From positions 1 through 64,000 of the forward strand of contig JAQZBN010000006.1 of the NCBI GenBank assembly GCA_029238935.1: 64,000 bases of DNA, read 5' to 3'. The DNA is from Herbinix sp. (GTDB lineage Bacteria; Bacillota; Clostridia; Lachnospirales; Lachnospiraceae). A program made the position numbers and the translations under genes. The notes under the pieces are model-generated. The model made no database searches and was not told the DNA's origin. It saw only the letters and a list, made by a program, of their open reading frames with translations. Below, one piece after another: positions 1 through 64,000 of this stretch; the stretch's first letter is position 1, and the number at the start of each line of letters is the position of its first letter.

Positions 1-19
1 AAAGGAGGCGGCTTTTTTT

Positions 20-337
20 ATGGCAAGTCAAGTAATGAGAATTACACTCAAGGCGTATGATCATCATTTAATCGATCAATCTGCAGGAAAAATTATCGAA
101 ACTGTTAAGAAGACAGGATCAAAGGTGAGCGGACCGGTTCCGTTGCCGACAAAGAAGGAAGTAGTTACAATTCTTAGAGCGGTTCATAAGTATAAGGATT
201 CCAGAGAGCAGTTTGAACAAAGAACACATAAGAGATTAATCGATATCATCACACCTACCCAGAAAACCGTAGATGCATTATCTAGATTAGAAATGCCTGC
301 TGGTGTGTACATCGACATTAAGATGAAAACTAAATAA
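20..337 (+). CDS. rpsJ: 30S ribosomal protein S10
   Basis: S10 sits in the head of the 30S subunit and, in other bacteria, also joins NusB in antitermination. The 105-residue product has the family core [14 protein letters not shown] near the N-terminus, the GPVPLPT loop in the middle and a C-terminal [17 protein letters not shown] stretch. The start at 20 follows AGGAGG at 3-8 with a long gap of about 11 bases; an in-frame ATG at 35 (MRITLKAYD) is closer to the usual protein start but has no ribosome binding site of its own. It is the first gene of the S10 operon, so the operon promoter lies just outside the window. A 178-base gap with a strong hairpin separates it from rplC. Confidence 0.97.
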
Positions 338-423
338 TTAAGATAGAGTTTAGATTAACCCATTCATCTTATGAGAATTTTGACAACAGGGAACGACAGA
401 ACAAAATATTTAATATAGAAGAA

Positions 424-466
424 ATCCTTAGGGTTTATCATACAAGTGATATAAACCATCTAGGAT
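424..466 (+). ncRNA. structured RNA element between rpsJ and rplC
   Basis: Outer stem ATCCT (424-428) pairs with AGGAT (462-466). A 3x4 internal loop follows, then inner stem GGTTTAT (432-438) with ATAAACC (451-457) closing a 12-base loop. No T-run follows, so it is not a simple terminator. Its role is unknown; autoregulation or RNA processing are inferences. The same architecture recurs between secY and adk. Confidence 0.5.
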
Positions 467-515
467 GATTGCACGTAAAGTGTAATCCGCTGTAGATTAA
501 ACAGGAGGTAAGAAA

Positions 516-1148
516 ATGAAGAAAGCGATTTTAGCTACAAAAGTCGGAATGACTCAAGTTTTCGGTGAAAACGGAGTATTGATTCCGGTAACTGTATTGC
601 AAGCGGGTCCTCTCTATGTAACTCAGGTTAAAACTGTAGAGAACGATGGATACGCAGCAGTTCAAGTTGGTTTTGGTGATATCAGAGATACTCTGGTAAA
701 TAAGCCAAGAAAAGGACACTTCGCAAAAGCAGGTGTTGCGAATAAAAGACATCTTAAAGAACTCAGATTTGCAAATTCCACTGACTACAAAGTAGGACAG
801 GAAATCAAGGCTGACATCTTTACAGTAGGTGACAAAATTGATGCAACTGCTAAGTCAAAGGGTAAAGGTTTCCAAGGCGCAATCAAGAGACATGGTTTAT
901 CTAGAGGACCTATGGCTCACGGTTCCAAATATCACAGACATGCAGGTTCTAACGGACCGGCAACAACCCCTGGTAGAGTTTTCAAAGGAAAGCACATGCC
1001 TGGACAAATGGGTAACGTGAAAGTAACCGTTCAAAATCTTGAAATCGTAAGAATTGACGCAGATAAGAATTTAATCTTAGTTAAAGGTGCAGTACCAGGA
1101 CCTAAGAAATCTGTAGTAATGCTTAAGGAAACTGTTAAAGCAAAATAG
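516..1148 (+). CDS. rplC: 50S ribosomal protein L3
   Basis: L3 binds 23S rRNA early in 50S assembly and reaches towards the peptidyl transferase centre. The 210-residue protein is of normal length. It opens with [14 protein letters not shown] and carries the long basic loop [11 protein letters not shown] followed by the [11 protein letters not shown] and [17 protein letters not shown] segments that define the family. The ATG follows AGGAGG by 8 bases. Upstream is the 178-base structured gap after rpsJ; rplD follows after 26 bases. The long gap suggests an extra layer of control or processing at this point of the operon. Confidence 0.98.
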
Positions 1149-1174
1149 AGCTTTAAGAAAGGAGGAACACTTAA

Positions 1175-1795
1175 ATGGCAAATGTAAATGTTTACAATAT
1201 CGAAGGCAAGAAAGTTGGCACAGTAGAGCTTAACGATGCAGTCTTCGGAGTACAAATAAATGATCATTTGGTTCATATGGCAGTAGTTCAACAACTTGCC
1301 AATAAACGCCAAGGAACACAGAGTGCAAAAACTCGTGCAGAAGTAAGCGGTGGCGGCAAAAAGCCATGGAGACAGAAAGGAACCGGTCACGCTAGACAGG
1401 GTTCAACCAGATCACCTCAGTGGAAGGGCGGCGGTGTAGTATTCGCTCCGAAGCCAAGAGAATATTCCTTCAAGATGAATAAGAAGGAAAAAGCATTAGC
1501 AATCAAATCCGCATTAACTTCCAGAGTAAATGCAGAGAAGATCGTAGTGTTAGATCAAATCAGCTTTGATGAGATTAAAACAAAGAAAATGAAAGCAGTT
1601 CTTGACAGCTTCAAGCTTGAAAAGGCACTGGTTATTCTTGATAAGAAGGATGAAAACGTAATTCTTTCTGCAAGAAACCTTCCTAAGGTAAGAACAGCTT
1701 TATCTAATTCCATTAATGTATATGACATCTTAAAGTATGATACCTTGGTATTAACAAAAGATGCAGTGGCACAAATTGAGGAGGTGTACGCATAA
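1175..1795 (+). CDS. rplD: 50S ribosomal protein L4
   Basis: L4 lines the exit tunnel with its extended loop; in E. coli it also represses the S10 operon, but whether it does so here is unknown. The 206-residue protein contains the conserved loop GGGKKPWRQKGTGHARQG followed by RSPQWKGGGVVFAPKPR at about residues 60-95. The ATG is preceded by AAGGAGG. The stop codon TAA shares its last base with the ATG of rplW, which implies translational coupling of L4 and L23, two proteins that both sit at the tunnel. Confidence 0.98.
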   Translation: MANVNVYNIEGKKVGTVELNDAVFGVQINDHLVHMAVVQQLANKRQGTQSAKTRAEVSGGGKKPWRQKGTGHARQGSTRSPQWKGGGVVFAPKPREYSFKMNKKEKALAIKSALTSRVNAEKIVVLDQISFDEIKTKKMKAVLDSFKLEKALVILDKKDENVILSARNLPKVRTALSNSINVYDILKYDTLVLTKDAVAQIEEVYA

Positions 1796-2094
1796 TGGCA
1801 GATTTAAAATATTATGATGTCATCCTGAAGCCTATCGTAACTGAAAAAAGTATGAACACGATGAGTGATAAAAAGTACACATTTTCAGTTCATCCGGATG
1901 CTACAAAAAATCAGATTAAAGAAGCTGTTGAGAAGATGTTTACTGGCGCTAAAGTAGAAAAGGTAAACACAATGAATTTAGATGGCAAGAACCGTAGACG
2001 TGGTAATACCGTTGGTAAGACTGCAAAGATGAAGAAAGCTATCGTTCAGTTAACAGCAGACAGCGCTGAGATCGAGATTTTCTCAGGTCTGTAA
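1795..2094 (+). CDS. rplW: 50S ribosomal protein L23
   Basis: L23 sits at the polypeptide exit and docks trigger factor and SRP. The product has 99 residues, a normal bacterial length, with the N-terminal VILKPIVTEKS signature and the basic GKNRRRGNTVGKTAKMKKA extension that enters the ribosome. It overlaps the rplD stop by one base and has AGGAGGT inside the rplD 3' end at about the right distance. A 79-base gap separates it from rplB. Confidence 0.97.
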   Translation: MADLKYYDVILKPIVTEKSMNTMSDKKYTFSVHPDATKNQIKEAVEKMFTGAKVEKVNTMNLDGKNRRRGNTVGKTAKMKKAIVQLTADSAEIEIFSGL

Positions 2095-2173
2095 AAACAG
2101 CCTAAATAGATATACAGAATAGAATGTATGAGACTTGCGTTTTATACAGGATCATTTGAAAGGAGTGCAAATC

Positions 2174-3013
2174 ATGGGAATTAAAACATATAACCCATAT
2201 ACACCTTCCAGAAGACACATGACAGGTTCTGATTTTACTGAGATTACAGCAACAAAGCCTGAGAAGTCATTGGTTGTTTCTTTAAGCAAGAAGGCAGGCC
2301 GTAACAATCAAGGTAAAATCACAGTAAGACACCAAGGCGGTGGCTCCAGAAGGAAATATAGAATAATAGATTTCAAGAGAAGAAAAGATGGTATTCCTGC
2401 TACTGTAGTAAGTATTGAATACGATCCTAACAGAACAGCAAATATCGCATTAATTAACTATGCAGATGGTGAGAAGGCATATATCCTTGCTCCTAACGGA
2501 CTTACCGTAGGCACTAAGTTGATGAATGGCGAGACAGCAGAAGTAAGAGTAGGTAACTGCTTACCACTTCAAAACATCCCTGTTGGTACACAAATCCACA
2601 ACATCGAATTATATCCTGGAAAAGGCGGACAGTTAGTTCGTTCTGCTGGTAACTCCGCACAGCTTATGGCGAAGGAAGGCAAATATGCTACCTTAAGACT
2701 TCCAAGCGGCGAGATGAGATTAGTTCCAATCATCTGTAGAGCAACCATCGGCCAGGTTGGTAACATTGATCATGAGCTTATCAACGTAGGTAAAGCCGGA
2801 CGTAAACGTCACATGGGTATCAGACCTACGGTACGTGGTTCCGTAATGAACCCGAATGACCATCCTCACGGTGGTGGTGAAGGTAGAACAGGTATTGGTC
2901 GTCCAGGCCCTGTAACACCTTGGGGTAAACCTGCTCTTGGTCTTAAGACAAGAAAGAATAAGAAGACAAATAAAATGATAGTAAGAAGAAGAGACGGAAG
3001 AACAGTGAAGTAA
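2174..3013 (+). CDS. rplB: 50S ribosomal protein L2
   Basis: L2 is needed for subunit joining and lies near the peptidyl transferase centre. The start is placed at ATG 2174 ([18 protein letters not shown]), which follows GAAAGGAG by 8 bases; a longer frame open from 2135 adds 13 residues that do not belong to the family. The resulting 279 residues match the usual length. The C-terminal [16 protein letters not shown] segment carries the highly conserved histidine studied in E. coli L2 (His229 there), followed by [15 protein letters not shown]. Confidence 0.98.
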
Positions 3014-3020
3014 TTCATGT

Positions 3021-3081
3021 TTAGAATCGTTTCCTATAAGATGAATTGTCAGGTCAGTTCACTTATCAAGAATTCTAAGGA
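3021..3081 (+). ncRNA. nested inverted repeat ahead of rpsS
   Basis: TTAGAAT near 3021 can pair with ATTCTAA ending near 3078. Inside, ATAAG-a-TGAA pairs with TTCACTTAT. The right arm abuts the AAGGAGG ribosome binding site of rpsS, so folding could restrict access to it. The reading is from the sequence only; no known family is recognised. Confidence 0.35.
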
Positions 3082-3092
3082 GGTTAGAATAC

Positions 3093-3371
3093 ATGGCTCG
3101 TTCATTAAAAAAGGGACCATTTGCTGATGATCATTTATTGAAAAAAGTAGATGCACTTAACAATGCCGGTGAAAAAACAGTTATTAAAACTTGGTCACGC
3201 CGCTCTACAATTTTCCCGCAGATGGTTGGACATACAATTGCAGTTCATGATGGAAGAAGACATGTTCCGGTATATGTAACAGAGGATATGGTTGGACACA
3301 AGCTCGGCGAGTTTGTTGCTACCAGAACCTATAGAGGACATGGAAAAGACGAAAAGAAAACCAAAAGGTAA
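3093..3371 (+). CDS. rpsS: 30S ribosomal protein S19
   Basis: S19 lies in the 30S head, where it contacts S13 and the A-site side. The 92-residue product is standard, starting with [18 protein letters not shown] and containing [27 protein letters not shown] in its C-terminal half. ATG follows AAGGAGG by 8 bases. The gene sits between rplB and rplV, the canonical order of the S10 operon. Confidence 0.98.
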
Positions 3372-3399
3372 TAAGCGTTAACGGAAGGAGGTTTCATCC

Positions 3400-3786
3400 A
3401 TGGCGAAAGGACATAGATCCCAAATAAAGCGTGAAAGAAATGAGAATAGAGACACAAGACCATCAGCAAAGTTATCCTTTGCAAGAATCTCTGTGCAGAA
3501 GGCTTGTTTCGTATTAGACGCTATTCGTGGTAAGGATGTACAAACAGCACTTGGTATATTAGCATATAATCCTAGATATGCTTCAAGCGTAATAGAGAAG
3601 TTAGTTAAATCAGCGGTTGCTAACGCTGAGAACAACAATCAGATGGATCCTGCAAAGCTTTACATTGAAGAATGCTATGCAAATCAAGGACCTATCATGA
3701 AAAGAATAAGACCGAGAGCACAAGGCAGGGCTTATCGTATTGAGAAGAGAATGAGCCATATTATAGTTGTGCTTAATGAGAGATAA
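3400..3786 (+). CDS. rplV: 50S ribosomal protein L22
   Basis: L22 lines the exit tunnel with a long beta-hairpin whose tip changes give macrolide resistance in other bacteria. The protein has 128 residues: a basic N-terminal extension of about 20 residues, then the family core [20 protein letters not shown]. The hairpin segment [21 protein letters not shown] is intact at about residues 100-120, with no deletion at its tip. AAGGAGG precedes the ATG, and rpsC starts 12 bases downstream. Confidence 0.97.
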
Positions 3787-3797
3787 GGAGGGCAATA

Positions 3798-4457
3798 ATG
3801 GGACAAAAAGTTAATCCTCATGGCTTAAGAGTCGGAGTTATCAATGATTGGGACTCAAGATGGTACGCTGAAGCGGATTTTGCTGATAATCTTGTTGAAG
3901 ATTACAAAATCAGAAAATATCTCAAGAAGAAGTTATACAGCGCTGGTGTGTCTAAGATTGAGATCGAAAGAGCATCTGATCGCTTAAAGATAATTATTTT
4001 CACCGCAAAACCGGGTGTTGTTATCGGTAGAGCAGGTACTGAGATAGAAAAATTAAAAGCAGATATTCAGAGATTTACCTCTAAGAAGTTAAATTTAGAA
4101 ATCAAAGAGGTTAAAAAACCTGATGTTAATGCACAATTAGTAGCTGAGAGTATTGCTACTCAGCTGGAAAATCGTATATCATTCAGAAGAGCTATGAAAT
4201 CAACAATGGCAAGAACAATGAAAGCTGGCGCAAAAGGTATTAAAGCTGCAGTAGCTGGTCGTCTTGGCGGAGCTGATATGGCTCGTACAGAATTTTACAG
4301 TGAGGGTACAATCCCGTTACAAACATTACGCGCAGATATTGACTATGGTTTTGCTGAGGCAGATACCACATATGGTAAACTGGGTGTTAAAGTTTGGATT
4401 TATCATGGTGAAGTGCTTCCGACAAAAGGAGCAGCTAAGGAAGGGAGCGATAAGTAA
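3798..4457 (+). CDS. rpsC: 30S ribosomal protein S3
   Basis: S3 forms part of the mRNA entry channel and its helicase-like surface. The 219-residue protein starts [14 protein letters not shown] and has an N-terminal KH domain with the RNA-binding GxxG turn seen as [17 protein letters not shown] near residues 75-90. The C-terminal S3 domain includes [12 protein letters not shown]. The start follows GGAGGG by a short gap after the rplV stop. Its TAA overlaps the ATG of rplP by one base. Confidence 0.98.
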
Positions 4458-4894
4458 TGTTAATGCCTAAGAGAGTAAAGCGCCGTAAGCAATTCCGCGG
4501 CTCTATGGCCGGAAAAGCATCTAGAGGCAATACAATTTCCAATGGTGAATTTGGTATTGTTGCCCTGGAGCCGGCTTGGATTAAATCAAATCAGATCGAA
4601 GCAGCCCGTATCGCTATGACTCGTTTCACTAAGCGTGGTGGTAAGGTTTGGATTAAGGTATTCCCTGATAAGCCGATAACAACAAAACCTGCTGAAACTC
4701 GAATGGGTTCCGGTAAAGGTTCATTAGAGTATTGGGTAGCTGTCGTTAAGCCAGGACGTGTTCTGTTCGAAATCTCCGGTATTCCTGAGGAGACAGCGAG
4801 AGAAGCATTACGTCTTGCGATTCATAAATTACCGGTGAAATGCAAAATAGTTTCCCGTGCAGACTTAGAAGGCGGTGAAAACAGTGAAAATTAA
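4457..4894 (+). CDS. rplP: 50S ribosomal protein L16
   Basis: L16 organises the A-site tRNA elbow contacts on the 50S subunit. The 145-residue product begins [19 protein letters not shown], the usual Firmicute N-terminus. It contains [22 protein letters not shown], including the arginine region hydroxylated in some bacteria, and the [15 protein letters not shown] signature. Two candidate starts exist, ATG 4457 (overlapping the rpsC stop by one base) and ATG 4463; the first gives the commoner N-terminus. The 3' end overlaps rpmC. Confidence 0.97.
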
Positions 4895-5093
4895 TAAATA
4901 TGTAGAAGATTTAAAGACAAAATCAGCTACAGAGTTAAATGAAGAATTAGTAGCTGCGAAAAAGGAACTCTTCAACTTAAGATTCCAGAATGCAACAAAT
5001 CAATTAGATAATACAAGCAGAATTAAGGAAGTTAGAAAAAATATCGCAAGAATTCAGACAGTAATTTCTGGGCTTTCTAAAGCTTCTAAATAG
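4884..5093 (+). CDS. rpmC: 50S ribosomal protein L29
   Basis: L29 is a two-helix protein next to L23 at the tunnel exit. The GTG at 4884 is chosen because GAAGGCGG lies about 7 bases upstream and it yields the standard 69-residue form ([18 protein letters not shown]). A GTG at 4875 would add three residues but overlaps the ribosome binding site. Either way the gene starts inside the 3' end of rplP, an overlap typical for translational coupling. The [19 protein letters not shown] segment is diagnostic. Confidence 0.95.
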
Positions 5094-5140
5094 TGATTGA
5101 TCGTAGTTAATAAACTACTTTCATGGAAAGGAGTATTGTA

Positions 5141-5395
5141 GTGGAAAGAAATTTAAGAAAAGTACGTATCGGCAAAGTTGTAAGCGATAAAATGGATAAG
5201 ACAATCGTTGTAGCAGTAGTTGACAACGTTAAGCATCCTTTATACAGCAAGATCGTAAAGAGAACCTATAAGTTAAAGGCTCATGATGAAAATAATGAGT
5301 GCAATATCGGAGATAGAGTAAAGGTAATGGAAACCAGACCGTTATCTAAGGATAAAAGATGGAGACTTGTGGAGATCGTTGAGAAGGCAAAATAA
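5141..5395 (+). CDS. rpsQ: 30S ribosomal protein S17
   Basis: S17 is a primary 16S rRNA-binding protein with an OB fold. The GTG at 5141 ([21 protein letters not shown]) is preceded by GAAAGGAG at 5126-5133 and gives 84 residues, the family norm. The in-frame ATG at 5123 would place the ribosome binding site inside the gene. The [19 protein letters not shown] and [19 protein letters not shown] blocks are typical. A 151-base gap follows before rplN, containing the longest hairpin of the operon. Confidence 0.96.
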
Positions 5396-5483
5396 TTCAG
5401 TTTATTATTGCTTCCAAGTGCAAACTGCGAACTGCTTTATTCCATGATAGAATAAGTTTGAACGTTAAGTTTGTGCCAAGTTC

Positions 5484-5534
5484 TTCAGTAATATTTGTAT
5501 ACAGTAATCGTATACAAAGCTTATTACAACTGAA
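5484..5534 (+). ncRNA. long hairpin abutting the rplN ribosome binding site
   Basis: TTTGTATAC (5494-5502) pairs perfectly with GTATACAAA (5510-5518) around a 7-base loop. The stem extends through AATA with TATT and TTCAGT (5484-5489) with ACTGAA (5529-5534), leaving small bulges on the 3' side. The last pairs lie against the GAAAGGAG ribosome binding site of rplN. There is no T-run. Translational control of the L14-L24-L5 segment is an inference. Confidence 0.5.
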
Positions 5535-5546
5535 AGGAGTATTATC

Positions 5547-5915
5547 ATGATACAAACTGAAACCAGACTAAGAGTTGCCGATAATACTGGTGCAAAAGAA
5601 TTACTTTGCATTAGAGTATTAGGCGGATCAACTAGAAGATATGCTAATATAGGTGATATCATCGTTGCTTCGGTTAAAGATGCAACACCAGGCGGTGTTG
5701 TTAAGAAGGGTGACGTAGTTAAGGCTGTTGTCGTTCGTACTGTAAAAGGTGCACGCCGTAAGGACGGTTCTTATATTAGATTTGATGAAAATGCTGCGGT
5801 TATTATTAAGGAAGATAAGAATCCAAAAGGAACACGTATCTTTGGACCGGTAGCGAGAGAATTAAGAGAGAAACAGTTTATGAAAATCGTTTCTCTAGCA
5901 CCAGAAGTATTATAG
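5547..5915 (+). CDS. rplN: 50S ribosomal protein L14
   Basis: L14 sits at the 30S-50S interface near bridges to h14. The 122-residue protein is exactly the usual length, beginning [27 protein letters not shown] and ending with [21 protein letters not shown], both strongly conserved. GAAAGGAG precedes the ATG by 8 bases. In E. coli this is the first gene of the spc operon, the site where S8 regulates; here a long hairpin occupies the matching upstream position. Confidence 0.98.
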
Positions 5916-5928
5916 GGAGGTGTCGACT

Positions 5929-6246
5929 GTGTCAACGATGAAAATCAAAAAGGGTGATAACGTTAAAGTAATCACTGGTAAAGATAAAGGTAAAGAAGGT
6001 AAAGTTTTATCTGTTAAAGAAGGCAAGCTGTTAGTTGAAGGCGTTAACATGATGACAAAGCATAGCAAAGCAAACCAGGCAAATCCAAAGGGTGGAATTC
6101 TCCACCAGGAAAGTGCTATTGATGTTTCCAATGTAATGTATGTTCATAAAGGAAAGCCTACCAGAATCGGTTTCAAGACCGTGGAAACAAAGAAGGGAAC
6201 CGCTAAGGTACGCTTCGTAAAATCAACTGGCGATGTAATCGATTAA
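5929..6246 (+). CDS. rplX: 50S ribosomal protein L24
   Basis: L24 starts 50S assembly. GTG 5929 (MSTMKIKKGDNVKVITGKDKGK) is chosen because AGGGAGG lies 8 bases upstream; the open frame extends back to GTG 5920, which overlaps the ribosome binding site, while ATG 5938 is too far from it. The KOW motif VKVITGKDKGKEGKVL is at about residues 12-28. The 105-residue length is normal. Only 13 bases separate it from rplN. Confidence 0.95.
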   Translation: MSTMKIKKGDNVKVITGKDKGKEGKVLSVKEGKLLVEGVNMMTKHSKANQANPKGGILHQESAIDVSNVMYVHKGKPTRIGFKTVETKKGTAKVRFVKSTGDVID

Positions 6247-6267
6247 TAGAGAGGAGGTTAATTAAAG

Positions 6268-6807
6268 TTGGCTAGACTAAAGGATATGTATAAAGAAGAA
6301 ATAGTAGCCGGCATGACAAAGAAGTTCGGATATAAGAACGTTATGGAAGTGCCGAAGCTTGATAAAATTGTCATCAACATGGGTGTTGGTGAAGCAAAAG
6401 ATAATGCTAAGGTTTTAGATACAGCAATTAAGGATCTTGAGATTATTGCAGGTCAGAAACCTATTTTAACGAAAGCAAAGAAATCTGTTGCTAACTTCAA
6501 GATCAGAGAAGGTATGGCAATTGGATGTAAAGTAACCTTAAGAGGCGCGAAGATGTATGAATTCGCTGACCGTTTGATCAACTTAGCATTACCACGTGTA
6601 CGTGACTTTAGAGGTGTAAATCCAAATGCATTTGATGGCAGAGGAAATTATGCTCTTGGTATCAAGGAACAGTTAATTTTCCCTGAAATCGAATACGATA
6701 AGGTAGATAAGGTTAGAGGTATGGATATCATCTTCGTAACCACTGCTAAGACAGACGAAGAAGCTCGTGAATTATTAACACAATACGGTATGCCGTTTAG
6801 AAAATAG
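6268..6807 (+). CDS. rplE: 50S ribosomal protein L5
   Basis: L5 binds 5S rRNA and contacts P-site tRNA. The 179-residue protein uses a TTG start placed 8 bases after GAGGAGG; no ATG is better positioned, and [12 protein letters not shown] is the standard N-terminus. Family blocks include [37 protein letters not shown] and [19 protein letters not shown]. The rare start codon may lower its initiation rate, but its neighbours also show TTG and GTG starts. Confidence 0.97.
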
Positions 6808-6822
6808 TTAGGAGGGATTTCC

Positions 6823-7008
6823 ATGGCTAAAACTTCAATGAAGGTAAAGCAACAACGTACGCAGAAATTCTCCACTAGAGAATATAACCGTTGCAGAATT
6901 TGTGGTCGTCCACATGCTTATTTAAGAAAATATGGCGTCTGCAGAATTTGTTTTCGTGAATTAGCGTACAAGGGACAGATACCAGGCGTAAAGAAAGCAA
7001 GCTGGTAA
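6823..7008 (+). CDS. rpsZ: 30S ribosomal protein S14 type Z (zinc form)
   Basis: This is the short, zinc-binding S14. The 61 residues contain two CxxC pairs, Cys24/Cys27 (CRICGR) and Cys40/Cys43 (CRICF), which hold one zinc ion. Long zinc-free S14 proteins of about 90-100 residues are the alternative in many Firmicutes; only the zinc form is seen here. ATG follows AGGAGGG by about 7 bases, and rpsH begins 26 bases downstream. Confidence 0.97.
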
Positions 7009-7033
7009 GAGGTTAAGAAAGGAGGCAAATGAA

Positions 7034-7435
7034 ATGACAATGAGCGATCCAATTGCAGATATGCTTACAAGAATCCGTAATGCAAATACTGCGAAACATG
7101 ATACAGTAGATGTACCTGCTTCTAAAATGAAAACAGCTATTGCTGATATTCTTCTAAAGGAAGGTTACATTAAGAAATATGAAATAGAGGAAGTTGGCAG
7201 CTTTAAGACAATCCGTATTACATTAAAATACGGTAAAGATAAAAATGTAAAAATTATAACCGGCCTTAAGAGAATCTCTAAACCTGGTCTGCGTGTTTAC
7301 GCAAACAAAGAGCAGCTTCCAAAGGTTCTTGGTGGATTAGGTGTTGCTATTATTTCAACAAACAAGGGTGTTCTCACCGATAAAGAAGCTAGAGAATTAA
7401 ACGTAGGTGGCGAGGTTTTAGCATTCGTTTGGTAA
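7034..7435 (+). CDS. rpsH: 30S ribosomal protein S8
   Basis: S8 binds the central domain of 16S rRNA and, in E. coli, represses the spc operon through a mimic of that site. The 133-residue protein starts [18 protein letters not shown] and ends with [22 protein letters not shown], both typical. AAAGGAGG lies about 9 bases before the ATG. It is followed by an 84-base gap with two small perfect hairpins. Confidence 0.98.
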
Positions 7436-7446
7436 TCTAAATAAAA

Positions 7447-7496
7447 GATAAGCTTTCGCTTATCAAGGTTTGTAACATGCAGTGGCGTTTACGCCA
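7447..7496 (+). ncRNA. twin tetraloop hairpins between rpsH and rplF
   Basis: GATAAGC (7447-7453) pairs with GCTTATC (7458-7464) around TTTC, and TGGCG (7483-7487) pairs with CGCCA (7492-7496) around TTTA. Neither is followed by a T-run. They sit just ahead of the rplF ribosome binding site. Function unknown. Confidence 0.4.
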
Positions 7497-7519
7497 TTAA
7501 TAAATTAGGAGGTGCGGGC

Positions 7520-8062
7520 ATGTCACGTATAGGAAGAATGCCTATCGCTATACCTGCAGGTGTAACTGTAGATGTAGCAGAAAATAATAAGATAACCGTT
7601 AAGGGTCCTAAGGGATCTCTTGTAAGAGTATTACCTACAGAAATGCAGATTAATGTAGAAGGAAGCGAAGTTGTTGTAACAAGACCTAACGATTTAAAGA
7701 AAATGAAATCTTTACATGGTCTTACAAGAACTTTAGTTTCTAACATGGTTATCGGTGTAACCGAAGGTTACCAAAAGACTCTGGAAATCAACGGTGTTGG
7801 TTACAGAGCAGCTAAAGCAGGAAAAGACTTAACTTTAACATTAGGATATTCTCATCCAGTAGTTATGACAGATCCAGAAGGTCTTGAGTCCGTTTTGGAA
7901 GGTCAGAATAAGATCATTGTTAAAGGTATTGATAAAGAGAAGGTCGGCCAATACGCAGCTGAAATCAGAGCTAAGAGAGCACCTGAACCTTATAAGGGTA
8001 AAGGTATTAAGTATTCTGATGAAGTGATTAGACGTAAGGTTGGTAAGACCGGTAAGAAATAA
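7520..8062 (+). CDS. rplF: 50S ribosomal protein L6
   Basis: L6 lies at the base of the L7/L12 stalk beside the sarcin-ricin loop. The 180-residue protein begins [15 protein letters not shown] and ends with [22 protein letters not shown], containing the [13 protein letters not shown] signature. Its two repeated alpha-beta domains are both present. AGGAGG is placed 9 bases before the ATG. Confidence 0.98.
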
Positions 8063-8082
8063 AGAAGGAGGAGTGAAATTAA

Positions 8083-8451
8083 ATGGTAAGCAAAGAATCA
8101 AGATCTGAAATTCGAGTAAAAAAACATATAAAAATCCGTAATCGTTTCACAGGTACTCCTGAGAGACCACGCTTAGCTGTGTTCAGAAGCAACAATCATA
8201 TGTATGCTCAAATCATTGATGATACAGTCGGCAAAACTCTAGTAGCAGCCTCCACACTTCAAAAGGATGTAAAGGCTGAGCTTCAAAAGACCAACGATGT
8301 AGCTGCAGCAGCATATTTAGGTACAGTAATTGCGAAAAAAGCTTTAGAGAAGGGAATTACCGCAGTTGTTTATGACCGTGGTGGTTTCATATATCAAGGT
8401 AAAGTAAAAGCGTTGGCAGATGCAGCTAGAGAAGCTGGTCTGGAATTCTAG
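8083..8451 (+). CDS. rplR: 50S ribosomal protein L18
   Basis: L18 binds 5S rRNA with L5. The 122-residue product carries the [27 protein letters not shown] segment near residues 20-46 and ends with [28 protein letters not shown]. It starts at ATG 8083 after AAGGAGGAG. rpsE begins 17 bases after its stop. Confidence 0.98.
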
Positions 8452-8467
8452 GCAAGGAGGAGAACAC

Positions 8468-8977
8468 ATGAAACGTACAATCGTTGATGCCAGTCAACTG
8501 GAGTTAGAAGATAAAGTTGTATCAATAAAGCGTGTAACTAAGGTTGTAAAGGGCGGACGTAACTTCAGATTTACAGCATTAGTAGTTGTTGGCGACAGGA
8601 ACGGACACGTTGGTGCAGGCTTAGGAAAAGCAGCTGAAATCCCTGAGGCAATTCGTAAGGGCAAAGAAGATGCTATGAAGAAGTTAATCAGCCTGCCTAT
8701 TGACGAAAATGGAAGCGTTCCACACGACTTTCTTGGAAAATTCGGTAGTGCAACTGTATTACTGAAGCGTTCACCAGAGGGTACCGGTGTTATCGCAGGC
8801 GGTCCAGCACGTAACGTGCTTGAGCTTGCAGGCTTTAAGAATATCCGTACCAAGTCACTTGGTTCCAACAATAAGCAAAACGTAGTTCTTGCAACTATTG
8901 AGGGATTAAGCCAGTTAAAGACCCCTGAGGAAGTAGCTAAGCTTCGTGGTATTTCTGTAGAACAGCTGCAAAGATAA
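8468..8977 (+). CDS. rpsE: 30S ribosomal protein S5
   Basis: S5 shapes the mRNA entry site and affects decoding fidelity. The start is ATG 8468 ([18 protein letters not shown]), preceded by CAAGGAGG at about 8 bases; an open frame from 8420 adds residues overlapping rplR and is rejected. The 169-residue protein has the N-terminal S5 RNA-binding domain ([20 protein letters not shown]) and the C-terminal S5 domain with [23 protein letters not shown] hairpin AGCTGCAA/TTGCAGCT (8964-8985) covers its last codons. Confidence 0.97.
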
Positions 8978-9023
8978 TTGCAGCTAACACAAGCGTTTTT
9001 CATACAAATATGGAGGTGTCGAT

Positions 9024-9206
9024 ATGGCAGACAAATTAAAAGTAACATTAATTAAGTCTACAATCAGTGCCATTCCGAAACACAGACAGACAGTAGAAGC
9101 TCTTGGTTTAAAGAAGCTTCATTATACTGTTGAATTACCTAACAATTCATCTGTTAAAGGAATGCTTGATCAAGTTAAACATTTAGTAAAGGTTGAAGAA
9201 ATATAA
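9024..9206 (+). CDS. rpmD: 50S ribosomal protein L30
   Basis: L30 is a small, non-universal 50S protein. The 60 residues contain the LKVTLIKSTISAIPKHRQTVEALGL core and end in KVEEI, matching the short bacterial form. TGGAGG precedes the ATG by about 7 bases. The placement between rpsE and rplO is canonical. Confidence 0.97.
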   Translation: MADKLKVTLIKSTISAIPKHRQTVEALGLKKLHYTVELPNNSSVKGMLDQVKHLVKVEEI

Positions 9207-9230
9207 TTACTAAAAAAGGAGGTGCATAGG

Positions 9231-9671
9231 ATGAATCTATCAGAATTGAGACCGGCCGATGGTTCCAAACAAAGTGATAACTTTAGAAGAGGACGCGGAC
9301 ACGGATCAGGAAACGGTAAAACCGCTGGTAAAGGCCATAAAGGACAAAAGGCTCGTTCCGGAGCTCCGAGAATAGGTTTCGAAGGTGGCCAGATGCCATT
9401 ATATAGAAGAATTCCGAAGCGTGGTTTCACCAATATTAATTCAAAAGAAATCGTTGCAATCAATGTAAATGTATTAAATAGATTTGATGATGGCGCTGTA
9501 GTAACAGTTGAATCATTAATGGAAGTAGGGATAATTAAAAACCCGAAAGATGGGGTTAAGATTCTTGGAAACGGCGAATTAACTAAGAAGCTTGATGTCA
9601 AGGTTAATGCATTTAGTGCAAGCGCGATTGAGAAAATTCAAGCTCTTGGTGGAAATGCTGAGGTGGTATAA
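9231..9671 (+). CDS. rplO: 50S ribosomal protein L15
   Basis: L15 is a late-assembly 50S protein. ATG 9231 ([13 protein letters not shown]) is chosen since AAAGGAGG lies 8 bases upstream; a GTG at 9222 sits on the ribosome binding site. The 146-residue protein has the glycine- and basic-rich N-terminal region [21 protein letters not shown] and the [20 protein letters not shown] signature. Its TAA shares one base with the secY start, so secY is probably translated by coupling. Confidence 0.97.
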
Positions 9672-10993
9672 TGTTTAAAACTTTCCGAAACGCTTTTAAA
9701 GTTAAAGATATCAGAAGTAAACTTATATTTACATTAATAGCACTGTTAGTAGTAAGACTGGGATCATTACTCCCAGCCCCTGCTATCAGTGATGCTATCT
9801 CTGAGTCATGGTTTAACCAAAGTACGTTAGGATTTTTTAATACACTGACTGGTGGTTCCTTTACCCAGATGTCAATTTTTGCTTTAAACATTACCCCTTA
9901 TATTACATCATCAATTATCATTCAACTCTTAACTATTGCGATTCCTAAGCTCGAAGAGATGCAGAAGGAAGGCGAAGACGGTAAAGAGAAAATGAATCAA
10001 ATTACCCGTTATGTAACTGTTGCTCTGTCCTTAATCGAGTCTATTGCTATGGCAATTGGCTTTGGCAGATCCGGTTACCTAGAGGGTGGTCTGACTGTAA
10101 CGAATGTACTTCTTATTGTTGCATCCTTTACAGCAGGTTCTGCTTTCCTTATGTGGTTAGGTGAAAAAATCACAGAGAGAGGCGTTGGTAACGGTATTTC
10201 AATCATCTTGACAATTAACATCATTTCTCAGATGCCGAATGATTTTAGAAACATGTTAGAATTATTCGTTTTAAATACATCTGTAGTAAAAGCAATTATT
10301 GCTGTAATCATCATTTTAGCTGTAGTTTGCTTAACAATTGTTTTAGTTGTATTGTTACAAGGTGCTGAAAGAAAAATTCCGGTAACCTATGCAAAAAAAG
10401 TACAGGGAAGAAAAATGGTTGGTGGACAAACCTCCCATATTCCTTTAAAAGTAAATACTGCAGGCGTTATTCCTGTCATCTTTGCAGGATCCTTAATGCA
10501 GTTCCCGATCGTAATATCCGGATTTTTCAATGTACAGCCAGCAAGAGCTCATGTATGGCCTAAGGTTTTATATCTTTTAAATCAGGGTAGCTGGTTAAAC
10601 TTCTCCGATATCGGTGAGTTTAAGTACTCAATAGGACTTATTTTTTACATTGCATTGGTTATATTCTTTGCTTATTTCTATACTTCAATTACCTTTAATC
10701 CAATCGAAGTAGCGAATAATATCAAGAAACAAGGTGGATTTATCCCAGGTATTCGTCCTGGTAAACCAACCACCGAGTACTTAACCAAGGTACTTAACAA
10801 CGTTATCTTTATTGGAGCAATTGGTTTAACCATTATTGCAGTTATTCCGATTTTCTTCTCAGGTGCATTTAATGCAAATGTAAGTTTCGGTGGAACATCC
10901 ATCATCATTATTGTTGGTGTTATACTTGAAACTATGAAGCAAATTGAATCTCAGTTGTTAGTACGTCATTACAAAGGATTCCTAAATGACTAA
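9671..10993 (+). CDS. secY: preprotein translocase subunit SecY
   Basis: SecY is the membrane channel of the Sec translocon. The 440-residue protein shows about ten hydrophobic helices and the family signatures RLGSLLPAPAI near the N-terminus, FALNITPYITSSIIIQLL for TM2, the GEKITERGVGNGISI loop, and AERKIPVTYAKK in the cytosolic loop. The start overlaps the rplO stop by one base. It is followed by an 82-base structured gap and adk, the classical spc operon order. Confidence 0.98.
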   Translation: MFKTFRNAFKVKDIRSKLIFTLIALLVVRLGSLLPAPAISDAISESWFNQSTLGFFNTLTGGSFTQMSIFALNITPYITSSIIIQLLTIAIPKLEEMQKEGEDGKEKMNQITRYVTVALSLIESIAMAIGFGRSGYLEGGLTVTNVLLIVASFTAGSAFLMWLGEKITERGVGNGISIILTINIISQMPNDFRNMLELFVLNTSVVKAIIAVIIILAVVCLTIVLVVLLQGAERKIPVTYAKKVQGRKMVGGQTSHIPLKVNTAGVIPVIFAGSLMQFPIVISGFFNVQPARAHVWPKVLYLLNQGSWLNFSDIGEFKYSIGLIFYIALVIFFAYFYTSITFNPIEVANNIKKQGGFIPGIRPGKPTTEYLTKVLNNVIFIGAIGLTIIAVIPIFFSGAFNANVSFGGTSIIIIVGVILETMKQIESQLLVRHYKGFLND

Positions 10994-10999
10994 TGAATA

Positions 11000-11040
11000 A
11001 TCCCTCGTGGTGCTTGTGTCAACAGGCACCTAGAAGGGAT
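11000..11040 (+). ncRNA. structured RNA element between secY and adk
   Basis: ATCCCT (11000-11005) pairs with AGGGAT (11035-11040), then a 3x4 internal loop, then GGTGC (11009-11013) with GCACC (11026-11030) around a 12-base loop. No T-run follows. Its geometry (outer stem, 3x4 loop, inner stem, 12-base loop) matches the element at 424-466 although the stem sequences differ. Confidence 0.45.
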
Positions 11041-11075
11041 ATTACAGATTCTAGTTATAAACAGGAGGGAAAGAC

Positions 11076-11720
11076 ATGAAGATAATTATGTTAGGAGCAC
11101 CCGGCGCTGGTAAGGGTACTCAGGCTAAAAAACTTGCAGCAAAATATGACATACCTCACATTTCCACAGGTGATATCTTCCGTGCTAACATTAAAAATGG
11201 CACAGAATTAGGTCAAAAAGCGAAAGTATACATGGATCAGGGATTACTTGTTCCAGATGAATTAGTTGTAGACTTAGTAGTAGACCGTTTTAAGAACCCT
11301 GACTGCGAAAAAGGTTATGTATTAGACGGTTTCCCAAGAACCATTCCTCAAGCAAAAGCATTAGACGAAGCTTTAACAAAGAATGGAGATAGCATTGAGT
11401 ATGCTATTAATGTTGAGGTTCCCGATTCTAATATTATCAGCAGAATGGCAGGCAGAAGAGCTTGTGTAAACTGCGGCGCAACCTATCACTTAGAGCATAT
11501 TCCTCCGAAAAAGGAAAATGAGTGTGATGTGTGTGGTAAAGGATTAATCCTTAGGGATGATGATAAACCGGAGACAGTGGAGAAACGTCTTAATGTTTAT
11601 CATGAACAGACACAGCCTTTAATTGATTATTATCAGGGAAAAGGAGTTCTGTTTGAGGTTGATGGAACCAAAGATATGGATGAAGTATTTACAGATATCG
11701 TAAATTTGGTAGAAGTTTAA
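11076..11720 (+). CDS. adk: adenylate kinase (zinc-binding LID form)
   Basis: Converts ATP and AMP to two ADP in the cytosol. The 214-residue protein has the P-loop GAPGAGKGT at residues 8-16, the AMP-binding STGDIFRANI and LDGFPRTIPQA segments, and a long LID. The LID carries four cysteines, Cys130, Cys133, Cys150 and Cys153, the zinc site common in Gram-positive enzymes. ATG follows AGGAGGG. It is coexpressed with secY and map as in other Firmicutes. Confidence 0.98.
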   Translation: MKIIMLGAPGAGKGTQAKKLAAKYDIPHISTGDIFRANIKNGTELGQKAKVYMDQGLLVPDELVVDLVVDRFKNPDCEKGYVLDGFPRTIPQAKALDEALTKNGDSIEYAINVEVPDSNIISRMAGRRACVNCGATYHLEHIPPKKENECDVCGKGLILRDDDKPETVEKRLNVYHEQTQPLIDYYQGKGVLFEVDGTKDMDEVFTDIVNLVEV

Positions 11721-11758
11721 TCAGAAAGAATGTGTCATAGAGAAAGGAAGAGAGAAGA

Positions 11759-12517
11759 ATGTCTATTAGTATAAAGTCAGACAAAGAAATAGAACTGATG
11801 AGAGAATCAGGTCGTATTCTGTCCAATGTTTTAAATGAGATCATGGAATATATCCGACCTGGAATATCCACTTTAGATATTGATAAAAAATGTACTGAAC
11901 TAATCAGAGGTTATGGATGTACGCCTTCCTTTCTTAACTATAATGGTTTTCCTGCATCAATCTGTGTGTCGGTTAATGACGAGGTGGTGCATGGAATTCC
12001 AACAAAGGATCGAATTTTACAGGATGGTGATATCGTCAGCTTAGATAGCGGTGTCATTTATCAAGGCTTTCATTCCGATGCAGCTCGAAGCGTTTGTGTT
12101 GGAGAAGTATCAAAAGAAGCTAAAAAATTAATTGAAGTTACGGAACAAAGTTTCTATGAAGGTATAAAGTTTGCAAAAGAGGGCCATCATCTACATGAGA
12201 TTTCTGAAGCAATTCAAGCATATGTTGAATCCTTTGGGTATTCGGTTGTCAGAGATTTGGTGGGTCATGGAATAGGACGTAACCTTCATGAAGAACCGCA
12301 GATACCAAATTTTAAGCAAAAACGCAGGGGTCCACGGTTAGAGGCCGGAATGACCTTGGCAATTGAACCCATGGTAAATGCAGGACGATACGATGTTTGC
12401 TGGCTGGATGATGACTGGACCGTGGTATCAGAGGATGGTACCCTTTCTGCTCATTATGAAAATACGGTTCTGATAACCAAAGGAGAACCGGAATTATTAA
12501 CGTTATACCGTAAGTAA
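11759..12517 (+). CDS. map: type I methionine aminopeptidase
   Basis: Removes N-terminal methionine from new proteins. The 252-residue enzyme has the five metal ligands in context: Asp in SLDSG, Asp in FHSDAAR, His in VGHGIGRNLHEEP, Glu in LAIEPMV and Glu in AHYENT. There is no N-terminal zinc-finger extension. The ribosome binding site AAAGGAAGAG is weaker than for its neighbours. Placement after adk and before the KOW gene is standard. Confidence 0.97.
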   Translation: MSISIKSDKEIELMRESGRILSNVLNEIMEYIRPGISTLDIDKKCTELIRGYGCTPSFLNYNGFPASICVSVNDEVVHGIPTKDRILQDGDIVSLDSGVIYQGFHSDAARSVCVGEVSKEAKKLIEVTEQSFYEGIKFAKEGHHLHEISEAIQAYVESFGYSVVRDLVGHGIGRNLHEEPQIPNFKQKRRGPRLEAGMTLAIEPMVNAGRYDVCWLDDDWTVVSEDGTLSAHYENTVLITKGEPELLTLYRK

Positions 12518-12613
12518 CCATACATTATAATGGTGAAAATTTATTAAGAAGATATTTTTGAAGTCATCTTATATAGATGATTTAATAGATAACGAATATA
12601 CATTGGAGTTTTT

Positions 12614-12898
12614 ATGAATGAACTTATAATAGGTTGCTTTGCTGTGTCAAAGGCAGGGCACGACTTTGGTAAATGTTATGTAATAATTAATGCTGAAAAT
12701 GAATATGTATATTTAGTGGATGGCAGAATTAGAACTCTTGAACGACCTAAAAAGAAGAAAAGAAAGCATATGACTATGCTAACTCAGACAGAGGTATCTT
12801 TAGTGGATAAGGTACAAAACAAGACAGTAAAGAATGAAGAAATCAAGAGGGCAATTAAGCTACTTATTAACAATAGGTCAGGTAAGGAGGTAGAATAA
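12614..12898 (+). CDS. KOW-domain RNA-binding protein, L14e-like
   Basis: A 94-residue basic protein with an N-terminal KOW-type fold: IIGCFAVSKAGHDFGKCYVI at about residues 4-23 and YLVDGRIRTLERPKKKKRKH at 33-52. Firmicutes often carry such a gene between map and infA; its exact role is not established, although RNA or ribosome binding is likely. A weak site TTGGAG lies 8 bases before the ATG. It ends one base before the infA start, so the two are tightly coupled. Confidence 0.85.
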   Translation: MNELIIGCFAVSKAGHDFGKCYVIINAENEYVYLVDGRIRTLERPKKKKRKHMTMLTQTEVSLVDKVQNKTVKNEEIKRAIKLLINNRSGKEVE

Positions 12899-13117
12899 AT
12901 GTCAAAGACCGATGTTGTAGAAATCGAAGGAACTGTAATTGAAAAGTTACCAAATGCAATGTTTCAGGTAGAGCTTGAGAATGGGCACAGGGTTTTGGCA
13001 CATATCAGTGGAAAGCTTCGAATGAATTTTATTAAAATAGTACCTGGTGATAAGGTAACTCTGGAATTATCTCCATACGATTTAACAAAAGGAAGAATAA
13101 TCTGGCGTGACAAATAA
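12899..13117 (+). CDS. infA: translation initiation factor IF-1
   Basis: IF-1 occupies the ribosomal A site during initiation. The 72 residues are a single S1/OB domain: [20 protein letters not shown], then [20 protein letters not shown] and the end [17 protein letters not shown] lies in the 3' end of the preceding gene. A separate promoter for rpmJ appears just downstream, so infA may be the last gene of the upstream transcript segment. Confidence 0.98.
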
Positions 13118-13158
13118 CTAATCGAGCTACACGGATTTATTGTATTTAAAAATAGTGC

Positions 13159-13187
13159 TTGCTATTATATATCTGCGGTGATATAAT
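13159..13187 (+). promoter_or_regulatory. sigma-A promoter ahead of rpmJ
   Basis: TTGCTA (13159-13164), a 17-base spacer, then TATAAT (13182-13187) with an extended TG at 13179-13180. It lies 35 bases before rpmJ and would drive rpmJ and the alpha-operon genes independently of the upstream operon. Confidence 0.6.
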
Positions 13188-13221
13188 ATGAAGCGGACTT
13201 TTTTGAAAGGGGTGAACTACT

Positions 13222-13335
13222 GTGAAAGTAAGATCATCAGTAAAACCGATTTGTGAGAAATGCAAAATCATTAAAAGAAAGGGTAGTATCAGAGTTATCT
13301 GTGAGAACCCGAAACACAAACAAAGACAAGGCTAA
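13222..13335 (+). CDS. rpmJ: 50S ribosomal protein L36 (zinc form)
   Basis: A 37-residue protein, too short for most ORF calls, starting at GTG 13222 after AAAGGGG. It reads [16 protein letters not shown] at the N-terminus and has the zinc ligands Cys11, Cys14, Cys27 and His32 of the C-plus form. L36 is one of the last 50S proteins to assemble. It has its own promoter 35 bases upstream and a strong terminator hairpin directly downstream. Confidence 0.95.
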
Positions 13336-13339
13336 TATA

Positions 13340-13386
13340 CAATAGTTCGAGTGGCCTTATGTATCATAAGGCTCGCTATTGTTTTA
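13340..13386 (+). terminator. terminator or attenuator after rpmJ
   Basis: Three stacked helices: CAATAG/CTATTG, CGAG/CTCG and CCTTATG/CATAAGG around a TAT loop, followed by GTTTTATA. It divides rpmJ from rpsM. Since the alpha operon must still be transcribed, it may act as an attenuator or be bypassed by another promoter. Confidence 0.75.
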
Positions 13387-13610
13387 TATAATCCAGGTCT
13401 TGCTTTTTGTGTTACAATCATCTGTCCTCAGAGGCAGAAATGTTGTGATATTGTGAGCAGCTTTATGCATCTATGCAATAATAACTGCTTTAAGTACCGT
13501 GCCGTCATCACGTAGACTTAGCAACAGGGGAGAACGCCCTGATTGTCACAATTTAAAGCGGCTGACGTAATGAGTTCATTACGGAATTATTAAAACAAAT
13601 TTATGGAGGT
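13387..13610 (+). promoter_or_regulatory. long structured leader of the rpsM-rplQ operon
   Basis: About 220 bases without a gene. Hairpins seen are CAGGG/CCCTG (about 13525-13541) and CGTAATG/CATTACG (13566-13572/13577-13583) close to the rpsM ribosome binding site. TATAAT occurs at 13387-13392 and TACAAT at 13413-13418, but neither has a good -35 box. An r-protein autoregulatory leader is possible; no known family is recognised. Confidence 0.4.
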
Positions 13611-13621
13611 GTATTAAACAC

Positions 13622-13990
13622 ATGGCTCGTATCAGTGGTGTAGATTTACCAAGAGAGAAACGTGTTGAGATTGGACTTACTTACATTTACGGTATCGGTA
13701 GAGTAAGTGCTAATCGTATCCTTGCTGCTGCAAATGTTAATCCTGACACTCGTGTTAGAGATTTAACAGATGAAGAAGTAGGAAGAATTCGTGATGTTAT
13801 CGACGAAACACAACAAGTTGAAGGTGATTTAAGAAGAGAAATCGCTCTTAATATCAAGAGATTACAAGAAATTGGATGCTATAGAGGCATTCGTCATAGA
13901 AAGGGACTTCCTGTTCGTGGACAAAAGACTAAGACTAATGCCAGAACAAGAAAAGGCCCTAGAAGAACTGTTGCTAACAAGAAGAAGTAA
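13622..13990 (+). CDS. rpsM: 30S ribosomal protein S13
   Basis: S13 bridges the 30S head to the 50S subunit. The 122-residue protein begins [21 protein letters not shown] and has the helix-hairpin-helix [11 protein letters not shown] plus the C-terminal basic tail [26 protein letters not shown] precedes the ATG by 11-12 bases. It is the first gene after the long leader and terminator, which makes it the likely target of regulation for the alpha operon. Confidence 0.98.
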
Positions 13991-14102
13991 TCGGCATTTG
14001 TCCCGGTAGTACAGTTATTAATTAGGAAGAAATCAAGTTAGTCCGATAATTACAGTAAAATACGGACAAAGCAGTAATTAATCCAATAGGAGGGTTTGTT
14101 AA

Positions 14103-14507
14103 ATGGCTAAGAAAATAGCAGCAGCAGCAAAAAAAGTGACAAAGAAGCGTGTGAAGAAGAACGTCGATCGTGGACAGGCACATATTCAGTCATCTTTTAA
14201 CAATACAATTGTTACGCTGACAGATGCAGAAGGTAATGCACTTTCTTGGGCAAGTGCCGGTGGATTAGGCTTCAGAGGTTCAAGAAAATCAACACCTTAT
14301 GCAGCTCAGATGGCAGCAGAAACAGCAGCAAAGGCAGCACTTGTACATGGTTTAAGATCCGTTGAAGTTATGGTAAAGGGTCCCGGTTCAGGAAGAGAAG
14401 CAGCAATTCGTGCACTTCAGGCATGTGGTATTGAAGTAACCAGTATCAGGGATGTAACTCCGGTTCCTCACAACGGATGCCGTCCACCAAAACGCAGAAG
14501 AGTCTGA
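14103..14507 (+). CDS. rpsK: 30S ribosomal protein S11
   Basis: S11 lies in the 30S platform near the mRNA exit. The 134-residue protein carries the [21 protein letters not shown] block and ends with [17 protein letters not shown], the strongly conserved C-terminus. AGGAGGG precedes the ATG. The 112-base gap before it is longer than usual and AT-rich; only weak pairing is seen there. The N-terminus is unusually lysine- and alanine-rich ([17 protein letters not shown]). Confidence 0.98.
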
Positions 14508-14524
14508 TAGGAGGTAAATAGATC

Positions 14525-15121
14525 ATGGCAAGAGACATGAGTCCTGTATTAAAAAAATGTAGATCCCTTGGCCTTGAACCGGCATACTTAGGTATTGACA
14601 AGAAGTCAAATAGAGCTTTCTCTAGAGCCGGCAAGAAGACCAGTGAATATGGTACACAGTTAAGAGAAAAACAAAAAGCAAAATTTATCTATGGTGTATT
14701 AGAGAAGCCTTTCAGAAACACATTTGAAAGAGCTCAGAAAATGAAGAACGGTACTGCAGGTGAAAACTTATTAAGCCTGTTAGAGCTTAGACTTGATAAT
14801 GTTATGTTCCGTATGGGATATGGCAGAACAAGAAAAGAATCAAGACAGATCGTAGATCACAAGCACGTTTTAATCAACGGCAAATGTGTAAATATCCCTT
14901 CCTACAGAGTAAAAGCTGGGGATACCATCGAGATCAAAGAGAAATTTAAGACTACACAAAGATATAAGGATATCTTTGAGGTTACGGACGGAAGAACTGT
15001 ACCTGCATGGCTTGAGGCTAATCATGATACACTCACAGGCGTTGTTAAGGAAGTTCCTACCAGAGACCAGATTGATGTTCCGGTAAATGAAATGTTAATT
15101 GTCGAGTTGTACTCCAAATAA
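14525..15121 (+). CDS. rpsD: 30S ribosomal protein S4 (zinc-free form)
   Basis: S4 nucleates 30S assembly. The 198-residue protein keeps only one cysteine in the N-terminal domain (Cys12), so it lacks the four-cysteine zinc site of the C-plus form. The S4 RNA-binding domain is at LLELRLDNVMFRMGYGRTRKESRQIV (about 95-120) with VLINGKCVNIPSYRVK. Its place within the alpha operon, between rpsK and rpoA, differs from B. subtilis, where rpsD stands alone. Confidence 0.97.
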   Translation: MARDMSPVLKKCRSLGLEPAYLGIDKKSNRAFSRAGKKTSEYGTQLREKQKAKFIYGVLEKPFRNTFERAQKMKNGTAGENLLSLLELRLDNVMFRMGYGRTRKESRQIVDHKHVLINGKCVNIPSYRVKAGDTIEIKEKFKTTQRYKDIFEVTDGRTVPAWLEANHDTLTGVVKEVPTRDQIDVPVNEMLIVELYSK

Positions 15122-15194
15122 TTAAAAGTCAGATTTTTGTCTTTTGTTATTAAATATTTAATCAACTCAAATAACCCAGAAGGAGGGTCCTGTT

Positions 15195-16154
15195 GTGTTT
15201 GATTTTGAGAAACCCAAAATAGAGATTGCAGAGATTTCCGAAGATAAAAAATTTGGACGTTTTGTGGTAGAGCCACTCGAGAGAGGATACGGTACAACGT
15301 TAGGTAATTCCCTCAGAAGAATTATGCTATCGTCTTTACCTGGATCTGCTGTCAGCCAAATTAAGATTGACGGAGTGGTTCATGAATTCAGCGTTATTCC
15401 AGGTGTAAAAGAAGATGTTACTGAGATCATCATGAATATCAAGAGCTTGGCAATCAAAAACACAAGTGATACGAATGAGCCTAAGACTGCATATATCGAA
15501 GCGGAAGGCGAAGTAGTTGTGACAGCAGGGGATATACAAGCTGACCCGGATATCGAAATACTCAATCCTGATCTTGTAATTGCAACCTTATGCGGCGGCC
15601 CAGACAGTAGACTGTATATGGAGCTGACCATTACAAACGGAAGAGGATACGTTGGTGCAGATAAGAATAAGAATGAGGATTTACCGATTGGTGTAATTCC
15701 GATTGACTCTATTTATACACCTGTAGAACGTGTTAATCTCACGGTTGAAAATACCCGTGTAGGACAGATTACAGATTTTGATAAGCTTACATTAGATGTT
15801 TATACCAATGGAACCTTAGTACCGGATGAAGCTGTTAGCTTAGCTGCAAAAGTATTAAGTGAACATCTGAACTCCTTTATTGATTTATCTGAACATGCAA
15901 AGACCGCTGAGATAATGGTTGAGAAGGAAGATAATGAGAAGGAAAAGGTTCTTGAAATGAATATAGACGAGTTGGAATTATCCGTTCGTTCTTACAATTG
16001 CTTGAAGAGAGCCGGAATTAATACCGTTGAAGAGCTTACGAACAAGACAGCCGAAGACATGATGAAGGTAAGAAATCTTGGACGTAAATCTTTAGAAGAA
16101 GTATTAGCTAAATTAAAAGAACTTGGTTTATCTCTAAACCAAAGTGATGACTGA
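15195..16154 (+). CDS. rpoA: DNA-directed RNA polymerase alpha subunit
   Basis: The alpha subunit starts polymerase assembly and contacts UP elements and activators. The 319-residue protein begins at GTG 15195 after AAGGAGGG. The N-terminal domain includes [20 protein letters not shown] and the C-terminal domain, from about 245, includes [19 protein letters not shown] and [11 protein letters not shown]. An acidic linker of about 15 residues (KEDNEKEK) joins them. It stands between rpsD and rplQ as usual. Confidence 0.98.
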
Positions 16155-16195
16155 ATAGAACAGATATAGCAGAATGATTCAAAGGAGGGAATAAA

Positions 16196-16732
16196 ATGGC
16201 AGGTTATAGAAAGCTTGGAAGAACCTCAGGCCAGAGAAAAGCGTTGCTTAGAAACCAGGTTACAAACTTATTATATAATGGTAAGATCGTTACAACCGAA
16301 GCGAAAGCAAAAGAGATCCGTGGTATCGCGGAAGGACTCATTGCACTTGCTGTAAAAGAAAGAGATAACTATAAAACTGTTACAGTAACAGCTAAAGTTC
16401 CTAAAAAAGATAAAGATGGCAAGAGAGTGAAGGAAGTAGTTAATGGTAAGAAAGTTACCGTATTTGATAATGTTGAGAAAACAATCAAAAAGGATAACGC
16501 TTCCCGCGTTCATGCAAGAAGACAGATGATGAAGTTACTCTATCCAGTAACTGAAGTTCCTACAGAGGCAGCTGGAAGAAAGAGAAACACAAAGGAGATT
16601 AACTTATCCGATAAGTTATTTGATGAGATCGCTCCTAAATACGCTAACCGTAACGGTGGTTACACAAGAATCGTAAAGATTGGCCAACGTAAAGGTGATG
16701 CAGCTATGGAAGTATTAGTTGAATTAGTTTAA
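16196..16732 (+). CDS. rplQ: 50S ribosomal protein L17 with internal insertion
   Basis: L17 lies near the tunnel exit. At 178 residues it is about 55 longer than the usual 113-127. The N-terminal core (MAGYRKLGRTSGQRKALLRNQ to LIALAVK) and C-terminal core (VHARRQMMKLLYP to NGGYTRIVKIGQRKGDAAMEV) are normal. The additional part lies mainly between residues about 60 and 102 and is lysine-rich (PKKDKDGKRVKEVVNGKK). The reading frame is intact. It is the last gene of the operon and is followed by a terminator. Confidence 0.97.
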   Translation: MAGYRKLGRTSGQRKALLRNQVTNLLYNGKIVTTEAKAKEIRGIAEGLIALAVKERDNYKTVTVTAKVPKKDKDGKRVKEVVNGKKVTVFDNVEKTIKKDNASRVHARRQMMKLLYPVTEVPTEAAGRKRNTKEINLSDKLFDEIAPKYANRNGGYTRIVKIGQRKGDAAMEVLVELV

Positions 16733-16860
16733 TTCAATTTATTGATTGCTTTTGTTTAAACGCAGGAGCAATTAGTCAATCAGTATAGAATATGCAATAA
16801 AAAAGTATACAATTCATGAAACTTTTAAGTTGCAAAAATCGAATACGAAATATAAAATAA

Positions 16861-16899
16861 AGAGGACGTAATGCTTGTATAAGTGAACGTCCTCTTTTT
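16861..16899 (+). terminator. terminator of the ribosomal protein operon
   Basis: AGAGGACGT (16861-16869) pairs with ACGTCCTCT (16887-16895), followed by TTTTTG. It stands 128 bases after rplQ and closes the giant operon. Confidence 0.9.
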
Positions 16900-17439
16900 G
16901 CAAATAATTATAGGAATATAGAACAGTTTGTTACTATTCTATTGCAGTTTGCATTATAATTATGTATGATTATGACTACAGTAAGCTGATATTAAAAGAA
17001 GATTATAATGTCTTCATGGAAAAGTTCGATGAGAAATCTATTTTTCTAATAACAAGAGATATCAGTGTAAAAACTACATTTTAGATTAGTACTGTCAATT
17101 AAATTAATATGTGATAAGATTAGTTTGAGAAATTACAAAAAAATCCTTACAAGGATTCTATATAAAGATTCTATATAATTTTCCTATATCTGATCTTATG
17201 AAAGGATCCTATAAAATATCTTATATAAAAGATTTTATGAGAAGATTACTAATAAATTTCAAAATAAAAAACCTACGAAAAGATCTCTAAGAAAAGATCT
17301 CATTGAAAAGATTTCTATAGAATAAATTACAATAAAATAAATTACTATAAAAAATAGGTATTAAAGAAAAATCATATAGAATAGTAATTGATGTATTGGA
17401 CAAAAATCGCCAAGAAATTTGAAAGGCATGGGTAGACGT
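16900..17439 (+). repeat. AT-rich intergenic region with degenerate short repeats
   Basis: No gene is seen. The stretch at about 17150-17360 is built of imperfect repeats of AAGATTCTATATAA and AAAAGATCT-like words. It probably carries the promoter of the ECF operon, but so many AT-rich boxes occur that no single one can be picked. Confidence 0.5.
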
Positions 17440-18321
17440 ATGGATATGATAAAGGTACAGGATTTAACATTTGAATATATCAGAAGAGATGAGGATGGTA
17501 ATGTCGAGTCCATTCAAAAGGCGATTGATGGTATAAGCCTTGATGTGAAAAAGGGCGATTTTATAGCTATCCTTGGATCCAATGGTTCAGGGAAATCTAC
17601 CTTGGCAAAGCATCTAAACGCCATATTATACCCAACGGATGGTACCGTCTGGGTGAATGGTATGGATACCAAGGAAGACGATAAACTATGGAGTATCAGA
17701 CAGACAGCTGGTATGGTATTTCAAAATCCAGATAATCAAATAATAGCAAGCATTGTGGAAGAGGATGTTGGGTTTGGTCCTGAGAATATAGGTGTTCCAT
17801 CGGAAGAGATCTGGCAAAGAGTTGAGACAAGTTTAAAAGCGGTTGGAATGCTAGAGTATCGTAATATGTCACCTAATAAACTTTCTGGGGGACAAAAACA
17901 AAGAGTGGCTATCGCAGGAATTATGGCAATGAAACCTAGTTGCATAATACTTGATGAACCTACAGCTATGTTGGATCCAAATGGTCGTAAAGACGTAATA
18001 CAGACTGTAAGAGAGTTAAATAAGAAAGAAAAAGTGACCGTTATATTGATTACACATCATATGGATGAAGCTGTCTTTGCAGATAAGATCTTTGTAATGG
18101 AACAAGGGCATATTAAAATGCAAGGGGTACCAAAAGAGATATTCTCCAAGGTAGACGAGATTAAACAATATCGTCTGGATGTACCTCAGGTGACTGAGCT
18201 GGCGTATGAATTAAAAAAAGAAGGTATTTCTCTTCCGGATGGAATACTTACAGTCGACGAGCTGGTAGAGGCAATTAAAACAGCTTTAAATATAAAGAAT
18301 GAAAAGCTTACAACTAAATAG
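17440..18321 (+). CDS. ecfA1: ECF transporter ATPase EcfA1
   Basis: One of two ATPases of the energy-coupling factor module that powers vitamin and metal uptake by swapping S components. It shows Walker A GSNGSGKST (about residue 40), the Q-loop FQNPDNQ, signature LSGGQKQRVAIAG, Walker B CIILDEPTAMLDP and the H-loop ITHHMDEA. Start choice is uncertain: ATG 17440 (MDMIKVQDLTFEY) is taken, but ATG 17428 and 17446 are possible because the best purine stretch, GAAAGG, is poorly spaced. A 423-base gap separates it from ecfA2, unusual for this operon. Confidence 0.95.
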   Translation: MDMIKVQDLTFEYIRRDEDGNVESIQKAIDGISLDVKKGDFIAILGSNGSGKSTLAKHLNAILYPTDGTVWVNGMDTKEDDKLWSIRQTAGMVFQNPDNQIIASIVEEDVGFGPENIGVPSEEIWQRVETSLKAVGMLEYRNMSPNKLSGGQKQRVAIAGIMAMKPSCIILDEPTAMLDPNGRKDVIQTVRELNKKEKVTVILITHHMDEAVFADKIFVMEQGHIKMQGVPKEIFSKVDEIKQYRLDVPQVTELAYELKKEGISLPDGILTVDELVEAIKTALNIKNEKLTTK

Positions 18322-18744
18322 CGATAAAGAATGTTTTGATTAAATTCTCTATTCCTTATTTGATATTTAAGATATCTTAGTATGATATAAAGCGAAATGG
18401 ATTTAGATCAAGTTAGATGAAGAAATGAAAGAAATAGTTGAGACAATACATGAAATTATACATGAAGTAATTTTAAGAAATAATTCATGAAGAGGACATA
18501 TAATAGTAAAATTAAGAGTTAAAGAAAAATAAAAGTAAAATATAATATTTACTTTATTAATTATAGTACAAATAGTTATATAAAAGAATTGAACAGATAG
18601 GAAATATAAAACACTGAATGACAAAAACTCATCAATCGTTAATAGGATTCCAAGCAGTATAAAAATTACAGTAGTGCAACCGATATGAGTGATGTCATAA
18701 AATATAAATGTTAGATAAAAAAGCAAGTGAAGCAGGTGAGAATA
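18322..18744 (+). other. 423-base AT-rich gap inside the ECF operon
   Basis: No gene, terminator or riboswitch is recognised between ecfA1 and ecfA2. The DNA is rich in A on the plus strand, with short repeats of AAATAGTTGAGA- and AATTCATGAA-like words. An open frame on the minus strand here is low in complexity and is rejected as a gene. Confidence 0.5.
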
Positions 18745-19593
18745 ATGCAAATTATTTTTGATAACATAAATTACACATATAGTGGTGGTACAGCTTTCGA
18801 GCGCCACGCTCTGAAGAATATCAACCTAACTATTCAAAAAGGTGAATTTATAGGTCTCATCGGTCATACGGGATCTGGTAAATCCACTTTAATTCAGCAT
18901 ATGAATGGATTGATCAAAGCAACCAGTGGCCATATTTATTTTAATGGACAGGATATTTATGATAGGACATACAAACTTAAGGACTTACGTAGCCGTGTTG
19001 GGCTAGTATTTCAATATCCGGAGCATCAGCTCTTTGAGACAACCATATTTAAAGATGTTAATTTTGGACCGAGAAACTTAGGATTAGACAAAATAGAAGC
19101 TGATCTCAGGACGTTTGAAGCGCTAAAAATGGTTGGGTTGGGAGAAGATTATCTGGATGCATCACCTTTTGAATTATCCGGTGGCCAAAAACGGAGAGTG
19201 GCTATTGCAGGAGTTTTAGCAATGAAGCCTGAGGTTCTCATTCTAGATGAGCCTACAGCAGGATTAGATCCTAGAGGTAGGGACGAGATTCTAGATCAAA
19301 TCGCACAGCTTCATGAAGAGAGCAGCATAACAATCATATTGGTATCCCACAGCATGGAAGATGTAGCTAACTATGTAGATCGATTATTGGTGATGAATAA
19401 AGGTGAACTCGCAATTGATCAGCCTACAAAGGAAGTATTTGCAAGATATAAAGAATTAGAAGCAATGAACTTAGCAGCTCCTCCGGTAACCTATGTTATG
19501 AATGCTTTAAAGAATAAAGGATTTCGTGTTCCTTCTGATATAACTACAATTGAAGATGCGAAACATGAAATTTTGAGATTATTCCGTAAATAA
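18745..19593 (+). CDS. ecfA2: ECF transporter ATPase EcfA2
   Basis: Second ATPase of the ECF module, forming a heterodimer with EcfA1. The start is ATG 18745 (MQIIFDNINYTYSGGT), six bases after AGGTGAG; the frame is open from GTG 18727. The 282 residues have Walker A GHTGSGKST, the Q-loop FQYPEHQLFE, signature LSGGQKRRVAIAG, Walker B VLILDEPTAGLDP and the H-loop VSHSMEDVA. The FQYPEHQLFE form is typical of EcfA2 rather than EcfA1. ecfT follows after 45 bases. Confidence 0.96.
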   Translation: MQIIFDNINYTYSGGTAFERHALKNINLTIQKGEFIGLIGHTGSGKSTLIQHMNGLIKATSGHIYFNGQDIYDRTYKLKDLRSRVGLVFQYPEHQLFETTIFKDVNFGPRNLGLDKIEADLRTFEALKMVGLGEDYLDASPFELSGGQKRRVAIAGVLAMKPEVLILDEPTAGLDPRGRDEILDQIAQLHEESSITIILVSHSMEDVANYVDRLLVMNKGELAIDQPTKEVFARYKELEAMNLAAPPVTYVMNALKNKGFRVPSDITTIEDAKHEILRLFRK

Positions 19594-19638
19594 AAGGATA
19601 TGTATAAATATACTTAGATCAAGGAAAGTGAGTATTAC

Positions 19639-20451
19639 ATGATACGAGATATTACAATTGGACAATATTATCCTGCTGAGTCAATCCTACATCGCTTAGA
19701 CCCTCGCGTTAAGCTGATTGGTACGTTCGCATTTATTATATCCTTATTTGTTTTTAATTCTTTTTATGGATATATAGCAGTAACCTTATTCTTGGGCTCC
19801 GTGATATGGTTATCTAAGGTACCGCTACCTTTTATAATGAGAGGTTTAAAAGCAGTGGTAGCATTAATGCTATTTGCGGTAGGATTTAATTTGTTTCTAA
19901 CACCAGGTACTGAGATATTTCGTCTGGGATTTATCAAGATAACCATAGAAGGTCTGAGAATGGCAGCATTTATGGGGATACGATTGACTTTTTTAATTTT
20001 GGGTTCATCACTAATGACGTTTACCACAACGCCAAATCATCTTACCGATGGATTAGAGAAAATTATGTGGCCCTTAAGACATATTAAAGTGCCTGTTCAT
20101 GAGATTGCAATGATGATGTCAATTGCACTTCGCTTTATTCCAATTCTATTGGAAGAGACGGATATTATTATGAAAGCGCAGATGGCACGAGGGGCTGATT
20201 TTGAATCTGGTGGCATTTTAAAGAGAGCGAAAAGCCTCGTTCCTTTATTAGTACCGCTCTTTGTATCAGCATTTCGAAGAGCGAATGATCTTGCAATGGC
20301 GATGGAAGCAAGATGCTATCAAGGCGGTGAAGGTCGTACTAAGATGAAACCACTAAAGTATAAAAGCAGAGATTATATTGCTTTGTGTGTTATTGCTTTA
20401 TATGGGGCAGCCGTAATTGGTATTAAAGTCATAGAAAAGCTTTACTTATAA
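19639..20451 (+). CDS. ecfT: ECF transporter transmembrane protein EcfT
   Basis: EcfT couples ATP hydrolysis by EcfA1/A2 to the substrate-binding S component. The 270-residue protein starts MIRDITIGQYYPAESILHRLDPRVK, has about five to six hydrophobic helices and two cytosolic coupling motifs, MARGADFESGG near 188-198 and MEARCYQGG near 223-231. No S-component gene is adjacent, so this is a group II, shared module whose S partners are encoded elsewhere. A terminator follows. Confidence 0.96.
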   Translation: MIRDITIGQYYPAESILHRLDPRVKLIGTFAFIISLFVFNSFYGYIAVTLFLGSVIWLSKVPLPFIMRGLKAVVALMLFAVGFNLFLTPGTEIFRLGFIKITIEGLRMAAFMGIRLTFLILGSSLMTFTTTPNHLTDGLEKIMWPLRHIKVPVHEIAMMMSIALRFIPILLEETDIIMKAQMARGADFESGGILKRAKSLVPLLVPLFVSAFRRANDLAMAMEARCYQGGEGRTKMKPLKYKSRDYIALCVIALYGAAVIGIKVIEKLYL

Positions 20452-20498
20452 AGGAAAGACCTATATACTTATAAAATTAGACATGGTAAACTTATTGA

Positions 20499-20524
20499 GG
20501 GTCTGTATTAATACAGATCCTTTT
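20499..20524 (+). terminator. terminator after ecfT
   Basis: GGGTCTGTAT (20499-20508) pairs with ATACAGATCC (20511-20520), one G-T pair, followed by TTTT. It closes the ECF operon ahead of the repeat array. Confidence 0.75.
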
Positions 20525-20632
20525 ATGTTATATAGGGATAGAAAGCTATATAGGAGATAAAAACCATGTGACGTATAAAAGCTATATCGGTATAAAAAGC
20601 TATATGAGTATAGGAAGATATGTGAATATATG

Positions 20633-21000
20633 GCCATATAAAGCGATATATAGCTGTACTAGGGAAAATAAAGCTATGTGAATGATATTAGCCATATAAG
20701 CGATATATAGCTGTGTTAGGGAAAATAAAGCTTATATAGCCAAATAAGCGATATATAGCTGTGTTAGGGAAAATAAAGCTTATATATAGCCATATAAGCG
20801 ATATATAGCTGTATTAGGGAAAATAAAGCTATATATAGCCATATAAGCGATATATAGCTGTGTTAGGGAAAATAAAGCTTATATATAGCCATATAAGCGA
20901 TATATAGCTGTGTTAGGGAAAATAAAGCTTATATAGCCATATAGCGATATATATAGCTGTATTAGGCAAAATAAAGCTTTGTAAATGTATATAGCCATAT
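20633..21000 (+). repeat. tandem repeat, eight copies of a 48-58 bp unit
   Basis: Units begin with GCCATATA-type words at 20633, 20691, 20739, 20789, 20838, 20888, 20936 and 20994 (the last decayed). The core is GCGATATATAGCTGTGTT then AGGGAAAATAAAGCTT. The inner copies are nearly identical, spaced 48-50 bp; the outer spacings are 58 bp. Each junction contains an inverted pair AGCTATATA/TATATAGCT. Degenerate AAAGCTATAT words flank the array on both sides (about 20540-20630 and 21001-21130). Confidence 0.92.
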
Positions 21001-21218
21001 AAGGGCTAATATAGCTTTATAAAAGAATATAAAACTTTGTGAATTCTACTATCCATATAAGTGAGATAAAGCTATATGAAGGAATACAAAGCTTTGAGAA
21101 TGCTATATAGCAATATAATCCTATCGGATACATAGAGCCCTTATACAGAAGCTAAAGGCCCTACGGGCTATAGAAAGTGCTTTTGACTTTAGACATGAAT
21201 AGAAAGGCTGGAAATGGT

Positions 21219-21971
21219 ATGAAACGAGTAAAATTAGAAGTATCTTATGATGGGACAAAGTATTGCGGATGGCAAATCCAGACTGAACTGCAGACAATTG
21301 AAGGCATACTTAATATAGCATTATCTCAGTTGCTGAAAGAAGATATTACGGTCATAGGAGCTAGCAGAACAGATTCTGGTGTACATGCTTATGGAAATGT
21401 AGCCGTTTTTGATACGGAAAGTGCTATTCCTCCCGAGAAAATATGTTTTGCTTTAAATCAGAGACTTCCTGATGATATTAAAGTGCAGAGTTCCAAGGAA
21501 GTACCACTTGATTTTCATCCAAGGAAAGTAAGCTGTAGAAAAACCTATGAATACAAAATATATAACAATAAAATACCATCACCAATTCACAGACTGTATT
21601 CTTATTTTTTCTATTACAATCTGGATTTAAAAGCTATGCAGGAAGCAGCTCAGTATTTCATTGGCACCCACGATTTTAAGAGCTTCTGTTCAGTAAAAAC
21701 ACAGGCATTGGAAACGGTAAGAACGATATATTCTCTGGATGTCAGCAGGAATGAGGATTTTATAACGATTACGATTACAGGAAATGGTTTCTTATATAAT
21801 ATGGTTCGCATCATAGCAGGAACATTGATCGAAATAGGAAGAGGGGCTTATCCGCCGGAGCGGATAAAGAGTATTTTAGAAGGTTGTGATCGCAGTTTTG
21901 CAGGTCCTACAGCACCGGCTCATGGCTTAACTTTAAAGAAGATTATGTACGATAATTCTGATTATGAATAA
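21219..21971 (+). CDS. truA: tRNA pseudouridine(38-40) synthase
   Basis: TruA makes pseudouridine in the anticodon arm of many tRNAs. ATG 21219 gives a 250-residue enzyme beginning MKRVKLEVSYDGTKYCGWQ, the family N-terminus; the frame is open upstream but those residues do not fit. The catalytic aspartate is Asp52 in GASRTDSGVHAYGN. KTYEYKIYN, FIGTHDFKSFCS and GNGFLYNMVRIIAGTLIEIG are further signatures. In many Firmicutes truA lies between ecfT and rplM, as here. Confidence 0.97.
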   Translation: MKRVKLEVSYDGTKYCGWQIQTELQTIEGILNIALSQLLKEDITVIGASRTDSGVHAYGNVAVFDTESAIPPEKICFALNQRLPDDIKVQSSKEVPLDFHPRKVSCRKTYEYKIYNNKIPSPIHRLYSYFFYYNLDLKAMQEAAQYFIGTHDFKSFCSVKTQALETVRTIYSLDVSRNEDFITITITGNGFLYNMVRIIAGTLIEIGRGAYPPERIKSILEGCDRSFAGPTAPAHGLTLKKIMYDNSDYE

Positions 21972-22080
21972 TTGATTTGGGAGGATCAGCAGAAAAATAA
22001 TTACCGTGAATTGTTAAGAGTAAATGCAGAATTGAATTTACATGATTGACTTTGTGAAACGTGTATAGGGGGAATGTAAT

Positions 22081-22770
22081 ATGGCAGAGCTATGGAGTGA
22101 TTTAAAATCAGTAAATGATTTGACCGTTGTAATACGCCTTCTTCTGGCGGTAATTCTTGGTGGTATTATTGGGCTAGAGAGAGGAAGAGCAGGCCGGCCT
22201 GCAGGATTTCGGACTCACATATTGGTCTGCCTTGGCTCAACATTGGCTATCATGACAAATCAATATGTATATCAGGAATTTGGTGTTAGTGATCCAACCA
22301 GACTTGCAGCCCAGGTTATTTCCGGGATTGGTTTTCTGGGGGCAGGTACAATTATAGTGACAGGACGTCATCAGGTGAAAGGCTTAACGACCGCTGCTGG
22401 TCTATGGGCTACGGCTTGCATGGGCCTAGCCATCGGGATAGGATTTTATTCTGCGGCAATCATGACGTGTTTCTTAATCACCTTTGTTACTGTTGGATTG
22501 CATAAATTAGATAATGTATTGTTGCATAAATCAAAGGTAATGGATATCTATATTGAGTTTAACAATGCTTCAAGAATTACTACAGTATTAGAAAAGATTC
22601 GTTCTTATCAGATTCACATTGATTCTATTGAAATAGTAAAGCCGAATTATGGCAATAATGCGGAAGTTGCAGCTATCATAACTCTTCGATTTAAACAGAA
22701 AAAGTCTAGGTATGATGTGATCGCTAAGATCTGCGAAATGAACGAGGTTTCCTTTGCAGAAGAAATTTAA
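22081..22770 (+). CDS. MgtC/SapB family membrane protein
   Basis: A 229-residue integral membrane protein with four to five hydrophobic helices in the first 145 residues and the MgtC signature ILGGIIGLERGRAGRPAGFRT plus QVISGIGFLGAGTIIV. Residues about 155-229 form a soluble ACT-like tail. MgtC proteins influence magnesium and acid adaptation in several bacteria, but the function of clostridial members is not established. AGGGGGAATGTAAT gives a usable ribosome binding site. Its insertion between truA and rplM is not part of the usual order. Confidence 0.88.
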   Translation: MAELWSDLKSVNDLTVVIRLLLAVILGGIIGLERGRAGRPAGFRTHILVCLGSTLAIMTNQYVYQEFGVSDPTRLAAQVISGIGFLGAGTIIVTGRHQVKGLTTAAGLWATACMGLAIGIGFYSAAIMTCFLITFVTVGLHKLDNVLLHKSKVMDIYIEFNNASRITTVLEKIRSYQIHIDSIEIVKPNYGNNAEVAAIITLRFKQKKSRYDVIAKICEMNEVSFAEEI

Positions 22771-22942
22771 TTCTAAATGGTATGTATTATAGTAATAGTA
22801 TGTTATAGATATCATAGAAGCATGAGATGACTATTGAGGGACAAGTTGTGAGCATACCTAAAATTAAAATCAAAATGCAGAGGTAGAATCAAAAAAATAA
22901 TAAAATTATGACAAACTTAGTTAACAATATTTTGGAAAGCGC

Positions 22943-22971
22943 TTGACACACATTGTAACATGTTATATAAT
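22943..22971 (+). promoter_or_regulatory. consensus sigma-A promoter of rplM-rpsI
   Basis: TTGACA (22943-22948), exactly 17 bases, then TATAAT (22966-22971). Both boxes are perfect. Transcription should start near 22978, giving a leader of about 150 bases before rplM. Confidence 0.9.
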
Positions 22972-22977
22972 TATGAA

Positions 22978-23110
22978 TCGTGACGTGAGAATACTTGAAC
23001 CAAAGCCCCGGTAATAGTATTTGAGATCGTGATTATAAATTTTGGCACAGCAAAAGACTTAAGACAAGTTTTGCTGTTTAGATGAAAAAATAAAATTGTA
23101 AGTTACATTT
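22978..23110 (+). ncRNA. candidate L13 leader (r-protein autoregulatory RNA)
   Basis: Between the promoter and rplM, AATACT (22990-22995) pairs with AGTATT (23016-23021), and ACAGCAAAA (23047-23055) pairs with TTTTGCTGT (23069-23077). Firmicutes are known to carry an L13 leader motif ahead of rplM-rpsI; assignment here rests on position and hairpins only, not on a motif match. Confidence 0.45.
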
Positions 23111-23128
23111 TCATAAGGAGGTAAACCA

Positions 23129-23563
23129 ATGAAAAGTTTTATGGCTAGTCCAGCAACAATCGAGAAGAAATGGTACGTAGTTGATGCTACAGGACATACA
23201 TTAGGTCGTCTCTCTTCAGAGATCGCTAGTATATTAAGAGGTAAAAACAAACCAACATTTACACCACACATCGACACAGGTGATTATGTAATTGTTGTAA
23301 ATGCAGATAAGATTAAAGTAACTGGTAAGAAAATGGACCAGAAAATATATTACAATCACTCAGATTATGCAGGTGGTATGAGAGAAACCACTTTAGCAGA
23401 AATGATGGCTAAAAAGCCTACCGACGTTATCACACTTGCTGTAAAAGGCATGCTTCCAAAAGGACCTTTAGGAAGATCTATGATCACTAAATTACACGTA
23501 TACGCTGGCCCTGAGCACAATCATGCTGCACAGAAACCAGAAGTATTACAGATTAAATACTAA
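23129..23563 (+). CDS. rplM: 50S ribosomal protein L13
   Basis: L13 is an early 50S assembly protein. The 144-residue product starts [22 protein letters not shown] and has the family segments [33 protein letters not shown] and [27 protein letters not shown] lies 8 bases before the ATG. It is the first gene of a two-gene operon with rpsI, driven by the consensus promoter upstream. Confidence 0.98.
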
Positions 23564-23590
23564 TAGGTAGGTTGAAAGGAGGAAATAACA

Positions 23591-23983
23591 TTGGCTAAGG
23601 CAAAATATTACGGAACCGGTAGAAGAAAGAGCAGTATCGCGAGAGTATACTTAGTACCCGGTACAGGTAAAGTAACTATAAATAAAAGAGAAATGGACAA
23701 TTATTTTGGTTTAGAAACCTTAAAGTTAATCGTTCGTCAACCACTTGCAATCACCGAAACAGCAGATAAGTTTGATGTTATCGTTAATGTTAAGGGTGGC
23801 GGTTTTACAGGCCAAGCAGGTGCCATCAGACATGGTATCTCTAGAGCATTATTACAGGCAGATGGTGACTACCGTCCGGCTCTCAAAAAAGCAGGTTTCT
23901 TAACAAGAGATCCAAGAATGAAGGAAAGAAAGAAGTACGGCTTAAAAGCAGCTCGTCGTGCTCCTCAGTTCTCAAAGAGATAA
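23591..23983 (+). CDS. rpsI: 30S ribosomal protein S9
   Basis: S9 reaches the P-site tRNA with its C-terminal tail. It starts at TTG 23591, 8 bases after AAAGGAGG, and has 130 residues ending in APQFSKR, the invariant tail with terminal Lys-Arg. The [20 protein letters not shown]-terminus and [20 protein letters not shown] are diagnostic. The gene's 3' end is a known insertion point for integrative elements in Firmicutes, and an integrase remnant lies 340 bases downstream. Confidence 0.98.
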
Positions 23984-24112
23984 TTTGTTTGGATTGTGGG
24001 AACGTGCAAAACCTCATATTTACTGGCTTCTTGATGTTATGGAAAGTCGTAAAATGGTGTGGATTTAGGACGGTAACTAACACACAACTAACAAGTAACT
24101 AACAAAAATATT

Positions 24113-24154
24113 GGATGTTTTAAGTGCTAATAAGTGCTTAGAACATCCTTTTTT
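24113..24154 (+). terminator. terminator of rplM-rpsI
   Basis: GGATGTT (24113-24119) pairs with AACATCC (24142-24148), with an inner TAAG/CTTA, followed by six T. The preceding bases contain repeats of the word TAACTAACA (about 24073-24107). Confidence 0.85.
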
Positions 24155-24321
24155 GTTGTGAATTGTTGTGAGTCCAGAACCATAAAAATGTGTAAATAGT
24201 TTATATCTTTTTAGGCAAACTTCTAGGAATTATCATATTATTCATTTAGCACGCCTTCATTTTTGAGGTTCATATGGAATGTGTGACTAGATTAGGTTGA
24301 TCGCCTTTACCGTTCCTTACA

Positions 24322-24555
24322 TCAAATGCGGATATATCTTTCAGTCAGAGCCATGGCTCTTGAAAGACCTGTAATCTTTTTGATAATCATCTGATCAAAT
24401 CCTGCTTCTGTAAGTAAGGAAATACATGTGTGTCTAAAGCAATGGGGAGTCTCTTCAATATTTAGGCTCTGCATGAGTGACGTGAAATAGCGATCATAAT
24501 AGTTGCGGTAGAGAAAATGCTTGTGATCCTGTGTAATTCTTGTTGCAGATATCAT
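24322..24555 (-). pseudogene. C-terminal fragment of a tyrosine recombinase
   Basis: The 77-residue remnant matches the catalytic C-terminus of phage-type integrases: HCFRHT supplies the HxxR box and TERYIRI the nucleophilic tyrosine region. The preceding LNIEETPH and following SLLTEAGFDQMIIKKITGLS also fit. About 200-300 N-terminal residues, including the first catalytic arginine, are missing; an in-frame stop lies just upstream of the first ATG. It points towards rpsI, the expected layout if an element once inserted at the rpsI 3' end. Not expected to be functional. Confidence 0.8.
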
Positions 24556-24778
24556 TTTTAAAATGCTTTAGTTTTTTTGAGCGTAGGATAAATATAATTC
24601 ATGCAAGTATTAACAGTAAGGACAGATAGAGATATGTAAAGATAAATATCATTGTAAATGGCAGTATCCTGGTAAAATTCTATTGCAAGGCACTGCTCAA
24701 TCATTTGACAGACATGAGATTAGGAATGAAAATGAATAGTCAGTATGATAAAATTTATTGTGAGTCGAGGTGATAGAA
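24556..24778 (+). other. AT-rich spacer before the phosphotransferase gene
   Basis: No gene seen. TTGACA occurs at 24705-24710, but the -10 position has only GAAAAT, so the promoter of the next operon is uncertain. No direct copy of the rpsI 3' end, which would mark an attachment site, was found by eye here. Confidence 0.4.
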
Positions 24779-25963
24779 ATGAAATATGTAAACGGAGCAG
24801 ATATTTTGCCAGAAGAATTAATAAATGAGATAAGAAAGTATACCGATGGCGTGTATATTTACATTCCCAAAAATAGTGCAAAACGTAATAAATGGGGAGA
24901 AAATACAAATCACCGTCGTGAAATGGAATTAAGAAATATACATATTTATGATAAATATTTAGAAGGTGTTGATTACATTGAGTTAGCAGATTGCTATCAT
25001 TTGTCTGACAAGAGTATTAGAAGGATTGTGTTATCTCAGAAAAGAAGAATGGAGCCGGTGAAAGCAATGATGAAAGAAATATTAAAAGCATGGAATATAG
25101 ATGATTGTCCAAGACAAATCTACCACTCAACCTGGAGTGTAAAAGAGTCATTTGTATTAAAAGAATATATTGATAAAAACGCATTACAAAGAAATATTCA
25201 AATGCACAAAATACTTCGTGATGCAGGAGTTCCAGTACCAGAGGTCTGCCCACTTAAAGATGGAAAAGAATTCTATGAAAAAAATGATAAAATGTATATA
25301 CTTACAACGAAATTGAAGGGAAATAATATCGTTAATATCGACAAGGTGAATAAATCTTGGTTTTTTGAATTAGGACAAATTATTGCCAAGCTTCATGTAG
25401 CATTTAGAGAATGCGAAAAAACAATGAGTTTTTGGAATAATAGTCTACTGGAAGAAATGGAAGGCTGGGTGACTAGAAACTTAGATGAATTTAAACCAGA
25501 ATACCTATCAATAAATGAAATTACAGAATCTATTCGCCAGTTATCAGAAGTATATAAAGAGTTGCCAAAACAATTAATACATAGAGATGTGCATCTGGGA
25601 AATCTCTTATTTGATGAGATGCAGTTTTCGGGATATATTGATTTTGATTTAAGCCAGAGTAATATCAGAATTTTTGATATTTGTTATTTTCTATTAGGGT
25701 TACTGCTTCAAGAAGATAACAATCGAGTTAATGAAGAATGTTGGTTTGAAATTGTAAGTCAGGTGATTGATGGATATGACTCACTTGCAAATCTGAAACA
25801 AGTTGAGCGGAGTTCTGTTACATGTGTTATGAAGAATATAGAATTACTGTTTGTAGCATATTTTCTGGGAATCGGAGATGAAAAATCAGCAAAAGATTCG
25901 GCTGATTTGTTTCAGTTTGTATCTAAAAATGAAGCGAAAATATTGGATGTCGTGATGAAATGA
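24779..25963 (+). CDS. HTH domain fused to an aminoglycoside/choline phosphotransferase
   Basis: ATG 24779 follows CGAGG by 8 bases and yields 394 residues. Residues 1 to about 95 resemble the CD3324/Mor-like helix-turn-helix family: MKYVNGADILPEELI, IPKNSAKRNKWGE and YIELADCYHLSDKSIRRIV. From about 105 the protein is an APH-fold kinase: catalytic loop LIHRDVHLGNLLFD with Asp and Asn, then YIDFDLSQSNIRIFD for metal binding. It may phosphorylate a small molecule while sensing or binding DNA; the substrate is unknown. Its stop overlaps the next gene by four bases, so the two are coupled. Confidence 0.8.
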   Translation: MKYVNGADILPEELINEIRKYTDGVYIYIPKNSAKRNKWGENTNHRREMELRNIHIYDKYLEGVDYIELADCYHLSDKSIRRIVLSQKRRMEPVKAMMKEILKAWNIDDCPRQIYHSTWSVKESFVLKEYIDKNALQRNIQMHKILRDAGVPVPEVCPLKDGKEFYEKNDKMYILTTKLKGNNIVNIDKVNKSWFFELGQIIAKLHVAFRECEKTMSFWNNSLLEEMEGWVTRNLDEFKPEYLSINEITESIRQLSEVYKELPKQLIHRDVHLGNLLFDEMQFSGYIDFDLSQSNIRIFDICYFLLGLLLQEDNNRVNEECWFEIVSQVIDGYDSLANLKQVERSSVTCVMKNIELLFVAYFLGIGDEKSAKDSADLFQFVSKNEAKILDVVMK

Positions 25964-26586
25964 TAGAATATTTTTTTAATAATCAAAAGTATAATTTTGA
26001 AGTAGATCCATCACTGTTTTCCCCTAAGAGGATTGACAGGGGAACCGAATGTTTGCTAGAGAGAGTTGTCTTTACGAATTCGGATAAAGTTCTTGATTTA
26101 GGTTGTGGATATGGGGTTGTAGGAATTTTGATTAGTCAATTTGTGAATCAAAATAATGTGTATATGTCAGATGTATCAGAAGTGGCTGTAAAATTGGCAA
26201 TTAGAAATGCGAAGGACAATGGAATCGATAATCCGAAGGTGATTTTAAGTAACGGATTTTCCAATATCATTGATAAAGATTTTTCGATTATTCTATCGAA
26301 TCCGCCATATCACGTGGATTTTAAAATTCCAAAAGAGTTTATAGAAAATGGATTTCGTCATCTTAAGTATGGTGGTAAAATGTATATGGTAACAAAAAGA
26401 AGAGAATGGTATTTGAAAAAGCTAAAGAGTGTATTTGGTGGAGTAAAAGTTTATGAAAGTGATGGATACTATGTTTTTGAAGCTGAGAAAAGACGGATAA
26501 TGCAAATGGCGAAGCAGGACAAAAAGACGATGTCAAAAAAGCTATTAAGGAAATATGGTAAGCAACATAAACTTCCATTAATTTGA
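25960..26586 (+). CDS. RsmC-like class I methyltransferase
   Basis: A 208-residue SAM-dependent enzyme: motif I VLDLGCGYGVVGILIS at about 45-60, acidic motif II YMSDVSE, and the catalytic LSNPPYH at about 113-119. NPPY is typical of enzymes methylating exocyclic amino groups; the fold order resembles the catalytic half of RsmC (16S rRNA G1207). The C-terminal 35 residues are basic and may bind RNA. It overlaps the kinase gene by ATGA and is followed by a two-way terminator. A target other than rRNA is possible. Confidence 0.8.
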   Translation: MIEYFFNNQKYNFEVDPSLFSPKRIDRGTECLLERVVFTNSDKVLDLGCGYGVVGILISQFVNQNNVYMSDVSEVAVKLAIRNAKDNGIDNPKVILSNGFSNIIDKDFSIILSNPPYHVDFKIPKEFIENGFRHLKYGGKMYMVTKRREWYLKKLKSVFGGVKVYESDGYYVFEAEKRRIMQMAKQDKKTMSKKLLRKYGKQHKLPLI

Positions 26587-26712
26587 TATTTATGTATTTA
26601 ACAGGATTAAAATAATAAAAACAGTTGGTATTCGAGTAACCCAATATTATGATGATCATACATACCAAGCTTTCATGCTGAATAATCCACCCAATATTCA
26701 ACATTACAGAAA

Positions 26713-26758
26713 AATCCTCCAAGATTTATGGTTGCTTGAAAATTAATCTCGGAGGATT
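26713..26758. terminator. bidirectional terminator
   Basis: AATCCTCC-a-AGATT (from 26713) pairs with AATCT-c-GGAGGATT (to 26758). A-run before and T-run after let it serve the converging methyltransferase and ABC-F genes. Confidence 0.75.
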
Positions 26759-26778
26759 TCATTATAGAATGTTCAAAT

Positions 26779-28518
26779 TTATATTTTTTCTATCAATAGT
26801 TCTAACTCTTCGGATAACTCCTTCGCCTGTAAGAAGTCTGTATTTTTTAACGCCAATTCAATCTTTGTTTCAACTTCTTTTTTCGTTTGTTCCAATTCTA
26901 AGTAGTCTTTATCAAAATGATTTGCATAGATCATCTTTCTAAATTTACGCATACTCATCTTTCGAATTGATTTATCCTCAATAATAAAAACATAATCCAT
27001 GCAGTTTACAATAAAGTAAAAATCATGTGAAACCATTAATATGGCTCCTTGATAGTTTTCGATTGCTTTTTCTAGAGCTATTTGAGAATAAGTGTCCAGA
27101 TGACTGGTCGGCTCATCAAGCAGTAGCATATTTGCTTTCGAAGCGGATATTTTAGCTAATTGAAGAATATTCTTCTCACCACCGGATAAGGATCCAATCT
27201 TTTGATGAGTGATATCCTCTTCAAAACCATAACCTAATAGATAAGAGTTAATCTCTTGATATGTTTTAAAACCAGCTTCTAGAAATTCCTCCATGATAGT
27301 ATTCGACTCATGTAGCATCTCACCTTGAAGCTGAGATAAAAACGCCACATCAATACCTTCGCTTATCTCAATCGAAGGATGGTTATTTTTATAGATATCA
27401 CGGAGCAAAGTTGTTTTTCCTGTACCGTTTGACCCAATAAGAGCGACTTTATCATTAGATTTTATTTCGAAGCTAACATTTTCTAGAAGTACATCTTCAA
27501 ATGCAACACTGTAATCATTGACTTTTAAAGCTACGGTTGCTTCGAGCTCATTTGCTGATGGGAAGCATATATCTGGTTGCTTGATATCTACAAAGGGTGC
27601 TTTAATTCTGCGAGCTTCTAATCTTTCTTGAATTTTAAGTCTGGCATAGAGTGCTTTTCCTCTGGCAGCCTCCGAATCGTAAGAGGCTTTCGCTCTTAAA
27701 TTATTAATGATCTTCTCATTTCGTTCAATTTCTTCGGTATCGATTGCAGCCAGCTCTTGTAGTTCAATTTTTCTTAATAACAAAGAGAAATTGTAATCAA
27801 TATAACGTCCATCAAACTCTTGAAGCTCCGTGTTTTCTAGATGTATAATTTTATTAAAGCAATGATTCAGTAAATACCTGTTATGGGTAATAATTAGCAT
27901 GATACCTTTGTGAGAATTGATAAGATTTTTAAGTGAATTGAGATTATCAAAATCTAAATATACATCCGGTTCATCCATAATCATTAAATCGGGATTTGTT
28001 AACATTTCCTTAATTACTTGAATTAGTTTAAATTCACCACCACTCAGTTTTGAGACCATTAAATTTTCATGTTTACCTAGGTTTGCTAAATTTAACTTTT
28101 TCGAAATGTTATTTTCGTAATCGTCCCCACCAATTGCTTGAAATGCATCCAAAGCTTGTTGGTACTTTTCCAGTAATGGATCAAGATCTGTGGATGTTTC
28201 CATTTCAGCACAAATTAAATTTATTTCGTTTTGTAGTTTTATGAATTCTTCTGCTACATACTCAAACACTGTTATTTCGTTAGATTTTTCTACTTGGGAG
28301 AACTGACTTACATACCCAATTCTGCAATTGGGGTCAATCTCTAGTTTTCCATCGTACATATATCGATCCGGATTTAGAAGGATATCGATCAGGGTACTCT
28401 TTCCGCTACCACTAGTTCCTATAAAAGCACAATGTTGACCATCTTCTAGTGTAAATGATATTTTATTAAATAGATCCTTTTGGGGAAATGAGTAGGACAA
28501 GTTTTCAACTTTTATCAT
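26779..28518 (-). CDS. ABC-F ATPase, probable ribosome protection protein
   Basis: ATG 28518 (MIKVENLSYSFPQKDLF) follows AGAGAGG and gives 579 residues. Two ATPase domains are complete: Walker A GTSGSGKS and GSNGTGKT, signatures LSGGEFK and LSGGEKN, Walker B LMIMDEPD and MLLLDEPTSHLD. There is no transmembrane segment. A helical linker of about 80 residues with basic RAKASYDSEAARGKALYARL joins the domains, the region that reaches the peptidyl transferase centre in antibiotic-resistance ABC-F proteins. The C-terminus is a coiled coil. The frame is open upstream to ATG 28572, across a terminator hairpin. Which drug it counters cannot be read from the sequence. Confidence 0.88.
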   Translation of the reverse strand: MIKVENLSYSFPQKDLFNKISFTLEDGQHCAFIGTSGSGKSTLIDILLNPDRYMYDGKLEIDPNCRIGYVSQFSQVEKSNEITVFEYVAEEFIKLQNEINLICAEMETSTDLDPLLEKYQQALDAFQAIGGDDYENNISKKLNLANLGKHENLMVSKLSGGEFKLIQVIKEMLTNPDLMIMDEPDVYLDFDNLNSLKNLINSHKGIMLIITHNRYLLNHCFNKIIHLENTELQEFDGRYIDYNFSLLLRKIELQELAAIDTEEIERNEKIINNLRAKASYDSEAARGKALYARLKIQERLEARRIKAPFVDIKQPDICFPSANELEATVALKVNDYSVAFEDVLLENVSFEIKSNDKVALIGSNGTGKTTLLRDIYKNNHPSIEISEGIDVAFLSQLQGEMLHESNTIMEEFLEAGFKTYQEINSYLLGYGFEEDITHQKIGSLSGGEKNILQLAKISASKANMLLLDEPTSHLDTYSQIALEKAIENYQGAILMVSHDFYFIVNCMDYVFIIEDKSIRKMSMRKFRKMIYANHFDKDYLELEQTKKEVETKIELALKNTDFLQAKELSEELELLIEKI

Positions 28519-28540
28519 AGTATTACCTCTCTTTATCAAT

Positions 28541-28568
28541 AAAAAAGAGCTTGTAAAAATAAGCTCTT
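28541..28568 (-). terminator. attenuator hairpin ahead of the ABC-F gene
   Basis: On the minus strand AAGAGCTT (28568-28561) pairs with AAGCTCTT (28552-28545), loop of 8, followed by four more T. It ends only 22 bases before the ABC-F start, downstream of its probable promoter, so it can stop transcription before the gene. Confidence 0.7.
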
Positions 28569-28575
28569 CCATATA

Positions 28576-28599
28576 TTATCTTCTTAGTCGTATTGTCAT
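28576..28599 (-). CDS. putative leader peptide MTIRLRR
   Basis: A seven-codon frame, MTIRLRR, ends 8 bases before the attenuator hairpin. It holds Arg-Leu-Arg, the +X+ motif at which macrolides arrest ribosomes in ErmD-type leaders. No clear ribosome binding site precedes it, and its ATG lies in the stem TGTCATA/TATGACA, which weakens the call. A real regulatory peptide is an inference. Confidence 0.35.
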   Translation of the reverse strand: MTIRLRR

Positions 28600-28643
28600 A
28601 AAAGAATATTTTGCTATGACATTACTTTTACTATATCGTTGGT

Positions 28644-28672
28644 AGCATAACACTTTTTACGACTTATTTCAA
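28644..28672 (-). promoter_or_regulatory. probable promoter of the ABC-F transcript
   Basis: On the minus strand TTGAAA (28672-28667), 17 bases, TATGCT (28649-28644). A start near 28637 gives a leader of about 120 bases holding the small frame and the attenuator. Confidence 0.45.
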
Positions 28673-29334
28673 TCATTTCATTTTAAGCATATACTAGAAC
28701 AATGAATTTTTAAAGCCTTTGCTTAATAGACACACAAACGAAGTAAAGTTTTTATTATATGACTACCTGAAATAATTTAGCTTGTGTCAATAAGGTAGAC
28801 ACAGAATTTTTAACTTTCTATGCAGAAACTTCATGTACTACAAGAGGAGTCATATCGTTAAATGACCATGTAGTATCCTTTTTCTATAATACCAGGATTC
28901 GTAATATTCAAAGATTGCCTTACTAACAATAATGAAATCGTAGTATTTTTTATGATTGACCTTTCCATTTTCAACAAGTCATGAAAGGATACTAACACCA
29001 ATTCAAATATTTTCGTTAGATAGATTTCATAATTCAATTAGGAAGTAGACTGATAACATCTAAAATGTACTTGTACAAATATAGTATTAAGAAGAATAAC
29101 GCAGTTAATTCACGTAAGATAATATAAGTTGTTTAATAGAAATGGAGAAGCTTCATCAGATCATGGTGAAAGTATGGGAAAAGTTAAAAAGAAAAATTAA
29201 TGAAGTGAAAATTAAGAAATAAAATAAAAGAAGTACAATCAAAGAAGTAAAAATTAAGAAGTAAAATTAAAGAAGTAAAAATCAAAGAAGTAAAAATCAA
29301 TGATGTTAAATCAATGAAGTTGACAAATAGGCTG
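28673..29334. other. gene-free AT-rich region
   Basis: No convincing gene. Bases about 29195-29325 are a run of 16-17 bp repeats of the type AAAGAAGTAAAAATCAA, eight or so copies with drift. The rest is AT-rich sequence full of stops in all frames. TTGACA at 29330 overlaps the following hairpin. Confidence 0.55.
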
Positions 29335-29370
29335 TTTGCAATGCAAACAGCCTATTTTATAAAAATATTG
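29335..29370 (+). terminator. strong hairpin upstream of the sigma cluster
   Basis: AAATAGGCTGTTTGCA (29335-29350) pairs with TGCAAACAGCCTATTT (29352-29367); in practice a 13-bp stem with a small loop, followed by TATAAA. It would insulate the sigma-factor operon. Confidence 0.65.
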
Positions 29371-29434
29371 TATTTATATGTAACGTAATAAGGTTTTCAG
29401 ACACTAACATATGGAAAGGGGGAACAACAGAGCG

Positions 29435-29911
29435 ATGGATTCCATAGAGCAGATATATATGAAATATGCGAAAACCGTATATGGATTTCTTTTAAGTAAA
29501 ACACAGAATCCGGATTTGGCTGAGGAATTGACCCAGGATACCTTTTATCAGGCTGTGAAAAGTATCAAGAACTTTAAGGGGAAAAGTAATGTATCCACTT
29601 GGCTTTGCGGGATAGCAAAAAATCTTTGGTTTGAATACCTAAGAAAAAATAAAAATCAAGTTTCGTTGGAAGAAGCATCAGAAATAGCAGTTGATTCCGC
29701 TGAGACAGTATTTTTTCATACTTGGAATAATGTAGAGGTGTTAAAGGTATTGCATAATTTAAAGGATCCTATGAGGGAAGTAATGTATTTAAGACTGATT
29801 GGAAATCTTACCTTCGGTCAGATCGGAGAAATCATGGGGAAAAGTGATAATTGGGCTAGAGTGACGTATTATCGAGGAAAAGAAATTATAATTAAGGAGG
29901 CTAAAATTTAA
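29435..29911 (+). CDS. ECF-type RNA polymerase sigma factor
   Basis: ATG 29435 lies 12 bases after AAAGGGGG and yields 158 residues; an in-frame ATG at 29411 is upstream of that site. Region 2 is YMKYAKTVYGFLLSKT to FLRKNK-like EYLRKNK, with the ELTQDTFYQAVKSI block; region 4 is LRLIGNLTFGQIGEIMGKSDNWARVTYYRGKE. It directs polymerase to a private promoter set. The stop shares a base with the ATG of the anti-sigma gene, so the two are coupled and probably form a sigma/anti-sigma pair. Confidence 0.92.
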   Translation: MDSIEQIYMKYAKTVYGFLLSKTQNPDLAEELTQDTFYQAVKSIKNFKGKSNVSTWLCGIAKNLWFEYLRKNKNQVSLEEASEIAVDSAETVFFHTWNNVEVLKVLHNLKDPMREVMYLRLIGNLTFGQIGEIMGKSDNWARVTYYRGKEIIIKEAKI

Positions 29912-30906
29912 TGGAACATAGAATTCCTTGCCAAATTGTACAGGATTTATTGCCACTATATGTTGAAGAACTGACATCAGAGTTTACAAATACAGAGATC
30001 AAGAAACATATTGAAGTATGTGTTGAATGTAAATCCCATTATAATGATATGAAAAAGACAATTCATAATGAAAATGAAAATAATCAAGAAGATTTAGGTA
30101 AAGAGATTAACTATCTAAAAAAGATTAAGAGAAATACCAATCAAAAGGTGTTTATTGGAATATCCATAGCGTTATTGATCTGTATTACGGCTATTGCTAT
30201 TAAATTATATGTGATTGGATTTCCAACGGATTCTTACTATATTACCTATATGGATGGAGATGAGGAGAATGTTAATTTTGGTGGAGCACTTTATGACATG
30301 TCCTATACGTATAAAGGTTATCGTACGAAAATGAGAGAGGATGGAAAAGAAGAGATTGTAATCTATGCAGCTTTGGCATCCTTTTGGAGGCGGGATATTG
30401 CATTTAATATCGATATCAACAGGAAAGATGTAAAGTCGGAACTATATATTAACGGGAATATAGTTAAACCGGACGGAACTGTTATTACTAAATTAGCAAA
30501 TGACTTATATCACGCAAAAAATAAATATATAGGGGATATGGCTTCCAATGGGAAAATCGTATCAATTCTTGGGATTACTAATACATTAGGTAACTTTAAA
30601 AATTCCTTACAAACTTCTACAGAGCCGTATGGATGGACATTGGAGTTTGTACAAGGTACATCGAATTCAGTAATGTTTGATGAAAGGATGAAAAATTATG
30701 CCTGTGTATTAATAGCATTAATAGATAATTTAGGGGAAGTCGATTGGAACTATACAGTAGAGACAGAAGAGGCTGCAATAGAGCGAAGTAATAATTTAAC
30801 AGAAAAACAATGTACTGATTATGTTGGTGTTCCGATTAAAGAATTCTCTGAAAGCCCAGAAAAAGTCCAGGATTTATTAGATTTCTTAAGTATAAGAAAT
30901 CAATGA
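29911..30906 (+). CDS. zinc-finger (ZAS) transmembrane anti-sigma factor
   Basis: The 331-residue protein has an N-terminal zf-HC2 domain: Cys7, then His33, Cys37 and Cys40 in HIEVCVEC, the spacing of anti-sigma zinc fingers. A lysine-rich stretch leads to one membrane helix (about 80-102, VFIGISIALLICITAIAIKLY). About 225 residues then lie outside the cell; that domain is not recognised. It should hold the sigma factor encoded just upstream until a surface signal arrives. GGAGG sits in the sigma gene 3' end. No site-2 protease motif is seen. Confidence 0.85.
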   Translation: MEHRIPCQIVQDLLPLYVEELTSEFTNTEIKKHIEVCVECKSHYNDMKKTIHNENENNQEDLGKEINYLKKIKRNTNQKVFIGISIALLICITAIAIKLYVIGFPTDSYYITYMDGDEENVNFGGALYDMSYTYKGYRTKMREDGKEEIVIYAALASFWRRDIAFNIDINRKDVKSELYINGNIVKPDGTVITKLANDLYHAKNKYIGDMASNGKIVSILGITNTLGNFKNSLQTSTEPYGWTLEFVQGTSNSVMFDERMKNYACVLIALIDNLGEVDWNYTVETEEAAIERSNNLTEKQCTDYVGVPIKEFSESPEKVQDLLDFLSIRNQ

Positions 30907-31023
30907 GTATTTCATAAGGATTTTTCGTCTTTAGAAAAAATAATATAAATAAGTGTAACCTTTTCTTTATAACTGCTACTAAAGGGTAACTCATGAGTAA
31001 ATAAAGGAAAGGAAACTGATAAA

Positions 31024-31788
31024 ATGAAAAACGAGCAAATATGTTCTATGGTTAAGGATTTAACTCCTATTTATTATAGTAATCAGACTTCAGCTTTCAC
31101 AAAAGAAACGGTTGATGAGCATTTAAGTCAATGCGAAGAATGTAACGTATATTATAAGGCGTTTCAGCAAAACAAAATGGCTGCAACGGAAGAGATAGCA
31201 AAGGAAAAAACGAATTTCTTTGCGAAAGCTGCAGTAAGGATGCGAAACAGGAAAAGAAAGCAGTTCATGTTAATCACAGGATTAATGCTAGCATTCTTCA
31301 TATGTTGGAATAGTACATTCAAGAATACCATTATGGTATCATCTAGTATGGAACCTACCATTGGTATGAGCCAACATTGTCTAATCAATAAACTGGCATA
31401 TACATTCCAAAAGCCGCAGAGTGGAGATATCGTATATCATTGGGCAGATGATATCAGCGGTTATGATATGAATCGTATTGTAGGTGTTCCAGGGGATACG
31501 ATATTGATTGAAAATGGAGTTCTATATGTAGATAATGAAGTGTTTGAAGAATATAAGGGTAAGATTGTGAAGACGAATTCTTCCGTGGAAAGTTATTCCA
31601 TCACTCTTAATGAAGGAGAGTATTTTGTCATGGGTGATAATGTCGAAAATTCTTATGATAGTCGCCTTTATGGAGCTATATTAGAGGATGACATTCAGGG
31701 AAAATTCATGTTAAAATACAAATGGAGAAATTGGTTTGTACAAAGCGAAATAAGAAGTACAGATGATGTAGAGGGAAATGAGGAATAA
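31024..31788 (+). CDS. anti-sigma zinc finger fused to a signal peptidase I-like domain
   Basis: Residues 1-50 repeat the ZAS finger of the preceding gene, with Cys7, His33, Cys37 and Cys40 at identical positions (HLSQCEEC). A helix at about 80-96 spans the membrane. Residues 100-235 are S26 signal peptidase-like: MVSSSMEPT with Ser108 at the nucleophile position, GDIVYHW, NRIVGVPGD and MGDNVENSYDSRLYG. The usual catalytic lysine before Arg in the KRxxGxPGD box is Asn150, so ordinary Ser-Lys catalysis is probably lost. It ends three bases before the next sigma gene, whose anti-sigma factor it may be. Confidence 0.85.
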   Translation: MKNEQICSMVKDLTPIYYSNQTSAFTKETVDEHLSQCEECNVYYKAFQQNKMAATEEIAKEKTNFFAKAAVRMRNRKRKQFMLITGLMLAFFICWNSTFKNTIMVSSSMEPTIGMSQHCLINKLAYTFQKPQSGDIVYHWADDISGYDMNRIVGVPGDTILIENGVLYVDNEVFEEYKGKIVKTNSSVESYSITLNEGEYFVMGDNVENSYDSRLYGAILEDDIQGKFMLKYKWRNWFVQSEIRSTDDVEGNEE

Positions 31789-31791
31789 TGG

Positions 31792-32304
31792 ATGATAGAG
31801 AAAGAATTCGTAGCATTATACGAGACATATTCTGAATTTCTGTTCCACTATATAGGTAAGCTAGTTAATTATCAGGATGATTTGGCTGAGGAATTAACCC
31901 AGGAGACCTTTTACCAGATCTTTATTTCTTTTGACCGGTTTCGAGGAGAATGTGATATCAAGACATGGATGTGCCAGATCGCTAAAAACACCTGTTATCG
32001 TCAATTTCGAAAAAATAAAAGATTAAAATGTATGTCTGATTTATCGGATTTTACAGATGTTTTGGAATGTTTGGAAAAATCACCGGAAGATATATTCGTT
32101 CAAAAAGAACAAAGAAATAAGTTAATACAACTCATTATGCAGCTAAAACCCAAATATAGGGATTTATTGCTGATGTACTATTTTGATGAATTATCAATCA
32201 GGGAGATAGCAAATCAAATGAGAATTACTGAGAATGATGTAAAAGTAGTACTCCATAGAGGGAAAAAGACATTAAAGAAAAAATTAGGAAGTATTACTTT
32301 ATAG
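31792..32304 (+). CDS. ECF-type RNA polymerase sigma factor
   Basis: A 170-residue sigma factor: region 2 with ELTQETFYQIFISFDRFRGECDIKTWMCQIAKN, region 4 with YFDELSIREIANQMRITENDVKVVLHRGKKTLK. It starts three bases after the zinc finger-peptidase gene, with GAGGAA overlapping that gene's end. Unlike the first pair, the putative anti-sigma gene precedes the sigma gene. No autoregulatory promoter pair could be picked by eye. A terminator follows 145 bases downstream. Confidence 0.9.
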   Translation: MIEKEFVALYETYSEFLFHYIGKLVNYQDDLAEELTQETFYQIFISFDRFRGECDIKTWMCQIAKNTCYRQFRKNKRLKCMSDLSDFTDVLECLEKSPEDIFVQKEQRNKLIQLIMQLKPKYRDLLLMYYFDELSIREIANQMRITENDVKVVLHRGKKTLKKKLGSITL

Positions 32305-32449
32305 AAAAGTTAAGTAGCACAAATGGAATACCTTTCTGGGTAACGATAGGTTTTACTGATTGTGGTAAGGCTGATTCGAATAACTAAATGTCAATATACA
32401 TAATAAAAGAGGGATAAAGCTAGCACATAGCTACCAATTGATTAAAACG

Positions 32450-32482
32450 AAAGCCCATGCAAAGAAAATAGCATGGGCTTTT
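32450..32482 (+). terminator. terminator of the first sigma operon
   Basis: AAAGCCCATGC (32450-32460) pairs with GCATGGGCTTT (32471-32481), followed by TATG. Eleven perfect pairs with a ten-base loop. Confidence 0.85.
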
Positions 32483-32493
32483 ATGACGTGGAA

Positions 32494-32522
32494 TTGACAA
32501 GAGTGATTTTATTTGAAATAAT
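32494..32522 (+). promoter_or_regulatory. sigma-A promoter of the sigma fusion gene
   Basis: TTGACA (32494-32499), 17 bases, AATAAT (32517-32522). It directly follows the terminator and precedes the gene at 32610 by 88 bases. Confidence 0.55.
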
Positions 32523-32609
32523 TTTACAAAACACTTATCTTTCTCCAAGGATAAATTACTATATAATTGTAAATGACATGCGCACAGTCAGTACAGGAAA
32601 GGAAAAGAA

Positions 32610-34190
32610 ATGGATCAACGAATAGAGGATCAATTAAATATACTGACGCAAGAATATTTAAGTTCATTTCTTGCCTTTTGCTTAAAACGTACCAGTAACA
32701 TCAAAGAAGCGGAAGAGGTTGCCCAGGAAATAGCCTATCAGTGTGTTAAGTCCATATACTCGGGTAAGAAAATTAATAATCTTAATACTTATCTATGGAG
32801 CATTGCGCACAACACCTATAAACGATGGCTTAACCGGAAGAAAGGTGAGGTCTTTAGAGAGAATATCGACTTATTAGGTGAGATAATTCCATCGGATTCT
32901 GATCTAACTACAGAGATTATAAAATTAGATGAAATGCGAGAGGTTCGGCATACCATTGCGTTGTTGTCTCATTACTATCGAGATGTACTGGTAAGTTTCT
33001 ATTTTGATGAATTAACGATTGGTCAGATCGCCATGAAATATAACCTCACGGAAGAAATGGTCAAGTATTACCTTCAAAAAGGAAGAGTAAAATTTAAGGA
33101 GGCTTACACAATGTCATTGGAGTATGGAGAAAAGAGTTATAAAGCATCAGATTTTTCAATATTTTATAGTGGTATCGATTTTTCCTATGTTAATGTGTGG
33201 CAGTTATTTAAACGAAAACTGCCTGCGCAAATTGCTCTTATTTGTTATGATGCACCTAAAACGATAAGTGAGATTGCATTGGAGACAGGAACACCATCTA
33301 TCTATCTTGAAGATGAAATTAAGTTATTAATTGAAGGTGGTGTTATGATATCACCGGTGAAGAATAAATACAGAACAAATTTTTATATCATGAGAAAGAA
33401 CAGTAGAAAACAATTAGAAGAGCAGTTTGAAAAAATGCATCAGAGTTATATTCCAAAGGTTATTGATAAATTTCTTGCTTATTTACCTGAACTGAAGAGA
33501 ACTAAAATGTTTAAGCATCCGGTAAAGGACGAAAGATATGCATGGATGGTGTTCCAGTTTGTAAATCCGATACCAATGGATGATCATAAGCTAAGGATTG
33601 ATGATAATGATTATCCTGTTATACTATCCTGTGGAGCCAGAGCTTTTATCTTTGCAGAAGAAACAACGATTCCTGAGTGGGCGGGAGGTACATCACCAAC
33701 TAAGTTGGAAGATGTAATTGTATATCCAACCGATATTGGTGTCTTTGGTAAGTATCGACACCAGGACAACTTAAGGAGTAAAGAGAAGTGTCAGGCTCTA
33801 TACGACATTTATATGGGAAACACGAAAGAAGGCGATAAAGAATTATACGCTTCGCTCATCAAGGAGGGCTATGCAATAAAGCAGGATGGAAGCCTATATT
33901 GTGAACTGGCAATGATCGATGTTGAGGTCAGAAATATCTTTCAGAAGATTAATAATGAGCTTCTTCGGGAAGCACAGGATGAGGGCAATGCAATATATCA
34001 GAATATCTGCCGTATGATTAAGAATACAATACCAGATCATTTAAATGAATACGCAAATGGCTATGCGAAAACAGAAACACTCAATTACGCACAAGTATTG
34101 TTTGGAAAAGGATTATATGAAAAAGGTATGATATCAATACCGGAAGAAGGAGATTTAACTCCGGTTGCATGTTATCTGTCAATAAAATAA
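32610..34190 (+). CDS. ECF-like sigma factor with large C-terminal extension
   Basis: Residues 1-170 form a sigma factor: region 2 FLAFCLKRTSNIKEAEEVAQ to IAHNTYKRWLNRKK, and region 4 SHYYRDVLVSFYFDELTIGQIAMKYNLTEEMVKYYLQKGR. The remaining 356 residues are unusual. About 200-285 look like a winged helix (PKTISEIALETGTPSIYLEDEI then an LIEGG turn). After that comes a soluble alpha-beta domain with no recognised family, rich in aromatic residues (YAWMVFQF, WAGGTSPTK). No membrane segment occurs, so regulation may be built in through ligand sensing. It is monocistronic, with its own promoter and terminator. Confidence 0.82.
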   Translation: MDQRIEDQLNILTQEYLSSFLAFCLKRTSNIKEAEEVAQEIAYQCVKSIYSGKKINNLNTYLWSIAHNTYKRWLNRKKGEVFRENIDLLGEIIPSDSDLTTEIIKLDEMREVRHTIALLSHYYRDVLVSFYFDELTIGQIAMKYNLTEEMVKYYLQKGRVKFKEAYTMSLEYGEKSYKASDFSIFYSGIDFSYVNVWQLFKRKLPAQIALICYDAPKTISEIALETGTPSIYLEDEIKLLIEGGVMISPVKNKYRTNFYIMRKNSRKQLEEQFEKMHQSYIPKVIDKFLAYLPELKRTKMFKHPVKDERYAWMVFQFVNPIPMDDHKLRIDDNDYPVILSCGARAFIFAEETTIPEWAGGTSPTKLEDVIVYPTDIGVFGKYRHQDNLRSKEKCQALYDIYMGNTKEGDKELYASLIKEGYAIKQDGSLYCELAMIDVEVRNIFQKINNELLREAQDEGNAIYQNICRMIKNTIPDHLNEYANGYAKTETLNYAQVLFGKGLYEKGMISIPEEGDLTPVACYLSIK

Positions 34191-34218
34191 TGAAACCATA
34201 GAAAAGAAGGTAGGATAG

Positions 34219-34253
34219 AAAGCCCTGCAATTTAGTGATTGTAGGGCTTTTTT
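34219..34253 (+). terminator. terminator after the sigma fusion gene
   Basis: AAAGCCCTGCAAT (34219-34231) pairs with ATTGTAGGGCTTT (34238-34250), one G-T pair, followed by TTT. Confidence 0.88.
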
Positions 34254-34411
34254 GATGCAATGGGTTTTATAAGGACTAAAATTTACCGAATGCTGCTATA
34301 AAAGATGTAACATAAGCAATCTAAAATGCAGCTTACGCACATGACGATTGATTTCACAAATACAATTACGTATAATCTAGTTATTCCCAGAGATGAAAAG
34401 GAAGAGATAGA

Positions 34412-34870
34412 ATGAAAATTAACCAGTATAAGGATAAGAAGCTGATTGAAAATTATATAGATATCCATTACAAAGAGATGAATGCAGAAATCCAAGGGAT
34501 TCTAGAGTATTGTGAAACAATGCAAACCATCATTGGAAAACGTGATAATGAACAGAAAAAAATACTACCAAGTGAGATATACTATTGTGAAATTGTAGAT
34601 CGAAAATGCTATGCGTATTTGGATAAAGAGGTCTATCAGATTGATTTCACCATACAAAAATTACTTGACTTATGTTTGAATAAAGGATTCGTCCGCATCA
34701 GTAAAGCAATGGTGGTAAATGTATTTAAAATAGATCATTTGAAGACCGATCTTAATATGAGGGTACATATTTATATGGAGAATGGTGAAAAAGTGATTCT
34801 AAATCGTACTTATAAAAAAGAATTTTTTGATTATTTGAATCAAAAGGGGAGTGGCTATGAAACTAATTAA
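34412..34870 (+). CDS. LytTR-domain DNA-binding regulator
   Basis: A 152-residue stand-alone LytTR protein. The DNA-binding domain spans about 50-145: LPSEIYYCEIVDRKCYAYL, then FVRISKAMVVNVFKIDHL and GEKVILNRTYKKEF. There is no receiver domain. The N-terminal 45 residues are helical and acidic. It overlaps the next gene, a DUF3021 membrane protein, by 14 bases; such pairs are common in Firmicutes, where the membrane partner is thought to restrain the regulator. Confidence 0.88.
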   Translation: MKINQYKDKKLIENYIDIHYKEMNAEIQGILEYCETMQTIIGKRDNEQKKILPSEIYYCEIVDRKCYAYLDKEVYQIDFTIQKLLDLCLNKGFVRISKAMVVNVFKIDHLKTDLNMRVHIYMENGEKVILNRTYKKEFFDYLNQKGSGYETN

Positions 34871-35279
34871 TCGAAGTAATTTTATCTCAACGGTCTGTGT
34901 TGTTTATACGATCCTGTCTATATTTAAAGTAGTGGTGGAAACTATCCTAAATAGGAGAATGGACAGTAATCAAGAAAACTTTATTTGGATTATAGTTATC
35001 TCTCTCCTGTCCACTTTTGTTTTATCACTCCATTACTATCTGCAAAAGTATCCGGTTGGCTTTGTAATCATTGGTCAATACCTGGCATTATTAGCAATCA
35101 TAAGTCTATGTATTTGGATCGAAGGTCATTTCGTAGAATTGCATCCGAAGGCTTACAGCGATATGTTTTGGTCATTTACAATACCGTATATCGTTGGTGC
35201 AGCATATTATTATATTTCATTTTGGTTTAAAGTACAGAAAGCAAATAAAATTATCAAAAAATTAAAAAGAAAAAACTAA
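34857..35279 (+). CDS. DUF3021 membrane protein, partner of LytTR
   Basis: ATG 34857 lies 7 bases after AAAAGGGGA inside the regulator gene, giving 140 residues. Four hydrophobic helices are seen: VCVVYTILSIFKVVV, IWIIVISLLSTFVLSL, GFVIIGQYLALLAIISL and FWSFTIPYIVGAAYYY. The tail is strongly basic. The family has no defined biochemical activity. Overlap with LytTR suggests a two-part switch that senses the membrane. Confidence 0.8.
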   Translation: MKLINRSNFISTVCVVYTILSIFKVVVETILNRRMDSNQENFIWIIVISLLSTFVLSLHYYLQKYPVGFVIIGQYLALLAIISLCIWIEGHFVELHPKAYSDMFWSFTIPYIVGAAYYYISFWFKVQKANKIIKKLKRKN

Positions 35280-35357
35280 AAGAAAAAACTAAAAAAACTT
35301 AAGCTAAAAGAAAAGGGAGTTAAATTATTAATAACAATGAAAAGGGGAGTTACAAAT

Positions 35358-36029
35358 ATGAAAAAATTAAGTGCAAAAATAAAATTAGGGTTCGATTTTC
35401 TGGGACTGGCACTCTATGCCTTTGCTGGATTGGGTATTGAGGGGATTTATGTATACCTAATAGAACCTATGATCTATGGAGGTCCTATGGAGGAGTGGAC
35501 GGTTAGTCAAAGTATCCTCCATTGGATTATCACCTGCATTACATGGGGGGTGGTTGCTCTATTACTTGCCAAAATCTCAAAAAAGAAGTACAGCTTTGAT
35601 TTATTCGTAAAGAATAACAGTGAGATAAAAGTGTGGCAATGGCTTTGCACCCTTTTGTGTGTGATACTCATACTATTCATAATGTATCGTGATTGGAATG
35701 GGTTTAAACCTTATATCGAGTACCAAAGGTTAGGTTTACCAAAATTCATTTTTCAATACATCTACTATGCTTTTGAAACAATTCTCTTTATGTTAATCTT
35801 GATATTTGGCCAAAAAGCCTGTGAGGCGTGGTTTCAAAAAGAGAATATCCCATACGGTGGAATTATAGTTGTTGTTACCTGGGGGCTAGTGCACATCTTA
35901 ACGAAAGGGAGCCTCATGGTAGGAATATTATCGGCTACCGTCGGTTTTTCCTATGGTGTAGTATATTTATTGCTGAATAGAGACATTAAAAAGACGTATA
36001 TTGTATTATTTATCATGTTTGCAATCTAG
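35358..36029 (+). CDS. CPBP-like integral membrane protein
   Basis: ATG 35358 follows AAAGGGGAG and gives 223 residues with six or so helices. The C-terminal half recalls the CPBP (Abi) intramembrane protease fold: a glutamate helix (YAFETILFMLILIFGQKACEAWF), then VVVTWGLVHILTKG with the conserved histidine, then a final helix. The EExxxR motif is not intact, so protease activity is doubtful. It may be a target of the LytTR pair directly upstream, since the gap is only about 80 bases without a terminator. Exact role unknown. Confidence 0.6.
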   Translation: MKKLSAKIKLGFDFLGLALYAFAGLGIEGIYVYLIEPMIYGGPMEEWTVSQSILHWIITCITWGVVALLLAKISKKKYSFDLFVKNNSEIKVWQWLCTLLCVILILFIMYRDWNGFKPYIEYQRLGLPKFIFQYIYYAFETILFMLILIFGQKACEAWFQKENIPYGGIIVVVTWGLVHILTKGSLMVGILSATVGFSYGVVYLLLNRDIKKTYIVLFIMFAI

Positions 36030-36141
36030 GTTTGATTAGAACTTTAAGAAGAGCCTACTTAATGTGTACAATTCTTAATCGTATTAATTCGTTCGGTATG
36101 TAGAACCGTAAGTAAAGTAAAATAAACAAAATAAATACAGT

Positions 36142-36174
36142 AAAAGCTCGATCATTAAAGTGACCGAGCTTTTG
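36142..36174 (+). terminator. terminator after the CPBP-like gene
   Basis: AAAAGCTCG (36142-36150) pairs with CGAGCTTTT (36165-36173), with TCA/TGA continuing the stem. The flanking T- and A-rich sequence may also serve the converging MATE gene. Confidence 0.8.
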
Positions 36175-36232
36175 TTGTATTTACGAGTTCCTATTTTAAG
36201 AATAATTGCGGTCATATTGTTTGACGCTTCCT

Positions 36233-37648
36233 TTAATCAATGGTCTTCTTTAATAGCCATACATCGGAACGGTACCTAAGGTAGAAGATTACGGTTCTAA
36301 TGACCCATTCAATACCCATACAAATCCAAACGCCTTGAACGCCAAATCCTAAGGGGATTGAGACTACATAACCAAGTCCAACTCGAATAATCCACATAGT
36401 AACCAGTGAGACCGTCGAGGTGAATGTAGAATCACCGGCTGAACGAAGGATACTGGGCATGATATTTGACATAGCCCAGAAGAAAGGCATAGGGATGATA
36501 GCAGTAAATAATAATTTGTATATCATCGATAAGGTTTCTTCAGGCGCATTGTAAAGCCTTAATATCAATGGCATAAGAGGAAGGAGTAAAATGATAGAAA
36601 GTAATACGATAATTGTTCCTAAACCAATCATCCTTGAACCGTATCGTCTTGCAAGAACTTTGTCTCCGGCACCGGCACACTGACCGACAATTGTTGTTGC
36701 CAAGGTACCTACCGCAATACCAGCGGCATAAATGATGGAGAAGGCGGAGTTTGTGATTGCATTCGCAGCTACACTAATGGTGCCCAGCTGTACCATATAA
36801 GTTTGCACCAGCATACTTCCACCGTTAAAAAAGATTTGTTCCATTGCAAAAGGTATACCCAAGCGAAATACAGACTTTAGCATAGATCCATCAATCTTGA
36901 AGATATGTCTCGGATAAATTCGCATAATACTCTTTGGTTTCATTAAGAGCCATACTGCTATGGCACCGCCAATAAATCGGGCGATATTTAAGGACAATGT
37001 AGTACCAAAAATATCTAAATGCATTACATTTAAAAACAACATACTGGCAAATAAGTGGATTAGGTTAATGATTATGGTAAGCCGCAGACAGATTTTCGCC
37101 TCACCGATTCCCCGAAACACTGCAAAAGCACCCATGTAGAATGAGAGAAATACCTGTGAGATTGCAACACCAACCAAATACCCGCGAGCTTTCTCAATTA
37201 CAATGGGATTTGCTGCACGAAACATTACATTAACCATTGGACCGGCAAACGTAACAAGAATAATACAGGAGAGGATCGCAATGGTAGATGTCGCCAACAT
37301 AACCTGTCCCGACGCTGCTCGTATTTTCTCTTGATCACCGCGTCCCTTATATTGTGCCACAACGACGGTACCACCGACCGATATAGCACTAAATACAGAA
37401 AAGATCATCATATACAGTGGACTTACCAAACTGACAGCAGATACAGAATCCTGACTCGAGGAACTGATCATGGCTGTTGTTAGTAATCCAATAAAACATA
37501 TGAAAAATTGATCTAAAATTAGTGGAAGTAACATGGAAAAAATTTGACCATATGTAAAGAGCGTACTGCCGAATTGTCGTTCTAAAAATTGGTCTGCTCG
37601 TGATCCGGGCTTAATCAGTGAATATTTATGTATCATCTTTGTGCGCAT
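36233..37648 (-). CDS. MATE family efflux transporter
   Basis: The 471-residue protein has twelve predicted helices in two similar halves, the hallmark of MATE drug/cation antiporters. Typical segments are LPLILDQFFICFIGLLTTAMIS in helix 1, VGGTVVVAQYKGRGD and its counterpart VGTLATTIVGQCAGAGDK, and AFAVFRGIGEAK. AAGGAG stands 8 bases before the ATG. The N-terminal 30 residues are soluble. The substrate cannot be inferred. It faces the convergent CPBP-like gene and shares an intergenic hairpin with it. Confidence 0.9.
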   Translation of the reverse strand: MRTKMIHKYSLIKPGSRADQFLERQFGSTLFTYGQIFSMLLPLILDQFFICFIGLLTTAMISSSSQDSVSAVSLVSPLYMMIFSVFSAISVGGTVVVAQYKGRGDQEKIRAASGQVMLATSTIAILSCIILVTFAGPMVNVMFRAANPIVIEKARGYLVGVAISQVFLSFYMGAFAVFRGIGEAKICLRLTIIINLIHLFASMLFLNVMHLDIFGTTLSLNIARFIGGAIAVWLLMKPKSIMRIYPRHIFKIDGSMLKSVFRLGIPFAMEQIFFNGGSMLVQTYMVQLGTISVAANAITNSAFSIIYAAGIAVGTLATTIVGQCAGAGDKVLARRYGSRMIGLGTIIVLLSIILLLPLMPLILRLYNAPEETLSMIYKLLFTAIIPMPFFWAMSNIMPSILRSAGDSTFTSTVSLVTMWIIRVGLGYVVSIPLGFGVQGVWICMGIEWVIRTVIFYLRYRSDVWLLKKTID

Positions 37649-37805
37649 ACGAACTACTCCTTTTTGATATCATAAACACCATATTAATCACATCGAATCA
37701 CGAAAGCAAGTTTTATTTTGCTGTTTTTGTGTTAAATTTGTCTTTTAACAAAATGGAAAATAGAGGAACATTGCTATATAGAGAGACAAAATTCTTGTAT
37801 TGATC

Positions 37806-38537
37806 TTAGATCCATCCCCCATCCAATCCTATGATCTGACCGGTCAGATATTCATTTTTATGTGCTAAGTGATATACTAGATCTGCTACTTCTTCAGCCT
37901 TTCCGAGACGGCCTGCAGGGATATCTTCAATCAGCTGTAATAATTCATCATCCTGTAGAAAATGATTCATCTCTGTATCGATCGCACCACAGGCTACTGC
38001 ATTTACTTGAATATTACTGGGTGCCAGTTCTTTTGCCAGTGCTTTCGTGAAAGCATTCATGCCACCCTTAGAAGCAGAATATGCGACTTCACAGGATGCA
38101 CCAACGTTTCCCCAGACAGAGGATATATTAATGATTTTCCCGTATTTATGGCTCACCATATCGGGGATTGCCAAGTGGCAGCAATTAAATACTGAGGTGA
38201 GATTGGTAGTTATAAGGGTATTCCAATCGGAGGGAGTCATATCAGTGATTAACCCAAGATAAGATATACCAGCGTTATTGACAAGCACATCAACCGAACC
38301 ATATAATTTTTTAATCTGTGAAAATAATTCTCTGGCTGTTTCATAATGACCAATATCCCCTAGGAAAGCATGACAAGATACCTGATAGGATTCAATTTCT
38401 GCCTTGGTTTTAAGCAGCTGATCCTCATGATGAGCGCAATTGATAATCACATTGTAACCCTTCTTCGCAAACTTTACTGCGATTGCTTTTCCGATCCCTC
38501 TGGAGGAGCCTGTAACCAATACGGTTCGCTTATTCAT
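37806..38537 (-). CDS. short-chain dehydrogenase/reductase, FabG-like
   Basis: ATG 38537 (MNKRTVLVTGSSRGIGKAI) follows AAAGGATG by 8 bases; ATG 38546 would lie on the ribosome binding site. The 243-residue enzyme has the NADPH-binding TGSSRGIGKAI, NNAGIS, the catalytic Ser in ISSVWGNVG, and the YSASKGG pair Tyr/Lys. IDTEMN and GRLGKAEEVADLVYHLA follow, ending in GQIIGLDGGWI. It resembles YmfI/FabG 3-oxoacyl-ACP reductase-like proteins; without an adjacent fatty-acid operon its substrate is open. Confidence 0.9.
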   Translation of the reverse strand: MNKRTVLVTGSSRGIGKAIAVKFAKKGYNVIINCAHHEDQLLKTKAEIESYQVSCHAFLGDIGHYETARELFSQIKKLYGSVDVLVNNAGISYLGLITDMTPSDWNTLITTNLTSVFNCCHLAIPDMVSHKYGKIINISSVWGNVGASCEVAYSASKGGMNAFTKALAKELAPSNIQVNAVACGAIDTEMNHFLQDDELLQLIEDIPAGRLGKAEEVADLVYHLAHKNEYLTGQIIGLDGGWI

Positions 38538-38723
38538 AAAAATCATCCTTTCTTCGTCTAAGTAAATGATATTATCTATATTATAACCGATTTCTAACTA
38601 GTAGTACATAGATATGCCATGTCATAAAGAAAAGGATACCAAAGCCGGTATGCTAGGAAAAGACAATTTGTAAAATATTCAAATTTATGATAAAATAGAT
38701 AGGAATGCGGGGTGCAAAGTTTG

Positions 38724-39524
38724 ATGAATAAGGTACTGAAAATGTTCCTTTACAGTTTTTTTAAGTCGTTTCTCATATTATTTGTCATCATAGGAGTTGG
38801 AACAGTCAGCTACACTTTTGTCATAAAATTCTGGGGAATTGAAACTCCAAAGATAGCGGAAATTGAGGAAACAGATGAAGTGAAGCCAATCACAGTCCCA
38901 ACGATTGATGATATTTCTAAGAATTTAATCTTTTGTTATGATGATGAGACAAAGGAAATAAAGAAAATATTACTGGAAGTGTTTTGGTGTGCCGATCATA
39001 GGATAACCTATCTTACCATACCGATGAGAACTCAATTTACGATATCAAATTCCCTTTACCAGAAGTTAATTGTTACAGATCCGTCCATACCTCAGATCAT
39101 GAAGCTTTCTAGTATATCAAAATATTTTGATCAGGAGACCATATATGATTATGGCGTTTTGATTACAGAGGATATGTTGAAGGCAGATATTAGCTATTAT
39201 ACGGCAGTCCCCCTAAGTATGTATCAATCTATATTTGAATCTAGTGCCGAGGAGGATGAAGATCAGGAGCTAACTGTTGAGGTGTTTTCGGATGCATTTG
39301 AGGATTATCTAAAAAAGATAAAAACGGAGGAAGATTTAAAACACTATCTAACAAAGAGCTATCCATCGGTTATATCAAATCTGACGCTAAATCAAAAGAT
39401 GGACTATTTAGAAAGCTATTGCAGAACTTCGTTAAGTAACGTAACGTTCCAATTGATCGGGGGAAGGAATAAAAATAGTGGATATGAGATTGATGATACC
39501 GCTGTAAGAAAGCAAATGGAATAA
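38724..39524 (+). CDS. membrane-anchored protein, distantly LCP-like
   Basis: ATG 38724 lies 9 bases after GCGGGGTG. The 266 residues start with a basic N-terminus and one membrane helix (FLILFVIIGVGTVSYTFVI), so the rest is outside the cell. LLEVFWCADHRITYLTIPMRTQFTI echoes the LytR-CpsA-Psr core where cell-wall polymers are attached, but the arginine and aspartate residues normally needed are not convincingly present. An acidic stretch (SSAEEDEDQE) splits the domain. Assignment to the LCP group is tentative. Confidence 0.5.
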   Translation: MNKVLKMFLYSFFKSFLILFVIIGVGTVSYTFVIKFWGIETPKIAEIEETDEVKPITVPTIDDISKNLIFCYDDETKEIKKILLEVFWCADHRITYLTIPMRTQFTISNSLYQKLIVTDPSIPQIMKLSSISKYFDQETIYDYGVLITEDMLKADISYYTAVPLSMYQSIFESSAEEDEDQELTVEVFSDAFEDYLKKIKTEEDLKHYLTKSYPSVISNLTLNQKMDYLESYCRTSLSNVTFQLIGGRNKNSGYEIDDTAVRKQME

Positions 39525-39707
39525 TCGTTCCGGATCAGTAGCGGAGTTTGGTATTTATCCAAATATGTATATTTAATTCAGGAAAAGTAAACCATACTGA
39601 TGAATAATTTTGAGATAACAGATGATACGGATGAAAGTAGATGGGAAATAATGGATGACATCTGTAGAATAATCGAATAAATATAAAGGGAAAGGCATGG
39701 ATGGAAT

Positions 39708-40577
39708 ATGACAATCAGCAAGAAACATCCAATTCTTAGTAAATATATAGTAACAATCGTAGGTGCATTTCTAATGGCTCTTGCGGTAAACTTGGTATTT
39801 GAACCAATGGGAATGGTTACCGGAGGAATATCAGGTATGGCGATTGTTGTGAAGAAGCTAACGGAAGGGATTATACCAGGGGGTTTTCCGATCTGGTTAT
39901 TTAATGTTTTATGTAACGTACCTCTTTTTCTGCTCGCAGTGCTTTTGAAAGGAAAGAGGTATATTATATCAGCTATTGTAGGTACGATCAGCTATATTGC
40001 AGCATTATACTTTATACCTATTTACAATATTTCTCAAGAAGATGCATTGTTGGGAGCTATCTTTGGTGGTGTCATAGGTGGTATCGGAATTGGACTGGTT
40101 TTTTCCTCCTCTGCGTCCACAGGTGGAACTGATCTATTAGCGAGTTTAATTCAAAATTATCAAAGACATTATACAATTCCACAGATATTAACTGTGATTG
40201 ATGGTACTATTATTATTCTTGGTGCAGCAGTATTTGGTGTGGGAATGGCATTATATGCTATCATCGCAGTTTACATTACGGCAAAAGTATCGGATGGGAT
40301 ATTAGAAGGTCTGAAATTTGCTAAAATGGCGTATATTATTTCTGACGAGTATACAAAAATTGCAGATGCGGTACTAAAGTTAAATAGGGGTGTTACGGGG
40401 ATAAACGCTACTGGAATGTATTCCAACAGTGATAAAAAAATGTTGTTTTGTGTCGTTTCAAAAAAAGAGATCGTGAAAATTATTGAAATTTCGCAGAAGA
40501 TTGATCCGAAATGTTTCATAATAATTAGTGATGTCAGGGAGGTTATGGGAGAGGGTTTTATTGAATATAGACAGTAA
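39708..40577 (+). CDS. YitT family membrane protein
   Basis: The 289-residue protein has five to six helices in residues 10-195 (DUF161), with GMVTGGISGMAIVV and SSSASTGGTDLLA as conserved loops. A soluble C-terminal DUF2179 domain follows (about 205-289), with AYIISDEYTKIADAVL and GVTGINATGMYSNSDKKMLFCVVSKKE. The family is widespread in Firmicutes; no transport substrate is firmly established. GGGAAAGG is 12 bases before the ATG. Confidence 0.9.
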   Translation: MTISKKHPILSKYIVTIVGAFLMALAVNLVFEPMGMVTGGISGMAIVVKKLTEGIIPGGFPIWLFNVLCNVPLFLLAVLLKGKRYIISAIVGTISYIAALYFIPIYNISQEDALLGAIFGGVIGGIGIGLVFSSSASTGGTDLLASLIQNYQRHYTIPQILTVIDGTIIILGAAVFGVGMALYAIIAVYITAKVSDGILEGLKFAKMAYIISDEYTKIADAVLKLNRGVTGINATGMYSNSDKKMLFCVVSKKEIVKIIEISQKIDPKCFIIISDVREVMGEGFIEYRQ

Positions 40578-40765
40578 TTAATGAAATAGTATTCGGATTA
40601 TCGGTAAATCTACTTTATTTTACTTGGAATATACAAATTATACAAAAGCCCAAAACCTATTTTGTTAATTTGGGATATGGTGTAAATGTAGGAAATAGTG
40701 TATCATTACAAGTATAGTAGTAGTACAAGAATACATGAAATGTAGAAAAATTAGGAGGATAGAAA

Positions 40766-41881
40766 ATGGCAAGTTTATCTTTGAAGAATATTACCAAGCA
40801 GTATCCTAACGGAGTTATAGCAGTTAAAGACTTTAACCTGGAAGTAGCAGATAGAGAATTTATCATCTTCGTAGGTCCATCTGGATGTGGAAAATCAACA
40901 ACACTTCGTATGATCGCAGGTCTTGAAGAGATTTCCCAAGGAGAATTATGGATCGGTGACAAACTGGTAAATGACGTAGAGCCGAAGGATAGAGATATCG
41001 CGATGGTATTCCAAAACTATGCTTTGTATCCACACATGTCAGTTTATGATAATATGGCATTTGGTTTAAAATTAAGAAAAGTTCCTAAGGATCAAATTGA
41101 TAAATATGTTCATGAAGCAGCTAAGATTCTTGATATTGAGCATTTATTAGACCGTAAACCGAAGGCATTATCCGGTGGTCAGAGACAGCGTGTTGCGATG
41201 GGTCGTGCTATCGTACGTAATCCTAAGGTATTCCTTATGGATGAGCCTTTATCAAACCTTGATGCTAAATTGAGAGTACAGATGCGTATTGAGATTTCTA
41301 AGCTTCATCAGAGACTTCAAACAACAATCATCTATGTAACTCATGATCAGACAGAGGCTATGACACTTGGTACCAGAATCGTTGTTATGAAGGACGGTTT
41401 CATTCAACAGGTTGATACTCCTCAGAACTTATATGACAGACCAAAGAACTTATTCGTAGCAGGTTTCATGGGATCTCCTCAGATGAACTTTGTTGAAGCA
41501 ACTGTATTAAAGAAAGGTTCCGATGTTGTTGTAACATTCGGTAGCAATACACTGAAAGTTCCGGAAGCTAAAGCTAAGAAGCTTGTTGATGGCGGTTATG
41601 TTGATAAGAATGTTATCATTGGTATTCGTCCAGAGAATATTCATGATGATGAGATGTTTATCAGCAATTCTCCTGATAGTGTAATTGAAGCTACTGTAAG
41701 AGTATACGAATTACTCGGTGCTGAAGTATTCTTATATTTCACTGTAGATGAAACATATGATATTACAGCTCGTGTTAACCCTCGTACAACAGCAAGACCT
41801 GATGATACATTAAAGATTGCTTTTGATATGTCTAAACTCCATATCTTTGATAAAGAGACAGAACAGGTTATTACAAACTAG
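40766..41881 (+). CDS. msmK: sugar ABC transporter ATPase, MsmK/UgpC type
   Basis: Powers several carbohydrate ABC importers. The 371 residues show Walker [11 protein letters not shown]-loop [12 protein letters not shown], signature [13 protein letters not shown], Walker [17 protein letters not shown] and H-loop [10 protein letters not shown]. The C-terminal 130 residues form the TOBE/regulatory domain (IIGIRPENI). It stands alone, with its own terminator and no permease or binding-protein gene, which fits a shared ATPase serving importers encoded elsewhere. A strong AGGAGG precedes it. Its use of GTT, CGT and TTA codons resembles the ribosomal protein genes, suggesting high expression. Confidence 0.94.
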
Positions 41882-41894
41882 TATAAAAAGTAAT

Positions 41895-41925
41895 AGGGAA
41901 CACTTAACAGTGTTCCCTTATTTTT
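41895..41925 (+). terminator. terminator after msmK
   Basis: AGGGAACACT (41895-41904) pairs perfectly with AGTGTTCCCT (41909-41918), loop of four, followed by TATTTTTAT. Confidence 0.92.
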
Positions 41926-42260
41926 ATATTCTACCCAAGAAAATTTTAGAAATGATTGTTAGCGTTATGTATAAGGTTTCCACGATAAATATATTAATAA
42001 ATATATTTCGTGTTATAAGTACATACAATAAATCATAAACTAGCTAAGTGATAGCATAGATGCATGCCTTAAGCAAATTGATATGGATTAAACCCTATAC
42101 AGTAGTGTGTTGTTCCTGTGTGCTAGGCATGATACAGGGCTTGGATATTGATTTAATGATTTTATATAAAATAGAATTAGTTTATTTTATAAACTATATA
42201 GAATTTTTAATTAGTTGATACAAATATACGAAAATATTCCAATTGTTAATAGAAAATTAG
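41926..42260 (+). other. gene-free region before the PucR-type gene
   Basis: About 335 AT-rich bases with no gene. TTATAAATATATTAATAAATATATTTCGTG-like runs give self-complementary words. A patch at 42087-42140 with higher GC (CCCTATACAGTAGTGTG and GATACAGGGC) shows imperfect pairing only. No riboswitch recognised. Confidence 0.45.
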
Positions 42261-42289
42261 TTTACTTTCTACGAAATGAGTGTTAAAAT
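42261..42289 (+). promoter_or_regulatory. sigma-A promoter of the PucR-type gene
   Basis: TTTACT (42261-42266), 17 bases, TAAAAT (42284-42289). The gene starts 64 bases further on. Confidence 0.5.
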
Positions 42290-42352
42290 AAGTTTTATAT
42301 TCATGAATTCAAAGGAAAAAAATAAATATAATATAGTAAAGGGAGTGAATAA

Positions 42353-43441
42353 ATGATATCCAATCAAATTCTTCAAAATACCATAGACGGTCTGAAAGGT
42401 ATCACACGAATTGATATTTGTGTTATGGATACGGAAGGAAAAGTTCTGGCTTCCACAATTGATAATCCGGAACAATATGAAAACGCAGTAATCGCTTTTG
42501 TAGATTCTCCTGCAGACAGTCAAGCAATTCAAGGGTATCAATTTTTTAAAGTATTTGATGAACATCAATTAGAATATGTAATTCTGGCGAAAGGTGACAG
42601 CGAGGATGTATTTATGATAGGAAAGATAGCATCCTTTCAGATACAGAACCTGTTAATTGCATACAAGGAAAGATATGATAAAGATAATTTTATCAAGAAC
42701 TTATTATTAGATAATTTGTTGTTGGTAGATATCTATAATCGTGCCAAGAAGCTCCATATTGATACGGAAGCTAAGAGAGTTGTATTTATAATTGAGACAA
42801 AGAACGAGAAAGATGCTAATGCACTGGAGACAGTTCGTAGTTTATTCTCCGGAAAGACAAAGGATTTTATCACTGCTGTTGATGAGAAGAACATTATTCT
42901 TGTCAAGGAAGTGAAGCAGAACGAGACTTATGAAGACTTAAGCAAAACGGCTAGAGTCATTCTGGATATGTTGAATACGGAAGCCATGACAAAAGTACAT
43001 GTCGCTTATGGTACGATTGTAAACGAGATAAAAGATGTCTCCAGATCTTATAAAGAGGCGAAGATGGCCCTGGATGTAGGTAAGATTTTCTATAGTGGCA
43101 GAAATGTTGTAGCTTACAATAACTTGGGAATAGGAAGACTGATTTATCAGTTACCGATGCCTTTGTGTAAGATGTTTATCAAAGAAATCTTTGATGGTAA
43201 ATCACCAGATGATTTTGATGAGGAGACATTGACAACAATCAACAAATTTTTCGAAAACAGTTTAAATGTTTCCGAGACCTCCAGACAACTATATATACAC
43301 AGAAATACTTTAGTATATCGACTAGATAAACTTCAAAAGAGTACGAACTTGGATCTGCGTGTTTTTGAAGATGCCATTACATTTAAGATAGCATTGATGG
43401 TTGTAAAATACATGAAGTATATGGAGCAGATGGATTATTAA
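42353..43441 (+). CDS. CdaR/PucR-type transcriptional regulator
   Basis: The 362-residue protein ends in the PucR C-terminal helix-turn-helix: FFENSLNVSETSRQLYIHRNTLVYRLDKLQ at about 303-332. The middle (about 130-285) is the degenerate GGDEF-like domain of this family (VAYGTIVNEIKDVSRSYKEAKMAL). The N-terminal 110 residues (ICVMDTEGKVLASTIDNPEQYE) look like a sugar-diacid recognition-type sensor. In E. coli, CdaR controls glucarate/galactarate use; the ligand here is unknown and there are no neighbouring catabolic genes. A terminator follows at once. Confidence 0.9.
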   Translation: MISNQILQNTIDGLKGITRIDICVMDTEGKVLASTIDNPEQYENAVIAFVDSPADSQAIQGYQFFKVFDEHQLEYVILAKGDSEDVFMIGKIASFQIQNLLIAYKERYDKDNFIKNLLLDNLLLVDIYNRAKKLHIDTEAKRVVFIIETKNEKDANALETVRSLFSGKTKDFITAVDEKNIILVKEVKQNETYEDLSKTARVILDMLNTEAMTKVHVAYGTIVNEIKDVSRSYKEAKMALDVGKIFYSGRNVVAYNNLGIGRLIYQLPMPLCKMFIKEIFDGKSPDDFDEETLTTINKFFENSLNVSETSRQLYIHRNTLVYRLDKLQKSTNLDLRVFEDAITFKIALMVVKYMKYMEQMDY

Positions 43442-43445
43442 ACAT

Positions 43446-43491
43446 AAGGCAACCGATTGGGTTGATGATAACCTGAAGGTTGCCTGTTTTT
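43446..43491 (+). terminator. terminator after the PucR-type gene
   Basis: AGGCAACC (43447-43454) pairs with GGTTGCCT (43478-43485), followed by GTTTTTC. An inner GGGTT/AACCT strengthens the stem. Confidence 0.88.
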
Positions 43492-43518
43492 CACCACGTA
43501 ACAGGTTAGGAGGACAAT

Positions 43519-44757
43519 ATGAAGAAGAATTTTGTCACCGGTTTATTATCAGGGCTCTGTGGAGCACTCATTATTTTTACTATTGTAGGTACAGTCTATG
43601 TTAAGCAGGTTGCCGGTAAAACACTCAATGACCCTAAGGATCAGGTGGAAAATCAGGAGACCGATACTAAGGAACAACCTTTTCAGGATGTAGTAGAAAA
43701 GCTTTCGGTACTGGAAATGATTGTTGATAATTATTTCCTGGAGGAGACTGATCCGAATGCTTTTGCAGAAGGAATCTATAAGGGATTTATGAGCAGTTTA
43801 AAAGACCCTTATTCTACTTATTACACCAAAGAGGAATATACAGCATTAATGGAGAGTTCTTCTGGAGTCTATTGTGGAATTGGTGCAGTGGTCTCCCAGA
43901 ATGCTGAATCCGGAATTATTACGATTGTAAAGCCATACAAGGATAGTCCAGCCTATAAAGCAGGGCTTCTTCCCGGAGATATTATTTATAAGGTAGAAGG
44001 AGAAGAAGTTACTGGTGTTGATTTATCTGAAGTGGTTAGTAAAATTAAAGGTGTAGAAGGAACTGCTGTCAAAATGTCAGTTGTAAGAGAAGATCAAAAT
44101 GAACCGATTGAGCTTGATATTACTCGAAAAGAAATCGAAGTTCCTACCATAGAGTATAAAATGCTGGATAATAAAATTGGTTACATCATTATCTCAGAAT
44201 TTGATGAGATAACGGTAGGTCAATTTAAAGCAGCAGTGAATGATTTATTAAAACAGGATATGAAGGGACTCGTAATTGATTTACGTAATAATCCGGGTGG
44301 TCTTTTGGATTCTGTTGTAAACATGCTGGACCGTTTGTTGCCGAAGGGATTAATTGTTTACACCGAAGATAAATATGGTAAGCGTGTGGAGGAAAATGCA
44401 GTCAATGACGACAAAGTAGAAGTTCCTATGGCTGTCATTATCAATGGAAATAGTGCCAGTGCTTCCGAGATATTTGCCGGTGCAGTGCAGGATTACAAAA
44501 TTGGTACTATCGTTGGAACAACAAGCTTTGGTAAAGGTATTGTTCAGAAGGTAATACCGTTATCGGATGGAACTGCTGTTAAACTGACGATAAGCAAATA
44601 CTTTACACCAAAAGGCAGAAATATTCACGGTACCGGTATTGAGCCTGATGTAAAGGTGGATCTAAAGGATGATTTAAAGAAGGAAATCGTCATTCCGGTA
44701 GAAAAAGATAATCAGCTACAAGAGGCAATTAAAAGCGTTATGGGCCAAATGAAATAA
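43519..44757 (+). CDS. C-terminal processing protease, S41 family
   Basis: The 412-residue protein has an N-terminal membrane anchor (about 8-28, GLLSGLCGALIIFTIVGTVY) and acts outside the membrane. A PDZ domain follows at about 115-200 (SPAYKAGLLPGDIIYKVEGEEVTG). The peptidase core has DLRNNPGGLLDSVV, the catalytic Ser in NGNSASASEIFAGA and Lys in TTSFGKGIVQ, the Ser-Lys dyad of CtpA/CtpB. AGGAGG lies 6 bases before the ATG. It may process envelope or regulatory proteins; a target is not evident from its neighbours. Confidence 0.93.
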   Translation: MKKNFVTGLLSGLCGALIIFTIVGTVYVKQVAGKTLNDPKDQVENQETDTKEQPFQDVVEKLSVLEMIVDNYFLEETDPNAFAEGIYKGFMSSLKDPYSTYYTKEEYTALMESSSGVYCGIGAVVSQNAESGIITIVKPYKDSPAYKAGLLPGDIIYKVEGEEVTGVDLSEVVSKIKGVEGTAVKMSVVREDQNEPIELDITRKEIEVPTIEYKMLDNKIGYIIISEFDEITVGQFKAAVNDLLKQDMKGLVIDLRNNPGGLLDSVVNMLDRLLPKGLIVYTEDKYGKRVEENAVNDDKVEVPMAVIINGNSASASEIFAGAVQDYKIGTIVGTTSFGKGIVQKVIPLSDGTAVKLTISKYFTPKGRNIHGTGIEPDVKVDLKDDLKKEIVIPVEKDNQLQEAIKSVMGQMK

Positions 44758-44818
44758 AAAGATAAATATTAAAAATAACTTAAAACGACAACTTGAATTT
44801 ACTGTATAGGTAGAGCAT

Positions 44819-44868
44819 AAAAGGGTTGTCCCGGTGGGAAAAATCATTCCTGTGGGACCCCTTTTTTT
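44819..44868 (+). terminator. terminator after the S41 protease gene
   Basis: AAAGGG-TTG-TCCC (from 44819) pairs with GGGA-CC-CCTTT, with inner TGGGA/TTCCTG pairing, followed by seven T. Confidence 0.82.
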
Positions 44869-44899
44869 ATGAATACGAAAGAAAACAGGTGGGAAAATT

Positions 44900-46168
44900 A
44901 TGAAAATGTTAGCGTTAATTCTTTTTGCAATAACTTACATACTATTACTGGCACTGCCTAAGTTAAGAGCGTACATTGCCCTAGCATCAGCTGCGCTTTT
45001 TGTTATAATAGGAATACTGCCAATCGATAAACTCTTTTCCGTTGTAGATTGGAATGTTATTCTCATGATCGCGGGAACGATGGGTATGGTAGGAATATTT
45101 ATAGAAACAAAAATGCCATCCTTATTAGCGGATTATATCTTAGCTAAGACTCCTAATGTAAAATGGGCAATCATATCTCTGGCATTGTTTGCAGGAATTA
45201 TTTCTGCTTTTGTAGACAATGTGGCTACAGTATTGATGGTTGCTCCAGTAGCATTAACCATCGCAAAAAAATTAAAAATATCACCAGTATATAGCGTTAT
45301 AGCTATTTCGATATCTTCTAATTTGCAAGGTGCAGCAACATTAGTTGGTGATACAACATCAATTTTATTGGGTGGGTATGCCGATATGAATTTTGTGGAC
45401 TTTTTTGTATTTCAAGGACGTCCGGGAATGTTCTGGGTAGTGGAATTGGGAGCTTTCGTATCTACCATAGTTCTTTTATTGTTATTTCGAAAAGATAAGC
45501 AGCCGGTACAATCGATGGAACGGACCAAAGTCACGGATTATATACCAACGGTTCTCATGGTGAGCATTATTGTACTTTTAATCGTAGCATCTTTTATTGA
45601 GAGAAAGCCTGCAATAACAAACGGACTTATCTGTGTCAGTATATTTGCCATTGGTTTGATAAGAAAATTCGTAAGAACAAAAGATAAAAAAGTATTTATA
45701 GCAGCCATTAAAGAGATCGATTTTACTACGATCCTATTATTAACTGGTCTGTTTGTAGTTATCGGTGGAATTACAGAAGCCGGGATTGTAGAAGAGATCA
45801 GTAAATTATTTGTGAAAGCTAGTAATGATAATATCTTTGTCATCTATACCCTCCTAGTATGGGCTTCCGTTCTTTGTTCTGCTTTCATCGATAACATACC
45901 TTATGTGGCAACGATGCTTCCGGTAACTGCTCAGATTGCTACTATGATGGGGATTGATCCGTATCTTCTGTATTTTGGTTTGCTAACGGGTGCAACTTTA
46001 GGCGGCAATATTACTCCGATTGGAGCATCTGCAAATATAACCGGACTAGGGATACTAAGAAAAGAAGGTTACGAAGTAAGTGCTGCAAAATTCATGAAAG
46101 TCAGTGTTCCATTTACTCTGGCAGCTGTTTCAACAGGATACATATTGATATGGCTTTTATGGAAGTAA
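44900..46168 (+). CDS. SLC13/ArsB/NhaD-like membrane transporter
   Basis: The 422-residue protein has ten to twelve helices arranged as two repeats, each with an FVDN-type re-entrant motif: SAFVDNVATVLMVAPVA at about 109-125 and SAFIDNIPYVATMLPVTA at about 333-350. GDTTSILLGGYADM and GGNITPIGASANITG follow each repeat, a pattern of the ion-transporter superfamily containing ArsB, NhaD and dicarboxylate carriers. The substrate cannot be set; no arsenic genes are nearby. GGTGGG is the ribosome binding site. Confidence 0.88.
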   Translation: MKMLALILFAITYILLLALPKLRAYIALASAALFVIIGILPIDKLFSVVDWNVILMIAGTMGMVGIFIETKMPSLLADYILAKTPNVKWAIISLALFAGIISAFVDNVATVLMVAPVALTIAKKLKISPVYSVIAISISSNLQGAATLVGDTTSILLGGYADMNFVDFFVFQGRPGMFWVVELGAFVSTIVLLLLFRKDKQPVQSMERTKVTDYIPTVLMVSIIVLLIVASFIERKPAITNGLICVSIFAIGLIRKFVRTKDKKVFIAAIKEIDFTTILLLTGLFVVIGGITEAGIVEEISKLFVKASNDNIFVIYTLLVWASVLCSAFIDNIPYVATMLPVTAQIATMMGIDPYLLYFGLLTGATLGGNITPIGASANITGLGILRKEGYEVSAAKFMKVSVPFTLAAVSTGYILIWLLWK

Positions 46169-46185
46169 TATAGAAAGTTAATATT

Positions 46186-46234
46186 AAACCGAATTGGGAT
46201 GGAATAATCTGAAATAATCCTAATTCGGTTTTTT
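46186..46234 (+). terminator. terminator after the permease gene
   Basis: AAACCGAATTGGGAT pairs with ATCCTAATTCGGTTT (one mismatch-type pair), followed by TTTT. It separates the accessory region from the flagellar locus. Confidence 0.88.
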
Positions 46235-46302
46235 AATGAATAAAAAAGCTTAAACTGGCGAAATATGTAAACAAGTAATGTATAAAATTTTTGATATTGC
46301 TA

Positions 46303-46329
46303 TAATGTTACTGGCAAATCTTCCGATAA
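46303..46329 (+). promoter_or_regulatory. sigma-D (flagellar) promoter of flgM
   Basis: TAAT (46303-46306), 16 bases, CCGATAA (46323-46329), close to the TAAA-N15/16-CCGATAT consensus of Gram-positive sigma-D. It precedes flgM by 56 bases. Confidence 0.8.
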
Positions 46330-46385
46330 ATATTATAGAATAGTAAGGAACCAAAGGGTTCGAAGGATAGATAGGTGGTGATTGG

Positions 46386-46664
46386 ATGCGAATTGATGCA
46401 TTTAATAAAGTAAGTCAATTATATAAGACAAGTAGTGCAAAGAATACTACGAAAAAGACAGGAACCAGTTTTTCGGATACGCTTGAGATATCGAAGGCAG
46501 GGAAAGATTATCAGATTGCAAAGCAAGCAGTGGCAGCAGCTCCTGATGTTCGGGCAGATAAGGTAAATGATATTAAACAAAGATTGGCAGCTGGAACGTA
46601 TTCAATAGGCGTAAAAGAGCTTACTGATAAACTGGTGGAGCAATATTTTGATGAAACAGTTTAG
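46386..46664 (+). CDS. flgM: anti-sigma-28 factor FlgM
   Basis: FlgM holds the flagellar sigma factor until the hook is finished and is then exported or inactivated. The 92-residue protein starts MRIDAFNKVSQLYKTSS, has a flexible threonine- and serine-rich N-terminal half (KNTTKKTGTSFSDTLEIS) and a sigma-binding C-terminal half (VRADKVNDIKQRLAAGTYSIGVKELTDKLVEQYF). AGGTGG precedes the ATG. It leads the late-flagellar cluster under a sigma-D promoter, giving negative feedback. Confidence 0.95.
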   Translation: MRIDAFNKVSQLYKTSSAKNTTKKTGTSFSDTLEISKAGKDYQIAKQAVAAAPDVRADKVNDIKQRLAAGTYSIGVKELTDKLVEQYFDETV

Positions 46665-46786
46665 CTGACAAGGGTTGGGCTTGTCAGTTCTCCTTATTCA
46701 CGTAATTATTATATTAGATAGAGTACCGGTTGATCCGGGCTCTTAGGACTTTAAAGTGAAGGTTTCTTAGAAAAGAGGGGTTAGCG

Positions 46787-47302
46787 GTGGCAAGTCTTAT
46801 AGAAGAATTAATTGATACATTGGATCAAGAATATAACATTTACCAGCATTTAATACCAATAGCCAATCAAAAAACTCATATCATCATACAGAATGACTTA
46901 TTGGCATTGCAGAAAATTACAAGGGATGAGCAGGATGCCGTTGAGAAGATTAATTCCTTAGAGCATAAAAGAGAAACAGTGATTAAAAATATTGGCACAG
47001 TAATTAATAAAAAATCAGAAAATTTGGATTTAAAGACAGTGATCAAATTATTGGAAAATCAGCCCAAGGAACATAAGGCACTCTCTATTCTACATGATAA
47101 TCTAAAAACAACCATTCAGAGGTTAGTCGAAATTAATAATCGGAATAAATCTTTAATTCAACAATCCCTAGAGATGATAGAATTCAATATGAATTTTATA
47201 CAAAGTACAAGGATGTCACCGGGGAATAATACTTACACAAAGGGTGCGTCTCGTTATGATGTACCAATGCATGGGGCAGGGATGTTTGATGCAAAACAAT
47301 AA
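46787..47302 (+). CDS. flgN: flagellar hook-associated chaperone FlgN
   Basis: FlgN escorts the hook-filament junction proteins FlgK and FlgL to the export gate. The 171-residue protein starts at GTG 46787 after AGAGGGG and is helical nearly throughout (IEELIDTLDQEYNIYQHLIPIANQKTHIII and following heptads), ending in a glycine- and methionine-rich tail (MHGAGMF). It lies directly upstream of flgK, 20 bases away, which supports the assignment despite low sequence conservation of the family. Confidence 0.9.
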   Translation: MASLIEELIDTLDQEYNIYQHLIPIANQKTHIIIQNDLLALQKITRDEQDAVEKINSLEHKRETVIKNIGTVINKKSENLDLKTVIKLLENQPKEHKALSILHDNLKTTIQRLVEINNRNKSLIQQSLEMIEFNMNFIQSTRMSPGNNTYTKGASRYDVPMHGAGMFDAKQ

Positions 47303-47321
47303 AGTAAGGTAAGGTGATAAC

Positions 47322-49046
47322 ATGGGCTCATTAGGATCTTTATATGTAGGTGCTTCCGGTCTGGCTGCCAGCCAGGCTGCTTTAAATACAACATCTCATA
47401 ACTTGGCAAACGTAGAAACCAAAGGTTATGTGAGACAACAGGTACTGTTTACAGATCAACGATATGTAACAATCGGTGAAAATCATATCTCCAAAATGCA
47501 AAAGGGATATGGAACGGATATTGCATCAGTAAATCAAGTTAGGGATATATTTTTAGATAAATCCTACCGACAAGAAGTAGGAAGACAAGCCTTTTACGAA
47601 GCGCAGTATCAAGCGGTTCAAGAAGTAGAAGGATTATTTGGTGAGTTGGAGGGCGTGGCATTTCAAGATTCTCTGGACGAATTCTGGACAGCACTTCAAG
47701 AACTTGCTAAGGAACCGGACAGTATTGTTGCCCGAGCATCCTTAATTCAAACCTCGGTAACCTTTATGGAGAGAGCAGAGAATATATCAACACAACTAAA
47801 TGATTATCAGGTTAATTTAAATACTCAGATTCTTAATCAGGTGAGTCGTATTAATGAAATCGGTGATGAGATTAAGACTCTAAATTTAAAAATCAGACAG
47901 TATGAAAGTACAGGCCTGGAGCATGCCAATGATCTTCGGGACGAGCGTAATGTACTTATAGATGAGCTTGGCAAGTATGTAAATATTACATATAAAGAGA
48001 ACAAAGACGGCGTGATAAATGTCAACATTGAAGGCGTTCCTTTCGTCACTGAGGATACGGTATTTCATATGGGAACGAAGAAGATTAGTGAATCTTCCGA
48101 TATGCTAAAACCAATCTGGCCAAACCATGGAAATACGGATGTTTATAACATGGATGTTGCTCCTTCTGCAGATAAAAATACGGACATTGGCTCATTAAAA
48201 GGTCTATTAACTGCTAGAGGATACAAACAAGCTAACTATACGGATATACCAAAGAGGGATAAATACGAATCGGATGCGGCCTATGATATGGCTGTCATCG
48301 ATTATAATAATAAAATTAATTCATCGGTGATTATGACGGTACAGGCTCAATTTGACCAGTTAATTCATGGTATTGTAACTACCATTAACGATGTTCTAAG
48401 TCCAAATAAAGAAGTTACTTTATCCGATGGAACAAAAGTTAAAATATTTGATAAAGATAAAGCACCGGTTGGTATGGATGAAGAAGCGACCCGAGGGGAA
48501 GGACTTTTTAATCGTAAATCCACGGCAAGGTATCAGGAAGAAAGATTGATTGATATCGTAGAAGAAGATGGAACAGTTGAAACGGTTGAAGCCAGAATTT
48601 ATAACGAAGAGGTTGAAACGGATATTTACTCTCTGTTTACCTTGGGTGAATTAGAAATCAATCCGAATATAAAGAATAATTATTCTAAAATACCATTATC
48701 GAAGTCATCCGGTGAGTATGATATAGAAACAGCAAAAAAACTCCTGACAGAATGGCAAACACCGTTTTCTACTCTGTCCCCGAATACATTAACAGTAAAT
48801 AACTTCAATGATTATTATAATTCCTTAATATCAGAATTGGCAAATCGAGGAGAACAGCTGAATACCATCAGTGCGAATCAAGAATCCATGGCAGAAAGCA
48901 TTGATAATCAACGAATGCAGGTGACAGGAGTATCTTCCGATGAAGAACTGACTAATTTAATTAAATACCAGCATGCTTATAATGCAGCAGCCAGATATGT
49001 CAATGTAGTTGATGAGATGTTGGAACATATCATAACGAGTTTATAA
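47322..49046 (+). CDS. flgK: flagellar hook-associated protein FlgK (first copy)
   Basis: FlgK (HAP1) joins hook and filament. The 574-residue protein opens with SLYVGASGLAASQAALNTTSHNLANVETKGYVRQ, the rod/hook D0 signature, and ends with the matching helix VSSDEELTNLIKYQHAYNAAARYVNVVDEML. The middle has a variable region of about 200 residues, including an acidic segment (IVEEDGTVETVEARIYNEEVE). AAGGTGA precedes the ATG. A second, divergent flgK follows 122 bases downstream. Confidence 0.95.
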   Translation: MGSLGSLYVGASGLAASQAALNTTSHNLANVETKGYVRQQVLFTDQRYVTIGENHISKMQKGYGTDIASVNQVRDIFLDKSYRQEVGRQAFYEAQYQAVQEVEGLFGELEGVAFQDSLDEFWTALQELAKEPDSIVARASLIQTSVTFMERAENISTQLNDYQVNLNTQILNQVSRINEIGDEIKTLNLKIRQYESTGLEHANDLRDERNVLIDELGKYVNITYKENKDGVINVNIEGVPFVTEDTVFHMGTKKISESSDMLKPIWPNHGNTDVYNMDVAPSADKNTDIGSLKGLLTARGYKQANYTDIPKRDKYESDAAYDMAVIDYNNKINSSVIMTVQAQFDQLIHGIVTTINDVLSPNKEVTLSDGTKVKIFDKDKAPVGMDEEATRGEGLFNRKSTARYQEERLIDIVEEDGTVETVEARIYNEEVETDIYSLFTLGELEINPNIKNNYSKIPLSKSSGEYDIETAKKLLTEWQTPFSTLSPNTLTVNNFNDYYNSLISELANRGEQLNTISANQESMAESIDNQRMQVTGVSSDEELTNLIKYQHAYNAAARYVNVVDEMLEHIITSL

Positions 49047-49168
49047 TATACGAGTATATAGAAAATGAAAGCATCATTCGTTCCATAGAATAGTCTGTAA
49101 GATTAGGAGGCTATTTGGTCAATGATACATAAGTTTCTCTAAAAGTAAGTAAAAAGAGGTGGACATTC

Positions 49169-51019
49169 ATGGCATCAACATTTTTTGGTTTAAATATAGG
49201 AGCTTCAGGTTTAAATGCATACCAGGCAGCACTTGATACTACTTCCCATAATATCACAAATGCAGAAACCGAAGGCTATACAAGACAAGTTATGGGGCAG
49301 AAAGCATCCAATGCGTTAAAAGTAAACAGCTCCTATGGTATGGCGGGAACAGGTGTCAGTGTTACCGGAGTGAAACAAATGAGAGATGCCTATTATGACA
49401 TGAAGTTTTGGAAGAATAATACCATGCTTGGTGAGTATTCGTCCAAAGAGCATTACATGACAGAAATTGAGAATTATTTTAACGAAATCAACCTGGAAGG
49501 ATTTACTACCTCATTTAACTCTATGTATGACAGCTTACAGGAATTAGCTAAAAATCCATCCAGTTTAGCAGTCCGTACTCAAGTAACCAATTTTGCCAAA
49601 AGTCTCACGGAATATTTTAATTACCTTTCAGAAAGTATGAAAGGCATTCAGGAAGAGTGTAATTTTGAAATCAATAATCAGGTGAATAAGATTAACTCAA
49701 CAGCGCAGCAAATTGCAGCCTTGACTAAACAAATTAACACATTAGAAGTAGGCGGTGGAATAGCGAACGATCTGAGAGATCAGAGAGCGTTGCTGGTCGA
49801 TGATTTATCAGAGATTGTCGACATCTCTGTATCGGAAAAAACCATTGGAGATGGAATTGGTAAGACAAGTTATACTATAAAAATTGGCGGACAGACTTTG
49901 GTTGATACCGGAAACTACAATACGCTTCAGGTTGTCCCTAGGGCTTTAAAATTAAATCAAAATGATGTAGATGGTTTATATGATATTACTTGGCAGAACG
50001 GACAGGATTTTCGTGTTACTAATTCATCCACGGGAGGAACTCTACAAGCCTTATTTGAAGTACGAGACGGAAATGATCTGGGCAATCTGAAAGGTACCGT
50101 AACGGCCTTTCCTGGGGATGACAAAATAGAAATGAAAAATACCAACATCAATGCGGTAGAGCAGTTGAATATACCGGAAACAGGGGTTGTAACGGTTGGT
50201 AATAGAGAATATACCTATACAGGATTTGAGGTAACAAAGGATCCGGCAGACGGTAAATTTGTTTATACCTTTGAATTGGAAGAAACCGTGGTAGCTGATG
50301 CTGATAATGTAGCTGCTTCTGTTGGTGAAAGTATTGCATACAAAGGAATTCCATATTATATGGGGCAGATGAATGAGTTTATTCGTACCTTTGCCGCTAA
50401 GTATAATGAAATACATAGAGATGGAAAAGATCTGGAGGGCAATCAGGGAGGAGACTTCTTTACGGCTACTCATCGAATCAATGGTCGTGACTATGTTCTG
50501 GGACCACAGGAGAATGATGGCGAATTTCCTTATATTGATTCTTTCAACTCTCAGACCGGCAGTTACTATGAAGAGATACCGGAGGATGCACCACTCTATG
50601 GATCTTACTATTTTATGACAGCAGCGAATTTTACCGTATCAAAAGATATAATAACAAATCCAAATCGTCTGGCTGCTGCAAAAAACGTAGATAATGGCGT
50701 GGAAGGTAATGATATCATAGATCGTTTAATTGCACTGAAATCGGATAGGACAATGTTTAAGCAAGGTGCCCCGGCTAGTTTCTTACAGACACTGGTAGCT
50801 GAAGTAGGAATTGATACAAATAAAGCTACAAACTTCTCCGCCAGTCAGGATAATATACTCAAAGCGATTACAAATCAACGATTATCCGTTTCAGGTGTAG
50901 ATGTCGATGAAGAAGCTATGAATCTGGTGAAATTTCAGAATGCTTATAATTTATCAGCGAAAGTAATCACTGTAATGGATGAGATATATGATAAATTGAT
51001 TAATTATATGGGAGCATAA
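49169..51019 (+). CDS. flgK: flagellar hook-associated protein FlgK (second copy)
   Basis: A 616-residue FlgK paralogue. Its N-terminus (FFGLNIGASGLNAYQAALDTTSHNITNAETEGYTRQ) and C-terminus (VSGVDVDEEAMNLVKFQNAYNLSAKVITVMDEIYDKLI) match the first copy in outline, but the central domains share little: here it is rich in Gly-Asn-Asp and contains GNREYTYTGFEVTK and YVLGPQENDGEFPY. AGAGGTGG precedes the ATG. Both frames are intact, so both may be built into the junction, perhaps in sequence or alternately. Confidence 0.93.
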   Translation: MASTFFGLNIGASGLNAYQAALDTTSHNITNAETEGYTRQVMGQKASNALKVNSSYGMAGTGVSVTGVKQMRDAYYDMKFWKNNTMLGEYSSKEHYMTEIENYFNEINLEGFTTSFNSMYDSLQELAKNPSSLAVRTQVTNFAKSLTEYFNYLSESMKGIQEECNFEINNQVNKINSTAQQIAALTKQINTLEVGGGIANDLRDQRALLVDDLSEIVDISVSEKTIGDGIGKTSYTIKIGGQTLVDTGNYNTLQVVPRALKLNQNDVDGLYDITWQNGQDFRVTNSSTGGTLQALFEVRDGNDLGNLKGTVTAFPGDDKIEMKNTNINAVEQLNIPETGVVTVGNREYTYTGFEVTKDPADGKFVYTFELEETVVADADNVAASVGESIAYKGIPYYMGQMNEFIRTFAAKYNEIHRDGKDLEGNQGGDFFTATHRINGRDYVLGPQENDGEFPYIDSFNSQTGSYYEEIPEDAPLYGSYYFMTAANFTVSKDIITNPNRLAAAKNVDNGVEGNDIIDRLIALKSDRTMFKQGAPASFLQTLVAEVGIDTNKATNFSASQDNILKAITNQRLSVSGVDVDEEAMNLVKFQNAYNLSAKVITVMDEIYDKLINYMGA

Positions 51020-51084
51020 TAGATGATAAAAAAACTATATGATATATAATTTATACTGCCATTTGGCCATAAGGAGGTAAGGTA

Positions 51085-52575
51085 ATGAGAATCACAAATA
51101 AAATGATGACCAATAACATGATGAATAATATTACAAAAAATAAATACAATATGACAAAATTAGAGCAGCAGTATTCGACTGGTAAGAAGATTCAAAGACC
51201 CTCCGATGACCCAATTATTACGGTACGTGCATTAAAACTTCGTACCAATCTCTCTGAGATGGAGCAATATACGGAAAAAAATATACCGGATGCTAAATCA
51301 TGGATGGATGTAACCGAGGGAGCTTTAACAACGGTGAATGGAATTTTAAAGCAGATCAATACCTATTGCGTTCAGGGAAGTACAGATACTTTAACAGCAG
51401 AGGATAGATCCTCTATCTCACAAAACCTTCAGGAATTAAAGCAACAGATTTATCATGAAGGAAATATCAATTATGCTGGGAGATTTGTATTTACGGGATT
51501 TAAGACAGATAGCTCATTGATATTTGATACGAAAACAACTAATCTTCAATATAAAATTACAGAGTCTTTCTCGGGTACAGATATTCAGGTAGCTTCTAAA
51601 GTTACCGGCAGTTATGATCTGGCAGACTATGAGAATACAGGAATATCTTTTGATGCAGCTCCACAAATGAAAGATTATTACCGGTTACAGTTAGCATATG
51701 GTAATCTTGAGGATACTCCAATCACAAGTATTTCCTACACAAAAACAGTTGCGGGTAAAGAAGTAGAGCAGACTCCATTTACTAAAATTTCGTCCGTATC
51801 TTTGCTTGATGATAATGCTTATTTGCCGAACGATGATACGATTCATTTTATTAAAGAGACTGGCGAACTAATTATGGGTAAGGATGCGTATGAAGAATTC
51901 AGAACAGCAAATAATATCAAAATATCCTATGATAAATCAACTTTTGAGCAAGGTGAATTAAAGCCGGAGCATTATTTTGACTGTGAGGTTTATAATACAG
52001 AGAAACCAGAATTAGGAACAATTAATTATGAGAAAGAAAAGCAAGAAATACAATACGAGATAAATTATAATCAAAAGCTCACGATTAATACGGAAGGTAA
52101 GGATGCATTTTCTCATCAAATCGGCAGAAACATCGAAGATATTCTTGCAAGAGTAGTAGAAGTTAGAGAAACAGAGGATAAAATAGCAGAAATAAAAAAA
52201 CGTTTGCAGGATACCAGTTTGACCGAGACGCAAAAGGGTCGTTATGAGAAGATGTTGGAGCAGTTGGATACGGAGTTAGTACTAAGAAAAGAAATCATGC
52301 AGACAACATTTTCCGAAGGAATCACCGTATCAAATAAAGAGCAGGACAAAGTAAATGTAGCAGTATCTGATTTGGGAAGCCGCTATGTAAGGTTGGAATT
52401 AACAGAAAGTAGATTATCAGTACAGAAAACTGACTTTGAAGATTTACTAACCTCCAATGAAGATGCAGACCTTGTGGATACCGTGATAAAGTATAATTCC
52501 GCAGAGACTATCTACAATGCAGCGTTATCGGCAGCATCAAAAGTTGTAAAAACTACGTTATTGGATTTTCTATAA
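51085..52575 (+). CDS. flgL: flagellar hook-associated protein FlgL, long form
   Basis: FlgL (HAP3) caps the junction towards the filament. The ends are typical: MRITNKMMTNNMMNNI then STGKKIQRPSDDPI at the N-terminus, and VDTVIKYNSAETIYNAALSAASKVV at the C-terminus. At 496 residues it is much longer than the usual 300, because of a central insertion from about 165 to 400 that includes a charged segment (INYEKEKQEIQYEINYNQKL). AAGGAGG precedes the ATG. The order flgK-flgK-flgL is otherwise conserved. Confidence 0.93.
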   Translation: MRITNKMMTNNMMNNITKNKYNMTKLEQQYSTGKKIQRPSDDPIITVRALKLRTNLSEMEQYTEKNIPDAKSWMDVTEGALTTVNGILKQINTYCVQGSTDTLTAEDRSSISQNLQELKQQIYHEGNINYAGRFVFTGFKTDSSLIFDTKTTNLQYKITESFSGTDIQVASKVTGSYDLADYENTGISFDAAPQMKDYYRLQLAYGNLEDTPITSISYTKTVAGKEVEQTPFTKISSVSLLDDNAYLPNDDTIHFIKETGELIMGKDAYEEFRTANNIKISYDKSTFEQGELKPEHYFDCEVYNTEKPELGTINYEKEKQEIQYEINYNQKLTINTEGKDAFSHQIGRNIEDILARVVEVRETEDKIAEIKKRLQDTSLTETQKGRYEKMLEQLDTELVLRKEIMQTTFSEGITVSNKEQDKVNVAVSDLGSRYVRLELTESRLSVQKTDFEDLLTSNEDADLVDTVIKYNSAETIYNAALSAASKVVKTTLLDFL

Positions 52576-52649
52576 ATAATTAATGCAGAAAAGTAGAAAA
52601 TATTGTATGATTATGTTAGAAAACGGTGCTAGAAAGGGAAGGTAAAAAC

Positions 52650-53117
52650 ATGATCGTGAAAACAAAACATTTTGGTGAAATCGAGCAGGATGAAAGTAAA
52701 ATAATTTACTTTGAAAATGGAATACTAGGATTTGAAGATTTCAAAGAATATACTCTTTTATTTGATAATGAAGAGGGGGACAGTCCGGTAATATCCTGGC
52801 TTCAAAGTATTGAGGAACCACTTCTTGCGTTACCAGTTATGAGTCCCTATACAGTAAAACCGGATTATAATCCTGAGGTGGAAGATGAATTATTAAAGCC
52901 TTTGGGTGATTTGAACGATGAAAATATTGTGATCTTGGTTTCTCTGACTGTACCAAATGACATAAAAAAAATGACTGCAAATATGAAGGCTCCATTTATT
53001 ATTAACGCCGATTCAAAAAAAGGCTGCCAAATTATCGCGGAAAATTCAGATTATGAAGTAAGATATATGATACATGATATTCTAAAATCCTTAAAGGAAG
53101 AAAAGGGGGCCAAATAA
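52650..53117 (+). CDS. fliW: flagellar assembly factor FliW
   Basis: FliW binds CsrA or free flagellin and thereby links flagellin translation to its export. ATG 52650 follows GGGAAGG by about 7 bases and yields 155 residues; the longer open frame from 52626 covers the ribosome binding site. Family segments are IYFENGILGFEDFKEYTLLF, SPVISWLQSIEEPLLALPVMSPY and LVSLTVPNDIKKMTANMKAPFIIN. It ends three bases before csrA, matching the Bacillus fliW-csrA pair. Confidence 0.96.
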   Translation: MIVKTKHFGEIEQDESKIIYFENGILGFEDFKEYTLLFDNEEGDSPVISWLQSIEEPLLALPVMSPYTVKPDYNPEVEDELLKPLGDLNDENIVILVSLTVPNDIKKMTANMKAPFIINADSKKGCQIIAENSDYEVRYMIHDILKSLKEEKGAK

Positions 53118-53120
53118 ATC

Positions 53121-53354
53121 ATGCTTGCCCTATCAAGAAAAATCAATGAATCAATCATAATTGGAAATGATGTAGAAATAACAATTTTAGAGATCAAAGG
53201 GGATCAAGTGAAGTTGGGTATCAATGCACCTAAATCCGTCCCAGTATATCGAAAAGAAATATATCTTCAGATACAAGAATCAAACAAAGCATCTATGGAA
53301 ACAATTATTTCTGATCAAATGCTAAAACAGTTATTTGATCCGGAAAAGAAGTAG
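53121..53354 (+). CDS. csrA: translational regulator CsrA
   Basis: CsrA binds GGA motifs in hairpin loops and blocks translation, in Gram-positives mainly that of flagellin. The 77 residues begin [20 protein letters not shown] and continue [27 protein letters not shown], with the RNA-contacting arginine conserved at about position 44. The Gram-positive C-terminal extension that binds FliW is present. AAAAGGGGG is the ribosome binding site. A very stable hairpin lies 60 bases downstream of its stop. Confidence 0.96.
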
Positions 53355-53413
53355 ATGACACTTAGCTTGATCTCATATGCAATAGAAAACGTATAAATTC
53401 ATAGAATGAACAT

Positions 53414-53470
53414 TTAAGCGGTATGAAACAGACATTGATCATCGTAATGAATCTGTTTTATACCGCTTAA
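53414..53470 (+). ncRNA. 19-bp inverted repeat downstream of csrA
   Basis: Bases 53414-53432 (TTAAGCGGTATGAAACAGA) pair with 53452-53470 over 19 positions with one G-T pair; CATT/AATG extends it inwards. No T-run follows, so intrinsic termination is weak; protection of the 3' end or an operator are alternatives. Confidence 0.7.
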
Positions 53471-53568
53471 TCTTGTGTAAAAGTATATAATAACAGATGA
53501 AGTCAGGTTATGTTTGCCTAAGTGGAGTTAATTTCAGTTGATTTCATAAGTATTTTGAAACATAGGTA

Positions 53569-53595
53569 TAAACTTTTTTCATATAATTCCGATAA
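53569..53595 (+). promoter_or_regulatory. sigma-D promoter of flaG-fliD
   Basis: TAAA (53569-53572), 16 bases, CCGATAA (53589-53595). The best sigma-D match in the window, 102 bases ahead of flaG. Confidence 0.85.
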
Positions 53596-53696
53596 ATAAG
53601 ATAGATGCTAATGTATCCTCCTATTCAAGGACGGGTAAGGGTGATACTGGATAAAAAAGAACGAGTTAATGTATAATCACATGGAGGTGTATTATT

Positions 53697-54113
53697 ATGG
53701 CATTAGAAATCATATCTGGTGCTGCTTTTCGAGATGTAAAGCAATTACAAAAGTCGGAGAATAAACCTGCTGAAATTAATGTGCAGGATCAAAAGATGAC
53801 CGATAGTAATCAAGCACAAGCAATTACAAAAACTACAAACACAAATCAGAATGGAAACGATCAAGAAAAGGGACAGAAGGATCAGGCAGCAGAGAAGCAG
53901 ATTAAGAATGCCGTCTCCAATTTCAACAATCAGATGAAGCATGCAAGAACGCGTTGTGAATTTTCTTATCACGAAGAAACAAAACGCGTTTCGATCAAAG
54001 TGATAGATAAAGATACAGAAGAAGTAATTCGTGAAATTCCACCAGAAGAAACATTGGAAATGGTAGAAAAGATGTGGGAAGTCGCTGGATTACTGATAGA
54101 CGAAAGAAGATAA
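53697..54113 (+). CDS. flaG: FlaG-like protein
   Basis: FlaG influences filament length in other bacteria; its action is not well defined. The 138-residue protein has a variable, glutamine- and asparagine-rich N-terminal half (NQAQAITKTTNTNQNGNDQE) and a conserved C-terminal FlaG domain at about 82-137 (FSYHEETKRVSIKVIDKDTEEVIREIPPEE). TGGAGGTG precedes the ATG. fliD follows after 15 bases, the usual pairing. Confidence 0.92.
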   Translation: MALEIISGAAFRDVKQLQKSENKPAEINVQDQKMTDSNQAQAITKTTNTNQNGNDQEKGQKDQAAEKQIKNAVSNFNNQMKHARTRCEFSYHEETKRVSIKVIDKDTEEVIREIPPEETLEMVEKMWEVAGLLIDERR

Positions 54114-54128
54114 TAGGGAGGTCACCAT

Positions 54129-56129
54129 ATGGCAATGCGATTATCGGGATTGTCCTCTGGAATTGATACAGAGAATGTTGTGGCAGAATTAATGAAAGCC
54201 CAACGGACAAAGACAACGAAGCTTGAGAATAAAATAACGAAATTAGAATGGACTCAGGACAAATGGAAAACCTTAAATACTAAAATTTACTCCTTTTATA
54301 CCGGTGCGTTATCGAAGATGAGATTTCAAGGAAATTATTCAACAAAGCAGGTAACGTCATCAGATAATAGTAAGATCGAAGTGAAAGCTGATTCATCAGT
54401 TTCTACGGGAAATCATAGCGTTCAAGTGAAGTCGGTAGCAAGCTCGCAGTATATTACAGGAGGAATTATTGAAAAGGATACCAAAGGCAAAGCAATCACT
54501 ACTGGAACGAAGCTTTCTGATTTGGGTTTTGATCCTAACGAAGGAACCACAATTAAGATTGAAGCTGGTACGAAGAAGGTGAGCTTGGAAGTTGGCTCTT
54601 CCACAACAGTTGGAGATTTCCTAAATACCTGTAAAAACGCTGGGTTATCAGCCACATATGATACTTCACAGAAGAGATTCTTTATTGGCTCGAAAGAAAG
54701 TGGAGTAGCGAATTCTTTTACAATGTCAACTTCTTCTTCCGAAGCAGTGAAGGAGCGGAATGAAATCAGAGACCTCGTTGGTTATGGCTCTATGACAACT
54801 GCACAGAAGACTTCAGTTAATCAGCTTTTAAATTCGTATGCCAATACCACTTTAACAGCGGGGGATCGATCTGTAATCGAAGGTAAACTGTTGGAGTTTA
54901 CGTATGATGAAACAAAGGACAAGATCAAACAGAGTTATATGGCTGACCCAGACAATATCACAGCAGCCACAGATAGCGAAAAACTACGGTTGGAGGCTGA
55001 GCTGGAGGATGGACAGACCCTAGATCCGAAGGTACTGGAGGCAGCGGTTAAGGCCAAGTTGACACAAGAAGCAGAACAGGAGTCAGTATCGCAATTTGAA
55101 GCATGGAAAGCGGATCCCAATGCGGCTGATAACGAATATACTAATACTGCCACTGTAATGAAAAATAAGTTAACAAATTATATTACAGATAACGGAACAG
55201 TTACTACCAATAACAATAATTTGTCATCCTTAAAATTAAGTACCTTAACAGCGGGAACGGATGCGGATGGAAATTTTGTTATCAATAATGAATCACCGGT
55301 TTCCATTTCACAACCCAAAGACGCTCAGATTATTTTTAATGGAGCAAACATCACTAGCTCCAGCAATACAATCGAAGCGAATGGTCTTACCTTTACTGTG
55401 AAGGGGGTTACCGGAGATGATAAGGTTAACTTGAATGTCACGAATAACAAACAAGCTGTTTATGATATGGTCAAGAATTTTGTGAAAGGATATAATGATA
55501 TCCTAAAAGAATTGAATGACTCTTATTATGCGTCTTCTGCTAAGGGTTATGAACCATTAACCGATGAAGAAAAAGAAGCAATGACAGATACACAGATAGA
55601 AAAATGGGAAGAAAAGATTAAAACATCTCTACTTAGAAGAGATGATAATGCTTATTCCGTTATGTCTATGATGACATCAACAATGAATCAACCGGTTGAA
55701 GTGGATGGTAAAAAGTATTCGTTATCCAGTTTTGGAATTGGGACATATTCTTATCAAGAAAAGGGTTTACTGCATATCTCGGGTGATACAGAAGATCCGT
55801 TGGTTTCCTATGAAGAGGATAAGCTGATGAAAGCCCTTAGTGAAAATCCGAATGCTGTAACAAAGGTATTATCTAAATTAACCGAAGATTTATATGGAAG
55901 AATGAGTAAAGAGATGAAAAGCTCTTCCTTAAATAGTGCTCTTACCTTCTATAATGATAAAGAGATAAAAAATTCTCTGACGGATTATCAAAAAAGATTA
56001 AAGATAATGGAGAATAAATTGAATGATACGGAAAACAAGTACTATAAACAATTCTCAGCTATGGAGTCAGCCATGTCAAGGATGAACTCTCAGAGTTCTT
56101 CATTAGCAGCTATGTTAGGTAACGCCTAA
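54129..56129 (+). CDS. fliD: flagellar filament cap protein FliD
   Basis: FliD forms the pentameric or hexameric cap under which flagellin folds. The 666-residue protein has the N-terminal domain LSGLSSGIDTENVVAELMKAQRTKTTKLENKI (coiled-coil forming), variable middle domains, and a C-terminal domain ending YYKQFSAMESAMSRMNSQSSSLAAMLG. The length is above the 450-550 of most Firmicutes, with an acidic insertion at about 215-345 (EAELEDGQTLDPKVLE). AGGAGGTCACC... lies in the gap after flaG and gives a good ribosome binding site (AGGGAGG). Confidence 0.95.
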   Translation: MAMRLSGLSSGIDTENVVAELMKAQRTKTTKLENKITKLEWTQDKWKTLNTKIYSFYTGALSKMRFQGNYSTKQVTSSDNSKIEVKADSSVSTGNHSVQVKSVASSQYITGGIIEKDTKGKAITTGTKLSDLGFDPNEGTTIKIEAGTKKVSLEVGSSTTVGDFLNTCKNAGLSATYDTSQKRFFIGSKESGVANSFTMSTSSSEAVKERNEIRDLVGYGSMTTAQKTSVNQLLNSYANTTLTAGDRSVIEGKLLEFTYDETKDKIKQSYMADPDNITAATDSEKLRLEAELEDGQTLDPKVLEAAVKAKLTQEAEQESVSQFEAWKADPNAADNEYTNTATVMKNKLTNYITDNGTVTTNNNNLSSLKLSTLTAGTDADGNFVINNESPVSISQPKDAQIIFNGANITSSSNTIEANGLTFTVKGVTGDDKVNLNVTNNKQAVYDMVKNFVKGYNDILKELNDSYYASSAKGYEPLTDEEKEAMTDTQIEKWEEKIKTSLLRRDDNAYSVMSMMTSTMNQPVEVDGKKYSLSSFGIGTYSYQEKGLLHISGDTEDPLVSYEEDKLMKALSENPNAVTKVLSKLTEDLYGRMSKEMKSSSLNSALTFYNDKEIKNSLTDYQKRLKIMENKLNDTENKYYKQFSAMESAMSRMNSQSSSLAAMLGNA

Positions 56130-56257
56130 ATTTGATCGTAATAAAACAGTAGAAAATAGCTCGTAAACATTAATAAATGTTACTACACTATTGATCAATC
56201 AATACGTATGGATGGATAACAACGAAAAGAGTTAGAGTAATAAAGGGGAGGATTATA

Positions 56258-56641
56258 ATGAACAATTATGCTGCATCTGCTTATAAAGATAATCGGGTTT
56301 TAACAGCTTCACCGGCGGAGCTTACATTAATGCTTTATGAAGGTGCTATTAAATTTTGTAACATAGCATTACTTGCTCTGGAGAAGAATGATAAACCAAA
56401 GGTAAATTTTAATATAATCAAAGCAGAAAAAATTATAGTGGAACTCAGGTCAACATTGGATTTCAAATACGATGTTGCAAAAGAGTTTGATAAAGTATAC
56501 GAGATGATTTATTATACACTAATCGATGCAAATATAAGAAAAGATAAAATTCTTCTAGAGAATGCGCTCGGTTATATCAGAGAAATGCGAGATACCTGGA
56601 AAGAAGTAATGAGACTGTCAAAGCAAACGAAGCTTGCATAA
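56258..56641 (+). CDS. fliS: flagellin export chaperone FliS
   Basis: FliS binds the C-terminal helix of flagellin and keeps it from polymerising in the cytosol. The 127-residue protein starts with AASAYKDNRVLTASPAELTLMLYEGAIKFCNIAL, the family signature, and is all-helical. GGGGAGG stands 8 bases before the ATG. It is placed between fliD and a FliT-like gene, the common order. Confidence 0.96.
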   Translation: MNNYAASAYKDNRVLTASPAELTLMLYEGAIKFCNIALLALEKNDKPKVNFNIIKAEKIIVELRSTLDFKYDVAKEFDKVYEMIYYTLIDANIRKDKILLENALGYIREMRDTWKEVMRLSKQTKLA

Positions 56642-56774
56642 ATGAATAAGATCTCGAGTTTGAAGTAATAGTATTTCATGCATGTCTACATATCAAATGA
56701 TTTTGATATAATAGGAACATATACAGCTTATATCTTTATTATTAAAAAGTTACGGTAGGAAAGGATGTTTAATT

Positions 56775-57260
56775 ATGGATCAGAGAAATCAACATGGAAC
56801 TTATCTTGCACTACTTGCAGATACGTTACAGAAAAAGAGCCATTTGCTGGACAAGTTAACGATCCTGACCGATGAACAGGAAAGCATTATAAGTGCGGGA
56901 AGAGTGGAGGATGATCGCTTCCAAGAGATTATGGATGAAAAGGAGAAACATATCCTTTCGCTGCAACAGCTAGATGATGGATTTGAGCTTATTTATAACA
57001 GAGTCAAAGAAGAACTATCCGGTAACGCAGCAATCTATAAAGAAATCATTCGTAATTTACAAGAGCTTATAACTAAAGTAACGGATAAAAGCGTTAGTCT
57101 TCAAGCTTCGGAAATGAGAAACAAATCAAAGATGGAAGCGTATATGATGACAAAACGAAAAGAGATAAGAAATGTTAAAATGAGTAATCAAACAGTAGCG
57201 AATTATTATAATAATATGGCAAGTAAGGGACAGTCGTATTTTTATGACAAAAAAAAATAA
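56775..57260 (+). CDS. FliT/FlgN-like flagellar chaperone
   Basis: A 161-residue, wholly helical, charged protein (LLADTLQKKSHLLDKLTILTDEQES, then EKEKHILSLQQLDDGFELIYNRVKEEL) ending in a lysine tail. Sequence alone is not diagnostic, but size, helicity and position after fliS fit FliT, the FliD chaperone; a second FlgN is the alternative. An extended -10 box TGATATAAT lies at 56704-56712. It is followed by the flagellin promoter. Confidence 0.65.
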   Translation: MDQRNQHGTYLALLADTLQKKSHLLDKLTILTDEQESIISAGRVEDDRFQEIMDEKEKHILSLQQLDDGFELIYNRVKEELSGNAAIYKEIIRNLQELITKVTDKSVSLQASEMRNKSKMEAYMMTKRKEIRNVKMSNQTVANYYNNMASKGQSYFYDKKK

Positions 57261-57277
57261 AAAATTGTAAATTACTA

Positions 57278-57304
57278 TAATGTTTTTAAAATACAAGCCG
57301 ATAT
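57278..57304 (+). promoter_or_regulatory. sigma-D promoter of flagellin
   Basis: TAAT (57278-57281), 16 bases, CCGATAT (57298-57304), matching the flagellar consensus. A start near 57311 gives a flagellin leader of about 120 bases. Confidence 0.83.
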
Positions 57305-57390
57305 ATATTATAAGTAAAACAATTGCTGTTCCATCCAAAGGAGCGTACGGCCGGAGGATGAGAAGCAGATTGCTTACTATAAAACATATA

Positions 57391-57424
57391 AGTAGCACGG
57401 ATGCTACTATAAATTCAAGGAGGA
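57391..57424 (+). promoter_or_regulatory. two CsrA binding sites in the flagellin leader
   Basis: AGTAGC (57391-57396) and GCTACT (57403-57408) form a stem presenting ACGGAT in a six-base loop, the classic high-affinity CsrA site. A second GGA pair lies in the ribosome binding site AAGGAGGA (57417-57424). The layout copies the B. subtilis hag leader. Confidence 0.75.
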
Positions 57425-57431
57425 AAACAAT

Positions 57432-58250
57432 ATGATAGTTCAACATAATATGCTTGCAGCAAATACAAACAGACAGTTAGGTATCACCAGTGGTAACCTT
57501 TCTAAGTCAACCGAGAAGTTAGCTTCTGGTTACAGAATTAATCGTGCAGGAGATGATGCAGCAGGTCTTACCATTTCTGAAAAGATGAGAGGCCAGATCA
57601 AAGGTCTTGATCAAGCTTCCGCTAATGCTCAGGATGGTATCTCTTTAATTCAGACAGCAGAAGGTGCTCTTTCTGAGACACATTCTATTCTTCAAAGAAT
57701 GAGAGAGTTAACTGTTCAGGCATCTAACGATACTAACGTATCTACTGACCGTACAGCGATCAAGAAAGAGCTTACAGCTTTAACATGCGAAGTAAGCCGT
57801 ATCGCAAAAGAAACTGAATTCAACACCATTAAGTTATTAAGCGGTAAATTTACCGATAAGAAACTTCAGGTTGGCGCTAATAAGGGTCAGAAGATCAGCT
57901 TTACAATCAAGAGCATGACAGCAAAAGGTTTAAGCATCAGTAAGGTTGCTTCCAATGTATCTAGCTATGATAAGGCTACCAAACAGTTATCTACTTTAGA
58001 TGCTGCTATCAAGTCCGTATCTACAGCAAGATCCAAACTTGGTGCACTTCAGAACAGATTAGAGCATACGATTGCAAATGCAGATAACACTTCTGAGAAC
58101 TTACAAGCAGCTGAGTCCCGTATCCGTGACGTAGACATGGCAAAAGAAATGGTTGCTTACTCAAAGAGCAACATTCTTCAACAAGCAGCTCAGTCTATGT
58201 TAGCACAAGCAAATCAATCAACTCAAGGTGTATTATCACTCTTAGGATAA
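57432..58250 (+). CDS. hag: flagellin
   Basis: The filament subunit, 272 residues, thus a short flagellin made essentially of the D0 and D1 domains. The N-terminus (VQHNMLAANTNRQLGITSGNL, then LASGYRINRAGDDAAGLTIS) and the C-terminus (SRIRDVDMAKEMVAYSKSNIL then QAANQ-like ANQSTQGVLSLLG) are standard. The variable middle (about 130-185) is small. Codons are biased like those of the ribosomal genes, as expected for an abundant protein. Translation is probably controlled by CsrA through the leader hairpin. Glycosylation is suggested by the Maf gene downstream. Confidence 0.97.
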   Translation: MIVQHNMLAANTNRQLGITSGNLSKSTEKLASGYRINRAGDDAAGLTISEKMRGQIKGLDQASANAQDGISLIQTAEGALSETHSILQRMRELTVQASNDTNVSTDRTAIKKELTALTCEVSRIAKETEFNTIKLLSGKFTDKKLQVGANKGQKISFTIKSMTAKGLSISKVASNVSSYDKATKQLSTLDAAIKSVSTARSKLGALQNRLEHTIANADNTSENLQAAESRIRDVDMAKEMVAYSKSNILQQAAQSMLAQANQSTQGVLSLLG

Positions 58251-58275
58251 TTCATAATACTATCATGATGAAAGT

Positions 58276-58306
58276 GGGGTTGGCCTCTTGGGTCAACCCT
58301 ATTTGT
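58276..58306 (+). terminator. terminator after flagellin
   Basis: GGGTTG (58277-58282) pairs with CAACCC (58294-58299), followed by TATTTGTAT. Modest strength; some read-through into the downstream genes is plausible. Confidence 0.65.
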
Positions 58307-58388
58307 ATATATTCATGGCAAGTGATTAATATAGGAAGCCACTTGCTTTATTCTAGGATGATTCTTGGAAAGGTATAGGGAAACCAAT

Positions 58389-58697
58389 ATGATAGAGATA
58401 GCAGAGCGTATTAATCGAATACTGGAAGAGATAGCACAAGTAACTGATATGCTATATCAACAGAAATTAAATGAGGGATATGAAAAATTAAATGGAACCC
58501 TTACTAATTTAATTAATGTAACAGAAAAAATATTTGAATATAAACAGCATAATTCGATTACCTTTGATGAAAATAAATTCATCGGCGGTCTTTCGCAGGC
58601 GATGAATGCAATGGAACTTAAGGATAGTGTTTTATTAGCAGATATATTATTGTTTGAGATTGCTAAACAGTTAAAAGATATGCTTGCTCAGATATAA
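58389..58697 (+). CDS. small helical protein between flagellin and Maf genes
   Basis: ATG 58389 gives 102 residues, all helical (MIEIAERINRILEEIAQVTDM and SVLLADILLFEIAKQLKDML). The frame is open from 58365, but the ribosome binding site, GGTATAGGG, fits 58389 loosely. It is not recognised as a known family. Its place directly before the Maf gene, 12 bases away, suggests a role in flagellin modification or handling, possibly as a chaperone or partner. Confidence 0.65.
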   Translation: MIEIAERINRILEEIAQVTDMLYQQKLNEGYEKLNGTLTNLINVTEKIFEYKQHNSITFDENKFIGGLSQAMNAMELKDSVLLADILLFEIAKQLKDMLAQI

Positions 58698-58709
58698 AGG
58701 AGATCCCTT

Positions 58710-60545
58710 ATGAATTATAATGAGAAAAATATGGAGACTATCGAGACCTGCAAAAGTTATCTATATGAGAAGATAAATGCAAAGCAATACGATAGGAATA
58801 TAAACACCTTGGATCAGATTGAAATGATACCCACAAAATGTGGTGATACGGCATTGGAAATCACGTTTCAATCTAAGAAGTATCGTTTGAATAGCAGCTA
58901 CGATCCAGTACATGAGGCAAAACGCTGGATAATGCAATATGATATGAAAAATATAGGAATTATTGTTATCATGTTTGGCCTGGGAAATGGTGTGTTCATA
59001 AGAGAATTATTAAAACATATCAGAGAAGATGTTGCGATATTAATTTATGAGCCTTCACAGGAACTGTTTTTTTATGTAATAGAACATTATGACATAAGTG
59101 ATATCCTAAGTTCCGGTAATGTATCCATTACGGTGGAAGGAATTAATGATAATGAGATCAAAAATCTCCTCAGTAATTATATCGACTGGATTAATTTAAA
59201 ATCCCAGATTGTAACCTATCATCCACAATATGATAATATTTTTAGTGGAAGTGTAAAGAAATTTATTAAGATCGTTCAGGATAATATGGACCGTACTGTA
59301 GTGAATAAGAATACGGATATCGCAATTTCCGGTCTTACGGTCACAAATACGATCCGTAACATAAAATATCTACCAAAATATAACCTTGTTACAGACTTAA
59401 AAGGAAAATTCTCGAAGGATACACCTGCCATTATTGTAGCAGCAGGTCCTTCTTTAGATAAAAATATAGAAGAACTAAAACGTGCTAAAGGGAAAGCGGT
59501 AATCTTTGCAGTTGATACTGCTATGAAGTATTTACTTGCTCATAATATTGAACCGGACTTTATCGTAACCTTGGATCCGAAAAAAGCGTTACGTCATCTT
59601 AGAGATGAACGTTGTAAACAGATACCGATCTTTAGCAGAATTGATTCAAGACCGGAAAATATTGAACAAAATCAAAAGAGAATCATCTTATACAATTTGG
59701 AAGGGTATGTGAAAACCATTTTAGAACAGCTAGAGAAAGACACTGGAATACTTAACTCGGGTGGTTCTGTTGCAACCGGTGCCTTTTCCATCTGTGAAAC
59801 CATAGGATTTCAAAGGATTATACTGGTGGGACAGGACCTGGCCTATCTTGGAGAGAGTACCCATGCAGGAGGACTTAAAGTGGATGTCAGTGATGCCGGC
59901 AGCCACACGCAAATGGTAGAAGATATCTATGGAAATCCAATTAAAACCCGTTATGACTGGTATGTCTATATCAGATGGTTTGAAGATGCCGTTGATATGT
60001 TTGAAGGGGAAGAAGTAATCGATGCCACTGAAGGAGGAGCCAAGATAAAAGGAACTACCATTCTCACCCTTAGGGATGCCATCGATCAATATTGTACGAA
60101 CGATATCGATTGTGATAGAATAATATCGGAATTAGAAACCACGTTAAGTACTGAGGAAGCGATTTGCGTCAGAGAACTAATGATACAAGATATCAAAGAT
60201 CTGACCACGATGAAGGAGAAGGCCATAGAGGCAATTCAACTTTCAGATAAATTAATAGAAAAGTATGAGAAATCAATTACAGAATCAACATCAAGTACAT
60301 TAAAAAATCATAGGTTAAGCCAGTTAAATCATGAGATGGAAGAGAAAAATGTATATGAATTAATTGACTGGGATATTTCTGCGGCCACTACAGATCGATT
60401 GGGTAATTTATATGTATATTCAGACGACGAAAAGCAGAACAAGCTTGACACTTATCAGAAAGCGAAGTTGATTTATGGTGCGATGATAGAATCGATTGAT
60501 CGGATCAAACCATTATTGGAAGATGGAATAAGGTATTTTAATTGA
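58710..60545 (+). CDS. Maf-type (DUF115) flagellin modification protein
   Basis: Motility accessory factors are thought to transfer nonulosonic acids such as pseudaminic or legionaminic acid onto flagellin. The 611-residue protein has the MAF/DUF115 domain at about 195-400: TPAIIVAAGPSLDKNIEEL, VIFAVDTAMKYLLAHNIEPDFIVTLDP, and NSGGSVATGAFSICETIGFQRIILVGQDLAYLG. The glycine-rich first motif is typical of the domain. The C-terminal 180 residues are helical. It starts 12 bases after the small helical gene, with AAGGAGA as ribosome binding site. Confidence 0.9.
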   Translation: MNYNEKNMETIETCKSYLYEKINAKQYDRNINTLDQIEMIPTKCGDTALEITFQSKKYRLNSSYDPVHEAKRWIMQYDMKNIGIIVIMFGLGNGVFIRELLKHIREDVAILIYEPSQELFFYVIEHYDISDILSSGNVSITVEGINDNEIKNLLSNYIDWINLKSQIVTYHPQYDNIFSGSVKKFIKIVQDNMDRTVVNKNTDIAISGLTVTNTIRNIKYLPKYNLVTDLKGKFSKDTPAIIVAAGPSLDKNIEELKRAKGKAVIFAVDTAMKYLLAHNIEPDFIVTLDPKKALRHLRDERCKQIPIFSRIDSRPENIEQNQKRIILYNLEGYVKTILEQLEKDTGILNSGGSVATGAFSICETIGFQRIILVGQDLAYLGESTHAGGLKVDVSDAGSHTQMVEDIYGNPIKTRYDWYVYIRWFEDAVDMFEGEEVIDATEGGAKIKGTTILTLRDAIDQYCTNDIDCDRIISELETTLSTEEAICVRELMIQDIKDLTTMKEKAIEAIQLSDKLIEKYEKSITESTSSTLKNHRLSQLNHEMEEKNVYELIDWDISAATTDRLGNLYVYSDDEKQNKLDTYQKAKLIYGAMIESIDRIKPLLEDGIRYFN

Positions 60546-60594
60546 TAGTTGTATTTAATTAATAATTGTATTTGGAGAAAGGAGCTGGGATAGA

Positions 60595-61602
60595 ATGGAT
60601 ATTTTAGCAATCATTCCGGCAAGAAGTGGATCAAAATCAGTACCTCATAAAAATATCAGAGAGATTGGCGGAAAACCAATGTTAGCTCATTCAATTGAGC
60701 ATGCCAAAGCGTCGAAGTATATTAACCGAATTATTTTGAGTACGGATAGTCCAGAGTATGCTAACATAGGACTGCGTTTTGGAGCCGAAGTTCCCTTCCT
60801 GCGTCCAGATGAATACTCTAACGATACATCACTTGATATTGAAGTATTTTATCATTGCCTTACCTTTTTACAGGAGAAGGAAGGTTATATTCCCGAGATA
60901 GTGGTTCAACTAAGGCCTACCTATCCCATTCGAAATGTGGATGATATTGACCATATGATAGAGGTATTACTTAAAAATCCTGAAGCTGATTCGGTAAGAA
61001 CAATTGCACCAGCTAAGGAAATTCCATATAAGATGTGGCACATGGATGATCAGGGACATTTATCGCCAATCATGAGAGACATACCGGAGTGCTATAATAT
61101 GCCAAGGCAGAAGCTCCCTAAAGTCTACTTCCAGAACGCTTGTATCGATGTTGTCAGGAGTGAGGTTATCCTTAAGCAATATTCGATGTCGGGAAATTGC
61201 ATTATTGGTTATGAGATGGATAAAAATTATGATATAGACACAGAAGAAGAATTTAAAAGAGCCAGTGATTATCTTGCTCTAATAACTGGTGGAAAACGTT
61301 TTGTATTTGACATTGATGGGGTAATAGCAAAACTTCATCCGAAGAATGATTATAACGCAGCGGAACCAAATCAGCTGATGATTGATGTGATTAATAAACT
61401 ATATAATATGGGGAACCATATCGTACTATTGACAGCCAGAGGATATGTGACTGGTATTGATTGGGCAGAGATTACGAAAAAGCAATTAAATGATTGGGGA
61501 CTTTGTTATCATGAATTATATTTTGGTAAACCCAATGCTGATTATTATATTGATGATAAGATGATGGATATGCATTATCTGCTAGATCTAATGCATGAAT
61601 AA
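60595..61602 (+). CDS. acylneuraminate cytidylyltransferase fused to a HAD-like domain
   Basis: Residues 1 to about 228 form a CMP-nonulosonate synthetase: IPARSGSKSVPHKNIREIGGKP binds CTP, then STDSPEYANIGLRFGAEVPFLRP and VQLRPTYPIRNVDD. Residues about 232-335 form a separate HAD-like domain with RFVFDIDGVIAKLHPKND (nucleophile Asp in FDIDG), LLTARG and GKPNADYYIDDKM. The union suggests a single enzyme that activates a sugar acid and also dephosphorylates a precursor. AAAGGAG precedes the ATG. Its position next to maf points to flagellin glycosylation. Confidence 0.88.
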   Translation: MDILAIIPARSGSKSVPHKNIREIGGKPMLAHSIEHAKASKYINRIILSTDSPEYANIGLRFGAEVPFLRPDEYSNDTSLDIEVFYHCLTFLQEKEGYIPEIVVQLRPTYPIRNVDDIDHMIEVLLKNPEADSVRTIAPAKEIPYKMWHMDDQGHLSPIMRDIPECYNMPRQKLPKVYFQNACIDVVRSEVILKQYSMSGNCIIGYEMDKNYDIDTEEEFKRASDYLALITGGKRFVFDIDGVIAKLHPKNDYNAAEPNQLMIDVINKLYNMGNHIVLLTARGYVTGIDWAEITKKQLNDWGLCYHELYFGKPNADYYIDDKMMDMHYLLDLMHE

Positions 61603-61698
61603 GCAGATAGACAGATAACGAATTTACTCAATAAGTATTTAACGATTATTATAACGTAATGCCTAAGGTGTTTCGTAATAGTAAGTCAACTAAGAACC

Positions 61699-61794
61699 AT
61701 AAAATCAGGCATTCCACTTCAGGTTTTTGATAGCTTAGGAGCAAGAGGCTTCTTAAACACCAATTACCAACAAGAGTTGCCTGATTATTTTATT
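61699..61794 (+). terminator. long-range inverted repeat downstream of the glycosylation genes
   Basis: ATAAAATCAGGCA (61699-61711) pairs with TGCCTGATTATTTTAT (about 61778-61793) with a small bulge, enclosing about 66 bases. The right arm is T-rich. It may end the operon or be an attenuator; the enclosed sequence shows no gene. Confidence 0.5.
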
Positions 61795-62000
61795 ATGTAA
61801 CATAACAATTGCAGCTTTGTTAATGTGATTCTATGTAAAGATGAAATGATTTAATCCGAGCATTGAATCAATACATTCAGTGACTTAGGTATCCAATACT
61901 GCAATACTGCAATTATTCCAGTCAAACTCTATTGAAATCAAAAAAATGGTATGATTTAATAACAAATATAGTACTAAAATGTGAGCGGTTAATTAATTGA
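61795..62000 (+). other. gene-free AT-rich spacer
   Basis: Part of a 500-base gap between the cytidylyltransferase and the last gene. It shows short duplications such as AATACTGCAATACTGCAAT at about 61895-61913 and no gene, riboswitch or mobile element. Confidence 0.45.
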
Positions 62001-62029
62001 TTGAATTATGTGTTTTTACTCAATATTAT
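62001..62029 (+). promoter_or_regulatory. sigma-A promoter of the last gene
   Basis: TTGAAT (62001-62006), 17 bases, TATTAT (62024-62029). It lies 74 bases before the gene at 62104. Confidence 0.5.
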
Positions 62030-62103
62030 AGGAAATTTAGTCGATATATAGTATAATAGTAATAATAACAATACATGAAATACAATTGCCACCTAGGAGA
62101 TAT

Positions 62104-64000
62104 ATGCTGAGATTATTTTGCTTTCTTGATGATCAAACAAATTTTAATGGTAAATTACAATCATTCATAGAACAATTGGATGTTCAGGGAAATGAGATCT
62201 ATCTCTATACCGATATTACAAAGGTTCATGGACATATCCCCAGTGATATCTTATATGCCTTAGATTCTAATGAAGGAAACAGAAAAGATTTGATACCATC
62301 TGTTTTTCTGACGAATATGAAAGAACTATTTGATTTGGTATATCGGATCTACCACCAAATATTTGATCATTTTATTTATTATGAGCAGGAAAATGTAAAT
62401 ACCTATTATCTGGAGGATATATATCAAAAGATTTATAATAGGGATGTTACTAGGGATGAACGGTTATTTAAACCTATCTATACGAATAACCGAGCGGCAA
62501 ATCATTTTAAAACACCGACATTAGATATTGAAATGCAAAGCAATCAATTACATGAAAAAAGAACAGCAGAAACCTTAATCAGAAAATATTACAACATCCA
62601 TGGAGTATATTATCTATTTGAGCCGGTTGGGGCAAAGGACAGGATAGTTATTCCCCATGGGGATTTTATCTATCCTGGTTTTGAGAATATGCAGTATTGC
62701 TATGATTACCCAAAGGATAGGCTGCGTTCCTTGTTTCATATGTTAAAACAAGGAGCTAATTTTGAGAAGCTATGTGATACTTTGGATGGATTGGAGAAGG
62801 ATTTAAAAACTTTTTATCCGTATATAGGAACTCTGACTTTATGTATTCTAGAGGATGCAGCTATTATGGAACAGGAAAAGCAAATTCTCCGTTCAGTCTT
62901 ACTTTACTCTTTTTTAATGCAGGTAACGAGAGACACCAGATATATCAATGATATGATACAAAATATAATAACAAATTCTTATCTATCCGGTGAGTCGAAG
63001 TTCTTTTTATGGAATCAATGTAAGCGGTATCTATTGGAAAACAGAGCAGCTAGTAATATAAGAACAACGGAGTTGATGAAGGAGTTATACCATAAAGCTT
63101 TTAATGAATACGAGCATATCTTAACATCAGAACTCGTTCCAATTTCCAAGGAAGAGAGAAATCAAGATTTGATTTTTGTGTTTACAACCCAGTTTTTGTC
63201 TGAACGTCATGCACCAACGCGAACAACGCTAGAACGCTGCTATACTTTAGGTAAGCTCCTTGGAAAAAGAATTTTACTGATTAACACAAGAGAACAATAC
63301 ACCAGAAAAGGCGATGTAATGATACATCAGCCAACCTATGGAAATGTGATAAAGAATTTTGATACGAAAACCTTTTATGAATACAAAGATCTGAAAATAC
63401 CTTTTTATCAACCATCGGTAGATATGCCGGATTTGAATGTAATTCTTCAGTTATTGAAAAAAGTACGAGAAGCAAAACCATGGATGATTTTCACGATTGG
63501 GAATGGAAGTATCGCTGCTGATTTATGCGGTAGGCTGGTTCCCGAAGCTGCGATATCAGTTGCATTCTCAAAACTAGCCACGACCAAAGCGACTTTCTCT
63601 GTGATTGGGAGAAAGATAGCGGAAGATGAATGGAAAGGATTGCTGCAACAAGGATATTCCAAAGATAACATTATTGAAAGTACCTTTACCTTTGAACTTA
63701 CTCCAAAGGTAAAATCGATTACAAGAGATGATTACAAAATCCCGAAGGATCGCTTTGTATTAATAACTATAGGCATCCGATTGGATACAGAAATACAGGA
63801 TGATTTTATCCAGATGCTTCAGGCAACCTTCACCTATGGTACGCATATTGTATTTGCCGGATATTTTGATCGTTATCAGGAATATTGTACAAAGTATCCC
63901 GAGTTTGCAAAAAACTCGACCTTTGTCGGTTATTCAAAGGATATCCTGGCGCTTATGGAGATCTGCGATTTGTATGTAAATCCAAGAAGGCTAGGAGGCG
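62104..64000 (+). CDS. glycosyltransferase-like protein (truncated by window end)
   Basis: An open frame from ATG 62104, after TAGGAGA, runs off the window with 632 codons and no stop. The N-terminal 450 residues (MLRLFCFLDDQTNFNGKLQSF) are not recognised. From about residue 530 the sequence resembles a GT-B glycosyltransferase: FVLITIGIRLDTEIQDDFIQML, HIVFAGYFDRYQEY, FVGYSKDILALMEICDLYVNPRRLGG, the usual C-terminal nucleotide-sugar-binding half. It likely continues the surface or flagellar sugar theme. The missing C-terminus prevents closer assignment. Confidence 0.75.
   Translation, partial: MLRLFCFLDDQTNFNGKLQSFIEQLDVQGNEIYLYTDITKVHGHIPSDILYALDSNEGNRKDLIPSVFLTNMKELFDLVYRIYHQIFDHFIYYEQENVNTYYLEDIYQKIYNRDVTRDERLFKPIYTNNRAANHFKTPTLDIEMQSNQLHEKRTAETLIRKYYNIHGVYYLFEPVGAKDRIVIPHGDFIYPGFENMQYCYDYPKDRLRSLFHMLKQGANFEKLCDTLDGLEKDLKTFYPYIGTLTLCILEDAAIMEQEKQILRSVLLYSFLMQVTRDTRYINDMIQNIITNSYLSGESKFFLWNQCKRYLLENRAASNIRTTELMKELYHKAFNEYEHILTSELVPISKEERNQDLIFVFTTQFLSERHAPTRTTLERCYTLGKLLGKRILLINTREQYTRKGDVMIHQPTYGNVIKNFDTKTFYEYKDLKIPFYQPSVDMPDLNVILQLLKKVREAKPWMIFTIGNGSIAADLCGRLVPEAAISVAFSKLATTKATFSVIGRKIAEDEWKGLLQQGYSKDNIIESTFTFELTPKVKSITRDDYKIPKDRFVLITIGIRLDTEIQDDFIQMLQATFTYGTHIVFAGYFDRYQEYCTKYPEFAKNSTFVGYSKDILALMEICDLYVNPRRLGG

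What the first reader, a model, noticed from the sequence alone, without database searches (positions are those of the whole stretch)
31024..31788. Anti-sigma zinc finger fused to a signal peptidase-like domain with catalytic Lys replaced by Asn
The S26 nucleophile region SSSMEPT and the GDN...DSR box are intact, but the general-base lysine of the KR-xx-G-x-PGD box is Asn150. The domain may therefore be a peptide-binding sensor for secretion stress rather than a protease, or use a different base. A fused sensor/anti-sigma for Sec export load would be new to me.
Basis: partly seen in the sequence, partly recalled or inferred. Interest (0 to 1): 0.8.

Follow-up and report, generated by a model that had tools for sequence, protein, structure and literature searches.

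The report
Sigma-factor brake with altered signal peptidase
A membrane protein that probably holds a gene-switching factor in check carries on its outer side a signal peptidase, the enzyme that trims exported proteins, with part of its cutting machinery lost, so it may have been turned from an enzyme into a sensor.

Summary
In detail: 31024-31788 encodes 254 aa with a zinc-finger anti-sigma N-terminus, one transmembrane helix and a type I signal peptidase (S26) domain; nucleophile Ser108 is present and the base lysine is Asn150. It is not a one-off. Six genomes found here carry the same fusion, each beside an ECF sigma gene, and 5 of 6 lack one or both catalytic residues (Ser/Lys columns: S/N window, S/Y, G/N, G/K, S/V; one intact S/K), against 6 of 84 stand-alone S26 ORFs. 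Other S26-invariant residues stay. Five operons share one promoter, TGTAAC-N17-TACTAA, which elsewhere in those genomes occurs only at the control rate: autoregulation is likely. The AlphaFold model (pLDDT 92.7) matches pseudo-signal-peptidase SipA best. Most likely it is a transmembrane anti-sigma whose external sensor is a degenerate signal peptidase that binds but does not cut. The ligand (preproteins, SPase inhibitor or partner protease) is inferred. No regulon beyond the operon was found; one relative's operon includes an S/K signal peptidase. His139, at a position that by recall packs against the lost Lys, is an unexcluded substitute base. None of the papers listed in ten searches of an open-licence library is about such a fusion.

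The parts
30954..30982 (+). ECF-type promoter of the operon, TGTAAC-N17-TACTAA
   Evidence: Present upstream of the first gene in 5 of 6 loci; 9 exact sites in five genomes, 5 of them at these operons; reversed control 4
31024..31788 (+). Fused protein, 254 aa: anti-sigma N-terminus, TM helix, signal peptidase-like external domain
   Evidence: ORF, Pfam, AlphaFold model pLDDT 92.7
31042..31143 (+). zf-HC2 zinc-finger anti-sigma region (residues 7-40; C7, H33, C37, C40)
31264..31317 (+). Transmembrane helix (about residues 81-98) after an Arg/Lys-rich stretch (72-79): N-terminus inside, S26 domain outside (inference)
   Evidence: Sequence; helix 38-98 in the model
31318..31719 (+). S26 signal peptidase-like domain (residues 99-232)
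31345..31347 (+). Ser108, nucleophile position (present)
31438..31440 (+). His139, in place of a Phe in 75 of 78 S/K homologues; possible substitute base
31471..31473 (+). Asn150 (AAT) at the general-base Lys position
31633..31665 (+). Box E GDNVENSYDSR (residues 204-214)
31792..32304 (+). ECF sigma factor, partner by adjacency
   Evidence: Sigma70_r2 and r4_2, TIGR02937 106 bits; clade with four other fused-partner sigmas, support 0.991

Best explanation
It is a single-pass transmembrane anti-sigma factor. The cytoplasmic zinc-finger helices hold the neighbouring ECF sigma factor; the external sensor is a type I signal peptidase domain that keeps the fold and most of its conserved boxes but has lost efficient catalysis (here the base lysine). 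A ligand that binds the old signal-peptide cleft, most plausibly uncut signal peptides of preproteins, possibly an SPase inhibitor or a partner SPase, changes the domain and exposes the juxtamembrane region to regulated intramembrane proteolysis; freed sigma then transcribes its own operon from TGTAAC-N17-TACTAA. Shown: architecture by sequence and model, loss of catalytic residues in the family, adjacency to sigma, shared promoter sequence. Inferred: sigma binding, topology, loss of activity, ligand, proteolytic release, autoregulation, target genes.
For: Six fused proteins in six genomes, each beside an ECF sigma-like gene. Ser/Lys columns S/N, S/Y, G/N, G/K, S/V, S/K: 1 of 6 intact against 78 of 84 stand-alone S26 ORFs (Fisher p 6e-5, rows related and not a random sample). 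M109, Y126, R151, P156, G204, D205, D212, S213, R214 are kept in 6 of 6 while the catalytic columns vary. Careful S26 tree: fused group 95/93, end branches 1.56-3.09 for the broken members, 0.76 for the intact L071. Best solved fold match is SipA, an SPase-like protein without detectable peptidase activity and with a retained cleft (PMC4049620 passages). Shared operon promoter. In L039 an S/K signal peptidase gene follows with a gap of 23 bases. Precedents: signal peptidases are site-1 proteases for RsiV and RsiP (PMC8844934, abstract and section 15); S. aureus senses preprotein accumulation through AyrA/AyrR (PMC5727409 abstract).
Against: One member (L071) keeps Ser and Lys, so the family is not uniformly broken. 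The window's Asn150 is one base change from Lys. No target gene beyond the operon was found with strict or relaxed promoter patterns; of the six loci only L039 has another S26 gene near the operon in the stretches searched. Ligand, zinc, sigma binding and proteolysis are untested. Window zf-HC2 is under Pfam's cut-off. L108's sigma falls in another clade and its upstream site differs. Long branches meet in the tree.
Confidence: 0.5

Rival explanations
1. The domain is still a peptidase: a substitute base (His139, less likely Lys183) or a low-activity Ser108 lets it cut itself, a second anti-sigma copy or a specific substrate, and that cut is the site-1 step that frees sigma.
For: Ser108 and the other boxes are kept in the window; His139 replaces a Phe present in 75 of 78 S/K homologues, at a position that by recall packs against the catalytic Lys; Lys183 stands in an Ile/Met column; L071 has an intact dyad.
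Against: No other fused member has His at 139 (L, Y, L, A, F) or Lys at 183 (L, I, I, T, V); two members lack the Ser (L037, L039); no Ala-X-Ala-like site is evident in residues 99-108 by eye.
Confidence: 0.17
2. The S26 domain is a docking partner rather than a ligand sensor: it pairs with an active signal peptidase, which then acts as the site-1 protease on the anti-sigma, as SipP does on RsiP.
For: L039's operon encodes an S/K signal peptidase directly downstream; SPases are site-1 proteases for RsiV and RsiP.
Against: In the stretches searched around the other five operons no further S26 gene was found; SPase-SPase pairing is not tested here.
Confidence: 0.15
3. The S26 part only serves as a membrane anchor and spacer and is decaying without function.
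For: Long branches and varied losses at the catalytic positions.
Against: Nine S26-conserved residues named above stay in 6 of 6 although the relatives are only 30-37% identical to the window protein; six intact reading frames; high-confidence SPase fold.
Confidence: 0.1
4. Asn150 in the window is a read or assembly error and the protein has a normal Ser-Lys dyad.
For: AAT differs from a Lys codon by one base; the assembly has 157 contigs and 8% contamination.
Against: Four other members lost Ser and/or Lys; Phe139 next to the Lys is also replaced in the window; long branch.
Confidence: 0.05

Closest known systems
SipA of Streptococcus pyogenes (PDB 4n31), signal peptidase-like pilus assembly factor
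   Different: Works in pilus assembly, no anti-sigma domain known; Ser to Asp and Lys to Gly there, Lys to Asn here with Ser kept (passages)
RsiW/RsiV/RsiP-type transmembrane anti-sigma factors of Bacilli
   Same: N-terminal anti-sigma region, TM helix, external part, sigma gene adjacent (recalled); SPase is the site-1 protease for RsiV and RsiP
   Different: Their external parts are not signal peptidases (recalled); here the sensor itself descends from one
Type I signal peptidases SpsB, LepB, Sip (S26A)
   Same: Fold and conserved boxes; N-terminal TM with domain outside (recalled)
   Different: Base Lys replaced by Asn150; fused to an anti-sigma domain
ayrRABC secretion-stress response of Staphylococcus aureus
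   Same: Does the task proposed here, sensing preprotein accumulation when SPase is short (abstract)
   Different: AyrR derepression relayed by AyrA, not an ECF sigma with an SPase-derived sensor

Membership tests
Type I signal peptidase (S26A) | S26 fold and sequence family | tested here: met
Type I signal peptidase (S26A) | Ser-Lys catalytic dyad | tested here: not met
   Ser108 present, Lys position is Asn150
Type I signal peptidase (S26A) | Peptidase activity on signal peptides | not testable with these tools
   Needs an assay
Class I zinc-binding anti-sigma factor (ZAS, zf-HC2) | H-x3-C-x2-C with an upstream Cys (motif recalled) | tested here: met
   C7, H33, C37, C40 invariant in 6 of 6
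Class I zinc-binding anti-sigma factor (ZAS, zf-HC2) | Pfam zf-HC2 over the curated cut-off | tested here: not met
   Window 16.1 bits, cut-off 22.2; family best E 2.5e-9
Class I zinc-binding anti-sigma factor (ZAS, zf-HC2) | Adjacent ECF sigma gene | tested here: met
   6 of 6 loci; Pfam run on the window's sigma only, the other five by alignment
Class I zinc-binding anti-sigma factor (ZAS, zf-HC2) | Binds and inhibits the sigma | not testable with these tools
   Needs an assay
SipA-like pseudo-signal peptidase | SPase fold without both catalytic residues | tested here: not met
   Window keeps Ser; of six members only L039 lacks both
SipA-like pseudo-signal peptidase | Pilin/sortase gene context | tested here: not met
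   None among nine window proteins (the query and eight neighbours) scanned with Pfam
RsiV-type lysozyme-sensing anti-sigma | DUF4179/DUF3298 external region (DUF3298 recalled) | tested here: not met
   Pfam at E<=0.1 lists only S26, zf-HC2 and a weak FdhE_C
RsiV/RsiP-type regulated intramembrane proteolysis | Site-1 then site-2 cleavage | not tested
   Inference only

The most novel reading that the evidence does not exclude
A signal peptidase has been turned, with at least three separate losses of catalytic residues on the best tree if residues do not revert, into the receptor of an ECF sigma system, so that the cell reads signal-peptide (export) load with a non-cutting copy of the very enzyme that processes it and answers with its own sigma factor.
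Probability: 0.4. Interest if true: 0.8.

Novelty: new variant of a known kind. Interest (0 to 1): 0.62.

Why it matters
I know of few cases in which it is understood how Gram-positive bacteria gauge signal peptidase capacity (AyrRA in S. aureus is one). A receptor built from the peptidase itself would give a direct, testable sensor of preprotein load or of SPase inhibitors, would be a clear case of an enzyme becoming a sensor with one relative (L071) still carrying the intact dyad, and would add a sensor domain to the transmembrane anti-sigma factors.

Tried and rejected
Chance or misreading: rejected. Substitute base: within residues 99-234 the window's Lys and His are K100, H118, K123, K130, H139, K178, K180, K183, K227, K231, K233. 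K123 and K227 are Lys in 61 and 52 of 78 S/K homologues; H139 (Phe in 75 of 78) and K183 (Ile or Met in 71 of 78) stand where those homologues have other residues, K178 in a mixed Tyr/Val/Ile column. H139 and K183 are therefore not excluded. A wider regulon: of the four non-operon strict sites three lie inside genes and one is intergenic but points antisense into the gene before it; of seven non-operon relaxed hits one is that same site and the other six lie inside genes or at a gene junction on the opposite strand. The relaxed reversed control gave 4 hits against 12, and in the window's genome 0 against 6, an excess that I set aside only because of where the sites lie. The own-genome SPases at C43, C60 and C96 show no TGTAAC-N17-TACTAA within 300 bases upstream. 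Neighbourhoods of L071 and L108 (16 kb each): I recognised no secretion gene by eye; no further S26 gene there by profile. Borderline hits of the family search that began before the S26 domain (G320, G356, G224, G307) were fetched: none has the zinc finger. Plasmids: 145 records with matches, none covering 80% of the query. Viral contigs: 27 loci, listed match ranges start at residue 22 of the contig at the earliest in DNA and at query residue 51 or later, so none reaches the zinc finger. Two origins of the fusion (five, and L108 apart): holding the five together without L108 is not rejected, p-AU 0.42; unresolved. The promoter/terminator scan gave counts near the shuffle level. Literature: ten searches; no paper listed is, by title and start of abstract, on an anti-sigma fused to a signal peptidase domain; three lists were cut (one search shows 15 of 179, 12 of 20, 8 of 477), and the library holds open-licence papers only. 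Recalled, not from a call: the contact of E. coli Phe133 with Lys145, the matching of LepB to window residues, and the AXA-like nature of SPase sites beyond.

Full report
What is there. Pfam gives Peptidase_S26 at residues 82-232 with 101.3 bits and NCBIfam gives signal peptidase I with 107 bits; zf-HC2 at residues 7-40 scores 16.1 bits, below its cut-off. Ser108 in SSSMEPT and the GDNVENSYDSR box are present; the lysine of the KRxxGxPGD box is Asn150, codon AAT. A run rich in Arg and Lys at 72-79 precedes the hydrophobic stretch 81-98, so by the positive-inside rule the zinc finger lies inside and the S26 domain outside (inference). The sigma gene follows after a gap of three bases.

It is a family. 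A search of 99 relatives (the window's own genome included) found two further full-length homologues. A scan of named genome contigs gave 33 loci, of which three are full-length fusions (L037 Lachnoclostridium phytofermentans KNHs2131, L038 Sporanaerobium hydrogeniformans XHS1971, L039 the MAG Lachnoclostridium sp. UBA1308). Profile searches showed the full-length fusion in 3 of 397 genomes of the family (one is L071 from G125), 2 of 392 of the order (six further genomes passed the threshold with matches that begin at profile position 60 or later), 2 of 391 of the class (one is L108 from G905), 2 of 34 of the genus, 1 of 1 and 1 of 5 in two further genera and 2 of 398 of the phylum. These sets overlap, and all but the two further genera include the window's own genome. 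In some searches at most six candidates per genome were scored and long lists were cut, so the counts are lower bounds. Four lower-scoring hits of the family search that began early in the profile were fetched and lack the zinc finger. Six distinct genomes in all carry it; it is rare. All six proteins match both Pfam families at E up to 0.1, and each gene sits beside an ECF sigma-like gene.

Catalytic residues. Read off one profile alignment, the Ser/Lys columns are S/N (window), S/Y (L038), G/N (L039), G/K (L037), S/V (L108, which also has MTGY in place of MEPT) and S/K (L071). Of 91 S26 ORFs with letters in both columns, seven are the six fused ones plus a cut copy of the window gene, which I dropped; of the remaining 84 stand-alone ORFs 78 are S/K, four A/R and two A/K. 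One of six against 78 of 84 intact gives Fisher p 6e-5. The stand-alone set consists of good matches to the family profile, not a random sample, and the rows are related, so the p value is only a guide. The fused proteins keep M109, Y126, R151, P156, G204, D205, D212, S213 and R214 in 6 of 6, while the Ser column is kept in 4 of 6 and the Lys column in 2 of 6. Column 139 is Phe in 75 of the 78 S/K ORFs; it is L, Y, H, L, A in the five broken fused proteins and Phe in the intact L071, as if the surroundings of the Lys had changed together with it (that Phe touches the Lys is recalled). His139 in the window must therefore be weighed as a possible base; Lys183, in a column that is Ile or Met in 71 of 78, less so, since its place relative to Ser108 is unknown to me.

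Trees. In the careful S26 tree (46 rows chosen from 72 of the quick tree: all fused, all odd, 34 others) the six fused domains form one group with 95/93 support; the broken members have end branches of 1.56 to 3.09, the intact L071 0.76, median of all rows 0.51 (the quick tree shows the same group at 88). Read by residue and without reversals, that tree needs at least three losses (Lys in window/L038/L108, Ser in L037, both in L039); coded only as intact or broken, the program counts seven changes on the whole tree, two of which I place in the fused group. The inner branches there are weak, long branches meet, and the tool warns of it. The partner sigmas of the five other-than-L108 loci form a clade at 0.991, but L108's sigma lies elsewhere, so L108 may be a separate fusion or a change of partner.

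Promoter. Upstream of the first gene of the operon, five of six loci carry TGTAAC-N17-TACTAA (window 30954-30982); L108 has a different site. In the five genomes together the exact pattern occurs 9 times, five of them at these operons; the reversed control occurs 4 times. Three of the four others lie inside genes and one is intergenic but antisense to the gene it points at. A relaxed pattern gives 12 hits, control 4: the five operons, one of the strict sites again, and six others inside genes or at a junction on the opposite strand. In the window's own genome the relaxed count is 6 against a control of 0. The operon therefore looks autoregulated by its own sigma (inference), with no wider regulon seen at this stringency. 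In L039 an S/K signal peptidase gene follows the fused gene after 23 bases; its nearest row in the quick tree is the window genome's SPase on contig C43, which has no such promoter.

Mechanism. The best reading is a transmembrane anti-sigma whose sensor is a degenerate signal peptidase that binds without cutting. Signal peptidases already act as site-1 proteases on RsiV and RsiP (PMC8844934, abstract and section 15), and S. aureus derepresses ayrRABC when a subset of preproteins accumulates (PMC5727409, abstract). A receptor derived from the peptidase would bring sensing and substrate together. The ligand, the release step and the targets are inference. Rivals are residual or substituted catalysis (His139), docking of an active SPase, a mere anchor, and a read error at one codon.

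Novelty. Pseudo-signal peptidases (SipA) and transmembrane zinc-finger anti-sigmas are each known; on their fusion none of the papers listed in ten searches bears by title and start of abstract (three lists cut). In the paper that classifies class I anti-sigmas (PMC7406223, passages) the term signal peptidase occurs once, in the reference list. I rate it a new variant of a known kind.

Noticed in passing
window 29411-30906: A second ECF sigma and zf-HC2 anti-sigma pair with a DUF4825 domain (76.8 bits) lies just upstream; TGTAAC-N17-CACTAA precedes its sigma gene by 32 bases, so the two systems may share promoters or cross-talk.
   Followed up: partly
window 32610-34190: A 526 aa protein with an ECF-like sigma N-terminus and a long C-terminal part for which Pfam gives no family over its cut-off.
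   Followed up: no
L075 1438-2067, L105 1468-2076, L077 1405-2001, L096 2969-3550; L084 1456-2061, L088 1348-1992; L163 2923-3501: Stand-alone signal peptidase homologues with Ala at the nucleophile and Arg (four) or Lys (two) at the base, and one (L163) with Ser at the base position: likely inactive S26 proteins of this order.
   Followed up: partly
L039 4283-4798: An S/K signal peptidase gene 23 bases downstream of the fused gene in the UBA1308 MAG, probably co-transcribed; it could be a target of the sigma or the site-1 protease.
   Followed up: partly
L071 1501-2199: The only fused member with an intact Ser-Lys dyad and the shortest branch; its PGD box reads PEE. A natural comparison for whether the fusion began as an active enzyme.
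   Followed up: partly
L164 870-2189: A 439 aa protein that by eye joins an S26 signal peptidase to an N-acetylmuramoyl-L-alanine amidase-like C-terminus.
   Followed up: no
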